Positions 1-58,254 of a stretch of DNA of 58,254 nucleotides are shown in pieces (within the stretch, counting starts at the first letter, position 1; each line of letters begins with the position of its first letter). The notes beneath the pieces are model-generated. The model was not told where the DNA came from. It saw only the letters and a list, made by a program, of their open reading frames with translations, and ran no database searches. Origin of the DNA: Deltaproteobacteria bacterium (GTDB lineage: Bacteria; Lernaellota; Lernaellaia; JACKCT01). The stretch covers positions 1 through 58,254 of the forward strand of contig JADLEX010000086.1 in NCBI GenBank assembly GCA_020845895.1, written 5' to 3'. A program made the position numbers and the translations under genes.

Positions 1-136
1 ATCCGCGCCGCCTGCGCGATGGATCGTTGTCATTCGCGTTGCCTTCCTGTGATTCGCCCGAATCGAGCCGGTATTTTAGGCGCATTCGCCCCCGGTGCGA
101 AAGCCACCGCCCAATGGTCCGGACCGCGTGCCCGGC

Positions 137-1891
137 TCACGCGTGGTGAACGTCCCCGGCGAGGATCCGCGCGGCCACGTCCTCATCGTTGAACAGGTCC
201 AGAAAAATGACCGCGAGGGCCGGATCGAACTGCGCCCCCGACTGCGTGCGGATCTCGGCCATCGCCTCTGCGAAAGAGAGCGGGGACCGATAGGGGCGTA
301 CGCTCGTCATGGCGTCGAATGCGTCGGCGATGCGGAGGATGCGGCACTCCAGCGGGATCGCCTCTCCGCGCAGTCCGAGCGGATACCCGCTACCGTCCCA
401 ATTTTCGTGGTGATGGAGAATGAGCCGGGCGACCCGGGCCAGGTCGTGTGATCTGGCCGCGATTCGGTGCCCGATCTCGGCGTGGGCGCGAATCGCCGAC
501 AACTCCTGTTCGGAGAGCGGCCCCCGTTTGTGCAGGATCTTGCCGTGCACGCCGACCTTGCCCAGATCGTGCAGCCGGGCGAGCAGGACGAGGTTCTTTC
601 GCTGCGCGTCGGGAAGGTGCAGGCGTTCCGACATGGCTTCGGAGATTCGCGCAACCCGTTCGAGATGCCCCTGGCTGCCGAAATCGTGGGCGTCCAGCGC
701 GGCAACCAGCGTTTCGATGTGGCTCATCGAACTGCCGTTGCGGATCAGCTTGTCGTGATACATGTCGTCGTCGGCGCACTGAAAAATCTCGAAGACGTTC
801 ATGCCGGGATTTTGATCCGAGCACGCGAGACCGATCGAAAACCCGAGCCCCAACATGGCCGGCCCGTGTTCCGCGACCGATGCCGACTCGGTGATGCGAT
901 CCCGCAGCGCCTCGGCGTCTTCGAGCTTCGTGTGCAACGCGACCACGCAGAACTCGTCGCCGCCGGTGCGAAACAGACTGGTGTTCGGGGGCAGGATGCG
1001 TCCGATCGCGTCCGCCGCCGTGACCAGCAGATTGTCGCCCATGGCGTGGCCCATGGTGTCGTTGATGAGCTTGAGGCGATTCACGTCGAGGACGAGGATG
1101 CTGACGGGCGCGTAACGGTCAAAATCGCGTTCCACGACGATCAGGTGTTCGGTGAACGCCGCCCGGTTGAACAGCCCCGTCAGACTGTCGTGAAGCGAAA
1201 GGTGGCGATAGCGCTCCTCGCTGGCGCGCAGCTCGCTTTCGGCCTTTTTGCGTTCGGTGACGTCGATCTCGAGTCCGTCCCAACACGTGGCCCCGTCGCT
1301 CATCCACCGGGGCTTCGAAGCGAACAACGACCAGCCGATCTCGCCCGACGGTCGGCGAATCCGCACCTCGGTCTGAAAAATGCTGAACGCTTCGAGGGCG
1401 AGTTCCTCCTCGGCGATCACGCGGTCGCGGTCGTCCTCCACCACGGTCCCGTAAATCCGGGCCGCATCCGACATCGCCTCCTCGGCCGTGCATCCGTGCA
1501 GCCGTTCGACCGCACCGCTGAGAAACGTGAAACGTCGCGTGCCGTCCGATTCGCGGATGATTTGATAGATCATCCCGACCGGCAGGTTGTTCGCGATCAG
1601 AAGCAGACGCTTTTCGCTCTCGCGCAGCGAAGCCTCGACGCGGCGCCGCTCCCGGATCTCGTAGCGCAACTTCCGCGTAAGTTCCCGCGGATCGGCGCTG
1701 TTGCGGCGGCCGCCCTTCGCCCTAGCGGATTCGATGAACGCGCGCAGATCCTCGCGGCGAAACCGCCAGTCCTTCCCGACCTTGAACGAGGGAATCGCGC
1801 CCCGCCTGGCCAATCGGCGGACGGTTTCGACGTGCGCGCGCAGATAAGCCGCGGCCTCGACGGCGTTCAGAATTTGGGAGGAACGGGGCAA
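137..1891 (-). CDS. HTH-PAS-GGDEF-HD-GYP cyclic-di-GMP regulator
   Basis: Predicted bifunctional cyclic-di-GMP enzyme of 584 aa with its own DNA-binding module. An excisionase/MerR-like helix-turn-helix spans residues about 7-54, a PAS domain about 95-215, a GGDEF domain about 230-385 (intact GGDEF at 310-314) and an HD-GYP domain about 395-560 (HD at 441-442, HHHENWDGSGYP at 493-504). Both catalytic motifs look intact, so it could make and degrade cyclic-di-GMP; no RxxD inhibitory site precedes GGDEF. There is no membrane segment, so it should be cytoplasmic. I chose the TTG at 1891 because a GAGG lies 5 bases upstream and the HTH begins directly after; a longer TTG start at 1975 has no ribosome site. 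The HTH fused to cyclic-di-GMP turnover is unusual. Neighbours give no target. Confidence 0.85.
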   Translation of the reverse strand: MPRSSQILNAVEAAAYLRAHVETVRRLARRGAIPSFKVGKDWRFRREDLRAFIESARAKGGRRNSADPRELTRKLRYEIRERRRVEASLRESEKRLLLIANNLPVGMIYQIIRESDGTRRFTFLSGAVERLHGCTAEEAMSDAARIYGTVVEDDRDRVIAEEELALEAFSIFQTEVRIRRPSGEIGWSLFASKPRWMSDGATCWDGLEIDVTERKKAESELRASEERYRHLSLHDSLTGLFNRAAFTEHLIVVERDFDRYAPVSILVLDVNRLKLINDTMGHAMGDNLLVTAADAIGRILPPNTSLFRTGGDEFCVVALHTKLEDAEALRDRITESASVAEHGPAMLGLGFSIGLACSDQNPGMNVFEIFQCADDDMYHDKLIRNGSSMSHIETLVAALDAHDFGSQGHLERVARISEAMSERLHLPDAQRKNLVLLARLHDLGKVGVHGKILHKRGPLSEQELSAIRAHAEIGHRIAARSHDLARVARLILHHHENWDGSGYPLGLRGEAIPLECRILRIADAFDAMTSVRPYRSPLSFAEAMAEIRTQSGAQFDPALAVIFLDLFNDEDVAARILAGDVHHA

Positions 1892-2017
1892 TCCCGCCTC
1901 GTCACACGCTCGGCATAAAAGGAATAACCCACATGACGCAATGTTGAGTTTAGTGGAGTTTGCACACGGGAGCAATCCGCGCGCCGGCTTCCCGCTTCGC
2001 CGGAACCGATGGCCGAC

Positions 2018-4687
2018 TCAGAACCCCAGCGTCCATGAAATTTCGCGGAACGGATCTCCCGGCGCGGGTGGCGCGTCTTCCTCGATCGCGAAAAACACGT
2101 CGAGCACCTGCCCGCCGGTCGCGGGCGTGAGCGCCGTGGATTCGTCCACGACCGAGATCCCCGCGGGCGCGTCGAAGTCGATGTCGTCGAACGCAAATCC
2201 GTCGGGCACGAAAAACGCCAGATGAAACGCGAACGGCGCGAAGGCCGTGCCCACCGACGCTTCCTGCGTGCCGGTGAGGGTTTGCGCGCCGTCGTCCCAC
2301 TCCACGTCGCGCACGACCTTGACGCCGCCGAGCACGTGGCGGTTCGTGCCCAGAAACTGCGGATGATCCGCGACGGGGCGCAGCGCCACCACGCGCGGCG
2401 TGTGCGCGGGCACCTCCAGCGCGAGTTCGCCGCTCACCGTTCCGAGGTATTGCTCGGTCCAGAATTCGTAGGCGTGATATTCGGCATCCTCGTCGAGCCC
2501 GGCGCGCGCGAAATCGATGCCGATCACGTGATCGTCGTCGGGCGTCTCGGGAAACATCGGCGAGGTCAGGTCGCGATTCGAGCCCCAGTTGAGCAACCCG
2601 ATCACGTGATAGGGCTCGGAGAAATCGGGCACGGGCAGCGAGAGGACTTCGGGAAAATCGCGTTCGAACATATCGAGGGGTCGGCATGCCTGACCGTAGA
2701 CGGGCATGATGCGCCGGTAGCCGTCCACCCATTCGGGCAAAAGATCCACCAGCCGGTCGCCGATCTTCACCAGCCCGCCCTGCAGCGCCACCGCCGACGC
2801 GAAGGTGAGCGACTCGCTCTTCGTGAGCGGCTGGATATTCGTGTCCTCGTGCGCGCGGAAAAAGATGAGGTCCGGGTGATTCACCCACACGCGATTGTGG
2901 AACCAGTACTTGCGCACCGAGTCGCGGTACATGGGCTTGAGGCCCTGATTGTCGACAGGGCTCTCGGGATGCTCGCCGTCCCACGAGGGCATGGTGTCGA
3001 GGGTGAGACGGATCGAATCGACGAGCCCCACGTTCCAGCCCGTGATCGCGACGTTGAGCAGGAACACGTCCGGCCCCAGCGTGTCGCGCATGATCTTTAC
3101 GCCCTCGCGGTAGAATTCGCCGCGCGTGGTGTTGGGCTCGTACCACCCCGCGCTCATCGGCGCGCGGTAGGCGAAATCGAGCTTGACCCACTGCACGCCC
3201 CAGTCGAGGAATTTTTCCATCAACTGGGCCAGATGCGCCTGCACCTCGGGATTCGTCATGTCGAGGCTCGGCGGATCGACACCGAGCAGTCCGAACAGCC
3301 ACGGCCCCACGAACCAGTCCGGGTGATCGGCGTAAATCTGCGCGTCGGTGCGCGCGTTGAACGCCTCGACCCAAAGACCCGTCTGAAACCCGAGGCTGTT
3401 CGCGCGCGCCAGCAGCCACTCGATGCCGTTCTGATCGCCGTGATCGGGGAAGCGGTCTTCGTACGGCGTCCAGTCGCCGACGAGCGCGTAACCGTCGTCG
3501 ATCTGGAAATAGTTCATGCCCCAGCGGCGCAGTTCGCGGTCGGCGAAATCCATGTTGTCGACGATGATCGTCTCGTTGATGTTGGTGCCGTAGCCGCCCG
3601 ACGATCCGCTGCCGCTCCACGAGTTCCAGCCCGCGGGCACGCCAATCTCCGGATGCCGCTCGGTCCAGAGCGTGATGTGGTTCCACGCCTTGAGCCGATC
3701 GGCGTAAAGCTCCAGCGCGTCGAAGGGCGTCGCCTGCCCGAAGTCGATGATGAGCGTCTCGGCGGCCAGGTCATCGCCCGGCGCGAGCGTCTTGGCGAAA
3801 TCGTATTCGCTCGTCGCGTGGAAAACCTGCCCCGGTCCGCCCGCCGAGCGCGGCCCCATGAAAACGACCGGGTAGCCGACCTCGAACGAGAGATACCCCG
3901 CGAGCATATTGTCGCCGGTCACCGGGTTGTGGATGAGCGCGCTCCAGTTCGCGAGCGCGGGGGTCGTGCCGGGAAAGATCGGCGTGATGAACTCGAGAAA
4001 CGTCAGCGTACCGTTGCCCAAGAAACGCAGGTCGCGATCCTCGCCGAACATCAACCTCCCCGCCGGCGGACCCGCGAGCACCACGTACATCGAGCCGACC
4101 TTCAGATCGTCACCGGTGGTGTTGGCGACGCGCATATCGGCGAGCACGGCGCTCTGGTTGTCGAGCAGGGCGAACGAGACGACGAGTTCCGGCTCGCCCG
4201 CGCGCGGCGCCGCAAAGGTGAGGGCGATTTGCATGCCGTCGCCGAGCGCGCAGGTGTAGTCGCCGGAAGTCCAGTTCGCGAGCGTCATCGCGCCGGTCCG
4301 CCATTTGTGCGCGGGGGCCATGACGTTCGACTGCGCGAGCGACTCGGCGCGGTCGATCACCACCACGCCGTCGCCGTCAAGCACGGAATAACGGCCCACC
4401 GAACGGTGATAACGCACCGACACGAGGTTGTTCGCGATCACGAGATCGTCGCCGCTCTCGTAAACGATCACGTCGCCGGTCTGCGCGTCGTCGTCAGCAT
4501 CGTCGTCGGGTAGCGGCGGGAACGTGTCGTCATCGCCCGCCGAATCGTCGTCGTCGGAGTCGTCGTCCGCCGTGTCGTCGTCGACCGGACTGGTGTCGTC
4601 GTTGTCATCATCGTCGCCGCATCCGCACGCCGCAAACGCGAGAGCCATCGCCGCCGCGAAAATCCACACGCCGATCCGTGCTTTCAT
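2018..4687 (-). CDS. alpha-galactosidase-like GH36 lipoprotein with Asp linker
   Basis: Exported 889-aa lipoprotein. The signal peptide ends in the lipobox FAAC, followed at once by an acidic linker of roughly 55 residues that contains DDDTFPPLPDDD. After a beta-rich N-terminal region comes a TIM-barrel domain with clan GH-D features: PAGWNSW, MNYFQIDDGY, the putative nucleophile Asp in WVKLDF, and the putative acid/base Asp in RLTLDTMPSWDGE. This pattern fits alpha-galactosidase or a related GH36 enzyme acting on galactosyl-oligosaccharides at the cell surface; the exact substrate is not readable. The ATG at 4687 is preferred over a TTG at 4708 because GGGGGAG lies 7 bases upstream and the signal peptide starts there. 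It follows the next gene by 28 bases on the same strand and is probably cotranscribed with it. Confidence 0.78.
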   Translation of the reverse strand: MKARIGVWIFAAAMALAFAACGCGDDDDNDDTSPVDDDTADDDSDDDDSAGDDDTFPPLPDDDADDDAQTGDVIVYESGDDLVIANNLVSVRYHRSVGRYSVLDGDGVVVIDRAESLAQSNVMAPAHKWRTGAMTLANWTSGDYTCALGDGMQIALTFAAPRAGEPELVVSFALLDNQSAVLADMRVANTTGDDLKVGSMYVVLAGPPAGRLMFGEDRDLRFLGNGTLTFLEFITPIFPGTTPALANWSALIHNPVTGDNMLAGYLSFEVGYPVVFMGPRSAGGPGQVFHATSEYDFAKTLAPGDDLAAETLIIDFGQATPFDALELYADRLKAWNHITLWTERHPEIGVPAGWNSWSGSGSSGGYGTNINETIIVDNMDFADRELRRWGMNYFQIDDGYALVGDWTPYEDRFPDHGDQNGIEWLLARANSLGFQTGLWVEAFNARTDAQIYADHPDWFVGPWLFGLLGVDPPSLDMTNPEVQAHLAQLMEKFLDWGVQWVKLDFAYRAPMSAGWYEPNTTRGEFYREGVKIMRDTLGPDVFLLNVAITGWNVGLVDSIRLTLDTMPSWDGEHPESPVDNQGLKPMYRDSVRKYWFHNRVWVNHPDLIFFRAHEDTNIQPLTKSESLTFASAVALQGGLVKIGDRLVDLLPEWVDGYRRIMPVYGQACRPLDMFERDFPEVLSLPVPDFSEPYHVIGLLNWGSNRDLTSPMFPETPDDDHVIGIDFARAGLDEDAEYHAYEFWTEQYLGTVSGELALEVPAHTPRVVALRPVADHPQFLGTNRHVLGGVKVVRDVEWDDGAQTLTGTQEASVGTAFAPFAFHLAFFVPDGFAFDDIDFDAPAGISVVDESTALTPATGGQVLDVFFAIEEDAPPAPGDPFREISWTLGF

Positions 4688-4715
4688 CGCACCGCTCCCC
4701 CGCTTCAAGAAAATT

Positions 4716-7058
4716 TCAGATCACGCACCCCTGCGCCGCGTCCATGTAGCCCTGATCGTCGGCATCGAGCGTGCCGCCTTGATCGAGATCCGCGCCGTCG
4801 CACCAGGCGTTGCCCGCGGAGCACGACGCGCCCTCGCCGAAGTCGGTCCACGCCTGCGTGAAGAGGACCGAGTCCGTCGCGTCCACGCCGCCGCTGTCGT
4901 CGAGATCCGGCGGCGCGCAGCCGAGCCGCGCCCACGCGCAGTCGAGTGTTATGGGATTATCCACGCACAGCGTCGCCTCGAACCACACGCTCGTCGGCGC
5001 GAGCCCGAACGCCACGTGGCGAGCGTTTTCCGTCGGCATCCAGTTGTCGTCGGGACCGATGCACTCGTAGCCGTCGCCCGCGCGGCGAACGGGATAGGTG
5101 TATCCGAACCGATCGCGGTAGCGTTGCACACGCCACGGTGCGCGGTCGGTAATCGCCACCAGCCGCGCCTCGATCTGCGCGGCGATTTCGTCGTCGGTGA
5201 GCAGCGCCCACGCGGCCGTGTCCGCGAGATTCAGAAGCCCCTCGACGCCGCCGAGAGCCGCGTTGCCCCGCGAGAATCCCTCGAAATATTCCAGCGGGGA
5301 ATCGATGCCGAACATCCGCGCGTAAAGCGCGCCGTTGTAGAGCAAGTCGTTCGTGGCGGTGATGAGTTCCCGCACGCGCTCGTCGTCGGGGCCGGCGGAC
5401 GATTTCGCCACAACACCGTACACGAGGCGCGCGAGGATCTTTTCGATCTCCACGAAGTTGCCGAGCGTTTGACGCGCGTGGTCGTAGAGTTCGTCGTCGC
5501 CCACGGCGCGGGCGTAGGCGCACAGGTTGACCGCGCCGAGCATGAGCTCGGAAAAGTCGTCCATCATGCCGCCGAGCAGTTCGGGGAACAGGTCGGGCGC
5601 GAGCGTCGCGATCAGATCCGCCGCGTCCCACAGCGGAATGCCGAAAATCTCGGCGTCCACCAGATCGCCCCATGTCAGCCCGACAAACGCGTCGTCGATG
5701 CCGTTGCACTGATGCAGGGGCAGCGGCGGGCTGATGCCGAGCAGGTCGAAAAGCTGTCGCAGCAGCGAGGTTTCGATCGCGCCGGGCAGCGGCGTTGTCG
5801 GCACCGGCCACGACAGGCCGTCGGTCGAAATCGCGTGCGCCACGTAAGCCATCTGGCACGACGCGAGGCTGCCCAGATCCTGCCACTCCACCTCGCCGTC
5901 CGGGTTCATCGCGCCCGCGGGCGTGAGCGTGTCGTAGTCGTGCCATTCGTCCACGGTCACGAGCACGTTGTCGTGGGCCACGACGTTGTCGCCGACGCGC
6001 CGCGCCGCTTCCGCCGCGCGATGCGCCGCCGCCGCCAGATCCGGTGTGACGCCGTCCAGCGATTCGACCTCGAACGCCGCGATGAAACCCATCGCGTAGT
6101 CGGTGAAGTTGTCGCGCGAGTTGTGGTTGCCCCAGATCGCGCCGGTCCACGGCCCGGTCTGCGTGATCATGAACGACGAGCAGCAATCGGACTGCCGCAG
6201 AAACGGCGGATCGTGATCGAGCTCATCGAATACGTAGGTGGTCGCGTAGCTCGTCAGCGCGTTGATCGGCTTGTGGTTGAACATCCACTCTTCGGGGTTC
6301 TCGCGATAGACGAACGAAACCCCGTCGTAAAACGTGTCGAGAATTTCCTGCTCAAGATCGCCGTCGTACGTCACCGGACCGCTGACGGGCGCGCCGTCGC
6401 GCGTGCGCGAGATCGCGTCGCCGATGCCGTCCATCGTGCGCGTCCAGGCGGGGAACGCCTCGCGCGTCGTGAGCCCCGGGTGGCCCGACACGGCCTCGTT
6501 GAACACGACGCCCTCGAACATGCGGATGAGCGCGAGTTCCAGATCGCGCCCGCCAACGGCCTGATAGAGCTTCCACGTCGAGTAGAGCGTTTTACCGAAG
6601 GGGTTGTTGTCCGAGGGACCCGCCACCACCTCCCAGTCGTCGCCCGACTTCGCGATGGCCGCGCCGGAAAACGCGTTCGCCGCCACCGCGTCGCCCGAAA
6701 GCGCGAAACGGTTGAGCGAGAGATTCACGCGCGCGGAGCGCTCCTTGTAGAACAGCCGAAACGCATCGGCCCGCGCGTCGGGATTGGGCGTGGGCGGATC
6801 GAAATCGTCGTCGGAATCGTCGTCCGCATCGTCATCGAAGTCGTCATCCGACGTGTCGTCGTCCGGCAGCGGCGGCCACGTGTCGTCGTCGGCCACATCG
6901 TCATCCAATGCATCATCGTCGGACGTGTCGTCATCCATGTCGTCGTCGAGAGGAGTCGTGTCGTCGTCCGCGGCATCGCCGGAATTGTCCGATCCCCCAC
7001 CGCACGCTCCGAACACGCACAACGCCAGAACCGCCAAGATGATTCGGAAAGATGTCAT
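4716..7058 (-). CDS. lipoprotein of unknown function with Asp linker and dockerin-like C-terminus
   Basis: I do not recognise the main domain. This 780-aa protein has a signal peptide with lipobox FGAC, then about 85 residues dominated by Asp runs, including DDDTWPPLPDDD. The body (residues about 105-700) is mostly helical-looking, has a CCSS pair and no catalytic motif I can name. The C-terminal 60 residues carry two Ca-loop-like segments, DLDDSGGVDATD and DLDQGGTLDADD, spaced as in type I dockerins, with Cys residues around them. It probably sits on the outer surface. The ATG at 7058 starts the signal peptide; no strong ribosome site precedes it. It is upstream of the GH36 gene with a 28-base gap, so the two may act on the same carbohydrate, which is inference only. 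Confidence 0.75.
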   Translation of the reverse strand: MTSFRIILAVLALCVFGACGGGSDNSGDAADDDTTPLDDDMDDDTSDDDALDDDVADDDTWPPLPDDDTSDDDFDDDADDDSDDDFDPPTPNPDARADAFRLFYKERSARVNLSLNRFALSGDAVAANAFSGAAIAKSGDDWEVVAGPSDNNPFGKTLYSTWKLYQAVGGRDLELALIRMFEGVVFNEAVSGHPGLTTREAFPAWTRTMDGIGDAISRTRDGAPVSGPVTYDGDLEQEILDTFYDGVSFVYRENPEEWMFNHKPINALTSYATTYVFDELDHDPPFLRQSDCCSSFMITQTGPWTGAIWGNHNSRDNFTDYAMGFIAAFEVESLDGVTPDLAAAAHRAAEAARRVGDNVVAHDNVLVTVDEWHDYDTLTPAGAMNPDGEVEWQDLGSLASCQMAYVAHAISTDGLSWPVPTTPLPGAIETSLLRQLFDLLGISPPLPLHQCNGIDDAFVGLTWGDLVDAEIFGIPLWDAADLIATLAPDLFPELLGGMMDDFSELMLGAVNLCAYARAVGDDELYDHARQTLGNFVEIEKILARLVYGVVAKSSAGPDDERVRELITATNDLLYNGALYARMFGIDSPLEYFEGFSRGNAALGGVEGLLNLADTAAWALLTDDEIAAQIEARLVAITDRAPWRVQRYRDRFGYTYPVRRAGDGYECIGPDDNWMPTENARHVAFGLAPTSVWFEATLCVDNPITLDCAWARLGCAPPDLDDSGGVDATDSVLFTQAWTDFGEGASCSAGNAWCDGADLDQGGTLDADDQGYMDAAQGCVI

Positions 7059-7172
7059 GCGGCGAACATAGCATAACCGGCGAAAGCCCTCACCCCTGCC
7101 CATGCGGTCGTATCGGTTTCGGCGCGCCGGAGTCCGCTCCCCGGTTCGACCGGCGACCACCGACCCCGCCCT

Positions 7173-7205
7173 AAAAAAGAGAGGGGCGGGCACGAAGCCC
7201 GCCCC
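7173..7205 (-). terminator. Rho-independent terminator of acs
   Basis: A perfect 9-bp stem, GGGGCGGGC (7183-7191) with GCCCGCCCC (7197-7205), has a 5-base loop. Read on the minus strand it is followed by a T-rich tract with six T (7173-7178). It lies just after the acs stop codon. Confidence 0.85.
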
Positions 7206-7231
7206 AACGCCAAGCACTTGCAGGAGCACGA

Positions 7232-9205
7232 TTACCGGGTCGACACCAGCGTATCGACGACCGAGGGGTCGGCGAGCGTGGAGGTGTCACCCATGTTGGT
7301 CAGGTCGTTGGCCGCGATCTTCTTGAGGATGCGGCGCATGATCTTGCCGGAGCGCGTCTTGGGCAGCGAATCGGCCCAGTGGATGATGTCGGGCGTCGCG
7401 ATCGGGCCGATTTCCTTGCGCACGTGCGCGACGAGTTCCTTTTTCAGGGCTTCGGATTTCTCGACGCCCTTGTTCAGCGTGACGTAGGCGTAGATGCCCT
7501 GGCCCTTGATCTCGTGCGGATAACCGACGACCGCCGCCTCGGCGACCGACGCGTGGGACACGAGGGCGGATTCGACCTCGGCCGTTCCCATGCGGTGGCC
7601 CGACACGTTGATGACGTCGTCGATGCGTCCCATGAGCCAGAAATCGCCGTCCTTGTCGACGCGCGCGCCGTCGCCCGTGAAATAGCGGCCGGCCATCTGG
7701 ACGAAGTACGTGTTTTTGAAGCGCTCGTGATCGCCGTACACAGTGCGCATGAGTGCCGGCCAGGCCTGGTCGATCACCAGATAGCCGCCCTCGTTCGTGT
7801 CGGCCGGGCTGCCGTCTTCACGCACGACCACCGGCTTGACGCCGAAGAAGGGGAGCTGCGCCGAGCCGGGCTTGATGCCGCGCACGCCGGGCATCGGGGA
7901 GATCAGAATGCCGCCGGTTTCGGTCTGCCACCAGGTGTCCACGATCGGGCAGCGTCCGCCGCCGACGGTGTTGTAGTACCAGATCCACGCCTCGGGGTTG
8001 ATCGGCTCGCCGACCGTGCCCAGCAGCTTGAGGCTCGACAGGTCGTGCTTCTTCACGTGCTCCTCGCCCTGGCTGGCGATGGCGCGGATGGCCGTGGGCG
8101 CGGTGTAGAAGATGTTGACCTTGTACTTGGCGCAGATCGCCCAGAAGCGGTCGGGGCCCGGATAGGTCGGGATGCCCTCGAACATGACCTGCGTGGCGCC
8201 GTTGGCCAGCGGGGCGTACACGATGTAGCTGTGCCCGGTGACCCAGCCGATGTCGGCGGTGCACCAGAAGATGTCGCCCTCGTGATAGTCGAAGATGTAT
8301 TTGAATGTCGTGGCGGTGTAGACCATGTACCCGCCGATGGAGTGCAGCACGCCCTTGGGCTTGCCGGTCGATCCCGAGGTGTACAGGACGAACAGCGGGT
8401 CCTCGGCGTCCATGATCTCGGGCTCGCAGACCGGGGCGACCTTCGCCAACTCGTCGTGATACCAGTGGTCGCGACCGTCGAACCAGGTCACCGGCTCGTT
8501 GTTGCGCTTCACGACGAACATCGTGTCGACCTTGTGGCCGGCCTCGGCGCACAGGCGGATCGCTTCGTCGGCGGCGTCCTTCAGGGGGACGGGCTTCTTG
8601 CCGCGGAAGGTGCCGTCGGAGGTCACGACGACATTGCAGCCGGAGTCGAGGATGCGGTCGCGCAGCGCCTCGGCCGAAAATCCGCCGAACACGACACTGT
8701 GGATCGCCCCGATGCGCGCGCAGGCGAGCAGCGCCACGGGCAGCTCGGGAATCATCGGCAGGTAGATGGAAACGCGGTCGCCTTTTTTCACGCCGTGCGC
8801 CTTGAGCACGTTCGCGAACTTGCAGACGTCCTCATAGAGCATGCGGTAGGTGATCCGCCGCTCTTCGCTCGGGTCGTTGCCTTCCCAGAAGTACGCGACC
8901 TGATCGCCGCGCGTTTCGAGGTGGCGGTCCAGGCAGTTGACCGTGATGTTGGTCTTCGCGCCGGTGAACCACTTGATGTCGACCTTGTTGAAGTCGGACC
9001 CGTAGACCTTGTCCCACTTCTTCGCCCACCAGTAGCCCTCGGCGATCTCGCCCCAGAAGCCGTCCGGATCGGAGATCGACCGGTCGTACATCTTCTTGTA
9101 CTCGTCGTACGACTTGATGTACGCCTTCTCGCGGTAGAGCGGCGGAACCTCGAAGACGCGGTCTTCCAGGCTCATCGACGTGATAGTCTTCTTCTCCTCT
9201 GCCAT
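7232..9205 (-). CDS. acs: acetyl-CoA synthetase
   Basis: AMP-forming acetate-CoA ligase of 657 aa, the usual length, converting acetate, ATP and CoA to acetyl-CoA in the cytoplasm. Visible signatures are the adenylate-forming loop [11 protein letters not shown], the acyl-site motif [10 protein letters not shown] and the C-terminal [10 protein letters not shown], whose last Lys (in SGK) is the residue controlled by acetylation in characterised Acs enzymes. The ATG at 9205 has GGGGAGGA 7 bases upstream, which decides it over upstream starts. A good promoter lies at 9357-9385 and a strong terminator closes the gene, so it looks monocistronic. It allows growth on acetate or recovery of overflow acetate. 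Confidence 0.97.
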
Positions 9206-9326
9206 GATCAGTTCCTCCCCAGGTGCTTGAGCGTCCTTGGGACGCATCCTATGGGTCCCGGTTTCGAAATTCCGTGATCCCAAGGGGCGTCATCGCCAAT
9301 TGTGAAAAACCCAATGACAAGACACG

Positions 9327-9346
9327 CTGAATGATGCCTCATTCAG
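9327..9346. promoter_or_regulatory. inverted repeat in the acs leader
   Basis: CTGAATGA and TCATTCAG form a perfect 8-bp inverted repeat around TGCC. It begins a few bases after the predicted acs start of transcription, so it may be an operator or a 5' leader hairpin. Confidence 0.45.
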
Positions 9347-9356
9347 AGGCCACGGC

Positions 9357-9385
9357 ATTGTGCGCGAATCGCCGGGGCGTGTCAA
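9357..9385 (-). promoter_or_regulatory. sigma70-type promoter of acs
   Basis: On the minus strand, TTGACA (9385-9380) and CACAAT (9362-9357) are separated by exactly 17 bases. The predicted leader to the acs ATG is about 145 bases. Confidence 0.6.
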
Positions 9386-9619
9386 CACGCGAATCGACTC
9401 GTAAGACGGGAATTTCCGGGGGTTTCGACCGGCGACGCGGCGAGGAGAACCGTTGCCGGGTTCGTTGTGGAAGGAATCGAATTTCCGACGAATCGATCCG
9501 ATCCGGCTCCCTCCGAACGCCTCGCACCAAGAGTGTTTGTACGGTTATTGTTCGCATAAAGGAGCGCGCATCGACGAAGCTCGTCCGAAACGCGGTTGCC
9601 TTCGACGATTCCTCGAACC

Positions 9620-9662
9620 TTGACGCGATCAGCGAATTCCGTATATTGGGAATTAGCGAATT
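9620..9662 (+). promoter_or_regulatory. promoter and operator of the toxin-antitoxin operon
   Basis: TTGACG (9620-9625) and TATATT (9642-9647) are 16 bases apart. A palindrome, AATTCC-N8-GGAATT (9635-9654), covers the -10 box, and AGCGAATT is repeated at 9631-9638 and 9655-9662. This is the arrangement expected if the antitoxin represses its own promoter. Confidence 0.65.
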
Positions 9663-9685
9663 TCGCTGCATCGGAGACGATGATC

Positions 9686-10003
9686 ATGGGTTCGGTTCTC
9701 AAAATCACTCGCAACGGCGTCATTACCCTGCCCGCGAAGTTTCGCCGGTCGCTCGGGCTGCGCGAAGGCGACCTCGTGAATGCGGAGCTTCGGGACAATG
9801 CCATCGTCGTGCGTAAGGCCGCCGTCGTGGATGCCGAGGACGCGTGGTTCCACACGAAGGAATGGCAGGCGATGGAAGCGGAGGCCGACGCCGACATCGC
9901 AGCCGGACGCGTGGCGGGTCCATTCTATTCCGTCGAGGAATTTCGGGCCGATCTGGATGACGCGGCCCGCCGGTCCAAGTCGAAATCCCGCAAATCCGAA
10001 TGA
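9686..10003 (+). CDS. AbrB/SpoVT-type antitoxin
   Basis: Antitoxin of 105 aa. The N-terminal 45 residues (VLKITRNGVITLPAKFRRS, then LREGD and VNAELRDNAIVVRK) are a swapped-hairpin AbrB/MazE-like DNA-binding domain; the acidic and basic C-terminal half (WFHTKEWQAMEAEADADIA onward) should wrap and neutralise the toxin. The ATG at 9686 is preferred because GGAG lies 9 bases upstream; the ATG at 9680 is too close. Its stop overlaps the toxin start by four bases (ATGA), so translation is coupled. It probably binds the palindrome at 9635-9654 and represses its own operon. Confidence 0.85.
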   Translation: MGSVLKITRNGVITLPAKFRRSLGLREGDLVNAELRDNAIVVRKAAVVDAEDAWFHTKEWQAMEAEADADIAAGRVAGPFYSVEEFRADLDDAARRSKSKSRKSE

Positions 10004-10260
10004 AGGGGTTTCGCCGAACCGCGGCATTCGAGAAGGATTACGCGCGGCTGCCGCAATCGGTGAAGGATGCGTTCTGGGAGCAGGTGGCGCTTCTGTTCAC
10101 CAACCCCCGACATCCGTCCCTCGACATCAAGAAAATGCAGGGGCATCGCGACATCTGGCGCGGTAAGATTTCACGCGGCTATCGCTTCACATTCGAGATC
10201 GACGGCGAATTCTATCGGTTTCGCCGGATCGGCCCGCACGACATTCTGAACAAGCCCTGA
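10000..10260 (+). CDS. RelE/ParE-type toxin
   Basis: Small basic toxin of 86 aa in the RelE/ParE fold family. Features are the N-terminal FRRTAAFEKDYARLPQSV helix, the GHRDIWRGKISRGYRFTFEI strands and the terminal RRIGPHDIL, typical of ribosome-dependent mRNA interferases of the RelE/HigB/YafQ sort. I cannot tell mRNA cleavage from gyrase poisoning by sequence alone. The ATG overlaps the antitoxin stop (ATGA at 10000-10003), so the two form one operon. It is intact and full length. The gene converges on glpK with about 40 bases between. Confidence 0.85.
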   Translation: MKGFRRTAAFEKDYARLPQSVKDAFWEQVALLFTNPRHPSLDIKKMQGHRDIWRGKISRGYRFTFEIDGEFYRFRRIGPHDILNKP

Positions 10261-10303
10261 GCCTCGGCGACACGCGCCGAAATCGCTCCGCGCGCCGAAA
10301 TTC

Positions 10304-11779
10304 TTACACCCGCCGTACGCCCTCGTGCCACAGGTCGAGATGCCGCGCGACGTCGGCGTCGGCCATGCTCGGCGCGAAGCGCCGGTCCTCGCGCCAGACC
10401 GCGGTCACCTCGTCCTTGTCGCGCCAGACCCCCGCCGCGAGACCCGCGAGGAACGCCGCGCCGAACGCTGTCGTCTCCACGTTCGTCGGTCTCGAGATCG
10501 GGCAACGCAGGATGTCCGATTGGAACTGCATGAGCAGGTCGTTCGCGCTCGCGCCGCCGTCGACGCGCAGAACGGTCATTTTTTGGCCGAAGTCGCGCTC
10601 CATCGCCTCGAAGACCTCGTAGTTTTGCCACGCGATTCCTTCGAGCGTCGCGCGGGCGATGTGCGCCGTGGTGGTGCCCCGGTTGAGGCCCCAAATCACG
10701 CCGCGCGCGTCGGGGTTCCAGTGCGGCGCGCCGAGGCCCGTGAGCGCCGGAACGAAGACCACCCCGCCCGAGTCGGGCACCGACGCGGCGAGGGATTCGA
10801 CATCGCGGCTCGCGGGGATGGCCTTCAAACCGTCGCGCAGCCACTGCACCGCCGCGCCCGCGATGAAGCACGAGCCTTCGAGCGCGTACGCCGTCTCGCC
10901 GCGCACGCGCCACGCCACGGTGGTGAGCAGACGGTGCTTCGAGTGGACGATCTGTGCGCCGGTGTTCATGAGCGTGAAGCTGCCCGTGCCGTAGGTGCAT
11001 TTCGCCATGCCCGGCTCGAAGCACGCCTGACCGAAGAGCGCCGCCTGCTGATCGCCCGCGATGCCCGACACGGGGATGCCGTCGGGCAGCGTCGCAAGAC
11101 CCTTCGTATGCCCGTAGATGTGACTCGAATCGAGCACCTCGGGCAGGATGTTGCCGGGCACGTGCAATAGTTCCTGCAGCTCGCCGTCCCAGTTCAGCGT
11201 TTCGAGATTCAGCATCAGCGTGCGGCTCGCATTGGACACATCGGTGACGTGCGCGCCGCCGGTGAGCCGCCAGACGAGAAACGTGTCCACCGTGCCGAAC
11301 GCGACGCGCCCTTCGCGCGCTTCGGCCTCGAGGCCATCCACGTTTTCGAAGAGCCAACGCACCTTGGTGCCCGAGAAATACGGATCGAGCAGCAGACCGG
11401 TCTTTCGCGCGAACAAGTCTTCGAGACCCTGCTCCTTCATCTCGCGGCAGATGTCCGCCGTGCGTCGGCACTGCCACACGATCGCGTTGTGGTACGGCGC
11501 GCCGGTGCGCCGGTTCCACACGATCGACGTTTCGCGCTGGTTGGTGATGCCGATCGCCGCGATGCGCTCCGCGCTCATGCCCGGTGCCGCGAGCGCCATG
11601 CGAAGCGCCGCCTCGACCGAGCCCCAGATGTCCGCGGGGTCGTGCTCCACCCAGCCGGGTTTCGGATAGATCTGGCGGTACTCCTGATACCCGCGCGCGA
11701 CGACATTCAGCTTCGTGTCGATGATCAGAACCGTGCTGCCCGTGGTGCCCTGGTCGATGGCGAGAACGAGATCCGGCAT
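10304..11779 (-). CDS. glpK: glycerol kinase
   Basis: FGGY-family kinase of 491 aa phosphorylating glycerol to glycerol 3-phosphate in the cytoplasm. It opens with the phosphate-binding AIDQGTTGS, has the substrate-side NQRETS and the WLFENVDGLEAEAREGR segment, and the C-terminal family signature region LRVDGGASANDLLMQFQSDIL. Length and motifs match typical GlpK. The ATG at 11779 has GAGGAG 6 bases upstream. No glpF or glpD is next to it, so it is an isolated gene here, divergent from the Thr/Asp-run protein gene. Confidence 0.96.
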   Translation of the reverse strand: MPDLVLAIDQGTTGSTVLIIDTKLNVVARGYQEYRQIYPKPGWVEHDPADIWGSVEAALRMALAAPGMSAERIAAIGITNQRETSIVWNRRTGAPYHNAIVWQCRRTADICREMKEQGLEDLFARKTGLLLDPYFSGTKVRWLFENVDGLEAEAREGRVAFGTVDTFLVWRLTGGAHVTDVSNASRTLMLNLETLNWDGELQELLHVPGNILPEVLDSSHIYGHTKGLATLPDGIPVSGIAGDQQAALFGQACFEPGMAKCTYGTGSFTLMNTGAQIVHSKHRLLTTVAWRVRGETAYALEGSCFIAGAAVQWLRDGLKAIPASRDVESLAASVPDSGGVVFVPALTGLGAPHWNPDARGVIWGLNRGTTTAHIARATLEGIAWQNYEVFEAMERDFGQKMTVLRVDGGASANDLLMQFQSDILRCPISRPTNVETTAFGAAFLAGLAAGVWRDKDEVTAVWREDRRFAPSMADADVARHLDLWHEGVRRV

Positions 11780-12169
11780 GGCCTCTCCTCAAGTGCGTCG
11801 ATGTCAAACGGGAAGGGCGCGAACGCGCGTGGCGCAGTATGCCGCGAAAGGCCCACATTTGGGAAGAAAAAAACGAAGCGCCGCGGGCGGATGAAGGGTT
11901 CAACCTCCCGGATCGCCGAGGAACAACGACGATGACTGAATAGCGATTCAGGTCATCAAGGCCGGTTTCCGCCGACCGAGCCCGGAATACCCTTGGTTAT
12001 CGGCAAATTTTTAGAAGAGATAAAATTTTTCTTGACATTTCGGCCCGACATAAGAAAACTGGCCGGTATAGAGCAAGCTGCGTGACGGAGCTGGTGACCT
12101 GGCGAGAATTTCGGTCACCGGGTTTCTTCGTCGATTTTGCGAGGGGCATGTCAAGGCCGGGGGGTGGAG
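11780..12169. other. 390-base divergent intergenic region
   Basis: Between glpK (minus) and the Thr/Asp-run protein gene (plus). The middle (12005-12060) is strikingly AT-rich and includes TTGACA at 12032-12037 preceded by an A/T block resembling an UP element, but I find no good -10 box at the right distance. No gene seen. Confidence 0.5.
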
Positions 12170-13315
12170 ATGAAGTTCTTGCACGTTGAGCATCGGCGGA
12201 TCGGGATGCGGATATGGATCGCGGTTGCGGGAGCGGCGATCGCCTGCGCGGCGCTCGCGACGGGGGTCGCCTCCGCACAGAGCGAGGTGGTCTGTCCGCC
12301 GGACGATCCCGGCTTCCTGATCGACGACGGCACCTTTGAGGGCGAATTCCAGATCAACAACGGCACCTCACCGATCGTGACGTGCTTCGTGCCGGATGCG
12401 TATCCCTCGTACCTCAACGAGGCGTCGGTCTACCTGACCGATTCCAGCGGCGGCGGCGCGATGGCGTGGGTGGTGTACGTGGACCCCGACGGCGACGGCC
12501 CGCCCGAAGGCGACGCCATTTTCACGTCGCCCGCGTTCACGCCGGTGATCGGCGACTGGAACGACGTGGACTTCAGCGCGGTCACCGAGCTCGACGCGGG
12601 AATTCATTCGGGTTCTTGGTGCGTCGGACTCAAGAAAGCGGGGAACGGCGGGACGAACTACGTCGGCCTCGACACCGACCTGCTCGACTTCAATAGTTGG
12701 GTGCGCATTCCCACGGGATGGTCGCCGACCGACGACTACGGCTTCGAGGGAACCTTTGCGATTCGCGGCGTGCGCCAGTACTGCACGACGACGACCACGA
12801 CGACCACGACGACCACAACCACAACAACGACGACACCCTCGACGACCACAACGACGCCGACGACGACCACCACGGTTGAACCGACGACAACGACGACGAC
12901 CGAACCCACCACGACCACGACGATCCCGGACGGCGACGACGACAGCGATGACGACACCGGCGACGACGACAGCGATGACGACACCGGCGACGACGACGAC
13001 GACACCGCCGACGACGATTCCGATGACGACGCCGGCGACGACGATGCGACGGACGATGACACAGCCGATGACGACGCAAGTGACGACGACACGGCGGATG
13101 ACGATGCCGGGGATGATGACACCGCCGACGACGACACCGCCGACGACGATTCGGATGACGACGCCGATGACGATGTCGACGACGATGCCGACGACGACAT
13201 CCATCCGGGCGACGACGACGTGACCGACGACGACGCGTCCGACGACTCCGGCGACGCGCCGAGCGATGTCGACGGCGAGCGACCGGGCTCCGGTAGCGGT
13301 GGGTGCGGCTGCTGA
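12170..13315 (+). CDS. secreted protein with Thr run, Asp run and C-terminal Cys
   Basis: Function unknown; 381 aa. A signal peptide (core IAVAGAAIACAALATGVASA) ends without a lipobox. Residues about 45-205 form a beta-rich domain with YPSYL, VVYVDPDGDGPPE and GSWCVG. Then QYC leads into a pure Thr run, a run of Thr with Pro/Glu/Val, about 95 residues of Asp-run repeats, and a Gly/Ser tail ending GGCGC. The domain and the whole tail recur in the protein at 48883-50250. The ATG at 12170 follows a G-rich stretch; the ATG at 12206 is a reasonable alternative giving a more usual signal peptide. A strong terminator follows. The tail looks like a wall- or membrane-spacing stalk with a terminal anchoring Cys, which is inference. 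Confidence 0.72.
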   Translation: MKFLHVEHRRIGMRIWIAVAGAAIACAALATGVASAQSEVVCPPDDPGFLIDDGTFEGEFQINNGTSPIVTCFVPDAYPSYLNEASVYLTDSSGGGAMAWVVYVDPDGDGPPEGDAIFTSPAFTPVIGDWNDVDFSAVTELDAGIHSGSWCVGLKKAGNGGTNYVGLDTDLLDFNSWVRIPTGWSPTDDYGFEGTFAIRGVRQYCTTTTTTTTTTTTTTTTTPSTTTTTPTTTTTVEPTTTTTTEPTTTTTIPDGDDDSDDDTGDDDSDDDTGDDDDDTADDDSDDDAGDDDATDDDTADDDASDDDTADDDAGDDDTADDDTADDDSDDDADDDVDDDADDDIHPGDDDVTDDDASDDSGDAPSDVDGERPGSGSGGCGC

Positions 13316-13340
13316 GCGGAAACTGACTCCCTCCTGAGAC

Positions 13341-13378
13341 GGGGCGCGAACGATCGGGTTTCGCGCCCCGATTTTTTT
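13341..13378 (+). terminator. Rho-independent terminator
   Basis: GGGGCGCGAA (13341-13350) pairs perfectly with TTCGCGCCCC (13360-13369) and is followed by GA and seven T (13372-13378). It ends the Thr/Asp-run protein gene. Confidence 0.9.
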
Positions 13379-13474
13379 CCTTTCGAGCCCGCATAGCCCG
13401 CAACGCACGAAATCTTCCTTCCCTTCCCGTCCGGCGTCGCCTACAATTGACGGACACGTGACAAGGAGACGGCG

Positions 13475-14686
13475 ATGTGGTGGCGGCTTTTCGCGTTGGT
13501 GGTGACGGCTGCGCTGGCGATTTCCGGCTGCGGCGGCGACGATGACGACGACTCCGGCGGCGCATCGGACGACGATGCCGATGACGACGCGGATGACGAT
13601 ATGGCCGACGATGACATGGACGACGATGCGGCGGGGCCGACGATCAGCGCCGCGACCTTCAACGCCGGGCTCGCGCACGGCTACGTGCCGTATGCCGACG
13701 AACGCGTGAGCCTGATCGGCGACGCGCTGGCCGCGTACGACGACGCCGACGTGCTGTGCCTGCAGGAGGTGTGGACCGACGAGGACGTGGCGGCGATCGG
13801 CGCGGCGGCCGAGGCGAATTTCCCGTATCAGTACCGCCACGATTCGGGCGACGACTGGCTCGCCATGCCCGACGAACCCGCCCCCTGCGACGACCTGACC
13901 GACGTGCAGGACTGCGCGAGCACGAACTGCGACGGCTTGTCGGGCGCCGAGTTCACCGACTGCATGGTTTTCAGTTGCATTGCCGAATTGGCCGCCCTGC
14001 CCAATGAGTGGTGCTTCGCGTGCCTCGCGGCGAATATCGACAAGCCGCTCGACGACATCGTGGACGTGTGCACGAATCCCGGCCCGCCGCCGCGCCAGTA
14101 CAGCGGCGAGAACGGCGTGATGCTGCTGTCGAAGTACGAACTCGAGGACGCGCAGAAGATCGACCTGTCGTTCTTTCTCATCACGCGCGTCGTGCTCTAC
14201 GCGAAGGTGACTGTTGACGCCGCGCCCGTTCACCTGTTCTGCACGCACCTGTCCGTCGAGGTCGAGCCGCTGCCCTACCTCGGCGAATACGACAGCTTCG
14301 CCGACGAGAATCTGCAGCAGGCGCTCGCGATCGTGGACGAGGTGGACGCTCGCGCCGGCGCCGAGACGGCGGTGGTGATGGGCGATTTCAACGCGGGACC
14401 GTCTGGCGACGGATACACGGCGACCTACCTCGACACGTACAACGCGCTCGTCGGCGCGGGTCTTCGCGCGCCGTTTGTTGAACTCGTGCCCGAGTGCACC
14501 TTCTGCAACGAGAATCCGCTGACGGGCGACGCGACCTCGGTGTTGATCGACCACGTGCTCTTCGGCGGCGCGGCGTCGGCCGCGTTCACCGCCGAGCGCA
14601 TCTTCGACGAGGTCGTGGACATCGCCGGCGAGACGGCGGACGGACGCCTGTCCGATCACTACGGGGTCATGGCGACGATGAATTGA
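13475..14686 (+). CDS. endonuclease/exonuclease/phosphatase-family lipoprotein with Asp linker
   Basis: Exported lipoprotein of 403 aa. Signal peptide with lipobox ISGC, then about 30 residues of Asp runs, then an endonuclease/exonuclease/phosphatase fold from residue about 50. The active-site series is complete: Asn in ATFNAG, Glu in LQEVW, His in FCTHLS, Asp and Asn in VMGDFNAGP, IDHV and the final SDHYG. Such enzymes cleave phosphodiesters or phosphate esters of nucleic acids, inositides or sphingomyelin; the substrate cannot be read off. A Cys-rich insertion (residues about 130-180) suggests disulphides outside the cytoplasm. AAGGAG lies 6 bases before the ATG. It stands between two terminator-separated neighbours. 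Confidence 0.85.
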   Translation: MWWRLFALVVTAALAISGCGGDDDDDSGGASDDDADDDADDDMADDDMDDDAAGPTISAATFNAGLAHGYVPYADERVSLIGDALAAYDDADVLCLQEVWTDEDVAAIGAAAEANFPYQYRHDSGDDWLAMPDEPAPCDDLTDVQDCASTNCDGLSGAEFTDCMVFSCIAELAALPNEWCFACLAANIDKPLDDIVDVCTNPGPPPRQYSGENGVMLLSKYELEDAQKIDLSFFLITRVVLYAKVTVDAAPVHLFCTHLSVEVEPLPYLGEYDSFADENLQQALAIVDEVDARAGAETAVVMGDFNAGPSGDGYTATYLDTYNALVGAGLRAPFVELVPECTFCNENPLTGDATSVLIDHVLFGGAASAAFTAERIFDEVVDIAGETADGRLSDHYGVMATMN

Positions 14687-14735
14687 CGACCGGACGGCGA
14701 CTTCGCGGGCACGCGGTCCGCGTCGCGCACGCCGC

Positions 14736-15164
14736 TCACGCCGTCGCCTCCAACCGCTCTCGAACGCGCCGCAAAGTTTTCGCGGCGCGTTCGATTTTCG
14801 CTGAGTTCACGTTCAAACCGCGGCTCGCGAGAAATTCCGCTTCCCGCCGACGCATCTTCGTCAGCGCGGCGGTTCCCGCGTCGGTGGACCGAACGAGGCC
14901 GGAACGCCGATGGACCGGGTTGTCCTCGATCCGGGCCAGACCCGATGCGACGAGGTCGTTCACCAGTCCCTGAATGTGCTGTCGGGTGACGCGCCGCGCA
15001 CGGGCGATGTGCGGCACCGAGGCCGGTCCGTGCCGTTCCACGTGCTCGAGCACCGCGCGTATGCCGGGGGAAATCGTGCCGTCGGCATGGATCTCCTCGC
15101 CCGATTTCACGAGCGCGTGCCACAGCAGGCGGACTTCATCGAAGAGTTTCTCGGCGGACGTCAT
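14736..15164 (-). CDS. MarR-family transcriptional regulator
   Basis: Winged-helix repressor-type protein of 142 aa. The DNA-binding part, with VPHIARARRVTRQHIQGLVNDLV as recognition region and the wing RIEDNPVHRRSGLVRSTDAG, is typical of MarR; the flanking helices would form the dimer. The ligand is unknown. The ATG at 15164 is inside the first of two TGACAA-N5-TTGTCA palindromes, so it very likely controls itself. No Shine-Dalgarno sequence precedes the ATG, and a -10-like CATAAT (15185-15180) sits about 16 bases upstream, so the message may be leaderless. No obvious target gene is adjacent: the gene converges on the phosphatase-fold lipoprotein gene. Confidence 0.88.
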   Translation of the reverse strand: MTSAEKLFDEVRLLWHALVKSGEEIHADGTISPGIRAVLEHVERHGPASVPHIARARRVTRQHIQGLVNDLVASGLARIEDNPVHRRSGLVRSTDAGTAALTKMRRREAEFLASRGLNVNSAKIERAAKTLRRVRERLEATA

Positions 15165-15200
15165 GACAATCAATTTGTCATTATGACAACCACATTGTCA
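15164..15200. promoter_or_regulatory. two tandem MarR-type operators
   Basis: TGACAA-N5-TTGTCA occurs perfectly twice, at 15164-15180 and 15184-15200, 20 bases apart, i.e. about two helical turns on the same DNA face. The left one covers the marR start codon; CATAAT (minus strand, 15185-15180) lies at the junction. Confidence 0.75.
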
Positions 15201-15314
15201 ATTGGTTCGATCTCGCGGCGAAAGAAGAATTCCGGAAAACCGTCACTCGCGTTCGCGTTTGCGCTGGAGTTGCGTGGAGACTCGTCCGGTTTTGGGCGGG
15301 TTGAGGGTTTTGTG

Positions 15315-17081
15315 TCAGCGCGCGAATTCGACGCGCAGGCCCGCGGGCACGGGGCCTTCGAGGTCCACGACCACGAGGGCGTAGGGCTGCGTGAACGCCT
15401 CGGTGACCATCGATCCGGGCGCGGGCTGCGTCTCGCGCAGTCGGACAATCAGCCGGTCGCCGACGCGCTTGACGCCGACGATGTCCACGGAGAATCCCCC
15501 GGTGGGCCGACTGCCGAGCGCAACGCCGACGACGACCTGCCGCGCAAAATCGACCGGCGGCAGCGGCGGGGGCGACGCGAGCGGCGTGTGGACGCGGGCC
15601 CAGAGCTGCTCCCAAGACGCCTCGTCGCGCACGAGCAGTCGCTGGGCGCGCGTCCAGCCGGAATACTGACCTTCGTACTCGGCGATCACCGCCGCTTCGA
15701 CGAGCCGGCCTTCGTCGGGCTTCGCCTCGACTCGCTCGACCCTCCGCGACGCGGTTCCCGCACCCGCGCCCCGGCCCGCGCCCCGGCCCGCGCCTTGGCC
15801 CTCGCCGCCGGTGCGAACCGCGCCGAGCACGCGCGCGCCCGTACCATAGCCCGTCGGCTGCATCCGCGAGGCGAGGCCCGTCGCGGCCTCCTCTTCCTCG
15901 GTGAGCGCTTCGTTTTCGAGGTCGGCCTCGTCGCGGTCGTCGGTGGTGTCGTCGATGATGTAGGGCGGAATGCTCATTTCGTCGTCGGCATAGGTGACGA
16001 ATCCCGACGAAACGGGCTGCACCGCCATACCGCGATCCATGCCGCCGAAGAATGCGCCGGGCGAGTCTTCGTAAGGCGCGGAGGCCATGACCGGCGGCGG
16101 CGCGGACGGAGCGGGGCGCGCGGGAGCCGGGAGCGCGTCGTCCTTGGCGGCTTCCTTCTTCTTCGCCTCGCTCTTTGCCGTTTCGCTTTTGGCGGCGACG
16201 CGGTTGTCGTCACGCGGCGGCGAGGCCGGACGCGGCGCGGTTTCGGCGACTTTCGCCTCTTTCTCGGCGATCGGTTGGGCAACGGCTCCGTGCGACACGG
16301 TGCCGATCGCGCCCACGGTAATTCCGCCACCGCCCCCACCGGCCACTTCGCCCGTTCGGGGTCCCATCGTTCCACCCACCAGCCCGGGCTGCTCCGGAGC
16401 CGCGGCGGGCGCCGCCGTGAGTTTCCCGGCGACGGCCGTTTCGCCCGTCCCCTTCGTCGCGGTCGCGGCGTCGCTCTTCTTGCCGAGCATGTTGACGGGG
16501 GCGAACAGCTTGTCCGCGGATTCGTGCGTCGCGGGCGAGGGCGCCTCGGGCGCGGGATCGGCGACTTCGCTCGTCGCCGCCTCGGCCTTGGGGCGCTCCG
16601 GGACGACGAGGGTGACGCGCGTTTCCTCATTCTTCTTCGCGGACTCGGCCGGTTTGTCGGCGAGCATCGCGTCGTGAACGGTGACGGTTTCGATTTCGAG
16701 GGGCAGCGCGCCCTTTTCGGCGACCTGTCCCGAGAACTGCGTGTAGACGACGATCCCCGCGACAATGGCGATCATCGCGGAGGCGTAGACGGGCGAGGGC
16801 ACGGCGGCGAACCATTCCGCGATGCGCGCGGCGAGGCTCGGGCGGCGCGACGTGGCGCGCAGGATGCGCTCGTGCAGCTCGATCGGCGGGGACGGCGACG
16901 GCAGATCGCGCACCGCCTCGTGGGCGAAACGCGCGGCCTCGACATCCGCGACCAGATGTGGGTTTGCGGCGAGCCACTGCTCGACGCGGCGGGCGTGCGT
17001 CTCGGGGAGCGACCCCTCGACGTACTCCGCGAGCCAGATTTCCAAATCCTCGTCCAACATCATGTCTTCGTTCGACATCAT
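15315..17081 (-). CDS. membrane anti-sigma factor with PrcB_C-like domain
   Basis: Predicted anti-sigma factor of 588 aa. Residues 10-60 are a helical N-terminal segment (EDLEIWLAEYVEGSLPE then RRVEQWLAANP) of the kind that binds ECF sigma factors, without the usual HxxxCxxC zinc motif. One membrane helix lies at about 97-114. A long Ala/Pro/Lys/Glu-rich region (120-430), including an RGAG repeat, leads to a C-terminal domain (about 455-588) with VVVGVALGSRPTGGFSV and TQPYALVVV, matching the PrcB_C pattern; it would lie in the periplasm. It starts 9 bases after the sigma gene stop, with AGGG 8 bases before the ATG, so the pair is one operon. How the signal reaches the sigma factor is not evident. 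Confidence 0.8.
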   Translation of the reverse strand: MMSNEDMMLDEDLEIWLAEYVEGSLPETHARRVEQWLAANPHLVADVEAARFAHEAVRDLPSPSPPIELHERILRATSRRPSLAARIAEWFAAVPSPVYASAMIAIVAGIVVYTQFSGQVAEKGALPLEIETVTVHDAMLADKPAESAKKNEETRVTLVVPERPKAEAATSEVADPAPEAPSPATHESADKLFAPVNMLGKKSDAATATKGTGETAVAGKLTAAPAAAPEQPGLVGGTMGPRTGEVAGGGGGGITVGAIGTVSHGAVAQPIAEKEAKVAETAPRPASPPRDDNRVAAKSETAKSEAKKKEAAKDDALPAPARPAPSAPPPVMASAPYEDSPGAFFGGMDRGMAVQPVSSGFVTYADDEMSIPPYIIDDTTDDRDEADLENEALTEEEEAATGLASRMQPTGYGTGARVLGAVRTGGEGQGAGRGAGRGAGAGTASRRVERVEAKPDEGRLVEAAVIAEYEGQYSGWTRAQRLLVRDEASWEQLWARVHTPLASPPPLPPVDFARQVVVGVALGSRPTGGFSVDIVGVKRVGDRLIVRLRETQPAPGSMVTEAFTQPYALVVVDLEGPVPAGLRVEFAR

Positions 17082-17090
17082 CCCGGGTCC

Positions 17091-17723
17091 CTAATTCAGT
17101 GCCTTTGCGAACGGGTCGTCGCCCAGAGCCTTCTTCAACCGCTTGGCGAGTTCCGCGCGGCCCCGAAAAATCCGGCTCTTGACGGTGCCCAGCGGCAGCC
17201 CCGTCGCGGAGGAAATGTCCTCGTAATCCATGTCGTCCACGTCCCGCATGAACAGGACGAGACGGTATTCCTCGGTCAGCTCGGCCATCAGTCGACGCAC
17301 CAGCACCTGCATGCGCCGCGAATCGTATTCCTCGTCGGCCCCCCGCGCGGGATCGGCGAACTGCCGGACGGGCCGCTCTTCGTCCTCGTCGGGCAACGCA
17401 TCCATGGAGTCGTGCTGGTAGTATCGGCGGCGCGAGAGGTATTTCAGCCGGTTCTTGCAGTGGTTTCCGGCAAGTTGGAACAGCCAGGTCGAGAACTTCG
17501 ACTCCCCGCGAAACGAGGCCAATTTTTCCCAGACACGCACAAAGATCTCCTGCGTCAGGTCCGCCGCCTCGGCGGTATTGGGCACGTAGCGGTACGCGAG
17601 GGCGTAAATGGGCCGTTGATAACGCCCCACCAGCGCCTCGAACGCCTCGTGCTCCCCCGCGCGGACGCGTTCCACCGCCTCCGCATCGGGGTCTCGGACC
17701 CCTGCGCTCAAGATCAGCTCCAT
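17091..17723 (-). CDS. ECF RNA polymerase sigma factor (RpoE-like)
   Basis: Extracytoplasmic-function sigma factor of 210 aa. Region 2 (residues about 20-90) includes YRYVPNTAEAADLTQEIFVRVW and the GESKFSTWLFQLAGN segment for -10 recognition; region 4 (about 145-200) includes YEDISSATGLPLGTVKSRIFRGR for -35 recognition. An acidic linker joins them. The ATG at 17723 gives a normal N-terminus; the ribosome site is weak. The anti-sigma gene follows after 9 bases and a CpxP-like periplasmic protein gene precedes it by 132 bases on the same strand, which points to an envelope-stress response. Confidence 0.93.
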   Translation of the reverse strand: MELILSAGVRDPDAEAVERVRAGEHEAFEALVGRYQRPIYALAYRYVPNTAEAADLTQEIFVRVWEKLASFRGESKFSTWLFQLAGNHCKNRLKYLSRRRYYQHDSMDALPDEDEERPVRQFADPARGADEEYDSRRMQVLVRRLMAELTEEYRLVLFMRDVDDMDYEDISSATGLPLGTVKSRIFRGRAELAKRLKKALGDDPFAKALN

Positions 17724-17855
17724 GCCCGGAGATAGACACCGCCGCCCTGGACCGGTTCCACGGCGTCTTTCCGGTCGGTTCGGCGCAAGATACCCCACCG
17801 CCCCGGCGGCGTAAACCGAGAATGGGGCAGGGCGAGAGGCCGCCCCCGCGTCGCG

Positions 17856-18803
17856 TTACTTCTTCTTCAGCTTCTTGGCCTTGGGTGAAGATTTCGCCCG
17901 GACGCGATCAGCCTTGCGTTCCCGGTCATCGTTCGCGGCGACGAGGCCCGGCACCGGCCGCGCGGCGGTTTCCCGGGCGCGCGTGATCGATCGACCGCTC
18001 TCGCGGGTGACGCGCGGCCGACTTGGACGAACGTCCTTCACCGCGTCGCGTTGAATCCGGTCCACGCGCTCACGGTCACCCTCGACACGTCCGCCGTTGC
18101 CGTTCCCGCCGCCATCGTGTCGATCAACGCGGTCGTCGCGCCCGTCTCGATGGTCGCGATCCCGATCGGAATCTGGGTGGTGTCTTCCGCCATGATCGCG
18201 GTGACCGCGGCCGTCGTGATGGCGGTGGCGAGGACTGTGATGCACCGCGTGATGACGGCACCCACGCACCCAGCCGTGACCGTGCCACCAATATCCGTGG
18301 CAAACATGGTGCGTGTGGTGGAACCACCAGCCGCCGTACACGAAGGTGATCGGCGTCGATGTGCTTTCGACCACCACGCGCGGTTCCGGCGGCGCGGGTT
18401 CGCTCAGGCAAGGGCCGATGGCGTGCGTGCGCAGGTAATCGCGTTGCGCGGGCGTGAGTTCGGCCTCGATCTCGGCGTACGTCGCCGAGCCGAGTTCGTC
18501 CTGTCGCGCGAGTTCGGCCTCGCGCTCGGTTTCCAGCGCCGCCGCTTCGGTCGATCCCGCGTCGAGACGGTCGTCGATGTCGTCGATGCGCGCGCCGATG
18601 ACGTCGGCCTCGCGGGCGTTTCGGTCGATGATCCGCCCGATGCGCGCCTGCTGCGTCGGGGACAGGGCGACGGAAGGCGGCGCGTCCACGAAGAAGCCCG
18701 TGCCGTCGATGCGCGTCCAGCACATCGGCTCGGCCGCGGCGCTCGCGGCGAAAAGACAAAACAGGATCAGGGGAAGGAGAACGCGGAAGGATACTCGTTT
18801 CAT
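17856..18803 (-). CDS. CpxP/Spy-like periplasmic protein with His-rich tail
   Basis: Exported protein of 315 aa. After a cleavable signal peptide (ends ASAAAEP) comes a helical region (residues about 45-135) with two LTxxQ-type motifs, LSPTQQ and LTPAQR, as in CpxP, Spy and ZraP. A His/Arg/Asp-rich segment (about 155-245) has HHTHH, WWHGHGW, CRHHAVHH and many HD pairs, probably binding metal ions such as Zn or Cu. The last 70 residues are strongly basic. GGGAG lies 9 bases before the ATG. Standing just upstream of an ECF sigma/anti-sigma pair, it could be a periplasmic stress sensor or chaperone in that circuit; this link is inferred from position. Confidence 0.72.
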   Translation of the reverse strand: MKRVSFRVLLPLILFCLFAASAAAEPMCWTRIDGTGFFVDAPPSVALSPTQQARIGRIIDRNAREADVIGARIDDIDDRLDAGSTEAAALETEREAELARQDELGSATYAEIEAELTPAQRDYLRTHAIGPCLSEPAPPEPRVVVESTSTPITFVYGGWWFHHTHHVCHGYWWHGHGWVRGCRHHAVHHSPRHRHHDGRGHRDHGGRHHPDSDRDRDHRDGRDDRVDRHDGGGNGNGGRVEGDRERVDRIQRDAVKDVRPSRPRVTRESGRSITRARETAARPVPGLVAANDDRERKADRVRAKSSPKAKKLKKK

Positions 18804-19139
18804 GGCGCCACGCTCCCGTCCGGCGCGCGGCAATTCCGCGGCGAATCCGGACCGGTGACGCTCATCCACGCATCGTGCATACGGCTTTTTTTCGCGCGAC
18901 GCGACAAATCGCCCGCGACGCAAGGGGGATTATAGACGAAAATCGCCGCGAGTACACAAGAATCGGAAAGAGTCCGTATTCGAACCGTCGGGGCTGGGTG
19001 GACTTGGCGACCAAGGCCGCATTCCCGGCGCGTTCCCGAGAGTCGGCCGAGTTGCCGCGATCGGTGATGTGATCGCGGGTTCCCAACCTCCATCGACGAC
19101 AAAGTTGACCCCTCATGACCGAGGTGTTAGCACCTCCCC
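18804..19139. other. 336-base divergent intergenic region
   Basis: Between the CpxP-like gene (minus) and the AlbA_2 regulator gene (plus). No gene seen. It contains TTGACC at 19104-19109 and the palindrome GAGGTG-TTAG-CACCTC (19121-19136) right before the regulator start. Confidence 0.5.
19121..19136. promoter_or_regulatory. palindrome before the AlbA_2 regulator start
   Basis: GAGGTG-TTAG-CACCTC is a perfect 6-bp inverted repeat ending 3 bases before the ATG at 19140. It may be an autoregulatory operator or a hairpin hiding the only purine-rich ribosome-site candidate (GAGGTG). Confidence 0.4.
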
Positions 19140-20600
19140 ATGAACGACGTGGAACTTCAAAATCTCATCGCCGGCGGTGAATCGGAGAGCGCGGAATTCA
19201 AGAAGTCCACCGGTCAGCGGACGGAGGCGGCCAAGACCGTCTGCGCCATGCTCAACGGCAACGGAGGCCATGTTCTTTTTGGGGTCACGAACCGGGGCGT
19301 AGTCGTCGGGCAGCAGGTTTCCGCAACGACGCTCGAGGATCTGGCCAATGAGTTCCGCAAGATCGAGCCGCAAGTGACGCCCACGCTGGAAACTGTCGAC
19401 CTGGCGAACGGGCACGCGGTGATCGTGGTGACCACCCCCGGAGGCGACGGTCCGTACACGTTTGACGGTCGGGCGTACACGCGGTCGGGAGCGACGACCC
19501 AGCGGATGGCGAAAAACACCTACGAGAACCTGCTCTCGTTCCAGTTGCACCCGTCGAAGCGTTGGGAGAACCAGCCCGCGGTGGGAGCCGGGTTGGACGA
19601 CCTGGATCATGAAGAGATCCTTCGCGTCCGCGACGAAGCCATCCGTCAGCGAAGCATTTCCGCCGGAACCAGCATGGACATCGGCGACATCCTGGATCGC
19701 CTCGAACTGAGGAAGGATGGCGTTATAACGCAGGCCGCGCTCGTGCTTTTCGGAACGGGAAGGTTTTCCGCCAACTACCCGCAACTGCTGTTGAAGACGG
19801 GCCGCTTCCGGGGAACCAAGATTACGGGCGATATCCTGCACAACCGGCAGGAGCAAATGAACGCCTTCACCATGATGCGGGAGGGCATGGCGTTTTTCGA
19901 CCGGATTCTTCCGCTGGCCTCCCATTTCCCGAAAGGAAAAATTCTGCGCGAGGATCGGCTGCCGGTACCGCCCGAGGCGCTGCGTGAGATCCTGCTTAAT
20001 GCGATTATCCACCGCGATTACGCGCCGTCCTGGGGCTACGTCGCCATCGCGGTTTTCGACGACCGGATCGAGATCGTCAGTTCGGGTCTGCTGCCGCCGG
20101 GCATCACCGTGGACATGCTGTCCGGGCCGCACCTGTCCAAGCTGCGTAATGCCCGGATCGCCCAGACTTTCCATCGGATCGGGGCGATTGAAGCTTGGGG
20201 GCGCGGCACGAATCGGGTCATCGCCGAATGTAAAAAGTATGGGCTTGGCCCGCCGACGTTCCGCGAGGAATCCGGATTCCTGATCGTCACGTTCAAAGCG
20301 CCGATCGGGCCCGGGGCCGATGCTCAAAAGCGAGTTGGGGCAGAGTCGGTGGCAGAGTCAGTGGCAGAGTCAGTGGCAGAGTCACTTCTCGACCGGATCC
20401 AATTGGTTCTGAATGCTGGCCCCCTCTCCAAAGCGGAAATCGCTGGTGGTCTCGGTAAAAAAGCGGTCACTGGCACACTGAACCGGGCGATCCGAAAGCT
20501 CCTCGATGACGGAGCAATCGATTTCACGATCCCCGACAAGCCGAATAGCCGTCTGCAGAAGTACCGGTTGGTCGCGAAAAACAAACGGACCGTGAAATGA
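19140..20600 (+). CDS. AlbA_2/HATPase_c_4 putative transcriptional regulator
   Basis: Regulator-like protein of 486 aa. Residues 1-125 form an AlbA_2 (Schlafen-related) domain (ESAEFKKS, LNGNGGHVLFGV). Residues about 270-400 carry a HATPase_c_4 region with REILLNAIIHRDY, RIEIVSSG and WGRGTNR, found in RecG-like transcriptional regulators. Four 4-residue repeats (AES units, 401-416) precede a C-terminal winged helix (about 420-475). The family is poorly characterised; DNA binding and a nucleotide-dependent role are inferred. It stands alone, with a palindrome next to its start codon. Confidence 0.8.
   Translation: MNDVELQNLIAGGESESAEFKKSTGQRTEAAKTVCAMLNGNGGHVLFGVTNRGVVVGQQVSATTLEDLANEFRKIEPQVTPTLETVDLANGHAVIVVTTPGGDGPYTFDGRAYTRSGATTQRMAKNTYENLLSFQLHPSKRWENQPAVGAGLDDLDHEEILRVRDEAIRQRSISAGTSMDIGDILDRLELRKDGVITQAALVLFGTGRFSANYPQLLLKTGRFRGTKITGDILHNRQEQMNAFTMMREGMAFFDRILPLASHFPKGKILREDRLPVPPEALREILLNAIIHRDYAPSWGYVAIAVFDDRIEIVSSGLLPPGITVDMLSGPHLSKLRNARIAQTFHRIGAIEAWGRGTNRVIAECKKYGLGPPTFREESGFLIVTFKAPIGPGADAQKRVGAESVAESVAESVAESLLDRIQLVLNAGPLSKAEIAGGLGKKAVTGTLNRAIRKLLDDGAIDFTIPDKPNSRLQKYRLVAKNKRTVK
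20339..20386 (+). repeat. four tandem 12-bp repeats inside the AlbA_2 regulator gene
   Basis: Unit GGCAGAGTCAGT, four copies, the first and last with one change each. In frame, so copy-number change would lengthen or shorten a hinge before the C-terminal winged helix. Confidence 0.9.
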
Positions 20601-20757
20601 CCCCAATTCAACCCGGACTGGACATTCCAACTCCGGCCGGCGACCCTCTCCCCGAGAGCCGTTTCCTGAATACGAGTGCGACAGCCGAGGTCCGCCGCCG
20701 CTTGACGCTCCGGGGGGGCGTTGGCAGACTTGCGCCGAATTTTCCCGGAGAGTCGCG

Positions 20758-21285
20758 TTGAAACACGCCATCGTCGCTTGTGCGCTCGTCATCGTCGCGT
20801 CGGTCGCCGCCGCGGGGTGCGGCAGCGAATCGAAAACGCCCGAGGAGTGCCCGAGCTTTCAGGACTGGCAGATCTATCCGCCGAACGGCGGACCGGACAC
20901 GCAGTTCGAACTGTTCGTGATGCTCAAGGACAAATCGGCCAACACGCGCGTCGAGGGCATCCGCGCCGATCTGTTCACGTCGGACGGGCGCGGCACCGGC
21001 GTGGCGTACGACCTCGTGCAGTCCGATTCCGACGGCAAGCGCTATCTGCGCTCCTTCGCCGGGTCGGAGATTTGCGAGGAAGGCGTGTGCAACGTCTACT
21101 TTCAGGTCGTGGCCACGCACGAAAAAGGCTGCATCAAGGGCTTCGACACCGACATGTTCCAGGTCGCGTATCCCGGCGCGGGATCGGATGATGACGCCGA
21201 CGACGACACGGACGACGACGCGTCGGACGATGACAGCGACGACGACGCGACCGATGACGATGCCGACGACGATACCGCGGGATGA
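20758..21285 (+). CDS. small lipoprotein with C-terminal Asp tail
   Basis: Unknown lipoprotein of 175 aa. Signal peptide with lipobox AAGC, a compact domain (residues about 27-140) with Cys residues probably in disulphides (SEICEEGVCNV, EKGC), then an Asp-run tail of about 35 residues ending in TAG. Unlike most of its relatives here, the Asp run is far from the lipidated Cys and there is no C-terminal Cys. The start is a TTG at 20758, supported by GGAGAG 5 bases upstream. The stop overlaps the next gene start (ATGA at 21282), so it is translationally coupled to the prenyl diphosphate synthase; the reason is not evident. Confidence 0.75.
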   Translation: MKHAIVACALVIVASVAAAGCGSESKTPEECPSFQDWQIYPPNGGPDTQFELFVMLKDKSANTRVEGIRADLFTSDGRGTGVAYDLVQSDSDGKRYLRSFAGSEICEEGVCNVYFQVVATHEKGCIKGFDTDMFQVAYPGAGSDDDADDDTDDDASDDDSDDDATDDDADDDTAG

Positions 21286-22193
21286 CGCGCCCGCCCTCCG
21301 AGTTTGACGCGCGCGCCTACCTCGCCTCGCGCCGCGACCGGGTGGACGCCCACCTCGAACAGGTCATGGACCTGCGTTCGGATTTATTCGGGGGAATCGT
21401 CGAATCGATGCGTTACAGCCTGTTCGCCGGGGGTAAGCGCGTGCGCCCGATCCTCGCCCTCGCCGCGTGCGAGGCGGTGGGTGGCGACATCGAGCTGGCT
21501 TTGCCCGCGGCGTCGGCGCTCGAACTCATGCACACCTACACGTTGATCCACGACGACCTGCCCGCGATGGACAACGACGACTTTCGCCGCGGCCGCCCCA
21601 CCAACCACAAGGTGTATGGCGAGGCGATGGCGTTGCTCGCCGGGTGCGGGCTGCTGTCGATCGCGTTCGAGATTGTCGCGCGGCAGGCGACCGAGGGCCG
21701 CATCGCGCACGAACGAGCGACGCGGGCGATTGCGATGCTGGCCGATGCGATCGGCTGGCGCGGGGTGATCGGCGGGCAGGCCATCGACATCGATGCGACC
21801 GGCAAGGAGATCGATCTCGCGCGCGTGCGCGACATCTGCTTTCACAAGACCGCGACGCTGATCGCGGCGTCGGTGACCGTCGGCGCGGTCGCGGGCGGCG
21901 GCGACGAGGCGCAGATCGCGGCGCTCGGGCGTTACGGCCGGGCGATCGGCCTTGCGTTTCAGGTCGCCGACGACATCCTCAACGTCGAGGGCGATGCCGA
22001 AAAGCTCGGAAAGGGCACCGGCACCGACGCCGGCGCGGGCAAAACGACCTTTCCGTCGGTCATGGGTCTGGACGGCGCGAAGACCTACGCCCGGGAGCTG
22101 CTCGACGAGGCGAATGCGGCGCTCGCGCCCTTCGGTCCGCGCGCCGACGCCCTGCGCGCCATCGCGGACTACATCGTCACACGCGACCGGTAG
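21282..22193 (+). CDS. ispA: farnesyl/geranylgeranyl diphosphate synthase
   Basis: Class I trans-isoprenyl diphosphate synthase of 303 aa condensing isopentenyl diphosphate with allylic diphosphates. The first Asp-rich motif DDLPAMDND and the second DDILNVEGD are intact, as is SLFAGGKRVRP, which binds diphosphate. The HTYTLIHDDLPAMD stretch is close to that of E. coli IspA, with Tyr five residues before the motif, so a C15 or C20 product is likely. It would feed undecaprenyl phosphate, quinones or carotenoids; no other isoprenoid gene is adjacent. Start overlaps the stop of the preceding lipoprotein gene. Confidence 0.93.
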   Translation: MTRPPSEFDARAYLASRRDRVDAHLEQVMDLRSDLFGGIVESMRYSLFAGGKRVRPILALAACEAVGGDIELALPAASALELMHTYTLIHDDLPAMDNDDFRRGRPTNHKVYGEAMALLAGCGLLSIAFEIVARQATEGRIAHERATRAIAMLADAIGWRGVIGGQAIDIDATGKEIDLARVRDICFHKTATLIAASVTVGAVAGGGDEAQIAALGRYGRAIGLAFQVADDILNVEGDAEKLGKGTGTDAGAGKTTFPSVMGLDGAKTYARELLDEANAALAPFGPRADALRAIADYIVTRDR

Positions 22194-22384
22194 CGAAGCC
22201 GCGACCCCTGGCGCCAACAACCAACAACCAAAAACCCTCTCGTACGCGAACCCACCGTTCCTGAGTTAAATCATCGACTTTGTCGCTTGACTTGGTCTAG
22301 ATGCGCCTTACCTTGTGGATACGCGCAGTGGCGCGCATCGACGCGTTTTCGATTCCTCGGGAATCTCAACACATTGGAGACGAC

Positions 22385-23002
22385 ATGCACCAGCTTCCGG
22401 ATCTGCCTTACGCGTTTGACGCCCTGGAGCCGTACATCGACGCGCGCACCATGGAAATCCACCACGACAAGCACCACGCGGCGTACGTCGCGAACGTGAA
22501 CAAAGCCCTCGAAAACGTGACCGAGGACGCCCTGAAGACGATGGACATCGTCTCGCTGATGAAGCACCTCGAAGCGGTACCCGAGTCGGTTCGCACCGCG
22601 GTGCGCAACAACGGCGGCGGCCACTGCAACCACTCGTTGTTCTGGGAACTCATGAGCGCGGGCAAGGGCGGCACGCCCAAGGGCGACGTCGCGGCGGCGA
22701 TCCAGAAGGAATTCGGCGCGTTCGAGGCGTTTCAGGAGAAGTTCGAGACCGCGGCGACCACGCGCTTCGGCTCGGGCTGGGCGTGGCTGTCGGTGAAGGA
22801 CGGCCGGCTCGTCGTCTCCAGCACGCCGAACCAGGACAACCCGTTCATGGACGGATCGGGCACGCCGATCCTCGCGCTCGACGTGTGGGAGCACGCGTAC
22901 TACCTGAAGTACCAAAACCGTCGCCCCGAGTACGTCAAGGCGTTCTGGAACGTCGTAAACTGGAACAAGGTCGCCGACCTCTACGCGGCGGCGCTGAAGT
23001 AG
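22385..23002 (+). CDS. sodA: superoxide dismutase, Mn type
   Basis: Superoxide dismutase of 205 aa in the Fe/Mn family. Metal ligands are His in IHHDKHH, His in CNHSLFW, and Asp and His in LDVWEHAYY. The C-terminal NQDNP supplies the Gln typical of Mn enzymes and GGGHCNHS has Gly where Fe enzymes have Gln, so Mn is the likely cofactor. No signal peptide: cytoplasmic. The ATG at 22385 has GGAG 5 bases upstream. It is monocistronic, with a hairpin terminator at 23027-23051. Confidence 0.95.
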
Positions 23003-23026
23003 ATCGAAGTCGATCATCGCGCGACG

Positions 23027-23051
23027 ACGGCCTCCTTCGGGAGGCCGTTTT
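23027..23051 (+). terminator. Rho-independent terminator of sodA
   Basis: ACGGCCTCC pairs with GGAGGCCGT around a TTCG tetraloop, then a short T tract (23048-23051). Confidence 0.8.
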
Positions 23052-23157
23052 CGTTGAAGCCGGGAGGTGGTTTGCGTCGAAACGCCCGGTGTGTGCGCTG
23101 TCGTGTTCGGAACCGCCATGTCGATGGGGTTTCGATGACAGCAGACGGATCGGGCGA

Positions 23158-25137
23158 TCACCGCGTGCCGAGGACGTCCTGAATCCTGCCGAGCAGGCTC
23201 TCGATGGAAAACGGTTTGTGAACGAGCGGTGTGTCGTCGCCGATCACACCGTGCTGCGCCATGATGTCGTCGGTGTAACCCGACATGTACACCACGGGCA
23301 GTTCCGGACGCACGCGGCGGAGCCGCTCGGCGAGCTCTCGCCCGTTCATGCGCGGCATCACCACGTCGGTCAGCAGCAGCGCGATCGCCGGCCCGTGCTC
23401 GGCGAACGCTTCCAGAGCCTCGTCGCCGCTCGCGGCGGTCACCACGCGATAGCCGTAACTTTCCAGCACGCGCTTCGTCAGGTCGCGCACGATGTCCTCG
23501 TCCTCGACGACCAGAATCGTGCCGGTGCCGCGCATGAGGGGCACCGGTGCGGCGGCTGCGGCGATCTCGGGTTCGTCGAGCCCGGCGCGCGGAAACGCGA
23601 TGCGAAACACCGTCCCCTGCCCCGGACTCGACGAGGCTTCGATGTAGCCGTGATTTTGCCGCACGATGCCGTAGACGGTGGCGAGGCCCAGCCCCGCGCC
23701 GAGGCTCAGTTCGCGCGACGTGAAGAACGGCTCGAACACATGCGCGAGCTCGCTCGCATCCATGCCCGGGCCGTTGTCCGAAAACGACATCATCACGTAG
23801 TCGCCGATTTCGATCTCGCCGCGGAACAGTCCCATCGCCTCGCGGTGCGTCAGGTTCCGCGTCGCGATCTCGATGCGCCCGCCGGCGGGCATGACGTCCC
23901 GCGCGCCCGCCGCGAGGTTGAGCAGGACCTGGTCGATCTGGCCCGTGTCGAGCATCACCTTCCACAGCTCATCGCCGGGTTCGAAACGCAGATCCATGTC
24001 CTCGCCCAGAAGCCGCGAGAGCACCTGCGTCGAAGACGCCAGAACGTCGTTGAGATCGACGACGCGCGGGGCGATCGCCTGACGGCGCGAGAACGCGAGC
24101 AGTTGCTGCGTGAGCGCCCCCGCACGCCCGGCGGCCTTTTTCACCTCGAGCAGGTCGGCGCGCAGGGGATTTCCCTCGGGTAGCGACGCGATGCCCATCT
24201 CCACGTAGCCGGTGATTCCCGTGAGGATGTTGTTGAAGTCGTGCGCGACACCGCCGGCCAGACGCCCGATCGCTTCCAGCTTGCGCGCTTCGTCGAGCTT
24301 GTCGCGCAGCGTCGTCGCGTCGGCCAGCGCCTCCTTCTGCTCGGTGATGTCGGTGTGCGTGCCGGCGATGCGCAGCGGCGCGCCGTCGGCGTCGCGCTCC
24401 ACCACGCGCCCACGCGAGAGGATCCAGCGCCACGAACCATCGGCGTGACGCATGCGAAATCTCGTGTCGAAAAACCCGTCGGGGCCGGAGGTCTGCGAGT
24501 CGACGCTCGCGACCACCCAGCCCTGATCGTCGGGATGCACGAGGTCGACGAAGGAGTAGATGGTCGGAGGAATGTCGCCGGGCTCGCGGCCGAGCATGCG
24601 CACGAAGCGATCGTTGAATTTCAGGCGGCCCGAGCGCACGTCGTTATCCCAAACGCCGAGATTCGCCGCCTCGACCGCGAGATGATATCGTTCCTCGGCG
24701 TCGCGAATCGCCTTCTCGGCGGCCTTCATCGCTGTCACGTCCTGAATCATCCCGACGAGAAACTTCGGCGATCCGTCCCCTGCGCGAATGAGGGTGACGC
24801 TCATCAGCCCATGAATAATGCCGCCGTCCTTGCGTACATAGCGCTTCTCGCGCGTCACGTGGTCGCGACGCCCGTCGAGCAATTCGCGATACGCGTCAAG
24901 GTCCAGGTCTCGGTCGTCCGGGTGCACGATGTTCGTCGAGGGCGTGCCGACGAGCTCCTCGCGGGAGTAGCCGGTCAGGCGACACATCGCGTCGTTGACG
25001 CACACCACGGAACGATCGGGTTTGCCGACGGCCATCGCGATGGCGGAGGTCTCGTAAATCACCCGGAAGATGCGGTCTTCGGCGTCGGGCGGGGTGCAAG
25101 CGTCCGCGCTCGACGTGTTGTTGATCCGGTGGCTCAT
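23158..25137 (-). CDS. hybrid PAS sensor histidine kinase with receiver domain
   Basis: Soluble hybrid sensor kinase of 659 aa. Two PAS domains (about 22-140 and 150-275) are followed by HisKA with the phospho-acceptor His in GGVAHDFNNIL (about residue 310), a HATPase domain with DNGPGM and GAGLGLATVYG, and a receiver domain (about 535-655) with the Asp in LLTDVVMPRMNG and Lys in HKPF. In the N-box, the sequence NLAAGARDVMP has Gly where this family has Asn (NARDAM), the residue that holds Mg-ATP, so kinase activity may be reduced or lost. No membrane segments. I chose the ATG at 25137; in-frame upstream starts exist. The receiver may pass the signal to a separate phosphotransfer protein. Divergent from the GH1 gene. 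Confidence 0.9.
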   Translation of the reverse strand: MSHRINNTSSADACTPPDAEDRIFRVIYETSAIAMAVGKPDRSVVCVNDAMCRLTGYSREELVGTPSTNIVHPDDRDLDLDAYRELLDGRRDHVTREKRYVRKDGGIIHGLMSVTLIRAGDGSPKFLVGMIQDVTAMKAAEKAIRDAEERYHLAVEAANLGVWDNDVRSGRLKFNDRFVRMLGREPGDIPPTIYSFVDLVHPDDQGWVVASVDSQTSGPDGFFDTRFRMRHADGSWRWILSRGRVVERDADGAPLRIAGTHTDITEQKEALADATTLRDKLDEARKLEAIGRLAGGVAHDFNNILTGITGYVEMGIASLPEGNPLRADLLEVKKAAGRAGALTQQLLAFSRRQAIAPRVVDLNDVLASSTQVLSRLLGEDMDLRFEPGDELWKVMLDTGQIDQVLLNLAAGARDVMPAGGRIEIATRNLTHREAMGLFRGEIEIGDYVMMSFSDNGPGMDASELAHVFEPFFTSRELSLGAGLGLATVYGIVRQNHGYIEASSSPGQGTVFRIAFPRAGLDEPEIAAAAAPVPLMRGTGTILVVEDEDIVRDLTKRVLESYGYRVVTAASGDEALEAFAEHGPAIALLLTDVVMPRMNGRELAERLRRVRPELPVVYMSGYTDDIMAQHGVIGDDTPLVHKPFSIESLLGRIQDVLGTR

Positions 25138-25380
25138 CCGCGCGCTCTTCTCCCCTTCGCGAAGGATAACACTACGACACGGTCCGCTGTCCAGTGGTAT
25201 GCCAATATCCATCATCGACCGTGGGTTGTTTACCTAAAATAACTTCCCGCTTATCCGTCGGTTTCACGAAAAAGTAAAGATCCCGTCACACCTTGCAACG
25301 AGCTTTTCGGCGCTCGTCTTCAGCGACAGTTGACGCTCGTACGCGCAGGCGCGATGAACGATCCGGAGAAGGGGCGCAAC

Positions 25381-26691
25381 GTGACGACGACCATCGAGAT
25401 CCCACCCGGGTTCCTGTGGGGCACCGCCGTTTCGGCGCATCAGGTCGAGGGCGACAACATCCACTCCGACTGGTGGGCCTACGAGCAGGTTCCCGGCCAC
25501 ATCCAGCGAAACGAGCAATCCGGACGCGCGTGCGATCACTGGAATCGGTTCGCCGAAGACCTCGACCTGTGCGCGCGCATGAACACCAACGCCTTTCGCT
25601 TTTCGATCGAGTGGTCGCGCATCGTGCCGCGCGAGGGCGTCGTCGACGAGGCCGCCGTCGACCACTACCGCCGCGTGCTCGACGCATGCGATGCGCGCGG
25701 CATCGAGGCATTCGTCACCGCGCACCACTTCACCGTTCCGCGCTGGTTCATCCTGCGCGGCGGTTTCGCCGAGCGTGCCAACCTGCGCGCCTGGGAGCGA
25801 TGGTGCGAGCTGCTCGCCGATCGGTTTGGCGCGCGCGTGCGCTGGTGGTGCACCCTCAACGAACCCGCCATCTACGCCATGATGAGCTACCTGTTCGGAT
25901 GCTTCTCACCCGGCGAGAAAAGCCCGCGCGTGTTCGCCCGCGTCATGAACATTCTGCTCGACGCGCACGCCATCGCGTACCGCACGTTGAAATCCGCGAA
26001 TCCGAGCGCGCGGGTCGGTCTCGTGAAAAATATGCCGTACTACACACCTTATCATCCATCGAACCCGTTCGACCGTCTCTCGGCGTGGCAGCACGACCGC
26101 CTCTACAACGAGTTCTGGCTCGGCGGCCTTCGCGATGGCCGCGCCGCGCGTCCGTTGGGCGACGGCCGCATCGTCCCGGGCCTCGCGGCGTCGACGGACG
26201 TCTGGGGGCTCAACTCCTACAACCAGTCGCGCTGCCGCTGGTGCTGGCCGATTCGCACGCACAACGCGGGCGATGGTCACCGCATGACGCAGACCGCGTG
26301 GGCGCCGTTTCCGCCGGGGCTGCGCGCGAATCTCGCTCGGCTCGCGAAGTTCGGCCTGCCCATCTACATCACCGAAAACGGTATTGCGACCGACGACGAC
26401 GCGCGTCGTCGCGCGTACATCATCGAGCATCTGCGCCAAGTGCGTCTTGCCATCGACGACGGCGCGGACGTGCGCGGATATTTCTATTGGTCGCTGCTCG
26501 ACAACTTCGAGTGGGAAGACGGCTGGGGGCCGAAATTCGGTCTCGTCGCCGTGGACGGCGAGACATTCGTGCGCATGCCGAAATCATCGGCAGAACTCTA
26601 CAGTCGCATCGCCAAGCGCAACGGCATCGAGGCCGAATGGATGAGCGCCGATCCGTGGGACATGTGCACGATGGACCGGGCCGGAGCTTAG
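25381..26691 (+). CDS. GH1 beta-glucosidase/beta-glycosidase
   Basis: Retaining beta-glycosidase of family GH1, 436 aa, hydrolysing beta-linked glucosides or galactosides from cello- or similar oligosaccharides. The acid/base Glu is in TLNEP and the nucleophile Glu in ITENG; the N-terminal GFLWGTAVSAHQVEG and the WSLLDNFEW segment are classical. No signal peptide, so it acts inside the cell on imported sugars. I prefer the GTG at 25381, which has AAGGGG 6 bases upstream; an ATG at 25354 would add 9 residues. Its last four bases overlap the tail of the convergent phosphotransferase gene. Confidence 0.93.
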   Translation: MTTTIEIPPGFLWGTAVSAHQVEGDNIHSDWWAYEQVPGHIQRNEQSGRACDHWNRFAEDLDLCARMNTNAFRFSIEWSRIVPREGVVDEAAVDHYRRVLDACDARGIEAFVTAHHFTVPRWFILRGGFAERANLRAWERWCELLADRFGARVRWWCTLNEPAIYAMMSYLFGCFSPGEKSPRVFARVMNILLDAHAIAYRTLKSANPSARVGLVKNMPYYTPYHPSNPFDRLSAWQHDRLYNEFWLGGLRDGRAARPLGDGRIVPGLAASTDVWGLNSYNQSRCRWCWPIRTHNAGDGHRMTQTAWAPFPPGLRANLARLAKFGLPIYITENGIATDDDARRRAYIIEHLRQVRLAIDDGADVRGYFYWSLLDNFEWEDGWGPKFGLVAVDGETFVRMPKSSAELYSRIAKRNGIEAEWMSADPWDMCTMDRAGA

Positions 26692-27401
26692 CGCAGCGCG
26701 CGCGTGACCCGGACGAACCCGAAGAACGCGGAGACGCCCATATACACCGTTGCGAGCGCCGTCACGGGCGAGACGAGGTCCACGCCCGTCAGCCACCACA
26801 CGACCAGCAGAACGTACACGGTGTATTTGGTTTTCACGACATACGCATAACGAAGGTCCAACAGGTTCTGCGCGACGGCGAAGATCGTGAGATACAGGTA
26901 CGTGACCGCGTAGACCGTGCCCAGAAACCACGGCACGGGACCGAAAAACGACACGGTAAAGACGACGATCACGATCCCGGTGACGTCGTTGCTCATGTCC
27001 ATGAGCGCGCCCTGGGCCGTGTTTTTCTTTCCGACGATCTTGGCGAGTGGGCCGTCGAGCCCGTCGAGCAGGATGTGCACGGCCAGCGCCGCAAACGCCG
27101 CGCCGTATCGCCCAGCGCCGTAGAACAGCGGGAAACCCACCAGCACCGTCAGAAAACTCGCCGCGGTGATGTGATTGGGACGCACGCCGCGCCGGGCCAA
27201 CGGGCGCAGAAAGAACCCGAACAGCTCGTAGCGAAACTCGCTCATCCGGCGGAAATAGGGCCGCTCGGCCCAGCCGAAATAGCTCCATCGCTCGCCGGAC
27301 TCGGCCAGGGAAGGCCGGCGCGCGCCGGGCGCGGCACCCGTCGTCGGGACGGGATCGTGATCGGGTGAATGTGTCACAGCCCAAGGGGTAGTCCGATTCA
27401 T
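26688..27401 (-). CDS. CDP-alcohol phosphatidyltransferase family membrane enzyme
   Basis: Integral membrane enzyme of 237 aa with five or six helices, transferring a phospho-group from a CDP-alcohol to an alcohol in phospholipid or phospho-polyol synthesis. The motif D-x2-DG-x2-A-K-x9-G-x3-D-x3-D runs through LDGLDGPLAK and GALMDMSND; Lys replaces the usual Arg, while all four metal-binding Asp are present. The N-terminal 50 residues are hydrophilic, and the ribosome site at the ATG (27401) is poor; the ATG at 27245 is an alternative. Acceptor cannot be assigned. Stop codons of this gene and the convergent GH1 gene overlap. Confidence 0.85.
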   Translation of the reverse strand: MNRTTPWAVTHSPDHDPVPTTGAAPGARRPSLAESGERWSYFGWAERPYFRRMSEFRYELFGFFLRPLARRGVRPNHITAASFLTVLVGFPLFYGAGRYGAAFAALAVHILLDGLDGPLAKIVGKKNTAQGALMDMSNDVTGIVIVVFTVSFFGPVPWFLGTVYAVTYLYLTIFAVAQNLLDLRYAYVVKTKYTVYVLLVVWWLTGVDLVSPVTALATVYMGVSAFFGFVRVTRALR

Positions 27402-27555
27402 GTCGGACTGTCAACGAACGCCCATGTCTCGGGACGGGAATAGACCGGATCTTCAAGTCGCGGTCCGGGCCGACCGATGCCTTTTCGTGGGGCCGCGATC
27501 CCGTGCTACGATGTTCGCTCGATCGCGCGCGGAGCACCGCGACCGGGGAGGAACC

Positions 27556-27795
27556 ATGAAACTCGGACCGATCACGCTCGTGAAAACGAAAACGGTGGAG
27601 CAGTTCTATCAGCTTGCCGCGCAGTTTCAGAACGCGGCGAACGTATTGAAGGAACAGAACGAAAAAGCCATCGCCGTCATGATGGACCTCAAGCGCCAAA
27701 ACGAGGCGCTGCTCAAGGAAAACCGCGAACTGCGTATCGAGATGGAACTCATGAAGAAGTCCATCTGGGAGGTCCGCGGCGGCGCGGTGATGTGA
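27556..27795 (+). CDS. small coiled-coil protein of unknown function
   Basis: Short protein of 79 aa. After about 15 residues nearly all of it predicts as one amphipathic helix with heptad-like spacing (FYQLAAQFQNAANVLKEQN, then KRQNEALLKENRELRIEMEL), so it is likely an oligomeric coiled coil. No signal peptide. A strong GGGGAGG lies 5 bases before the ATG, which supports a real gene. No family recognised and no functional link to its neighbours. Confidence 0.7.
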   Translation: MKLGPITLVKTKTVEQFYQLAAQFQNAANVLKEQNEKAIAVMMDLKRQNEALLKENRELRIEMELMKKSIWEVRGGAVM

Positions 27796-27797
27796 TC

Positions 27798-27845
27798 GCG
27801 CCCGACTTGCCCGCCCGACTTGCCCGCCCGACTTGCCCGCCCGAC
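27798..27845. repeat. 13-bp tandem repeat
   Basis: Unit CCGCCCGACTTGC, about 3.6 copies, directly after the stop of the coiled-coil gene. Not coding in any real gene. Confidence 0.85.
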
Positions 27846-27930
27846 GCCGCTCACCGAAGTCGCTCTCCGATTGACACCGCGTCCGCGCGCGTCTACCTCT
27901 GACGCGCCAACATCGCCCCGGGAACGACGC

Positions 27931-29013
27931 ATGCCCTGGAATCCCCGCGTGAAAAGCGCGCTCGACGAACTTCTGCACACGCGCGGGCGCGAATCCGCCG
28001 CGTACGACGCCGCGAATCCCCCCGCCGCGGTCTTCGATTTCGACGACACGTGCATCTTCGGCGACATCGGCGAGCAGGCGCTGCGCCGACAGATCGACGA
28101 TCTCGTCTTCGGGCTCGAACCGGATCACTTCGACCGCCTGCTGCCGCGCGAGCCCGGCGGCCAAACGCACATGCCCGCGAATCACGGCGGCGCGCGCATA
28201 GCCGATCTCGCCGCGGACCTCGCCGATCACTACGCGCGACTACGCGCCGACTTCCCCGCGATGGGCGACGCGAAACCGCCCGTAACCATTCGCGAGCGTC
28301 CCGAATACGCCGACTTCGTCGTGAAGATGAACCTGCTCTTCGACGGCCTGATCGACACCCCGGGCGTCGGCAAGGCGTGGGTCTATCCGTGGACCGCGCG
28401 GTTTTTTGCCGGGCTCGATCGCGCGGTCGTGCGCGCGATGGGGCTGGAGGCGTGGGACGAGGCGAGCGTCGCGCCGATCGGCGTCCGCACGCTCGCGAGT
28501 CCCGACGATTTCGCATCCCGCGCGGGCGCGCAGGCGTTCGCGATCCGCACGGGCATTCGCCGTCTGCCCGAGATGGCGTGGCTGATGGACGCATTGCACG
28601 GCGCGGGGTTCGACGTGTTCGTCGTGACCGCGAGCCTGCAGGATGTCGTCGCGCCCACCGCCGCGCGCGTGTACGGCATCGGCGAGACGCACGTCTTCGG
28701 CATGCGGACCGTGATGCAAGGCGACCACCACACCGACACGGTGGACGAACGCGACGGCTACGCGATTACGTTCGGCGCGGGCAAGACGCGCGTCATCGAA
28801 AACTTCGTGGGCCGCGCGCCGCTGCTCGTGGCGGGCGACTCCGATACCGACCACCACATGCTCACCGCGTTCCCCGAGACGCGGGTGCGTCTGGTGATCG
28901 ACCGCGGTCAGGGCGGCGCGATGGCCGAGCTGCGCGCGCGCGGTGAATGCGGCGAGGACGGCGTCGTGGTGCAGCGGCGGGACGAAAAACTGGGAGTGTT
29001 CACCGGCGACTAG
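27931..29013 (+). CDS. HAD-superfamily phosphatase
   Basis: Haloacid-dehalogenase-like hydrolase of 360 aa. Motif I is DFDDT (nucleophile and acid Asp), motif II VVTAS, motif III Lys in GKTRV and motif IV GDSDTD, all intact. The large cap between motifs I and II (about 190 residues) resembles SerB-like or phosphocholine-phosphatase-type enzymes. Cytoplasmic; substrate unknown. The ATG at 27931 is preferred because it directly precedes the conserved N-terminus, with GGGA 7 bases upstream; further upstream lies only the repeat region. Confidence 0.82.
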   Translation: MPWNPRVKSALDELLHTRGRESAAYDAANPPAAVFDFDDTCIFGDIGEQALRRQIDDLVFGLEPDHFDRLLPREPGGQTHMPANHGGARIADLAADLADHYARLRADFPAMGDAKPPVTIRERPEYADFVVKMNLLFDGLIDTPGVGKAWVYPWTARFFAGLDRAVVRAMGLEAWDEASVAPIGVRTLASPDDFASRAGAQAFAIRTGIRRLPEMAWLMDALHGAGFDVFVVTASLQDVVAPTAARVYGIGETHVFGMRTVMQGDHHTDTVDERDGYAITFGAGKTRVIENFVGRAPLLVAGDSDTDHHMLTAFPETRVRLVIDRGQGGAMAELRARGECGEDGVVVQRRDEKLGVFTGD

Positions 29014-29118
29014 GCGCAGTCGATTTACCGCGAGGCGACGCGATCACGTCCGGGGGAACTCGTGATACGTTAGCCTCACGAAGTGCCGGAGTGTGGGACG
29101 GACGGACGGAAGATTTCC

Positions 29119-30036
29119 ATGTTTCGAATTCATCGACGAAGGGCCCTGTTTCGCTTCATCGCCAGCGCGGCGCTCGCAATCACGACGCTTGGCATCGTTC
29201 TTAATCTCGTGATCGCAATGAACTTTCCGAACATCTGGGGGCTGGTCGAGCGGAACACCGCATTGGGATATCAACTGAGATCAAACTCCCATTCGATTGA
29301 CTGGTCGCCTCTCGTCTCTGATCGGCGGATTGTTCGTTATGCGATCGGGAAGGACGGCCAACGCGCGAGTGAACCCGGCGAAAGGGTGGAAGCGGTCCGC
29401 CCGTGGGTCGCGTGCGTGGGCGACTCGAATACTTTTGGAATCGGGGTGGACTTTTCGGAGACATTTCCGGCCCGACTTTCGAGTCGACACCACGGAATCC
29501 GAGTCGCGAATTTTGGCGTTCCCGGATTCAACCTGAATCAGATTTCTTTTCGAGCCATGGACGTCGTCGCAAGATGGAGACCCGATCTGCTCATCGTCCA
29601 GATCTGCGGAAACGACGACGATCCCGAAATCCCGCTGGCCGCCGACCCGCCCTGGAAATGGACTCGGCACTCGGCGCTGACGGCATTCATGTATACGTTG
29701 CTTCGTCACCATGTTTTCCGCGACTCCGAGAATCCGTCGCCACCCGCTTCGGGTGCCTTCGAACGGCTCGTTTCCGATCTCGCCGGTTCAAGGCAACATT
29801 GCCTGTTCATCGTGTTTTTACATCCCCCGCCGAGCCTGAATTCAGAACACATGCGGGAGCTGATTGGCCACCGTTCAGATTTGGTCGCCATGATCGATCT
29901 CCCGTGGCGCGAGGAGTCGTCTCTGCATTCCTCGAAGCACCTCAATCCGGATGGATACGCAGAGCTCGTTTCAGATATCGTTCGCAATACCCTCGTCATC
30001 GCCGTCACGCGGACGGACAAGACGCCGGATTCCTGA
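29119..30036 (+). CDS. membrane-anchored SGNH-hydrolase-like protein
   Basis: Protein of 305 aa with one N-terminal hydrophobic segment (residues about 14-36) as anchor or signal. The exported part has SGNH blocks: GDSNTFGIG (catalytic Ser), NFGVPGFN, GNDDD (block III) and KHLNPDGY (His block). At the usual Asp three residues before the His there is Ser, so the catalytic triad may be incomplete. Relatives modify acyl groups on cell-surface glycans, but no acyltransferase partner is adjacent. The ATG at 29119 has GGAAG 6 bases upstream. Codon use looks slightly less GC-rich than neighbours (one counted line 58%). Confidence 0.7.
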   Translation: MFRIHRRRALFRFIASAALAITTLGIVLNLVIAMNFPNIWGLVERNTALGYQLRSNSHSIDWSPLVSDRRIVRYAIGKDGQRASEPGERVEAVRPWVACVGDSNTFGIGVDFSETFPARLSSRHHGIRVANFGVPGFNLNQISFRAMDVVARWRPDLLIVQICGNDDDPEIPLAADPPWKWTRHSALTAFMYTLLRHHVFRDSENPSPPASGAFERLVSDLAGSRQHCLFIVFLHPPPSLNSEHMRELIGHRSDLVAMIDLPWREESSLHSSKHLNPDGYAELVSDIVRNTLVIAVTRTDKTPDS

Positions 30037-30101
30037 TCCCAACCATCTTGCTCCTTGGCGAACTTCGGCGCGATGATGACGGCTCGCGCAAGGAGCCCGT
30101 C

Positions 30102-31418
30102 ATGAGCACGACGCAACGCACGCTGGTCTTGGTTCTGTTGTTCGCCGCGGCGGCGCTCACGGCCGCGCCGTCATGCGGCTCCGGATCGGATTCGTCCGGC
30201 ACGATCGCGGACGACGATCAGCCCACGCCGACGCCGGGCAACGCGGACGATGATGCGACACCGACGCCCACGCCCGGGGCTGACGACGACACCACGCCCC
30301 CGGACGACGACACGACTCCGGGCGACGACACGACTCCGGGCGATGACGACACCACGCCGACCGCGCCCTGCGACACCGCCGATCTGCCCCTGCACCTGAT
30401 CCAGCTTCCGACCGGGTTCAAGATCTGCGTGTGGGCGAAGGACGTGCCCGCCGCGCGGCAGCTCGCGCTCGGAGAGGCGGGGACGGTTTTTCTCGGCACG
30501 ACGCAAAACCGCGTCTATGCCCTTCGCGACGAGGACGGCGATCACCGCGCCGAAAAGAAATTCACGATCGCCGAGGGCCTCAACGCGCCCAACGGCGTGG
30601 CGTTTCGCGACGGCGATCTGTACGTCGGCGAGGTTTCGCGCATCACGCGTTATCTCGACATCGAGTCACAGCTCGCGTCGCCGCCCGTGCCGCAGGTGGT
30701 GACGACCGAGTACCCGACCGACACGCACCACGGCACGAAATTCATCAAGTTCGGTCCCGACGGCAAGCTCTACGTGCCGGTCGGCGCGCCGTGCAACGTG
30801 TGCGAAAAGGAAGACGCCCGCTTCGCGTCGATCACGCGCATCAACGCCGACGGCTCGGGGCAGGAGATCTTCGCGCGCGGAATCCGCAACACGGTGGGCT
30901 TCGACTGGCAGCCGGGCACGGGCGATCTGTGGTTCACCGACAACGGTCGCGACTGGCTCGGCGACGACCTGCCGTCGGACGAGCTCAACCGCGCGCAGAC
31001 GGCGGGACTGCACTTCGGGTTTCCATTCTGCCATCAGGGCGACACGCTCGACCCCGAGCTCGGCCTCGGTCGCAACTGCGCCGACTACGTTGCCCCGGCG
31101 CTCAAGACCGGCGCGCACGTGGCGGGGCTGGGCATGCGTTTCTACACGGGCTCGATGTTCCCGGCGAAATACCAGGGCGGCATCATCACGGCGCAGCACG
31201 GCTCGTGGAATCGCGCATCGAAGGTGGGCTACCGCGTGATGTTCGTCGGCGTTTCAGGTTCGGCCACCACGGACTACGAACCGCTCGCGACGGGCTGGCT
31301 GCAAGGCGAGCAATATTTCGGCCGCCCCGTGGACGTGCTGGTCATGACCGACGGATCGGTGCTCGTCTCCGACGACTTCGCGGGGCTCGTTTATCGCATC
31401 AGCTACGGGGCGAAGTGA
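30102..31418 (+). CDS. sorbosone/glucose dehydrogenase-like beta-propeller lipoprotein
   Basis: Exported lipoprotein of 438 aa. Signal peptide with Cys in APSC, then a linker of Asp runs mixed with TPTPG repeats (residues about 30-85), then a six-bladed beta-propeller of the L-sorbosone/PQQ glucose dehydrogenase type. Typical stretches are FKICVWAKDVPAARQLAL, HHGTKFIKFGPDGKLYVPVG, GIRNTVGFDWQPGTGDLWFT and ITAQHGSWNR. It probably oxidises sugars or aldoses outside the cytoplasm with PQQ, although PQQ dependence is assumed from the family. AAGGAG lies 6 bases before the ATG. Confidence 0.82.
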   Translation: MSTTQRTLVLVLLFAAAALTAAPSCGSGSDSSGTIADDDQPTPTPGNADDDATPTPTPGADDDTTPPDDDTTPGDDTTPGDDDTTPTAPCDTADLPLHLIQLPTGFKICVWAKDVPAARQLALGEAGTVFLGTTQNRVYALRDEDGDHRAEKKFTIAEGLNAPNGVAFRDGDLYVGEVSRITRYLDIESQLASPPVPQVVTTEYPTDTHHGTKFIKFGPDGKLYVPVGAPCNVCEKEDARFASITRINADGSGQEIFARGIRNTVGFDWQPGTGDLWFTDNGRDWLGDDLPSDELNRAQTAGLHFGFPFCHQGDTLDPELGLGRNCADYVAPALKTGAHVAGLGMRFYTGSMFPAKYQGGIITAQHGSWNRASKVGYRVMFVGVSGSATTDYEPLATGWLQGEQYFGRPVDVLVMTDGSVLVSDDFAGLVYRISYGAK

Positions 31419-31460
31419 CGGGCGCGTGCTCGTCCCATTTCGATTCGGCGAATATGAACC

Positions 31461-31484
31461 GGGGATGGGACCGGTCCCACCCCC
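31461..31484. repeat. inverted repeat between convergent genes
   Basis: Two adjoining 12-base arms, GGGGATGGGACC and GGTCCCACCCCC, match at 11 of 12 positions. It could stop transcription from either side but has no T tract. Confidence 0.5.
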
Positions 31485-31502
31485 GGCGGTGTCGGAAAAG
31501 CC

Positions 31503-31943
31503 CTACTCGGCGTCGATCGCGACGCCGTTTTCGGCGAGGGCTTTCTGAATCGGCGGGAGGCCGATTTCGATGCGCTTGAAGAAGCTCTGAACCTTTTTCA
31601 TCTTGTCCAGCGGGATGCCGATCTTGCCCATCATCATCGACATCTGCGCGCAGCCGGGCGTGCCGTCCGACAGGCCGTGCACGAACATGCCGACCAGCGT
31701 CTCGTAGCCCTTGCCCTGCTTGATGATGAACGGGATCGCGTCGCCTTCGAGGTGCCCCTCGCCGGCGGCGATCTCGCCGTTTTCGTCGAACTTCATGAAC
31801 CAGTCGGGACGCGGAACGCGCTCCTTCTCGGTTTCCCACTGCTCGATCGTCAGGTTGAACGTCACCGGGTCGCCCGCGAGATGCGTCGAGAGCTTCGGCA
31901 GGGCCTTGAGAACATTGTCGATCGGGATTTCGGTCAGATGCAT
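31503..31943 (-). CDS. SCP2-like lipid-binding domain protein
   Basis: Small cytoplasmic protein of 146 aa. The order of strands and helices, with FNLTIEQW, WFMKFDENGEIAAGEG, IPFIIKQGKGYETLVGMFVHGL and MMMGKIGIPLDKMKKVQSFFKRIEIGL, resembles sterol-carrier-protein-2 domains, which hold a lipid in a hydrophobic cleft. The match is by pattern only and I am not certain. GGAGGA lies 6 bases before the ATG at 31943. It is alone between convergent and divergent neighbours. Confidence 0.6.
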   Translation of the reverse strand: MHLTEIPIDNVLKALPKLSTHLAGDPVTFNLTIEQWETEKERVPRPDWFMKFDENGEIAAGEGHLEGDAIPFIIKQGKGYETLVGMFVHGLSDGTPGCAQMSMMMGKIGIPLDKMKKVQSFFKRIEIGLPPIQKALAENGVAIDAE

Positions 31944-31982
31944 GGCTTTCCTCCACTGCGGCACGGACAGGAAACTTCGTGA

Positions 31983-33488
<1,506 letters not shown>

Positions 33489-33608
33489 GGTGGAGTGGTT
33501 TTGGAGGATTCGGTGGCGGTTGGATCGCGAAACTTTCCCGGTGGAGAGTTCCGCCATTGATCGTGTTGATGTGTCCCCCAATCGTTCGACCGACTGGCGG
33601 AGTTCTTC

Positions 33609-35387
33609 GTGGCAGGCGTGATTTTCACCACTCTTGCCCTCAGCATGATTTTTGGAACGATTGGCATCGTTCTCGGGCGAAGGCTTCGCGTTCCGCCGAT
33701 CCTGTTCTATCTCGGGGCGGGAATGATCGCGGGACCGATAGGACTGAACTGGATTCAGCCATCGAGTCTGGGCGAGACGCTCATGCCGGCGGTGGAACTG
33801 GCGGTCGGCATCATTCTCTTCGAGGCGGGTCTGGGACTTCCGTTGTCCGCTTGGAAGACCGCGCCGAAAGCCATCCGACGCACCCTCACGTTGATCCTTG
33901 TTCTTACGGCCGCATGCGCCTCTCTCTTGGGAAATTTCATCGTGGGACTTCCTTGGGAGTTGGCAGTGCTGTTTGGCGCGACAATCGTGGTGACCGGTCC
34001 CACGGTCATCAACCCGGTGCTGCGAAACCTTCCGTTGTCACGAAAGCTCGATGTCCTGCTCCGCTGGGAATCGGTTTGGGCGGATTGTTTCGGTGTGGTG
34101 CTTTCCGGCGTCGTACTCGAGTGGGTTCTTTCGCCTGACGTCGCCGGATTGAAGCTTCCTCTGTATTTCTTGGTTCGTGTCGGAACCGGGTTCCTGTTTG
34201 GGCTCATCTCGGGATGGTTCCTTGGCAAACTCGTTTTGCCCTGGACGTCGCAATTCGGCGACGCGTCCCTTCCGGGAATCGTAGCCATCGGCTCCGCCGT
34301 GATGGTTTTTTACGTTTCCAATTCCCTCGTGCATGGATCCGGCGTCATCGCCGTGGCGGTCGCCGGAATCTTCGTCGCACGCTTTCCGCTCGTTCATCTC
34401 GAGGAAATCCGGCACTTCAAGGACCAGATTTCCACGCTGATTATCGCATTCATCTTCGTGTTGTTGTCCGCGCAGGTCGACTTTTCGAAAAGCCAAGTCC
34501 CGTTGGGTTCGCTGTTTTTGGGCGCATTGTTGCTGGTGTTTATCGTCAGACCTGTCACTGGTTTTTTAGGGCTTTGGAAGACGTCACTCCGCAGAAACGA
34601 AAAATTGTTCTTTGGGTTCGTCGGTCCCAGGGGCATCGTTTCCGCCGCAACCGCTTCCTACTATGCGTTTCTTCTCGAAGACCGGTTTCCGCAGGCCGCG
34701 GACATGCGTCTGCTCGTTTTCACCACGATCTTGATCGGCGGCGGATTTGTTTCGATTTTCGGCCGCCCGCTCTCAAGCTCGCTCGGGGTCAAACTCAACG
34801 AATACGGCACCGGCATATCCATCATTGGAATCAGCCCATTCTCCCGAGAGTTCGCGTCTCGCCTCCAGTCGTACGTCGACGTCGTCTTGATCGACAGCGA
34901 TCCCGCAAAATGCAGCAAGGCTGCTCAAGACGGCTTGGAGGTCGTCCAAGCGAATGCTCTTGACGATCAGCTCTACGAGTCTCTAGTCGAGTCCGGTCGC
35001 AGAAGAGCTCTCGTCTGCACGCCGAACGCGGCTCTCAATGACCTGATCGCCCGTCGGGCCGCCGCCCATTTGGGTTTTGATCGCGTGTTTGTCTTGGCCC
35101 CTGAGTCGAAAGAAACCCGGCCGACGCTCATGGCCGTGGCCGAGAAGATGATCGCGTTCACCGCGGATGGAGATCTCATGGCCGCGATCGGCGACGCCTT
35201 TGCCCAAGGCCGCGCGTCGATCGAGTTGCTCGATGGTGCGAACGTTCGCGAGTCGGATCTGGCACTGGCGATCGAAGAACCCGACTCCGGAATTCGAATC
35301 GTTCGCGCCATCGGCTCCTCCGAAGGTCGAGGGCTCTACCTTCGTGTGAGCAGTTCGTCTTTCGCAAGTCCGGCACCCGTTCAGTAA
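33609..35387 (+). CDS. NhaP-type cation:proton antiporter with TrkA-N-like tail
   Basis: Membrane antiporter of 592 aa. About twelve helices fill residues 1-400; VVTGPTVINPVLRNLPLSRKL and LLRWESVWADCFGVVL match the CPA1/NhaP core, so Na+/H+ or K+/H+ exchange is expected. The C-terminal domain (about 410-510) is a Rossmann-like TrkA-N fold whose glycine loop is degenerate (IIGISPFS), so nucleotide binding is doubtful. The start is a GTG at 33609 with GGAG 6 bases upstream. Counted lines are 52% and 65% GC. A copy of the purA end follows the stop by 4 bases, suggesting this gene arrived as an insertion behind purA. Confidence 0.88.
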   Translation: MAGVIFTTLALSMIFGTIGIVLGRRLRVPPILFYLGAGMIAGPIGLNWIQPSSLGETLMPAVELAVGIILFEAGLGLPLSAWKTAPKAIRRTLTLILVLTAACASLLGNFIVGLPWELAVLFGATIVVTGPTVINPVLRNLPLSRKLDVLLRWESVWADCFGVVLSGVVLEWVLSPDVAGLKLPLYFLVRVGTGFLFGLISGWFLGKLVLPWTSQFGDASLPGIVAIGSAVMVFYVSNSLVHGSGVIAVAVAGIFVARFPLVHLEEIRHFKDQISTLIIAFIFVLLSAQVDFSKSQVPLGSLFLGALLLVFIVRPVTGFLGLWKTSLRRNEKLFFGFVGPRGIVSAATASYYAFLLEDRFPQAADMRLLVFTTILIGGGFVSIFGRPLSSSLGVKLNEYGTGISIIGISPFSREFASRLQSYVDVVLIDSDPAKCSKAAQDGLEVVQANALDDQLYESLVESGRRRALVCTPNAALNDLIARRAAAHLGFDRVFVLAPESKETRPTLMAVAEKMIAFTADGDLMAAIGDAFAQGRASIELLDGANVRESDLALAIEEPDSGIRIVRAIGSSEGRGLYLRVSSSSFASPAPVQ

Positions 35388-35391
35388 ACGT

Positions 35392-35417
35392 CGCACGCAG
35401 ACGATCGTCCTGCATCC
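35392..35417 (+). repeat. direct repeat, purA 3' end copy B
   Basis: Copy of 33453-33478 with one mismatch, lying 4 bases after the antiporter stop codon and outside any gene. Confidence 0.9.
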
Positions 35418-35494
35418 AAGGGACCATCGCGACTATTTGACATCGGGCCGCGTCGTGCGCACCTTGGGTGCGAACCGACGACTCGGAGCCGACG

Positions 35495-36082
35495 ATGACC
35501 GATGATGCCACGCACCCCCGCAAGCCCGAGGCCGACGCGGACCCCCAATTCCGCGACCGATGGTCGCCGCGGTCCTTCGCGGATGAACCGATCCCCGACG
35601 AGCACGTCCGCGCCCTCTTCGAAGCCGCGCGCTGGGCGCCGTCCGCGGGGAACTCCCAGCCGTGGCTCTTCGTCTTCGCGCGAAACCCCGAGGACCGCGC
35701 GCGATTCACCGCCGCGCTGAATCCCGGAAATCAGAAGTGGGCCGACCGTGCACCGCTGCTGATGTTCGTGCTCGCGCGAAAAGTCAGCGAACGCAGCGGC
35801 AAGCCGCTCACGCACGGGTGGTTCGACGCCGGCGCGGCGTGGATGTCGCTCGCGCTGCAGGCGCGAACGCTCGGCTTGTACGCGCACGCGATGGCGGGAT
35901 TCGATCGCGACCGCGCATTCGAGGCGACCGGCGCGTCGCCGGACGACTATGAGGTGATCGTCGCCGTGGCGGTGGGCCGCTGCGGCGATCCAGCGAAACT
36001 GCCCGACGAGGATCTGCGCGAGCGCGAGAAACCGAGCGAGCGCAAGGCGCTTGCCGAGATCATGCGCGAGGGACGCGTCTGA
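35495..36082 (+). CDS. nitroreductase-family flavoprotein
   Basis: FMN-dependent nitroreductase-like protein of 195 aa. RWSPRSFADEPIPDEHVRAL and the FEAARWAPSAGNSQPW motif mark the FMN-binding N-terminus; AWMSLALQARTLGL is the central helix and AVAVGRCGD the late strand. Members reduce nitroaromatics, quinones or flavins with NAD(P)H; the natural substrate is unknown. The ATG at 35495 has GGAG 7 bases upstream. It lies just after the duplicated purA tail, and may once have followed purA directly. Confidence 0.88.
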   Translation: MTDDATHPRKPEADADPQFRDRWSPRSFADEPIPDEHVRALFEAARWAPSAGNSQPWLFVFARNPEDRARFTAALNPGNQKWADRAPLLMFVLARKVSERSGKPLTHGWFDAGAAWMSLALQARTLGLYAHAMAGFDRDRAFEATGASPDDYEVIVAVAVGRCGDPAKLPDEDLREREKPSERKALAEIMREGRV

Positions 36083-36109
36083 GCCGAAGGTCCGCGGATC
36101 TCGCCGCCG

Positions 36110-37627
36110 TCAATCGGCGGCGCGAACCGTCACGACGTGCCAGCTCTCGCCCGGATTCGCCGTGATCGTCAGTTCGCGCGTCGCCGAGTCGAACTCCCAT
36201 AACCACGCGCTGTCCGCGTCGGAGCACCAGACCTCGAAGTCGTCGCCGAAGACCTCCGGCAGCCAGATGCGCGTGTCGGGCGGTTCGGTCTCGACGTTGT
36301 CGAACGCCATCGTGAACTCGACGGCGACCTGATCGTAGGCGAGAGAACGCACCCGGCCCATCGTCGCGCGCGGATAGGGCCGCGACAGCGACGGAAAGAT
36401 CACGGCCTTGTTCTCGCCCGCGTTGTCGACGAGGCCGAACTGGTTGTCGTCGTGATGCCAACACCACACGGTCCAGCTCGCGAGATACTCATCGAAAAGG
36501 TCCGTCACGTCGCGCATGTAGTCGGCCACCCCGCCCGCGCCCGAGACCATGCCGAATTCGCCGACCACGAGCGGCGTGCCGAAGCGGTTCGCCTCGTCGC
36601 GGCCCTGCTTCACGTCGCGGCGGATCAACGGCTTGCCGAAGGTGTAGCCCCCGCCACTCGCCGCCTCGACCGGATACACGTGCGGGCTGAAGATCAGGCG
36701 CTCGTACGGCAGTGGATCCATGACGAAGGGAAATCCCGCGACGTGGATGATCGCGGGCTCGATGAAGATCCACGGCTCCGGGTGGTTTTCGCGGATCGTC
36801 TCGATGAGCCGCGCGTAGAACGGGCGCAGTTTCTGATTCTCGAAGAGCGAGGGGAGCGTACCCACCCCGTTCATCGGCTCGTTGAACAGGTCATACGCGA
36901 AGATGCGTTCATCGCCCGCGAAGTGCGCCGACACGAGATCCCACGCGGCCTCGAATCCGTCCGGAAATTCCGGATGCCGCCACCAATCGCCGCTCGCGAA
37001 GAGAATATTCAGCGGCCAGGGCAGATCCGCGTACCACGCGCCCTCGCAGATCCAGTCGGGCATGCCGTTGCCGCCCAGCGGCCGGCACCAGTTCCACTGA
37101 TGGAAGTCGAGAATGACCTTGAGCCCGGCGTCCGCAGCCCAGCCCACCGCGGGCTCGACGATGTCGGTCAGATACGCCATGTCGTACACGCCCGGCTCGG
37201 GCTCGATGAAGTCCCACGCGATGGGAATGCGCACGACGTTGAATCCCCACTCGGCGATGTGCGCGTAGTCCTCGGGCGTATGAATGTCGAAGCCGCCGTA
37301 TTCGAGGCCCATGTAGTTCGTGCCGCGCAGAAAGATCTCGCGTCCGTCCGCGTCCAGGATCGGCACGTTCTCCGGCTCGGCGTCATCGTCCGCGTCGTCA
37401 TCGGCCGCATCATCGTCGGGATCGAAGTCGTCGTCCGGCAGCGGTGGAAATGTGTCGTCGTCCGCGGGCACATCGTCGTCGGCATCGTCGTCCACCGAAT
37501 CGTCGTCGGTCGCGTCGTCGTCGGACCCAGAGCCCGGCGAAGAATCGTCGCCGCCACCCGCGCACCCGACAACGAGCAAACTCAACGCCAGAAACCCGCA
37601 AAGACCCCATCGAACGCGGATGGACAA
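36110..37627 (-). CDS. GH5 endoglycoceramidase/cellulase-like lipoprotein with Asp linker
   Basis: Exported lipoprotein of 505 aa. Signal peptide with lipobox VVGC, an acidic linker to residue about 80 containing DDDTFPPLPDDD, then a GH5 TIM barrel: acid/base Glu in YDLFNEP and nucleophile Glu in VVGEFG, with FHQWNW and SPHVYP around the cleft. The C-terminal 90 residues, opening SRPYPRATMG, resemble the beta-sandwich of endoglycoceramidase-type GH5 enzymes, so glycolipids or steryl glucosides are candidate substrates besides beta-glucans. The start is a TTG at 37627 with GAGGGG 6 bases upstream; an in-frame stop lies just before it. Confidence 0.85.
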   Translation of the reverse strand: MSIRVRWGLCGFLALSLLVVGCAGGGDDSSPGSGSDDDATDDDSVDDDADDDVPADDDTFPPLPDDDFDPDDDAADDDADDDAEPENVPILDADGREIFLRGTNYMGLEYGGFDIHTPEDYAHIAEWGFNVVRIPIAWDFIEPEPGVYDMAYLTDIVEPAVGWAADAGLKVILDFHQWNWCRPLGGNGMPDWICEGAWYADLPWPLNILFASGDWWRHPEFPDGFEAAWDLVSAHFAGDERIFAYDLFNEPMNGVGTLPSLFENQKLRPFYARLIETIRENHPEPWIFIEPAIIHVAGFPFVMDPLPYERLIFSPHVYPVEAASGGGYTFGKPLIRRDVKQGRDEANRFGTPLVVGEFGMVSGAGGVADYMRDVTDLFDEYLASWTVWCWHHDDNQFGLVDNAGENKAVIFPSLSRPYPRATMGRVRSLAYDQVAVEFTMAFDNVETEPPDTRIWLPEVFGDDFEVWCSDADSAWLWEFDSATRELTITANPGESWHVVTVRAAD

Positions 37628-37789
37628 CGCAGTCCCCTCTCATCCCACTTCCGGAAGATCCGGAGGTATTCATTGACATCCGTCATCTTCGTGGGATCGT
37701 CAACCCACAAGGCCCGAGCCACGATTGACACCCGCGAATCGCCGACATATCAATTGCGCACATTCCCCCGGGCGGGAGAGGAGATCGAC

Positions 37790-38275
37790 ATGAAGTACGG
37801 AAAATGGATCGTGCTCACGCTGGCGGTGTTCGCGCTGGTCGCGGGCGCTGCGATTGCCGGCAACACCGAGGATATGGCGAAGAAGGCCGGCCACCCCTGC
37901 GCCGCCGATGGCAAACCCTGCGGCGCGAAGGCCGAGGGCCAGCCATGCCCGATGAAAGCCGACGGCGCGCCGTGCGACCCGGCGACCTGCGCGCACGCGA
38001 AGGACGGAAAGCCCTGCGACAATCCCGCCTGCCCCATGCACAAAGCGGGCGCGGAAGCCGCCGCTTGGCTCGCCAACGGCTACGACAAGGCGCTCAAAGT
38101 CGGCGACCAGGCCAAGTGCGCCACGTGCGGCGACGGGTCGGAGTCCGCGATCACCGCCAAGACCAAGCACGTCGAATTGAACGGCAAGCACTACTACTTC
38201 TGCTGCATGGGCTGCGCCCAGAAGTTCCAGAAGGCGCACGGCGGCGAGATCACCGCGGTCGGCGCGGGCTCGTAA
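37790..38275 (+). CDS. secreted Cys-rich protein with YHS/TRASH-like domain
   Basis: Exported protein of 161 aa. Signal peptide (ends GAAIAG), then a Cys-rich stretch with repeated units such as ADGKPC, ADGAPC and KDGKPC (residues about 35-85), then a TRASH/YHS-like domain with CATC, YYFCCMGC and the KFQKAHGG ending. Such domains bind copper or other soft metals. No lipobox, so it is probably free in the periplasm. GGAG lies 7 bases before the ATG. A hairpin follows the stop. It may buffer or deliver metal. Confidence 0.75.
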   Translation: MKYGKWIVLTLAVFALVAGAAIAGNTEDMAKKAGHPCAADGKPCGAKAEGQPCPMKADGAPCDPATCAHAKDGKPCDNPACPMHKAGAEAAAWLANGYDKALKVGDQAKCATCGDGSESAITAKTKHVELNGKHYYFCCMGCAQKFQKAHGGEITAVGAGS

Positions 38276-38297
38276 CCCAAACCATCCGAATCGAACG

Positions 38298-38320
38298 AGG
38301 GCCGGTTCGCCGGCCCTTCG
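38298..38320 (+). terminator. terminator-like hairpin after the YHS-like gene
   Basis: AGGGCCGG pairs with CCGGCCCT around TTCG, but the T tract is broken (TTCGTCC). The core GGCCGGTTCGCCGGCCCTT (38300-38318) reappears exactly at 40430-40448. Confidence 0.5.
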
Positions 38321-38331
38321 TCCGAGAATTG

Positions 38332-38757
38332 CTAATCAGACCCCGGTAATTCCAGAAACTTCCGCAACCGCCTTTCGAGCCAGCCCGTGTCTCCAATTTG
38401 ACATTCCCAAAGTACAAGTACATCCCAACCACCTGTTCGCAATAGTTTGATGTTTTCAGAATCCCTCTTTACGTTGCGCGCAAGCTTCGAGTGCCAGAAC
38501 TCTTCATTCGAGCGCGGTGTCTTCGCCTTTCGACAGGATTTCGCTGCGTGCTGGTGCCAGAAACATCCGTGAACGAAAACAACCTTGCGTCGTCCGGCAA
38601 ACACAAGATCCGGCTTGCCGGGAAGTCCCGCTCCATGCAAGCGGAAACGAAAACCAAGCCGATGCGCCATGCGTCGAACGATCAATTCTGGTTGAGTGTT
38701 TTTGCCGCGAACAGCGCGCATATTCGAGCTGCGTTGTTCCTTGGAAATTCGATCCAT
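38332..38757 (-). CDS. vsr: very short patch repair endonuclease Vsr
   Basis: Mismatch endonuclease of 141 aa that nicks at T:G mismatches left when 5-methylcytosine deaminates. The family pattern is clear: DRISKEQRSSNMRAVRGKNT, GLPGKPDLVFAGRRKVVFVH, GCFWHQH and WDVLVLWECQ, with the catalytic Asp in KPDLVF. It is the natural partner of the C5 methyltransferase two genes upstream. The ATG at 38757 shares one base with the stop of the HNH gene, so the genes are coupled. Base composition is clearly lower than the surroundings. Confidence 0.95.
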   Translation of the reverse strand: MDRISKEQRSSNMRAVRGKNTQPELIVRRMAHRLGFRFRLHGAGLPGKPDLVFAGRRKVVFVHGCFWHQHAAKSCRKAKTPRSNEEFWHSKLARNVKRDSENIKLLRTGGWDVLVLWECQIGDTGWLERRLRKFLELPGSD

Positions 38758-39326
38758 CACTCGACATTAAATTTCGTTCGAAGCCACTCATAGACGGCGA
38801 ATTGCTCATCTTGCCCGGCCCGACGAATCTGCTGAAGTAGCCAGATTTTGCTTGGCTTTTCGGTCGTCAAATTCTTCGCTCCTTGGTTGCACGATGAACA
38901 AAGCGCGCGGAGATTTGTCAACTCGTCTTTACCGCCTATGCTTTTATCTATTATGTGGCCGATATGTAGTCTAATTGTTCGTCCGGTTTCCTCATCCTTA
39001 TCGCCAGCTCCACGCCCGCACATTTGACACGTGAATCCGTTTCGATCGAGAACTTGAGCACGAAGTCGCGCTGAAATGCCTCGCCGAAATGCGGGTCTAG
39101 GCTTCGTGGGCGGTTTTTCGGTTAGTAGATATTGGCCTGGCTTCAGGCTATTGGTATCGTTATGCGTCTTGATGGGCCAACCTTCGTCCTCGCGCAATTC
39201 ACGGACACGACGTGCCCATTCACTCGCACCTCCGGAAGCATCGCGTATTTCGTCCGAAGTTAAAATTCTGCCGATGTTGGCGAGAAAGAAACGACGGATT
39301 TTCTCTTTCGAGCCGAAATCGCGCAT
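38757..39326 (-). CDS. winged-helix HNH endonuclease, probable restriction enzyme
   Basis: Endonuclease of 189 aa. Residues 8-60 (KIRRFFLANIGRILTSDEIR to RELREDEGWPI) form a winged-helix DNA-binding domain; residues about 95-155 are an HNH domain with CQMCGR and CSSCNQ zinc pairs and the catalytic HIGHI. It lies between a C5 methyltransferase and Vsr, so it is the likely restriction half of a type II system. Its start overlaps the methyltransferase end by 67 bases, but the winged helix begins close to this ATG, so the overlap appears real. GC of one counted line is 52%. Confidence 0.88.
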   Translation of the reverse strand: MRDFGSKEKIRRFFLANIGRILTSDEIRDASGGASEWARRVRELREDEGWPIKTHNDTNSLKPGQYLLTEKPPTKPRPAFRRGISARLRAQVLDRNGFTCQMCGRGAGDKDEETGRTIRLHIGHIIDKSIGGKDELTNLRALCSSCNQGAKNLTTEKPSKIWLLQQIRRAGQDEQFAVYEWLRTKFNVE

Positions 39327-40117
39327 TGAACCGCCCCGTTAAGATGTTTGAGCAGTTGTTCCCCAATAAAACGCGTGTACGCCGGCGGGATCGCTTCATT
39401 GATCTCACCCTTTGTCATCCAGTCAATTCCCATCGCATCTCGGGCGGCTGCCAAAGAACAGTTGCCGCCGCCTGTGACTTGGACGAAATCTTTCCATTCG
39501 TCTGTCTTGCCGAAGTGCGATTTGCGACGATCGAATGTGTGAACTTTCGGGTGTTTGGGGTGTGGTGGCGTCATGATCAGAAAGTTGGATTCAAAAAGCC
39601 GATGACGCAGCACGCGAAGACTAGGAAACATCGTCCCGCACAGAACAACCGGATTTTCCAGCGGAGCTCCCTCTACGTTTTCAATTACATACGGTAAACT
39701 GGTATCAATAAGCATTTTTCTAACGGGATCAATCAGTCGCGGCCACGAATCACCGTTCCCATTTCGCTTCGCCAAATCAGAATAAGCCTGACATGGCGGC
39801 GAGGCGTGTATTGCATCGAAAAGCGTTAGAAAGTCAGGATCGAGTGATAGAACATCGGCTTGGATAAACGGCAACGGATAATTTGGTTGAGGAGCGATGT
39901 CAACGCCGACCACGTCAAAACCGGCTTGCCCGTAACCGATTCCAGCACCGCCGGCACAACAGAATAAATCGAGCAGTCGGGGCTTTCTGCCTGTTGACAG
40001 GGGCGTTTTAGCCTCTAAGCAGAAGACGCGTAAGCGACGAGCCGGTTCAGCCGCCCGAGGAATTTTTCCGGCACCCTTTTTAGTCTTCTCTGAACGCGCC
40101 ACGCGCTGATCGGTCAC
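39260..40117 (-). CDS. DNA (cytosine-5-)-methyltransferase
   Basis: C5-cytosine DNA methyltransferase, 285 aa from the GTG at 40117, which has AGAGG 6 bases upstream; a TTG at 40150 is the next choice. Motif I is LLDLFCCAGGAGIGYGQAGF, motif IV the catalytic Cys in SPPCQAYS, motif VI ENVEG, motif VIII-like RVLRHRLF and motifs IX-X MGIDWMTKGEINEAIPPAYT. It is compact, with a short target-recognition region, so sequence specificity cannot be guessed. It probably protects against the overlapping HNH nuclease. The first 45 residues are basic and not conserved in the family as far as I can tell. Confidence 0.93.
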   Translation of the reverse strand: MTDQRVARSEKTKKGAGKIPRAAEPARRLRVFCLEAKTPLSTGRKPRLLDLFCCAGGAGIGYGQAGFDVVGVDIAPQPNYPLPFIQADVLSLDPDFLTLFDAIHASPPCQAYSDLAKRNGNGDSWPRLIDPVRKMLIDTSLPYVIENVEGAPLENPVVLCGTMFPSLRVLRHRLFESNFLIMTPPHPKHPKVHTFDRRKSHFGKTDEWKDFVQVTGGGNCSLAAARDAMGIDWMTKGEINEAIPPAYTRFIGEQLLKHLNGAVQCAISARKRKSVVSFSPTSAEF

Positions 40118-40257
40118 GTCTGTCCTCTTCTCTCGCAGTCGATCCGGCAAGTCGAGGTTGCTGACCCGATTAGGAGCCTCTTCCGTCCAAAAACTGTCGA
40201 GTCCTCGAATGCGAGCCTTCGGCCCACTCCGTCCGTTCGGCCTTTGCTTCGGCAGAG

Positions 40258-40287
40258 AGTATGCCTGAGAACGCCCCCGTGGTTCAA
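40258..40287 (-). promoter_or_regulatory. candidate promoter of the restriction-modification operon
   Basis: TTGAAC (40287-40282) and CATACT (40263-40258) on the minus strand, 18 bases apart, about 130 bases before the methyltransferase start. Confidence 0.45.
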
Positions 40288-40429
40288 GCCGATCACGAAC
40301 TTCGCTTCTTGCGATTCCACTTCACGGGGTCGGTTGTCCCTTCGGTGCTACGACGATGCTGGAGGTTTTCAGCACAGCATATTTTCGAGGTGTCGTCAAA
40401 ACGAAACGATTCCATCTCTTGATTGGCAC

Positions 40430-40451
40430 GGCCGGTTCGCCGGCCCTTTTT
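40430..40451 (+). terminator. plus-strand terminator separated from its gene
   Basis: GGCCGG pairs with CCGGCC around TTCG, then C and five T. It points rightward, but the nearest plus-strand gene upstream ends 2.1 kb away, beyond the restriction-modification genes. Confidence 0.7.
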
Positions 40452-42428
40452 CTATTCGGCTTCGGCGACCTCGTCCGTCTCCGACGCCGCCGGCAACCGC
40501 GACGCGTAGCCCAGCACCTGCTCGAAATCGCCCGTCACCGGAAAATCGGGCAGGCTCTTCAGGATGCGTCCGCCGTAGTTCTTGCTGCGCACGCGTACGT
40601 CGGTCAGGGCGAGCAGGCCCTTGTCGGTGCGCCGCCGGATCAATCGCCCGAGCCCCTGCTTGAGGCTGATGATCGCCTGCGGCACCTGATAGTCGCGAAA
40701 CGCGTTGCCGCCCTTCGACTTGATGCGCTCGATGCGCGCCTCGAGCAGCGGCTCGCCCGGCGACGCGAAGGGCAGCTTGTCGATCACCACGCATGAAAGG
40801 GCTTCGCCCGCCACGTCCACGCCTTCCCAGAAGGACTGCGTGGCGAAGAGAACGGAGTGCGTGTCGTCGCGAAAGCGCTCCAGCAGCGCGGCCTTCGACC
40901 CCTGGCCCTGCATCATCGTCACGTAGGGCAGTTTGTCCGCCATGGCCTCGTACGCACGCTCCATGTTGCGATACGACGTGAACAGCAACAGCGCCCGTCC
41001 GCGCGTCGCCGCCACCAGCTCGCCGATCTGGGCGATGTACGAATCCATGAACGCGCTCGACGCCGGTTCGGGGAACTCGCGCGGAATATAAAGGGCGGTC
41101 TGCGTCTGATAGTCGAAGCACGTGGGCAACACCAGCTCGGCCGCTTCGAAGTCGATGCCCATGCGCGAGCGGAAGAAGCGGAAATCGCGGTCGGTGGCGA
41201 GCGTCGCCGAGGTGAAGATCACCGCGCACGCCTCCTTGAACAGCGCCTCGCGCACGCGGTTCGCCGGCTCGATCGGCTCCGCGACGACGTGCACGCCGCG
41301 CCCGCGCACCTCGACGTAGTGCACGAACTCCTCATCCTCGAGATTCGCGACGACCGCGCCCTCGGCGAGCGTTTCGTTCGCACGGTCGGCGAGCGCGGCC
41401 AGCTCGGGCGATTCGAGATCGCGCCCCAGCCGCGCGAGCAACCCCGCGAGCCGGCGCAGGTTTTCCTCAACCTGCGGCCAGTGCGCGAAGAGGGCGTCGC
41501 TCGCGCCGGGGCGCAGGCGGAGCTTTTCGTCCTGCCCGCGCGGGAACGCGCCGAAGAACTGATCGGCGCCGGTGCGCAACGCGCGCAGCGCGGCGACGTG
41601 GCGCGACTCGGTGGGCGCGATGCGCGAGACCGCGGCGACGACGTCGCGGTCGAGCTCGTCCACCATGAACGACGACAGACGGCTCGCGAAAAAGCCGGTG
41701 GCCACGTCCTCGAGCCCGTGCGCCTCGTCAAAGATCACCGCGTGGTAATCGGGGATCACCTCGCCGTGGCCGTCCTCCTTGAGCGCGAGATCGGCGAAGA
41801 AGAGGTGATGGTTGGCGATGACGACGTCGGCCGAGGCCGCGCGGCGGCGCATCTTCTGCACGAAGCAGTCGGTCTCCTTGGTGCAGACTCCGCCCGGGCA
41901 GTTGTGGCGCGTCGAGGTCACGTCCAGCCAGAAGGGATCGTCCTCCGAAATCCAGTCCACCTCGGCGCGGTCGCCGGTGTCGGAGGTCGCGACCCACTCG
42001 GCGAAGCGACGAAACTGTGTGGCCTCCTCGCGCGTGCGAAACCGCGGCGCGTCGCAAAACAGCCGCCAGCGGTGCTTGCACAGGTAGTTCGCGCGGCCCT
42101 TCATCAACACCACGCGGGCGTCGAAGCCGAGCCGGTCGCGCAGAAACGGCCAGTCCTTGCGGATGATCTGTTCCTGCAAATTCTTGGTGCCGGTGGCGAC
42201 CACGACGCGGCGGTCGTAAAGCAGGGCGGGGATCAGATACGCGAGCGTCTTGCCCGTACCGGTGGGCGCTTCGGCGAGCAGCGTGCCGTCGCCCGCGAGC
42301 GCCGTCGCCACCGCCTCGGCCATCTGCATCTGGCCGGGCCGGTCTTCGTAACCGGGCACGGTCTTCGACAAAAGGCCGTTCGGTCCGAAGAATCGGCGGA
42401 TCTCGTTGAGCGGAGCATCACCCGGCAA
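40452..42428 (-). CDS. dinG: DinG/XPD-family ATP-dependent helicase
   Basis: Superfamily 2 Fe-S helicase of 658 aa unwinding 5'-3', probably for repair of stalled forks, R-loops or D-loops. Walker A is EAPTGTGKT, the DEAH box FDEAH, and an iron-sulfur cluster is suggested by Cys in NYLCKH, LFCD, CPGGVC and TDC between them. Motif VI-like QGLGRLIRR is near the C-terminus. It lacks the exonuclease domain of some DinG proteins. I chose the TTG at 42428 because GGAG lies 8 bases upstream and the conserved start follows; GTG codons at 42461 and beyond are alternatives. Confidence 0.9.
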   Translation of the reverse strand: MPGDAPLNEIRRFFGPNGLLSKTVPGYEDRPGQMQMAEAVATALAGDGTLLAEAPTGTGKTLAYLIPALLYDRRVVVATGTKNLQEQIIRKDWPFLRDRLGFDARVVLMKGRANYLCKHRWRLFCDAPRFRTREEATQFRRFAEWVATSDTGDRAEVDWISEDDPFWLDVTSTRHNCPGGVCTKETDCFVQKMRRRAASADVVIANHHLFFADLALKEDGHGEVIPDYHAVIFDEAHGLEDVATGFFASRLSSFMVDELDRDVVAAVSRIAPTESRHVAALRALRTGADQFFGAFPRGQDEKLRLRPGASDALFAHWPQVEENLRRLAGLLARLGRDLESPELAALADRANETLAEGAVVANLEDEEFVHYVEVRGRGVHVVAEPIEPANRVREALFKEACAVIFTSATLATDRDFRFFRSRMGIDFEAAELVLPTCFDYQTQTALYIPREFPEPASSAFMDSYIAQIGELVAATRGRALLLFTSYRNMERAYEAMADKLPYVTMMQGQGSKAALLERFRDDTHSVLFATQSFWEGVDVAGEALSCVVIDKLPFASPGEPLLEARIERIKSKGGNAFRDYQVPQAIISLKQGLGRLIRRRTDKGLLALTDVRVRSKNYGGRILKSLPDFPVTGDFEQVLGYASRLPAASETDEVAEAE

Positions 42429-42504
42429 ACTCGCGTCTCCGTGCGGCGCAAATGCGCTCACGCCACTTAGCACAGCCGGGGGCGGCTGTGCCACAGGCGC
42501 GGAA

Positions 42505-42581
42505 CCCTCACCCCGCCTCGCTTTGCTCGTCACCCCTCTCCCGTCATGACGGGCGAGGGGTCGCGTCAGCGGGGGTGAGGG
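42505..42581. repeat. REP-like palindromic element, copy 1
   Basis: Outer arms CCCTCACCCC (42505-42514) and GGGGTGAGGG (42572-42581); inner imperfect palindrome around CTCTCCCGTCATGACGGG (42536-42553). It fills the gap between the PAS and helicase genes. Copy 2 is at 51264-51332. Confidence 0.75.
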
Positions 42582-42586
42582 TCGCT

Positions 42587-43222
42587 CTACCCGTTCAGCT
42601 TGGCGGCGGTTTTGGAGGCGGCGAGTTCGCGCAGGCGCGCGCCGTAAAGATGCTCCACGCACTCGGGGCAGAAGCCGTGCGAGAAGGACGCATCCGAGTG
42701 CGCCGCGACGTAGGCTTCGACGTTTTCCCAGTAGTCCTCGTCGTTGCGCACCTTTTTGCACGACGCGCAGATGGGGATGATGCCCCGCAGCTTGACGAGC
42801 TCGGTGACGTCTTCGAGCGTGATGAGCGCCAGCGTTTCGCCCGCGTATTCGATCGGCACGGCGGAGATCAACACGTTTTTGCGGACCTTTTCGCCGTTGC
42901 GGACGACGGAAAGATCGGCGGACTGTCGTTTCGTCGATGTTCCGCCCACGGCCCGGCGAACGGCGGCACGAAGGGCGCACTCCGTCCTGCAGAACTCGCC
43001 GAAGCCGCACCCCTGCGGATGGTCGCGCTCGTGTTCGCAGCCCATCCACGGACCCGTTCGGCGAATTGCTTCGTCCGATTCCCCCGGAATGCGGAACTCG
43101 CGTTCGGCGGACGCGTTGGCATATCGCACCACGCCTTCCGCGTCGGTGACGATGAGATTGGCACTGACGGAATCGAGGATGTGCTCAAGGAAATCGAATG
43201 AGATCACACGTTCGGCCAACAC
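42587..43222 (-). CDS. PAS-domain protein with Cys-rich insert and CxxC tail
   Basis: Signalling-type protein of 211 aa with no output domain. Residues about 10-140 are a PAS domain interrupted by a Cys-rich loop, GCEHERDHPQGCGFGEFCR, with four or five Cys. The C-terminal part carries the PICASCKKVRND and FSHGFCPEC motifs often seen after PAS domains in sensor kinases. Together these could hold metal or an Fe-S cluster and sense redox state. The GTG at 43222 has GGAGGG 5 bases upstream. It is divergent from the NtrC-type regulator, a plausible partner. Confidence 0.78.
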   Translation of the reverse strand: MLAERVISFDFLEHILDSVSANLIVTDAEGVVRYANASAEREFRIPGESDEAIRRTGPWMGCEHERDHPQGCGFGEFCRTECALRAAVRRAVGGTSTKRQSADLSVVRNGEKVRKNVLISAVPIEYAGETLALITLEDVTELVKLRGIIPICASCKKVRNDEDYWENVEAYVAAHSDASFSHGFCPECVEHLYGARLRELAASKTAAKLNG

Positions 43223-43510
43223 GACGCCCTCCCGCGTTTTTCACTCCCGGTGACTTATTCCTGTCTTCGTCATACCTATCGGGATGGGACCGGACATTCT
43301 CAAGGGAAATTTGAACGAAAGCAGTCCGTTTTTCGGCGGGATGTCCGACGCCCGGCGAGCGTCATTCGAGTTCGCGCCAAAGCATTTCAGGAATGAATCC
43401 CGCATCATGCGGTCGGGATTCCCTCTACACCGCGTCCGATCAACCCACGCCATGTGAGCATCGGGGCCAACCACGTTGACATCGTTGCCTGCTCGGGGAA
43501 GAACGAATCC

Positions 43511-44911
<1,401 letters not shown>

Positions 44912-44937
44912 GGGGTGCGAAGGCTCATCACTCCCAA

Positions 44938-47691
44938 CTATTGAGACTGCGAGTCCGGCCTCGGTCCTTCCATTGTGCCGTAAAGCACTTTCCATTGCCC
45001 CCATGAGCAGTCCGCCGGTCGCCCGCGCTCATCCCAGCACGTCCATGTCTTTTTCTCGCCGTCTTCGTATAGGACATCGCCGATTTTCGTTCCGTTTTTT
45101 CTCCAGAACGAACATCGAAAAGCGCCTTTCATTTCGTCGCCGAAATCGCACTCGAAAGCCCGTTTGCCGCCATCGTACCAGTAGGTCCAGCGCCCGACCG
45201 ATGCGGAGCGTTGAAAATTCGCCTGCAACCAGATGTGCCCGCTCGCCCACCAGAAAGTCCATTCGCCTTGGCGAGCACTATCCAGAAATTCGCCTTCCCT
45301 CGATTTCCGCCCATTGGGCCAGTATTGAACGGCATGGCCGGTCGGAAGTTGTATGTCGGCCTTCGGGCGACCGTTTTCGTACCAGGATCGGAACGGACCC
45401 AAATCCATATAACCGAAACGGTCCGCCGGGAGTTCCCAGTAGACGGCGTCTTCGAGCAGTTGGTGCGCGGGGTCTGTCCAGGTTCGGCAGTGGGCAGTCC
45501 CGGGCTGTTCCGGCGGCGGCGGAGAATCGGGATACGCCCCACGCATGTACGGTTCCGCTTCCGGGTGCGAACCGTCCCAAGGCGGCCCGTGGTTGCATTC
45601 GCGAACGTAGCGACCGTTTTTCATTCGGAACTTCTGAATGCCCACCGGGTTCCCCTCGATCCGATACGCCTCCACGTCGATCGGCAAAGGATCTTCGACG
45701 ACGTATTCGATGCCGATGAGCGACGGGAAGTATCGGTCTGTCTGGACAGAAACCGAGAGGTGGCCCGTCAAGTTCCCGGGGATGTCTTCGATCTTTTCAA
45801 AATTCGTCCGTGGGACAACCGTTTCGATCGAAAGACCGTTGCGATAGTCCTCTTCCTTCACGACCACGCACTCGCCCGTCGTCGGGTTCGTCTCTCGGAA
45901 GATCCATCGCCCCTCGCGTTTGTCTCCACGATGGAACTCACCCTCCACGAGCACGCAGCTGTTTTCATCGAACTCGAAATGTCGCCCGATCCGATCCCAC
46001 TCAGGATGGATATCGAGTTCGCGGACGTAGCACTCCGTGCCGCCGCCGTCACGGTCAGACACATATTTTCGCGCGAGGCTTTGCAACGTGACGCCCAATT
46101 CCTTGCCCTCCACATAGCTCTCAAAAACGGGGCAGGGATGTTTTGGACCGTATCGAAGTAGACCGTCGACCAGTCCCCGAGAGAATGGGACTTCCATGCT
46201 ATCGAAGCACTTTTCCGAGTCGCGATCATAGCCTTCAAAGCGCCAAATCCCATCTTGCTGCCCGTCCCGAAATCGTCCGTCCCTCGCGATGCATCCGTGC
46301 CGGTCCACCTCGGTCCAGCGACCGACGGGTTGTCCGTCGCGGTACCGGCCTCTTGTGAGACGCGAGAAATCACGCGACTCGTAGGCGACCGTCCCGTGTG
46401 GTTTCCCGTTTTTCAGGGGAATTTCCCACTTGTTTTTGTCGAACGTGGTCGCTTTCACCGCGCCGTCCGGTAGCGTCGCCGTCAACCAACGGTCGTTCTC
46501 GACAAACTCACCGCCCCGGTGGAAGTAGCTTCCGGTCAGCTCTCCGCCGTCGTAGGACGCGGTCTCCTTCGTGACGCCGTTTTCCCAAAACTCCACCCAG
46601 GGACCTTGCTTTCGACCATCGCGATATTCGCCGACCGACTTCGTCACACCGTTGGTGTGGAAGGTGGTCCATAGGCCCGTTTTTTCCCCCGCGTCGTAAG
46701 CCCCGGCGTCCTTCAACACGCCGTTCGTGTGACGCGTCGTCCACAGCCCGTGCTTCGCGGGTCCGCAATACCCTCCCTCCGCCTCGATCGACGCGTACAG
46801 GTACGTGGACAGGTAGGGGACGAAAACGTCTTCACGATCCTCGAAACGACAACGTTCACCACGTTCACGTGAATCCAGCCACCACGCGAAATCTTCCACC
46901 TGCATTTCGAGCAGGCGGCGCATACCCGCGCGTTCCTTTTCCAAACGAGGTTGGGTCAGTGCCAGGTGAGTGAAGTTATATCTCAAGTATTCCCCTTTGA
47001 CCTCCCGGTCCGTCATGCTCGGTCGTTTCGCGAGTTCCGGGATGTGTTCCTCCAGCCGGAACAACGGGTCGTAGAAGACAACGACCACTTGCGGTCCAGC
47101 GAGTTGACGGGCAGCGTCTTGTACGATGAGCGCGGCGTGAAGAGTCCGAATCGGTCCGGCTCGTTTGAGCGGCGGCTGCCCGTACGCAGCGATCGCATCA
47201 GCGTCGGCCACGGAGACGTACTCGACCCCGATTCCATTCCTCGCATCGTAGAGGTCGAATGATAAGGGACGCCGAAACTGCGTCGGAGAGGGCTTGCGTC
47301 GGATTAATTCATGGTAGTCTGACATCGATCCGGGCAACCCGAGGAGGTGTCCGAACGCTCCGTAAGGCGGAGGCGTGAAAGCCAGGGAGTAATCGATTTT
47401 TTCGTGGCGCGTCATGTAGGTGAAATTTGGAAACTCCTTCCTTCCGCCGAACTGCGTCAAGCCATAACGCGCCAGAACCTCTCGAATGAGGCTGAGTGCG
47501 TCGTCCTCGCCAATGCTGGTGGGCGACTCGCTTCGTTCCGATCCGTCGCCATGCTCAAACACCGGCGCGACCGCCGTGCGTTCCGCGGGGGGATTCGGCA
47601 GACGCGACTCGGCGCCCGTTCCCGCGCGGCACGCGACGAAGGTCAGAAAGAATACATAGAGCATGAAGACGCGGACGAACGCTCGCGGCAT
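44938..47691 (-). CDS. large lipoprotein with MORN-like repeats
   Basis: Exported protein of 917 aa. Signal peptide (LYVFFLTFVAC) with a probable lipid Cys. Residues about 40-275 are a unique region. Two blocks of MORN-like repeats (about 300-470 and 800-890) follow the pattern G-x-W-x(4)-NG-x(8)-Y-x-G, e.g. HGLWTTRHTNG, TGLWTTFHTNG and QGPWVEFWENG; this is the YwqK-type repeat. Between them is a Cys-containing region with no known domain. Such repeats are often surface or toxin-neutralising modules, but I see no toxin nearby. The ATG at 47691 begins a normal signal peptide; one at 47736 has a better ribosome site. The gene lies 188 bases downstream of uppP. Confidence 0.75.
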   Translation of the reverse strand: MPRAFVRVFMLYVFFLTFVACRAGTGAESRLPNPPAERTAVAPVFEHGDGSERSESPTSIGEDDALSLIREVLARYGLTQFGGRKEFPNFTYMTRHEKIDYSLAFTPPPYGAFGHLLGLPGSMSDYHELIRRKPSPTQFRRPLSFDLYDARNGIGVEYVSVADADAIAAYGQPPLKRAGPIRTLHAALIVQDAARQLAGPQVVVVFYDPLFRLEEHIPELAKRPSMTDREVKGEYLRYNFTHLALTQPRLEKERAGMRRLLEMQVEDFAWWLDSRERGERCRFEDREDVFVPYLSTYLYASIEAEGGYCGPAKHGLWTTRHTNGVLKDAGAYDAGEKTGLWTTFHTNGVTKSVGEYRDGRKQGPWVEFWENGVTKETASYDGGELTGSYFHRGGEFVENDRWLTATLPDGAVKATTFDKNKWEIPLKNGKPHGTVAYESRDFSRLTRGRYRDGQPVGRWTEVDRHGCIARDGRFRDGQQDGIWRFEGYDRDSEKCFDSMEVPFSRGLVDGLLRYGPKHPCPVFESYVEGKELGVTLQSLARKYVSDRDGGGTECYVRELDIHPEWDRIGRHFEFDENSCVLVEGEFHRGDKREGRWIFRETNPTTGECVVVKEEDYRNGLSIETVVPRTNFEKIEDIPGNLTGHLSVSVQTDRYFPSLIGIEYVVEDPLPIDVEAYRIEGNPVGIQKFRMKNGRYVRECNHGPPWDGSHPEAEPYMRGAYPDSPPPPEQPGTAHCRTWTDPAHQLLEDAVYWELPADRFGYMDLGPFRSWYENGRPKADIQLPTGHAVQYWPNGRKSREGEFLDSARQGEWTFWWASGHIWLQANFQRSASVGRWTYWYDGGKRAFECDFGDEMKGAFRCSFWRKNGTKIGDVLYEDGEKKTWTCWDERGRPADCSWGQWKVLYGTMEGPRPDSQSQ

Positions 47692-47879
47692 GGACGTTGG
47701 TGCTCGCTGATCGGATGTTTCCCCGGCGCTGAACATTCCCAATGCCTCGCGCGAACGGTCATCCCATCCGCGTGATCTCAACTGTTTTCAACGCAATATC
47801 GCCGAGCGCACACGTCCGACGACGCATGCAATTTATCACGGCCCAACAGGGCCGTCCAAGGAAAATTCTTGTCGCCCTC

Positions 47880-48707
47880 TCACCCCCGCGCGTACACGGC
47901 GAAAACCGCCAGCGCGAGGATGATGCGATACCAGCCGAAGGCCTCGAGCGTGCGCGTGCGCAAAAATCGCATGAACCACGCGACCACCACATAGGCGGTG
48001 ACGAACGACGTGACGCACCCCACGGCGAGGATCGCGGCGTGGCCCGTCCAGTCGATGGCGCCCGCGCGCTTGAGCAGCGTGTAGCCGCTCGCCGCGAACA
48101 TCGTGGGCAGCGCGAGAAAAAACGAATACTCGGCGGCGGCGGAACGCGACAGCCCGAAGAGCCGCCCGCCGATGATGGTCGCCGCGGACCGCGACGTGCC
48201 CGGGATCATCGCGAGGCACTGGAACAGGCCGATCGCGAGCGAGGTGCGCAGCGGGATTTCGTCCACGGGTTTTTCGTCGCCGGGCAGCCCGCGCCGCTCG
48301 ACCGCGATGATGACGATGCCGCCGACGAGCAGCGCCGCCGCCACGACCATGGGCCGGAACAAATACGCCTCGATGGCGTCGTGCGCGAAAAAGCCGATGA
48401 CCGCCGCCGGCAGGAAGGCGACGACGAGGCCGAGCCAAAACCGCCGCGCGCGTTCCTCGTGCACCACGCCGACCGCCTCGGCCCACAGGCGTTTCGCGTA
48501 GAGCGCCACGATGGCGAGGATCGCCGGGAGCTGGATCACGACGTCGAAGGTGTCCTCGAAGACCTTGCGTTTCGCGGGATCGGCATCGAGCCCGACGGGC
48601 AGCCACTCGCGAAACAGGATCAGGTGGCCCGTGGACGAAACGGGGAGAAACTCCGTGACGCCTTCGAGCACGCCGTTCGCGATCGCGCCGAGCCAGGGCA
48701 TGTCCAT
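47880..48707 (-). CDS. uppP: undecaprenyl-diphosphatase
   Basis: Integral membrane enzyme of 275 aa (BacA/UppP) that recycles undecaprenyl diphosphate to the monophosphate carrier for peptidoglycan and O-antigen synthesis; it also gives bacitracin resistance. Key motifs are EGVTEFLPVSSTGHL and IPGTSRSAATI. About eight helices. GGGAG lies 7 bases before the ATG. Full length. Confidence 0.95.
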   Translation of the reverse strand: MDMPWLGAIANGVLEGVTEFLPVSSTGHLILFREWLPVGLDADPAKRKVFEDTFDVVIQLPAILAIVALYAKRLWAEAVGVVHEERARRFWLGLVVAFLPAAVIGFFAHDAIEAYLFRPMVVAAALLVGGIVIIAVERRGLPGDEKPVDEIPLRTSLAIGLFQCLAMIPGTSRSAATIIGGRLFGLSRSAAAEYSFFLALPTMFAASGYTLLKRAGAIDWTGHAAILAVGCVTSFVTAYVVVAWFMRFLRTRTLEAFGWYRIILALAVFAVYARG

Positions 48708-48882
48708 CCGGGCGCTCCCTCGGTGAAAACGGCGCGAACGCTAACACGCGCGCGACGCGGCGAACAAGTCCGGCGACCGCGTCATTGACGGGCGCGGCCC
48801 GATTCCGCTAAGACCGGCGGATTCACCGTTCGGTTCCCTCGCGGATTTTGGGGGCCGTGCGCATTTCGATGGATGGCCGGCC

Positions 48883-50250
48883 ATGCCCAAGTCGCTGCGT
48901 CGTTTTCTCGTTTTCGTATCGCTCGGTCTCGCGTTGCTCTCGCTCGCCGCGCCGGCCTCCGCCCGCATGATTTTGTGGGAGGATTTCCTGAGCGGCGTTC
49001 CCGATACGTGGTCGGTCGTGGACAACCAGGGCGACGGCGTGCTGTGGCGCGTGCGCGGCGACGACTGTTTCGGCGACCTGCTCGGCGACGAGTGGACCAC
49101 GGCCTACGGCAGCTACCTGAGCGTGGACAATTACTATTGCGGCGGCGGCTCGTATCACGACGACACCAATACCGCGTTTATCTCCGACGCGATCGACCTG
49201 ACCGCGTACGAAAATCTCGAACTCACCTTTACGCACGACTTCGTGAACGACGCGAGTTCCTACGGCGAGGTGGACATCTTCGTCGACGGCGGTTCGTTCA
49301 TGAATCTCGGAACCTTTTCGGATTCCACGATCGGCGACGACGTTCTCACCCTCGACGCCTCCGCGCTCGACGGCGAGGACGACGTGCAGGTGCGTTTCCG
49401 CTTCGACTCGATCGGCGCGAGCGACGCGGGCTTCTGGATGCTCGACGACATCCAGCTCGAAGGCGACTGCGTGGAGGACCGCACGCACGACGTGATCGAA
49501 GACGACGGCACGGCGGAGGCGCAGCTCGGCGGAACGACGGGGCAAATCCTCGTCACGTGCCTCACGCCCGAGCACTATCCCAGCTACCTGAGCGAGTTCC
49601 AGGTCTACTTCGCCGACCACGCGATCGGCAGCGACATCGTGACTCCCGTCGTCTATGTCGATCCCGACGGCAACGGTCCGCCCGAGGAGCAGTGGGCGGG
49701 CGGCTCGGCGATCACGGTGACCCCCGGCGCGTGGAAGACGGTGAACACGAACTTGCCGCAAAAGGCGATCACGACCGGGTCGTGGTGCGTGGGCGTCGTG
49801 TATGCGTTCGGCGCGGACGGCGTGCGTGTGGGGGCGGACACCGGCAATACCGACCATCACAGTTGGAAGGGCCAGGGATCGAGCTGGAGCAACGTGGACA
49901 CGGTGCATCAGCCGGAGAACCTGATGATCCGCATCGGTGCGGACTACTGCGCGACGACCACGACGACGACCACCACCACAACCTCGACGACGACGAGCAC
50001 CACCACGACGACCATCCCCGGCGATGACGACACGGATGACGACTCCGACGACGACACCGACGACGATTCGGATGACGATTCGGACGATGACGCGAGCGAC
50101 GACGACGTCGATGACGACATCTCGGATGACGACACGGACACCGGCCCGACGGACGACGACGATCCCACCGATGACGACGGGGACGATCCCGATCCGGATG
50201 CCGTTTCGACCGGCGGCGGCGACGGCAAGTCCAACAGCGGCGGTTGCTGA
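48883..50250 (+). CDS. secreted protein with Thr run, Asp run and C-terminal Cys (second paralogue)
   Basis: Function unknown; 455 aa. Sec signal peptide ending PASA, no lipobox. Residues about 28-200 are a beta-sandwich of the MAM/concanavalin-like sort (DFLSGVPDTWSVVDNQGDG, GFWMLDDIQLEG). Residues about 205-350 are homologous to the domain in the 12170-13315 protein: TCLTPEHYPSYL, VVYVDPDGNGPPE, TTGSWCVGV. Then DYC, a Thr run, about 60 residues of Asp runs, and a Gly/Ser tail ending SGGC. The same tail order in two proteins suggests a sorting or anchoring signal. The gene is divergent from uppP and ends shortly before tRNA-Pro. Confidence 0.75.
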   Translation: MPKSLRRFLVFVSLGLALLSLAAPASARMILWEDFLSGVPDTWSVVDNQGDGVLWRVRGDDCFGDLLGDEWTTAYGSYLSVDNYYCGGGSYHDDTNTAFISDAIDLTAYENLELTFTHDFVNDASSYGEVDIFVDGGSFMNLGTFSDSTIGDDVLTLDASALDGEDDVQVRFRFDSIGASDAGFWMLDDIQLEGDCVEDRTHDVIEDDGTAEAQLGGTTGQILVTCLTPEHYPSYLSEFQVYFADHAIGSDIVTPVVYVDPDGNGPPEEQWAGGSAITVTPGAWKTVNTNLPQKAITTGSWCVGVVYAFGADGVRVGADTGNTDHHSWKGQGSSWSNVDTVHQPENLMIRIGADYCATTTTTTTTTTSTTTSTTTTTIPGDDDTDDDSDDDTDDDSDDDSDDDASDDDVDDDISDDDTDTGPTDDDDPTDDDGDDPDPDAVSTGGGDGKSNSGGC

Positions 50251-50321
50251 ACGCGCACGCGCCCGGCTTGCCGCCGTGCGGTGCTTCGTGGCAAGGTGCG
50301 CGCGGTCAAGTAAACACGTAT

Positions 50322-50395
50322 CGGGGCGTAGCGCAGTCTGGTAGCGCACCGGCTTTGGGAGCCGGTCGTCGGGGGTTCAAATCCCTCCGCCCCGA
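50322..50395 (+). tRNA. tRNA-Pro (anticodon TGG)
   Basis: A 74-base cloverleaf: acceptor CGGGGCG with CGCCCCG, anticodon stem CCGGC/GCCGG around loop TTTGGGA, anticodon TGG at 50356-50358, T loop TTCAAAT. Discriminator A; CCA is not encoded. Confidence 0.97.
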
Positions 50396-50421
50396 CGTTT
50401 CCTTTCGACGCGGATTGACGA

Positions 50422-51258
50422 ATGGCGCTCGGCATTTCCACGCATTCGTTCGCGCTGTGGCCGCTTTGCGGTCGCCACTTCGAACTTGTCCGCGACGCGG
50501 GGTTCACGGGTGTCGAGGTGTGGGCGATGGCGCCCCACGTCGAGATCGAGATCGCGGGTGCCGTCGCTTACTGGATGGATGCCGCGCGGCGCGCGGGGCT
50601 CGACATCCTCTCGGTGCACCTGCCGTTCTACCGGCGCTACGGCGCGCCGGATTTTCGCTACCTCAACCTCGGCGACACCGACCGCGACGCCGCGAAAGAG
50701 GCGTCGAACCTCGCGATGCGCTGCCTCGCGCAGGCGGGACACTGCGGCGCGAAGATCGCGGTGCTGCACGGGATCGGCAACTGCGCGGGCGACGAGGACG
50801 AGAAGATCCGCCTGTTCATCGAGGATCTCGAACCCATCGTCGACATGGCGGCGCGCTGCGGCGTGACGATCGCGCTCGAAAACATCATGACGCCGATGTC
50901 CACGGCCATCGACCTCGCGCGCATCGTCGATCGCTTCGCGACGCCGCACCTGAAGGCGTGCCTCGACGTCGGCCACGCCAACGTGAACGAGCATGTCTTC
51001 GGCGCGGTCACGCGTCTCGGCGAGCGCATCGTGTCCGTCCACGTGCACGACAACCACGGCGAATCGGACGAGCACCTGCTGCCGGGCGACGGCACGATCG
51101 ACTGGGAAACCACCGTGGACGCGCTGCGCCGTTACGGCGATCCCAACCTTATCCTCGAAACGCGCTGGCCGATGGCCGGCGACGAGATCGACGAGGGTGT
51201 CTTTCGCACGCACCTCGCCGCCGCCCGCGAACGCATGCGGGTCGTTTTCGGGGGGTGA
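50422..51258 (+). CDS. sugar phosphate isomerase/epimerase-like TIM-barrel protein
   Basis: Xylose-isomerase-like / AP-endonuclease-2-like TIM barrel of 278 aa. Metal-site residues visible are Glu in IALENI, Asp and His in CLDVGHAN, and His/Asp in VHVHDNHGESDEHLLPGDG, which together fit divalent-metal isomerases or endonuclease IV relatives. Glu in LILETRW would complete the site. The substrate is unknown. It starts 27 bases after the tRNA. A REP-like palindrome follows it. Confidence 0.82.
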   Translation: MALGISTHSFALWPLCGRHFELVRDAGFTGVEVWAMAPHVEIEIAGAVAYWMDAARRAGLDILSVHLPFYRRYGAPDFRYLNLGDTDRDAAKEASNLAMRCLAQAGHCGAKIAVLHGIGNCAGDEDEKIRLFIEDLEPIVDMAARCGVTIALENIMTPMSTAIDLARIVDRFATPHLKACLDVGHANVNEHVFGAVTRLGERIVSVHVHDNHGESDEHLLPGDGTIDWETTVDALRRYGDPNLILETRWPMAGDEIDEGVFRTHLAAARERMRVVFGG

Positions 51259-51263
51259 AAGTC

Positions 51264-51332
51264 CCCTCACCCCGGCTCGCAGTGCTCGCCTCGCCTCTCC
51301 CGTCATGACGGGATAGGGGCCGGGGGTGAGGG
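51264..51332. repeat. REP-like palindromic element, copy 2
   Basis: Same arms and same 18-base core (51295-51312) as the element at 42505-42581, shorter by 8 bases. It follows the isomerase stop codon. Confidence 0.75.
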
Positions 51333-51423
51333 TCGCCGGCTCGGGCGTGAGGGCGGGGCGTAGTGGCCGTTGAAGGGGCGGCACCCATTTGCTAACGTGC
51401 CGCCGTCTTCCCTGGGCAACGTG

Positions 51424-52359
51424 ATGCGCATCTCCATCGTCATTCCCGTCTACGGCGGGGCCGGCACCGTGGGCGGCTTGTGCGAAGCGCTCCTGCGCGA
51501 ATTCGCCGGACGCGAGACGCAGATCGTGCTCGTCAACGACGACAGCCCCGACAACGCCGACGAGGTCTGCCGCGCGCTCGTGACCGCGCATCCCGACGCG
51601 ATCGTCTATGCGCGCCTGTCGCGCAACTTCGGGGAGCACAACGCGGTGATGGCCGGGCTTCGTCTCGCGGACGGCGACTTCGTGCTCATCATGGACGACG
51701 ACTTCCAGAACCCGCCGTCGCAGGCCGCCGCGCTCGCGGACTTCGCCGCCGCGAGTGAATTCGATGTCGTGTACACGCGCTACGAACGCAAGGCCCACAG
51801 CGCGTGGCGCAATCTGGGGAGCCGCTTCAACGACCTCACGGCGTCGTGGCTGCTGCAAAAGCCGCGCGGGCTCTACCTCTCCAGTTTCAAGTGCCTCAAT
51901 CGATTTCTTGTGGACGAGATCACGCGCTACGACGGCCCGTATCCCTACATCGATGGCCTCGTCCTGCGCACCACGCGGCGCATCGGCGTGCTCACGGTGC
52001 GCCACGATCCGCGCGACGCGGGCGAATCGACGTACAGCCTGCGCAAGCTCGTGCGCTTGTGGCTCAACATGTTCGTGAATTTTTCGGTGATGCCGCTGCG
52101 CCTGAGCACGCTCGCGGGATTCGTCGCCATCGTCGTCGGCACCCTGCTCGGCGCGAGTGTCGTGATCGAAAAGCTGCTGCGCCCCGACACGCCGATGGGC
52201 TACGCGTCGATCATGACGACGCTGCTCGTCTTCTCGGGCATGAGCCTGTTCATGCTCGGCGTCACCGGCGAGTACGTGGGGCGGCTCTTCCTCACGTCGA
52301 ACCGCACGCCGCAGTACGTGATCCGCGACGTGATGCGCAGGGACCGGGACGGCCCGTGA
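51424..52359 (+). CDS. family 2 glycosyltransferase with membrane helices
   Basis: GT2 (DPM1/ArnC-like) enzyme of 311 aa. GT-A domain with VIPVYGG, VLVNDDSPDN and the DDD in LIMDDDFQNPP for nucleotide-sugar/metal binding; two membrane helices at about 225-250 and 260-285. It probably moves a sugar from a nucleotide donor to a polyprenyl phosphate. The ATG at 51424 is adjacent to a GTG. The next gene starts inside its stop (GTGA), so the three genes from here form an operon for glycan or lipid-sugar building. Confidence 0.9.
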   Translation: MRISIVIPVYGGAGTVGGLCEALLREFAGRETQIVLVNDDSPDNADEVCRALVTAHPDAIVYARLSRNFGEHNAVMAGLRLADGDFVLIMDDDFQNPPSQAAALADFAAASEFDVVYTRYERKAHSAWRNLGSRFNDLTASWLLQKPRGLYLSSFKCLNRFLVDEITRYDGPYPYIDGLVLRTTRRIGVLTVRHDPRDAGESTYSLRKLVRLWLNMFVNFSVMPLRLSTLAGFVAIVVGTLLGASVVIEKLLRPDTPMGYASIMTTLLVFSGMSLFMLGVTGEYVGRLFLTSNRTPQYVIRDVMRRDRDGP

Positions 52360-53108
52360 ACCCGCGCGAATACGCCGTCATGTACGAGGCCGAGGAGCGG
52401 TTCTGGTGGTACGTCGGCATGCGCCGCGTCTGGCTCGGCCTCTTCGAGCGTCTGCCGCGCCCGCCGCGCGATCTCGACATCCTCGACGCGGGATGCGGCA
52501 CCGGCATCAACCTGACGTGGCTCGATCGCTTCGGCCGCGTCACCGGCCTCGACATCTCGGAAGACGCGCTGCGCTTTTGCGCCATGCGGCGCGGATCGGA
52601 TGAACGGCTCATCGCCGGATCGATCACTGCGCTGCCCTTCGCCGACGCGTCGTTTGATCGGGTCACGGCGTTCGACAGCGTATGCCAGGTGGACGACGAC
52701 CGCGCCGCGCTCGCCGAAATCCATCGCGTGCTGCACCCCGGCGGCTTCGTCTTTCTGAACCTGCCCGCGTTCGAAGGACTTCGCAGCGAGCACGACGCCG
52801 CGGTGCACCTGCGTCGGCGCTACACGCGAACGGAGCTTCGCGCGAAGCTGATCGAGGCGGGCTTTGCGCGGCCCGTCGTCACCTACGCCAACACGGTGCT
52901 CTTCCCCGCCGCCGCCGCCGTGCGTTTCGCGCGACGCGGCCACGCGCACGATCCCGCGAGCGCGCGGTCGGACCTGCGCCCTCTCCCTGCGATGCTCAAC
53001 GCGGCACTCACGGCGGTTCTGTCCGTCGAGGCTCTGCTGCTGCGGTCGATGTCGTTTCCCTTCGGCCTGTCGCTCGTGGCGTACGCGGCGAAGGCGGACG
53101 CGGCGTGA
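52356..53108 (+). CDS. class I SAM-dependent methyltransferase
   Basis: Methyltransferase of 250 aa. SAM motif I is ILDAGCGTGIN; later motifs are VTGLDISEDAL, GSITALPFADASFDRV and LHPGGFVFLNLPA. The N-terminal EAEERFWWYVGMRRV is typical of methyltransferases found in glycan gene clusters. Start GTG at 52356 overlaps the glycosyltransferase stop; its own stop overlaps the next gene start. The substrate is probably a sugar or lipid-linked sugar. Confidence 0.88.
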   Translation: MNPREYAVMYEAEERFWWYVGMRRVWLGLFERLPRPPRDLDILDAGCGTGINLTWLDRFGRVTGLDISEDALRFCAMRRGSDERLIAGSITALPFADASFDRVTAFDSVCQVDDDRAALAEIHRVLHPGGFVFLNLPAFEGLRSEHDAAVHLRRRYTRTELRAKLIEAGFARPVVTYANTVLFPAAAAVRFARRGHAHDPASARSDLRPLPAMLNAALTAVLSVEALLLRSMSFPFGLSLVAYAAKADAA

Positions 53109-54964
53109 CGGCGACGGTCGGCGACGCACGGCACTGGCGCCGCCTCGCCGCGTGGGCGCTCGCGCAAATCGCCCTCTCGGGCTTGCGTCGCGGGGCGGTG
53201 AACCACGTCTTCGTGCGCGACAGCATGGCGCAACTGCCGCGCGTGCCGATCCCCGAGTCGTGGTCGCCCGTGCTGCTCGCTGTGAGCGCCGCGTGGTGGA
53301 TCGTGCTCGTCGCCCTCGTGTGGATCGACCGCGCGCGCTGGCGCGATCAACTGCGCGCCGCACTCACACGCGACGCGCGTGGCGGCGTCGGCGCGGCCTC
53401 GCCCACGGATCGCATCGCGCTTTTCGCGTCGCTCGCGTCGTTCGTCGCGCTGGCGGCGCATTTCGGCGCTCATCGTTTTCGCATCAATTGGGACTGCGCA
53501 TACCTGCTTGAAGCCGGGCGCGTGCTCGCGGAGGGCGGCGTGCTCTATCGCGACTTCGTCGATCCCAATCCGCCGCTCATTATGCTGCTCATGTCGATCC
53601 CGGCGCGCATCGCGGCTGCGTCCGGCATCCACCTGTTCACGGCGTTCCATTTCCTCGTGCTCGCGTGCGCGCTCGCGTCGTTCTTGACGATACGACACCT
53701 GCTCGCGCGTGCACCGGAGCCGCTGGCCTCACGCCGCGATTGGGTGCTGCTGCCCTTCGCGCTCTTCCAGCTCGGCCTCGCGTACTGGAACGAGTTCGGC
53801 CAGCGCGAGCACCTGTTCGTCATCGCGGCCATGCCGTTTTTCGTCGCGCGGGCGCTGCGTTGGGAGGGCGAAGCATTTCGCGCGCGTTACGTCGCCCTCG
53901 CCCTCGTCGCGGGCCTCGGCGCGTGCATCAAGCCGCATTTCTTCCTCGTGCCGCTTGTCATGGAGGCCGCGCTCGCCCTGGTGCACCGCCGATTCCGCAC
54001 ACTTTTTTCGCCGGAAATGTGGACCTTCGCCGCCGTGCCGCTCGCCTACCTCGCGTGGATGTGGCTGGGGTCCGAGCCCGTGCGAACGGAGTATTTCGGG
54101 CGCTGGCTGCCGTTTTTCGCGTCCACGTATTACGGCATGAACACCGACCTGCCGCGCGCGTGGAAGATCGCACCCAATCTCGTCGTGCCGGCCGCGTTCG
54201 CGCTGATGGTCGCGCGGCGCGCGCCGGGCGCCTCGGCCCGATTCGCGATCGGCTGGTTCGGCGCGGCGACGGGAGCGCTAGCCGTGTTCGTCGCGCAGGA
54301 AAACGGATTTTGCTACCACATCATCCCTTTCGCCGCGACGTGGATGATGTTGCTGGGCGCCCTGCTCGCGACGGTCCGGTTCCGCTGGTCCGGCGTGCGT
54401 GCCGTGTCGCCCGCGATGGTCGGCCTGCTCGCCGCGACGGGCATCATTCTCTGGCCGTTATGGCCCGGCGCGTGGCCCGACCGTGGCACGTTCGCCTACG
54501 CCCGCGAGCGCGCCGAGGTGATCGAGAAATGGTCGCGTCCCGGCGAGTCCGTGCTCATTCTCTCGCCGTCGCTGCTCTACGCGTTCCCGATGGCGCGGGC
54601 GATGGACCGCCGCCCCGCGACGCGCTTCGGGTGCCTGTTCATGCTCGGCGGGCTCTACGGCGACGTGCGCGGCGAGCCCGGCGCGCCGTTTCCCTATCGG
54701 ACATTCGATGCCGCGACGGATTTCGAGCGTGCGTTCCTGCGCGACCTCGCGTCCGACATCCGCCGCGACCGGCCCCGAGTGGTGATGATCGAGCACGGCT
54801 CCTGGTGCCACGGCTGCCCGAAGGGGTTCGACGTGTTCGACTACCTCAGCGCGAATGGCTTCGTCGCGGGCGCGATGGCGGAGTATCGCTTCCTGGGGCG
54901 CATCCCCGAGTTCGCCGTGCTGGTGCGCGCGGACGTGCTGACGCGCGGGGCGAACGCGCCATGA
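53105..54964 (+). CDS. integral membrane glycosyltransferase (GT-C like)
   Basis: Polytopic membrane protein of 619 aa with about ten helices. After the first helix pair, an extracytoplasmic loop has FRINWDCAYLLEAGRVLAEG and YRDFVDPNPPL, the Asp-rich loop layout of GT39/ArnT-like GT-C enzymes; the C-terminal 120 residues are soluble (ESVLILSPSLLYAFP). It would use a polyprenyl-phosphate sugar, such as the product of the GT2 enzyme two genes upstream. GTG start overlaps the methyltransferase stop (GTGA). Confidence 0.8.
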   Translation: MTATVGDARHWRRLAAWALAQIALSGLRRGAVNHVFVRDSMAQLPRVPIPESWSPVLLAVSAAWWIVLVALVWIDRARWRDQLRAALTRDARGGVGAASPTDRIALFASLASFVALAAHFGAHRFRINWDCAYLLEAGRVLAEGGVLYRDFVDPNPPLIMLLMSIPARIAAASGIHLFTAFHFLVLACALASFLTIRHLLARAPEPLASRRDWVLLPFALFQLGLAYWNEFGQREHLFVIAAMPFFVARALRWEGEAFRARYVALALVAGLGACIKPHFFLVPLVMEAALALVHRRFRTLFSPEMWTFAAVPLAYLAWMWLGSEPVRTEYFGRWLPFFASTYYGMNTDLPRAWKIAPNLVVPAAFALMVARRAPGASARFAIGWFGAATGALAVFVAQENGFCYHIIPFAATWMMLLGALLATVRFRWSGVRAVSPAMVGLLAATGIILWPLWPGAWPDRGTFAYARERAEVIEKWSRPGESVLILSPSLLYAFPMARAMDRRPATRFGCLFMLGGLYGDVRGEPGAPFPYRTFDAATDFERAFLRDLASDIRRDRPRVVMIEHGSWCHGCPKGFDVFDYLSANGFVAGAMAEYRFLGRIPEFAVLVRADVLTRGANAP

Positions 54965-54980
54965 TGTCCGCGCACGGCGA

Positions 54981-56033
54981 TCAGCGCCCTTCGCGTTTCG
55001 CAAACAGCGCCCCGATCGTCTCTTCATTCGGCGGCGATGCCACGCCCACCTCGGTGAAGATCGCGGTGATGAGGCGCGCCGGGGTGACGTCGAACGCGGG
55101 ATTGCGCACGGCGATGCCCTCGGGCGCGATCGACACCTTGCCGCCGAGCGTCGTCACCTCGCTCGCCGGGCGCTCCTCGATGCGGATGTGCGTTCCGTCG
55201 GGAATCGCCCGATCGATCGTGGACAGCGGTGCGGCGACGTAGAAGGGGATTCCGTGCTCGCGCGCGAGCACGGCGACGGTGTAGGTGCCGATCTTGTTGG
55301 CCGTGTCGCCGTTTCGCGCGATGCGATCCGCGCCCACGACCACGAGGTCGATCTCGCCGCGCGACATGAGCGCGCCGGCCATGTTGTCGCAGATGAGCGT
55401 CACGTCGATGCCGTCCGCCGCGAGTTCGTACGCGGTGAGCCGAGCGCCCTGCAACCACGGGCGCGTTTCGTCGGCGAGCACGCTCACGCGCTTGCCGGCG
55501 TCCACCGCCGCGCGGATCACGCCGAGCGCCGTGCCGTAGCCGCCGGTGGCGAGCGCCCCGGCGTTGCAGTGCGTGAGAATGCGCGCGCCGTCGGGCACAT
55601 ACACCGCGCCATGGCGGCCCATCGCGCGGCACGAAGCCACGTCGTCGTCGTGAATGCGTTTCGCGAGAGTGAGCAATTCGGCGCGCACGGCGGCGATGCC
55701 GCGCGGCGCGGCGGCGTCGAAGCCGCGTTTCATCTCGCCGATCGCCCAGAAGAGGTTGACGGCGGTGGGCCTTGTCGCACCGAGGAACTTCGCCTTTTCG
55801 TCGAAGAATGCGCGGGCGGCAGTGAGGTCGTCCGGCCCCTGGATCGCCGCGAGGGCGAGGCCGTAGGCCGCGGCGATGCCGATGGCGGGCGCGCCGCGGA
55901 TCGCCATGTCGCGGATCGCCTCGGCGACGTCTTCCGGCGTCTCGCAACGCACGTCGCGCACCACGTGCGGCAGCACGCGCTGGTCGATCATCAGCACGGC
56001 GCCGTCCTTCCACTCGATCGTCCGCACGGTCAT
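54981..56033 (-). CDS. mtnA: S-methyl-5-thioribose-1-phosphate isomerase
   Basis: Methionine-salvage enzyme of 350 aa converting methylthioribose 1-phosphate to methylthioribulose 1-phosphate. Family marks: [13 protein letters not shown], catalytic Cys in [11 protein letters not shown], and catalytic Asp in [25 protein letters not shown] lies 5 bases before the ATG at 56033. No other salvage gene is adjacent. It converges on the membrane glycosyltransferase. Confidence 0.95.
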
Positions 56034-56222
56034 GTCGCCTCCAGGAAGTGCGCGATTTTTATCAGCAAACGCGCTCACCCGGCCAGTGCCGTCCGATTGT
56101 TACGAAATTTTCCTCAAGTTCAACGTCGAATGCGGCGATACGTGGCGCAACGACGCGATGTGAAGTGCGACAGGTTAAACGGGAGTTCACTGTTTTATCC
56201 GATCGATCGTTACGCTAATATA

Positions 56223-56245
56223 CCACGCGACGATTCGCCGCGTGG
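56223..56245 (+). promoter_or_regulatory. 5' leader hairpin of the 56287 lipoprotein gene
   Basis: CCACGCG and CGCGTGG form a 7-bp stem, 2 bases after a -10-like TAATAT (56216-56221) with only a weak -35. It could stabilise the message or be an operator. Confidence 0.4.
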
Positions 56246-56286
56246 CGGATTCGTTTGTCTAACCAAAAAACCCAAGGAGAGAGACG

Positions 56287-58020
56287 ATGCACAAATGGCC
56301 CGGATGGATGTTGATTTCGCTTTCCCTCATGGTGTTCGCGACCGGCTGCGGCTGCGGCGACGACGATGACGACGACGACAGCGCGCCGTCGGACGACGAC
56401 ACGACCGACGACGACACGACCGACGATGATTCGACCGACGACGACACCACGGACGATGACACGACCGATGACGACACGACGGATGACGACACGACCGACG
56501 ACGATACCGACGTCGAGTACGATTCGCTCGAATGCGATCTGCCCGACCCCGCGTCGCTCGGCAGCGGCAACCTGATCGGCGGCGGATCGCCCACCGGCAC
56601 GATCGACGTGTACGTCTTCGACGGCGAAACCTGCGATCCGATCGAGAACGCCGAGGTTGCCCACGGCGGCGCAACCTACACCACCGACGTCGACGGCTAC
56701 GCCGAAGTTCTGCTGACCGACGCGGCCGAGCTCGTGACCGCTTGGGAAGACAACCACTGGGCGTGGAGCTATACCGCCGACGCGTCGGTGATGTACTTCC
56801 GCCTGCGTCCGGACGAGTACGCGGGAACGTATTCCGACTCCGACCTCGCGGACTTCACGCAGGACGGCACGCCGCTCAGCCTGGCCGCGACCACGCTCGG
56901 CAACCTCTTCTCGTCGCCGATCTATCTGGGCGCGGCGCTGCCCGGCATCTCGCTCGAGACGCTCTTCGGCGCCGACTACGACAACTTCTTCACGCAGGGC
57001 GCTTTCGACCTGACGCTCAACACCGGCTCCCCCGAGGTGACCGAAGTTCCGCTGAACGTCTACCTGCCCGGCATCGACATCACCGTGCTCACGTACGGCG
57101 TCGAAGGCGAAAATCCCCAATACGCCGTCCCGGTGAACAGCGCCGCCGCCACCAGCCCCGTCGAGGGCTTCGTGGCCGCGGTCGATGTCGCCGCGGCGAT
57201 TCCCAACCTGGCGACGCTCACCTCCGTGATCACGTGCGTCGTCGCGAATCCCGACGACATCCTGGGGTGCGTCTCCAGCCTGATCGAGCCGATCCTGAAC
57301 GAGGGCCTGACGATCCAGTACGCGGGCGCGGACCCGGGCTGGGACGGCGCCGGCGCGCCGGATATCGAGGTCGCCGACGGGTCGGCCAAGGGTTCCTTCG
57401 ACGTGGCGATCGCGAATCCCGACGCGTCGTACGACTACCTCGCCATCGCGGGCGCGCTCATTCCCAACCGCGCGATCCTGCCGACGGCGCTCGGTCTCGC
57501 CGACGGAAACGGTGACCTCACCCTCGACACGATCGCGATCCCAGACGCCGACTACGGCGTGCTGGTCGGACAGACCGACCTGCTCGTCTCCGGCCTGACC
57601 TCGATGAACTTCTCGTTCGCGATTCGCTGGGCCGAGAGCCTGTCCGACTGGTCGACCGGAGTCGATCTCGATGCCGACACCGACTTCCTGCCGAACTTCG
57701 ACGCGGGCAACACCAGCTACGACGACGTGACCGGCGAGCTGTCGTGGGCGCTCGAAGCCGGCGACGCGCCGGATGTCTACCAGATCGTGTACGTCCCCGA
57801 AGGCCAGAAGGTCGTCTTCGCGCAGGTGCCCGGCACAGCCACCTCGTGGGAGCCGCCGGTCACCGAGATGGGCATCGTCCCCGGTGAGGGCGACATCGTC
57901 GTGATCTTCGGCATCGACCTGCCCGACGACGTGGATGTGGATGCCTACAACCCGCTCGCGGTTCCGGCTCTGAAGAGCAGCGCCGTGAATCTGTGGACGA
58001 ACCTCGTACTCTCGCTCTGA
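56287..58020 (+). CDS. lipoprotein of unknown function with Asp/Thr-repeat linker
   Basis: Exported lipoprotein of 577 aa with no recognised catalytic domain. Signal peptide with lipobox ATGC, then CGDDDDDDD and about ten DDDTT units to residue about 75. Residues about 90-170 look like a carboxypeptidase-regulatory-type beta-sandwich (GTIDVYVFDGETCDPIENAEV, TTDVDGYAEVLL); the rest is beta-rich, with a region (about 230-350) rich in Ala, Val and Ile. AAGGAG lies 8 bases before the ATG. A terminator follows, next to an intron start. Confidence 0.8.
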   Translation: MHKWPGWMLISLSLMVFATGCGCGDDDDDDDSAPSDDDTTDDDTTDDDSTDDDTTDDDTTDDDTTDDDTTDDDTDVEYDSLECDLPDPASLGSGNLIGGGSPTGTIDVYVFDGETCDPIENAEVAHGGATYTTDVDGYAEVLLTDAAELVTAWEDNHWAWSYTADASVMYFRLRPDEYAGTYSDSDLADFTQDGTPLSLAATTLGNLFSSPIYLGAALPGISLETLFGADYDNFFTQGAFDLTLNTGSPEVTEVPLNVYLPGIDITVLTYGVEGENPQYAVPVNSAAATSPVEGFVAAVDVAAAIPNLATLTSVITCVVANPDDILGCVSSLIEPILNEGLTIQYAGADPGWDGAGAPDIEVADGSAKGSFDVAIANPDASYDYLAIAGALIPNRAILPTALGLADGNGDLTLDTIAIPDADYGVLVGQTDLLVSGLTSMNFSFAIRWAESLSDWSTGVDLDADTDFLPNFDAGNTSYDDVTGELSWALEAGDAPDVYQIVYVPEGQKVVFAQVPGTATSWEPPVTEMGIVPGEGDIVVIFGIDLPDDVDVDAYNPLAVPALKSSAVNLWTNLVLSL

Positions 58021-58060
58021 TCCCCCGCGCCGCCGCGGCGCGACCCATCGCTGAAGTGCA

Positions 58061-58094
58061 CACCCCGCCGGCCCGCGCCGGCGGGGGGTGATTT
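58061..58094 (+). terminator. terminator of the 56287 lipoprotein gene
   Basis: CACCCCGCCGG (58061-58071) pairs with CCGGCGGGGGGTG (58078-58090; two extra G), followed by ATTT and then the intron-like GTGCG. Confidence 0.75.
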
Positions 58095-58254
58095 GTGCGC
58101 CCAGCATGGGCGCTGTCTTGTTGGTGGAAGTCCGACCGAGAGGAGGCCATCCCGATCGAAGCGAAGCGCAACCGCGGAAGGGCGACCGACCGTGGGGAGG
58201 AAGCGTGGAGCGAAAGCGCGGGCCGACGTACAGAAACCGGATTCGAGGCGACGC
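58095..58254 (+). mobile_element. 5' end of a group II intron, class C-like (cut by window edge)
   Basis: Begins with GTGCGCCCAGC, matching the GUGYG 5' end and first helix (GCGCCC-AGCAT-GGGCGC) of bacterial group II introns. Domain I-like segments follow (GTGGAAGTCCGACC, AAGCGTGGAGCGAAAGCG, CAGAAACCGGATTCGAGGCG). It sits 4 bases after a terminator stem, the known insertion preference of class C introns. The reverse transcriptase gene and the 3' end would be beyond the window. Confidence 0.75.

Follow-up and report, generated by a model that had tools for sequence, protein, structure and literature searches.

Class C group II introns of bacteria have no endonuclease, and their insertion sites are intrinsic terminators (PMC4424553, PMC8919778, PMC3898094). 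Recognition of a hairpin and of IBS sequences by the intron ribonucleoprotein (RNP), reverse splicing and the use of a replication-derived primer all belong to the biology described for this class (PMC4424553, PMC3898094), and IIC introns need their protein for splicing by branching (PMC7161350). The g6, U1 and U2 introns, close to class C on the tree of reverse transcriptases (RTs), are likewise reported from sites behind terminators (PMC8919778). Described systems include GsI-IIC of Geobacillus stearothermophilus (PDB 6ar1), which has RT and maturase domains, inserts at terminator hairpins and has an AY 3' end, and the E. rectale-type intron, whose maturase has been solved (PDB 7uim). Group II introns carry their RT/maturase ORF in domain IV; further marks of class C are a CGC-type catalytic triad in D5 and short IBS1-EBS1 and IBS3-EBS3 pairings with no EBS2.

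Here we describe an intron at the end of a 58,254-nt stretch of DNA (the window), which is the entire contig C86 (1-58254) of genome G000, an assembly of 4.98 Mb in 171 contigs. Since the window is the whole contig, it is the contig itself that ends within the intron. We conclude with very high confidence that a bacterial group II intron of class C (IIC) begins at 58095, with its 5' end filling the contig up to 58254. Complete, such an intron measures about 1.85 kb; this one sits just behind the terminator hairpin that follows the gene at 56287-58020 and has the same orientation as that gene.

Results

An intron 5' end behind a terminator hairpin

The last complete + strand gene of the contig, an ORF at 56287-58020, encodes a 577-aa protein with a lipoprotein-like start followed by a D/T-rich repeat (DDDTTDDDTT); a Pfam scan of this protein returned no family. 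Homologues of the gene are present in all seven genomes of the phylum. A search with the protein gave 91 matches in its own genome and 13-71 in the relatives, mostly to the leader region only. Past the stop codon of this gene, the insertion site is marked by a terminator-type hairpin (58059-58090, + strand), in which three outer pairs extend a 10-bp core of G-C pairs only (58063-58072 with 58077-58086); a terminator scan matched it with its core at 58063-58086. The hairpin folds at -28.7 kcal/mol (z -3.5), and none of 200 shuffles was equally stable. Direct reading places the final four bases of the 5' exon, ATTT, at 58091-58094 (+ strand), between hairpin and intron. As this U-run is weak, the terminator is of the type without a long U-tract.

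On the + strand, GTGCGCCCAGC begins at 58095. The intron start at this position, GTGCGCCCAGCATGGGCGC, follows ATTT directly, and the contig stops 160 nt further on. The 5' boundary was set by alignment with eight other copies, all of which begin with the GTGCG that is present here. The 160 nt within the window (58095-58254, + strand) belong to domain I and are 97% identical both to the complete sister-genome intron described below and to a second copy in G000, on contig C94. An Rfam scan matched RF02001 (group-II-D1D4-3, model positions 1-79 of 170) at 58176-58254 (+ strand), with 41.5 bits against a gathering score of 32 and an E value of 4.9e-5 for the window; this is the sole Rfam intron match within the window, and it is incomplete at the 3' contig end alone. 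A 149-nt piece of domain I folded alone gave no thermodynamic signal (z +1.7), and the evidence for domain I is therefore homology, not fold energy. The initial annotation had placed the intron start four bases past the terminator stem, and this spacing is exact. Its impression that the ensuing ~150 bases resemble domain I is borne out by the identity to the sister intron and by RF02001; the covariance-model run it had proposed returned a match above the gathering score. As it also stated, the 5' end alone lies inside the window, with the contig end cutting the intron at 58254.

A complete relative in a sister genome

The intron is present in two of the seven genomes of the phylum that were searched. 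The second, G001, belongs to the same family and contains the 5' end and the 3' end of the intron six times each; one pair is joined in a single contig and gives a complete intron of 1848 nt (C34:4-1851) that starts with GTGCG and finishes with ...CCGAT, an AY 3' end. Its ORF, at 386-1759, encodes a 457-aa RT/maturase in which a domain search found the RVT_1 and GIIM maturase domains and found no endonuclease domain; against the NCBIfam group II RT/maturase model the protein scores 401 bits (cut-off 300). The D5/D6 hairpins fold at -48.3 kcal/mol (z -5.8). The fold shows a bulge of 2 nt and a loop of 4 nt, and in D6 an A is bulged, the 8th nucleotide counted from the 3' end; in our reading the folded D5 has a C-G-C strand with a G.U in the middle. 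The domain V model RF00029 gave no match on D5 of the C86/G001 subfamily even at E 0.05; a plasmid relative does score. The RT/maturase, domain V and AY 3' end that were to be sought beyond the window are thus found in this complete relative, 97% identical over 160 nt, while the remainder of the C86 copy lies off the contig.

A hairpin lies directly upstream at all nine readable insertion sites of the two genomes. The first base past the intron 3' end is T in eight of nine cases, which is compatible with IBS3. A search for EBS1 by complementarity to the nine 5' exons found no intron stretch that pairs with all nine.

Other copies in the same genome

Besides that of C86, G000 has three further 5' ends (C94:7506, C155:4660 and C71:18110; four in total), each preceded by a hairpin, and three 3' ends (on C24, C92 and C51) which carry domain V/VI and the AY end. 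The 3' ends are conserved up to ...CCCCTATGCCGAT and divergent beyond. C86 and C155 break off inside domain I, and C92 and C51 break off about 46 nt ahead of domain V, a pattern from which we infer a near-identical repeat that the assembler did not cross; the most likely reason for C86 ending at 58254 is that the intron is repeated. The C94 and C71 copies are truncated 5' fragments within their contigs, and the C24 copy has lost most of its ORF and retains both ORF ends and D5/D6. This ORF-deleted remnant was all that a search for an intact RT of the C86-type intron yielded among the assembled contigs of G000. No 3' contig of G000 could be linked to the end of C86, and a search by synteny around the upstream-gene homologues for an empty site or a joining 3' contig found no adjacent gene in common.

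Several neighbouring sequences were seen at these copies. At intron nt 364 the C71 fragment joins a ~35-bp sequence (L012 ~4474-4505), which recurs at the ends of C82 and C25 (L028 85-125; L029 ~2000-2045) and looks like an IS element end; given this junction, an IS may have truncated the C71 copy. On C92 (L165 119-760), a fragment lies directly past the intron 3' end that is 80% identical to residues 10-68 of an isomerase-like protein encoded at 54981-56078 of the window, and a HigB-type toxin gene (Pfam 109 bits) comes after it.

Two other RTs of G000 were considered and rejected. That on C130 (L009, G000:C130:1-8000, ~193-3006) is a second, diverged group II RT, 53% identical to the GsI-IIC RT, and belongs to an element with a domain V match to RF00029 (45.7 bits). 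It is split by an insertion bearing a DDE_3 transposase on the opposite strand, and upstream of it we recognised no 5' intron end that would match. We do not regard it as the missing half of the C86 intron since it is only ~50% identical to the sister RT and its element is arranged differently. The RT on C111 (L013, 3415-6345) is part of a 977-aa Cas6-RT-Cas1 fusion (Pfam Cas_Cas1 202, RVT_1 125 and Cas6 26 bits) and not an intron RT; judging from its sequence, it is a CRISPR adaptation protein of the RNA-spacer-acquiring type.

Class and site preference

Compared with solved proteins, the 457-aa RT scores 456 bits with the GsI-IIC RT (52.6% identity), 319 with the 7uim maturase (42.9%), 122 with the IIA protein LtrA (35.4%) and 113 with the 6me0 maturase. 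The terminator rule was tested on 80 genome loci encoding relatives of this RT, of which 56 have a readable intron 5' end. The 45-mer upstream folds below -15 kcal/mol in 89% of these 56 relatives, whereas the figure is 24% for 270 control 45-mers taken from these loci, and the mean fold energies are -21.1 and -11.8 kcal/mol, respectively. The initial description of the intron as group IIC-like therefore holds, as the RT of the sister copy is closest to a IIC enzyme and all insertion sites seen are behind hairpins; we base the assignment to class C on the comparison of this sister-genome protein with solved proteins and on the choice of insertion sites.

Discussion

The chief alternative to a longer intron running off the contig is that C86 carries a dead 5' fragment, like those on C94 and C71, from which the RT and the 3' half have been lost. 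Half of the four 5' ends of G000 are indeed fragments inside contigs, and the one on C94 is 97% identical to the C86 copy. However, unique sequence follows the C94 and C71 fragments within their contigs, while C86 breaks off within the intron, which is what a longer, repeated copy would produce, and the near-identical 3' ends on C92 and C51 are still without a 5' partner. We thus consider a dead fragment unlikely, although it is the alternative to which we give real weight. That such 3'-truncated 5' ends behind terminators (C94, C71 and possibly C86) are retained for an effect on termination or through service in trans, and are not mere decay, strikes us as hardly credible; all that speaks for it is the presence of the fragments.

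An intron of a class near C, such as bacterial g6 or the unclassified U1/U2, might also account for the locus given the shared habit of inserting behind terminators and the proximity on the RT tree noted above (PMC8919778). Against this, GsI-IIC resembles the RT more closely than does the E. rectale maturase, which is also solved and of the IIC kind, and if both of these are class C the two scores place the RT within the class C spread; we regard a near-C class as improbable. Nor do we believe that misassembly created the junction at 58095 and that the intron does not truly lie behind the 56287-58020 gene. The assembly is fragmented, and misjoins occur at repeats, but the junction falls exactly at the first nucleotide of the intron, at the expected distance past the hairpin, and the same arrangement recurs at eight further insertion sites across the two genomes, which makes a misjoin extremely improbable. 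We favour a class C intron that may continue beyond the end of C86.

Based on what is described for the class, we propose the following model. The intron RNA and its own endonuclease-less RT/maturase would recognise the hairpin together with short IBS1/IBS3 matches, and the RNP would then reverse-splice into the DNA. The replication fork would supply the primer with which the inserted intron RNA is copied into cDNA. From transcripts that read through, the intron could splice out again, aided by the maturase. That the C86 intron itself may be active is something we infer by analogy.

These observations add a sparsely sampled phylum to the range of IIC introns, in which phylum two of seven genomes carry this one, and illustrate again that terminator targeting allows several copies without gene disruption. 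The repeated intron would also explain why a number of contigs end where they do; it settles no outstanding question.

Compared with the C86/G001 intron, the GsI-IIC and E. rectale-type introns reside in another host phylum and differ by sequence divergence only; we saw no mechanistic difference. At the DNA level, plasmid introns from Rhizobium, Pseudomonas, Leclercia and others are 78-84% identical. The three for which annotation was examined, on plasmids of Rhizobium acidisoli (NZ_CP035001), Pseudomonas putida (NZ_AP015030) and Leclercia adecarboxylata (NZ_CP040895), all have ltrA; they are 80-84% identical over the intron 5' end, which likewise lies behind a hairpin, with the RT ORF a few hundred bases downstream; their RTs are 61-62% identical to the sister-genome RT, and their hosts are distant (Pseudomonadota). 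Intron RTs of Deltaproteobacteria, Myxococcales/Polyangiaceae, Eisenbacteria, Gemmatimonadetes, Planctomycetes and Burkholderiales (L054-L133) match the sister RT over its full length at 61-73% identity (27-39% protein divergence), with an upstream hairpin in most of the 56 readable cases, and this wide RT family looks to have spread horizontally. Given that plasmid introns of such similarity are known and that close RT relatives occur across many phyla, the intron is a further member of class C (IIC), ordinary apart from the little-sampled phylum in which it is found.
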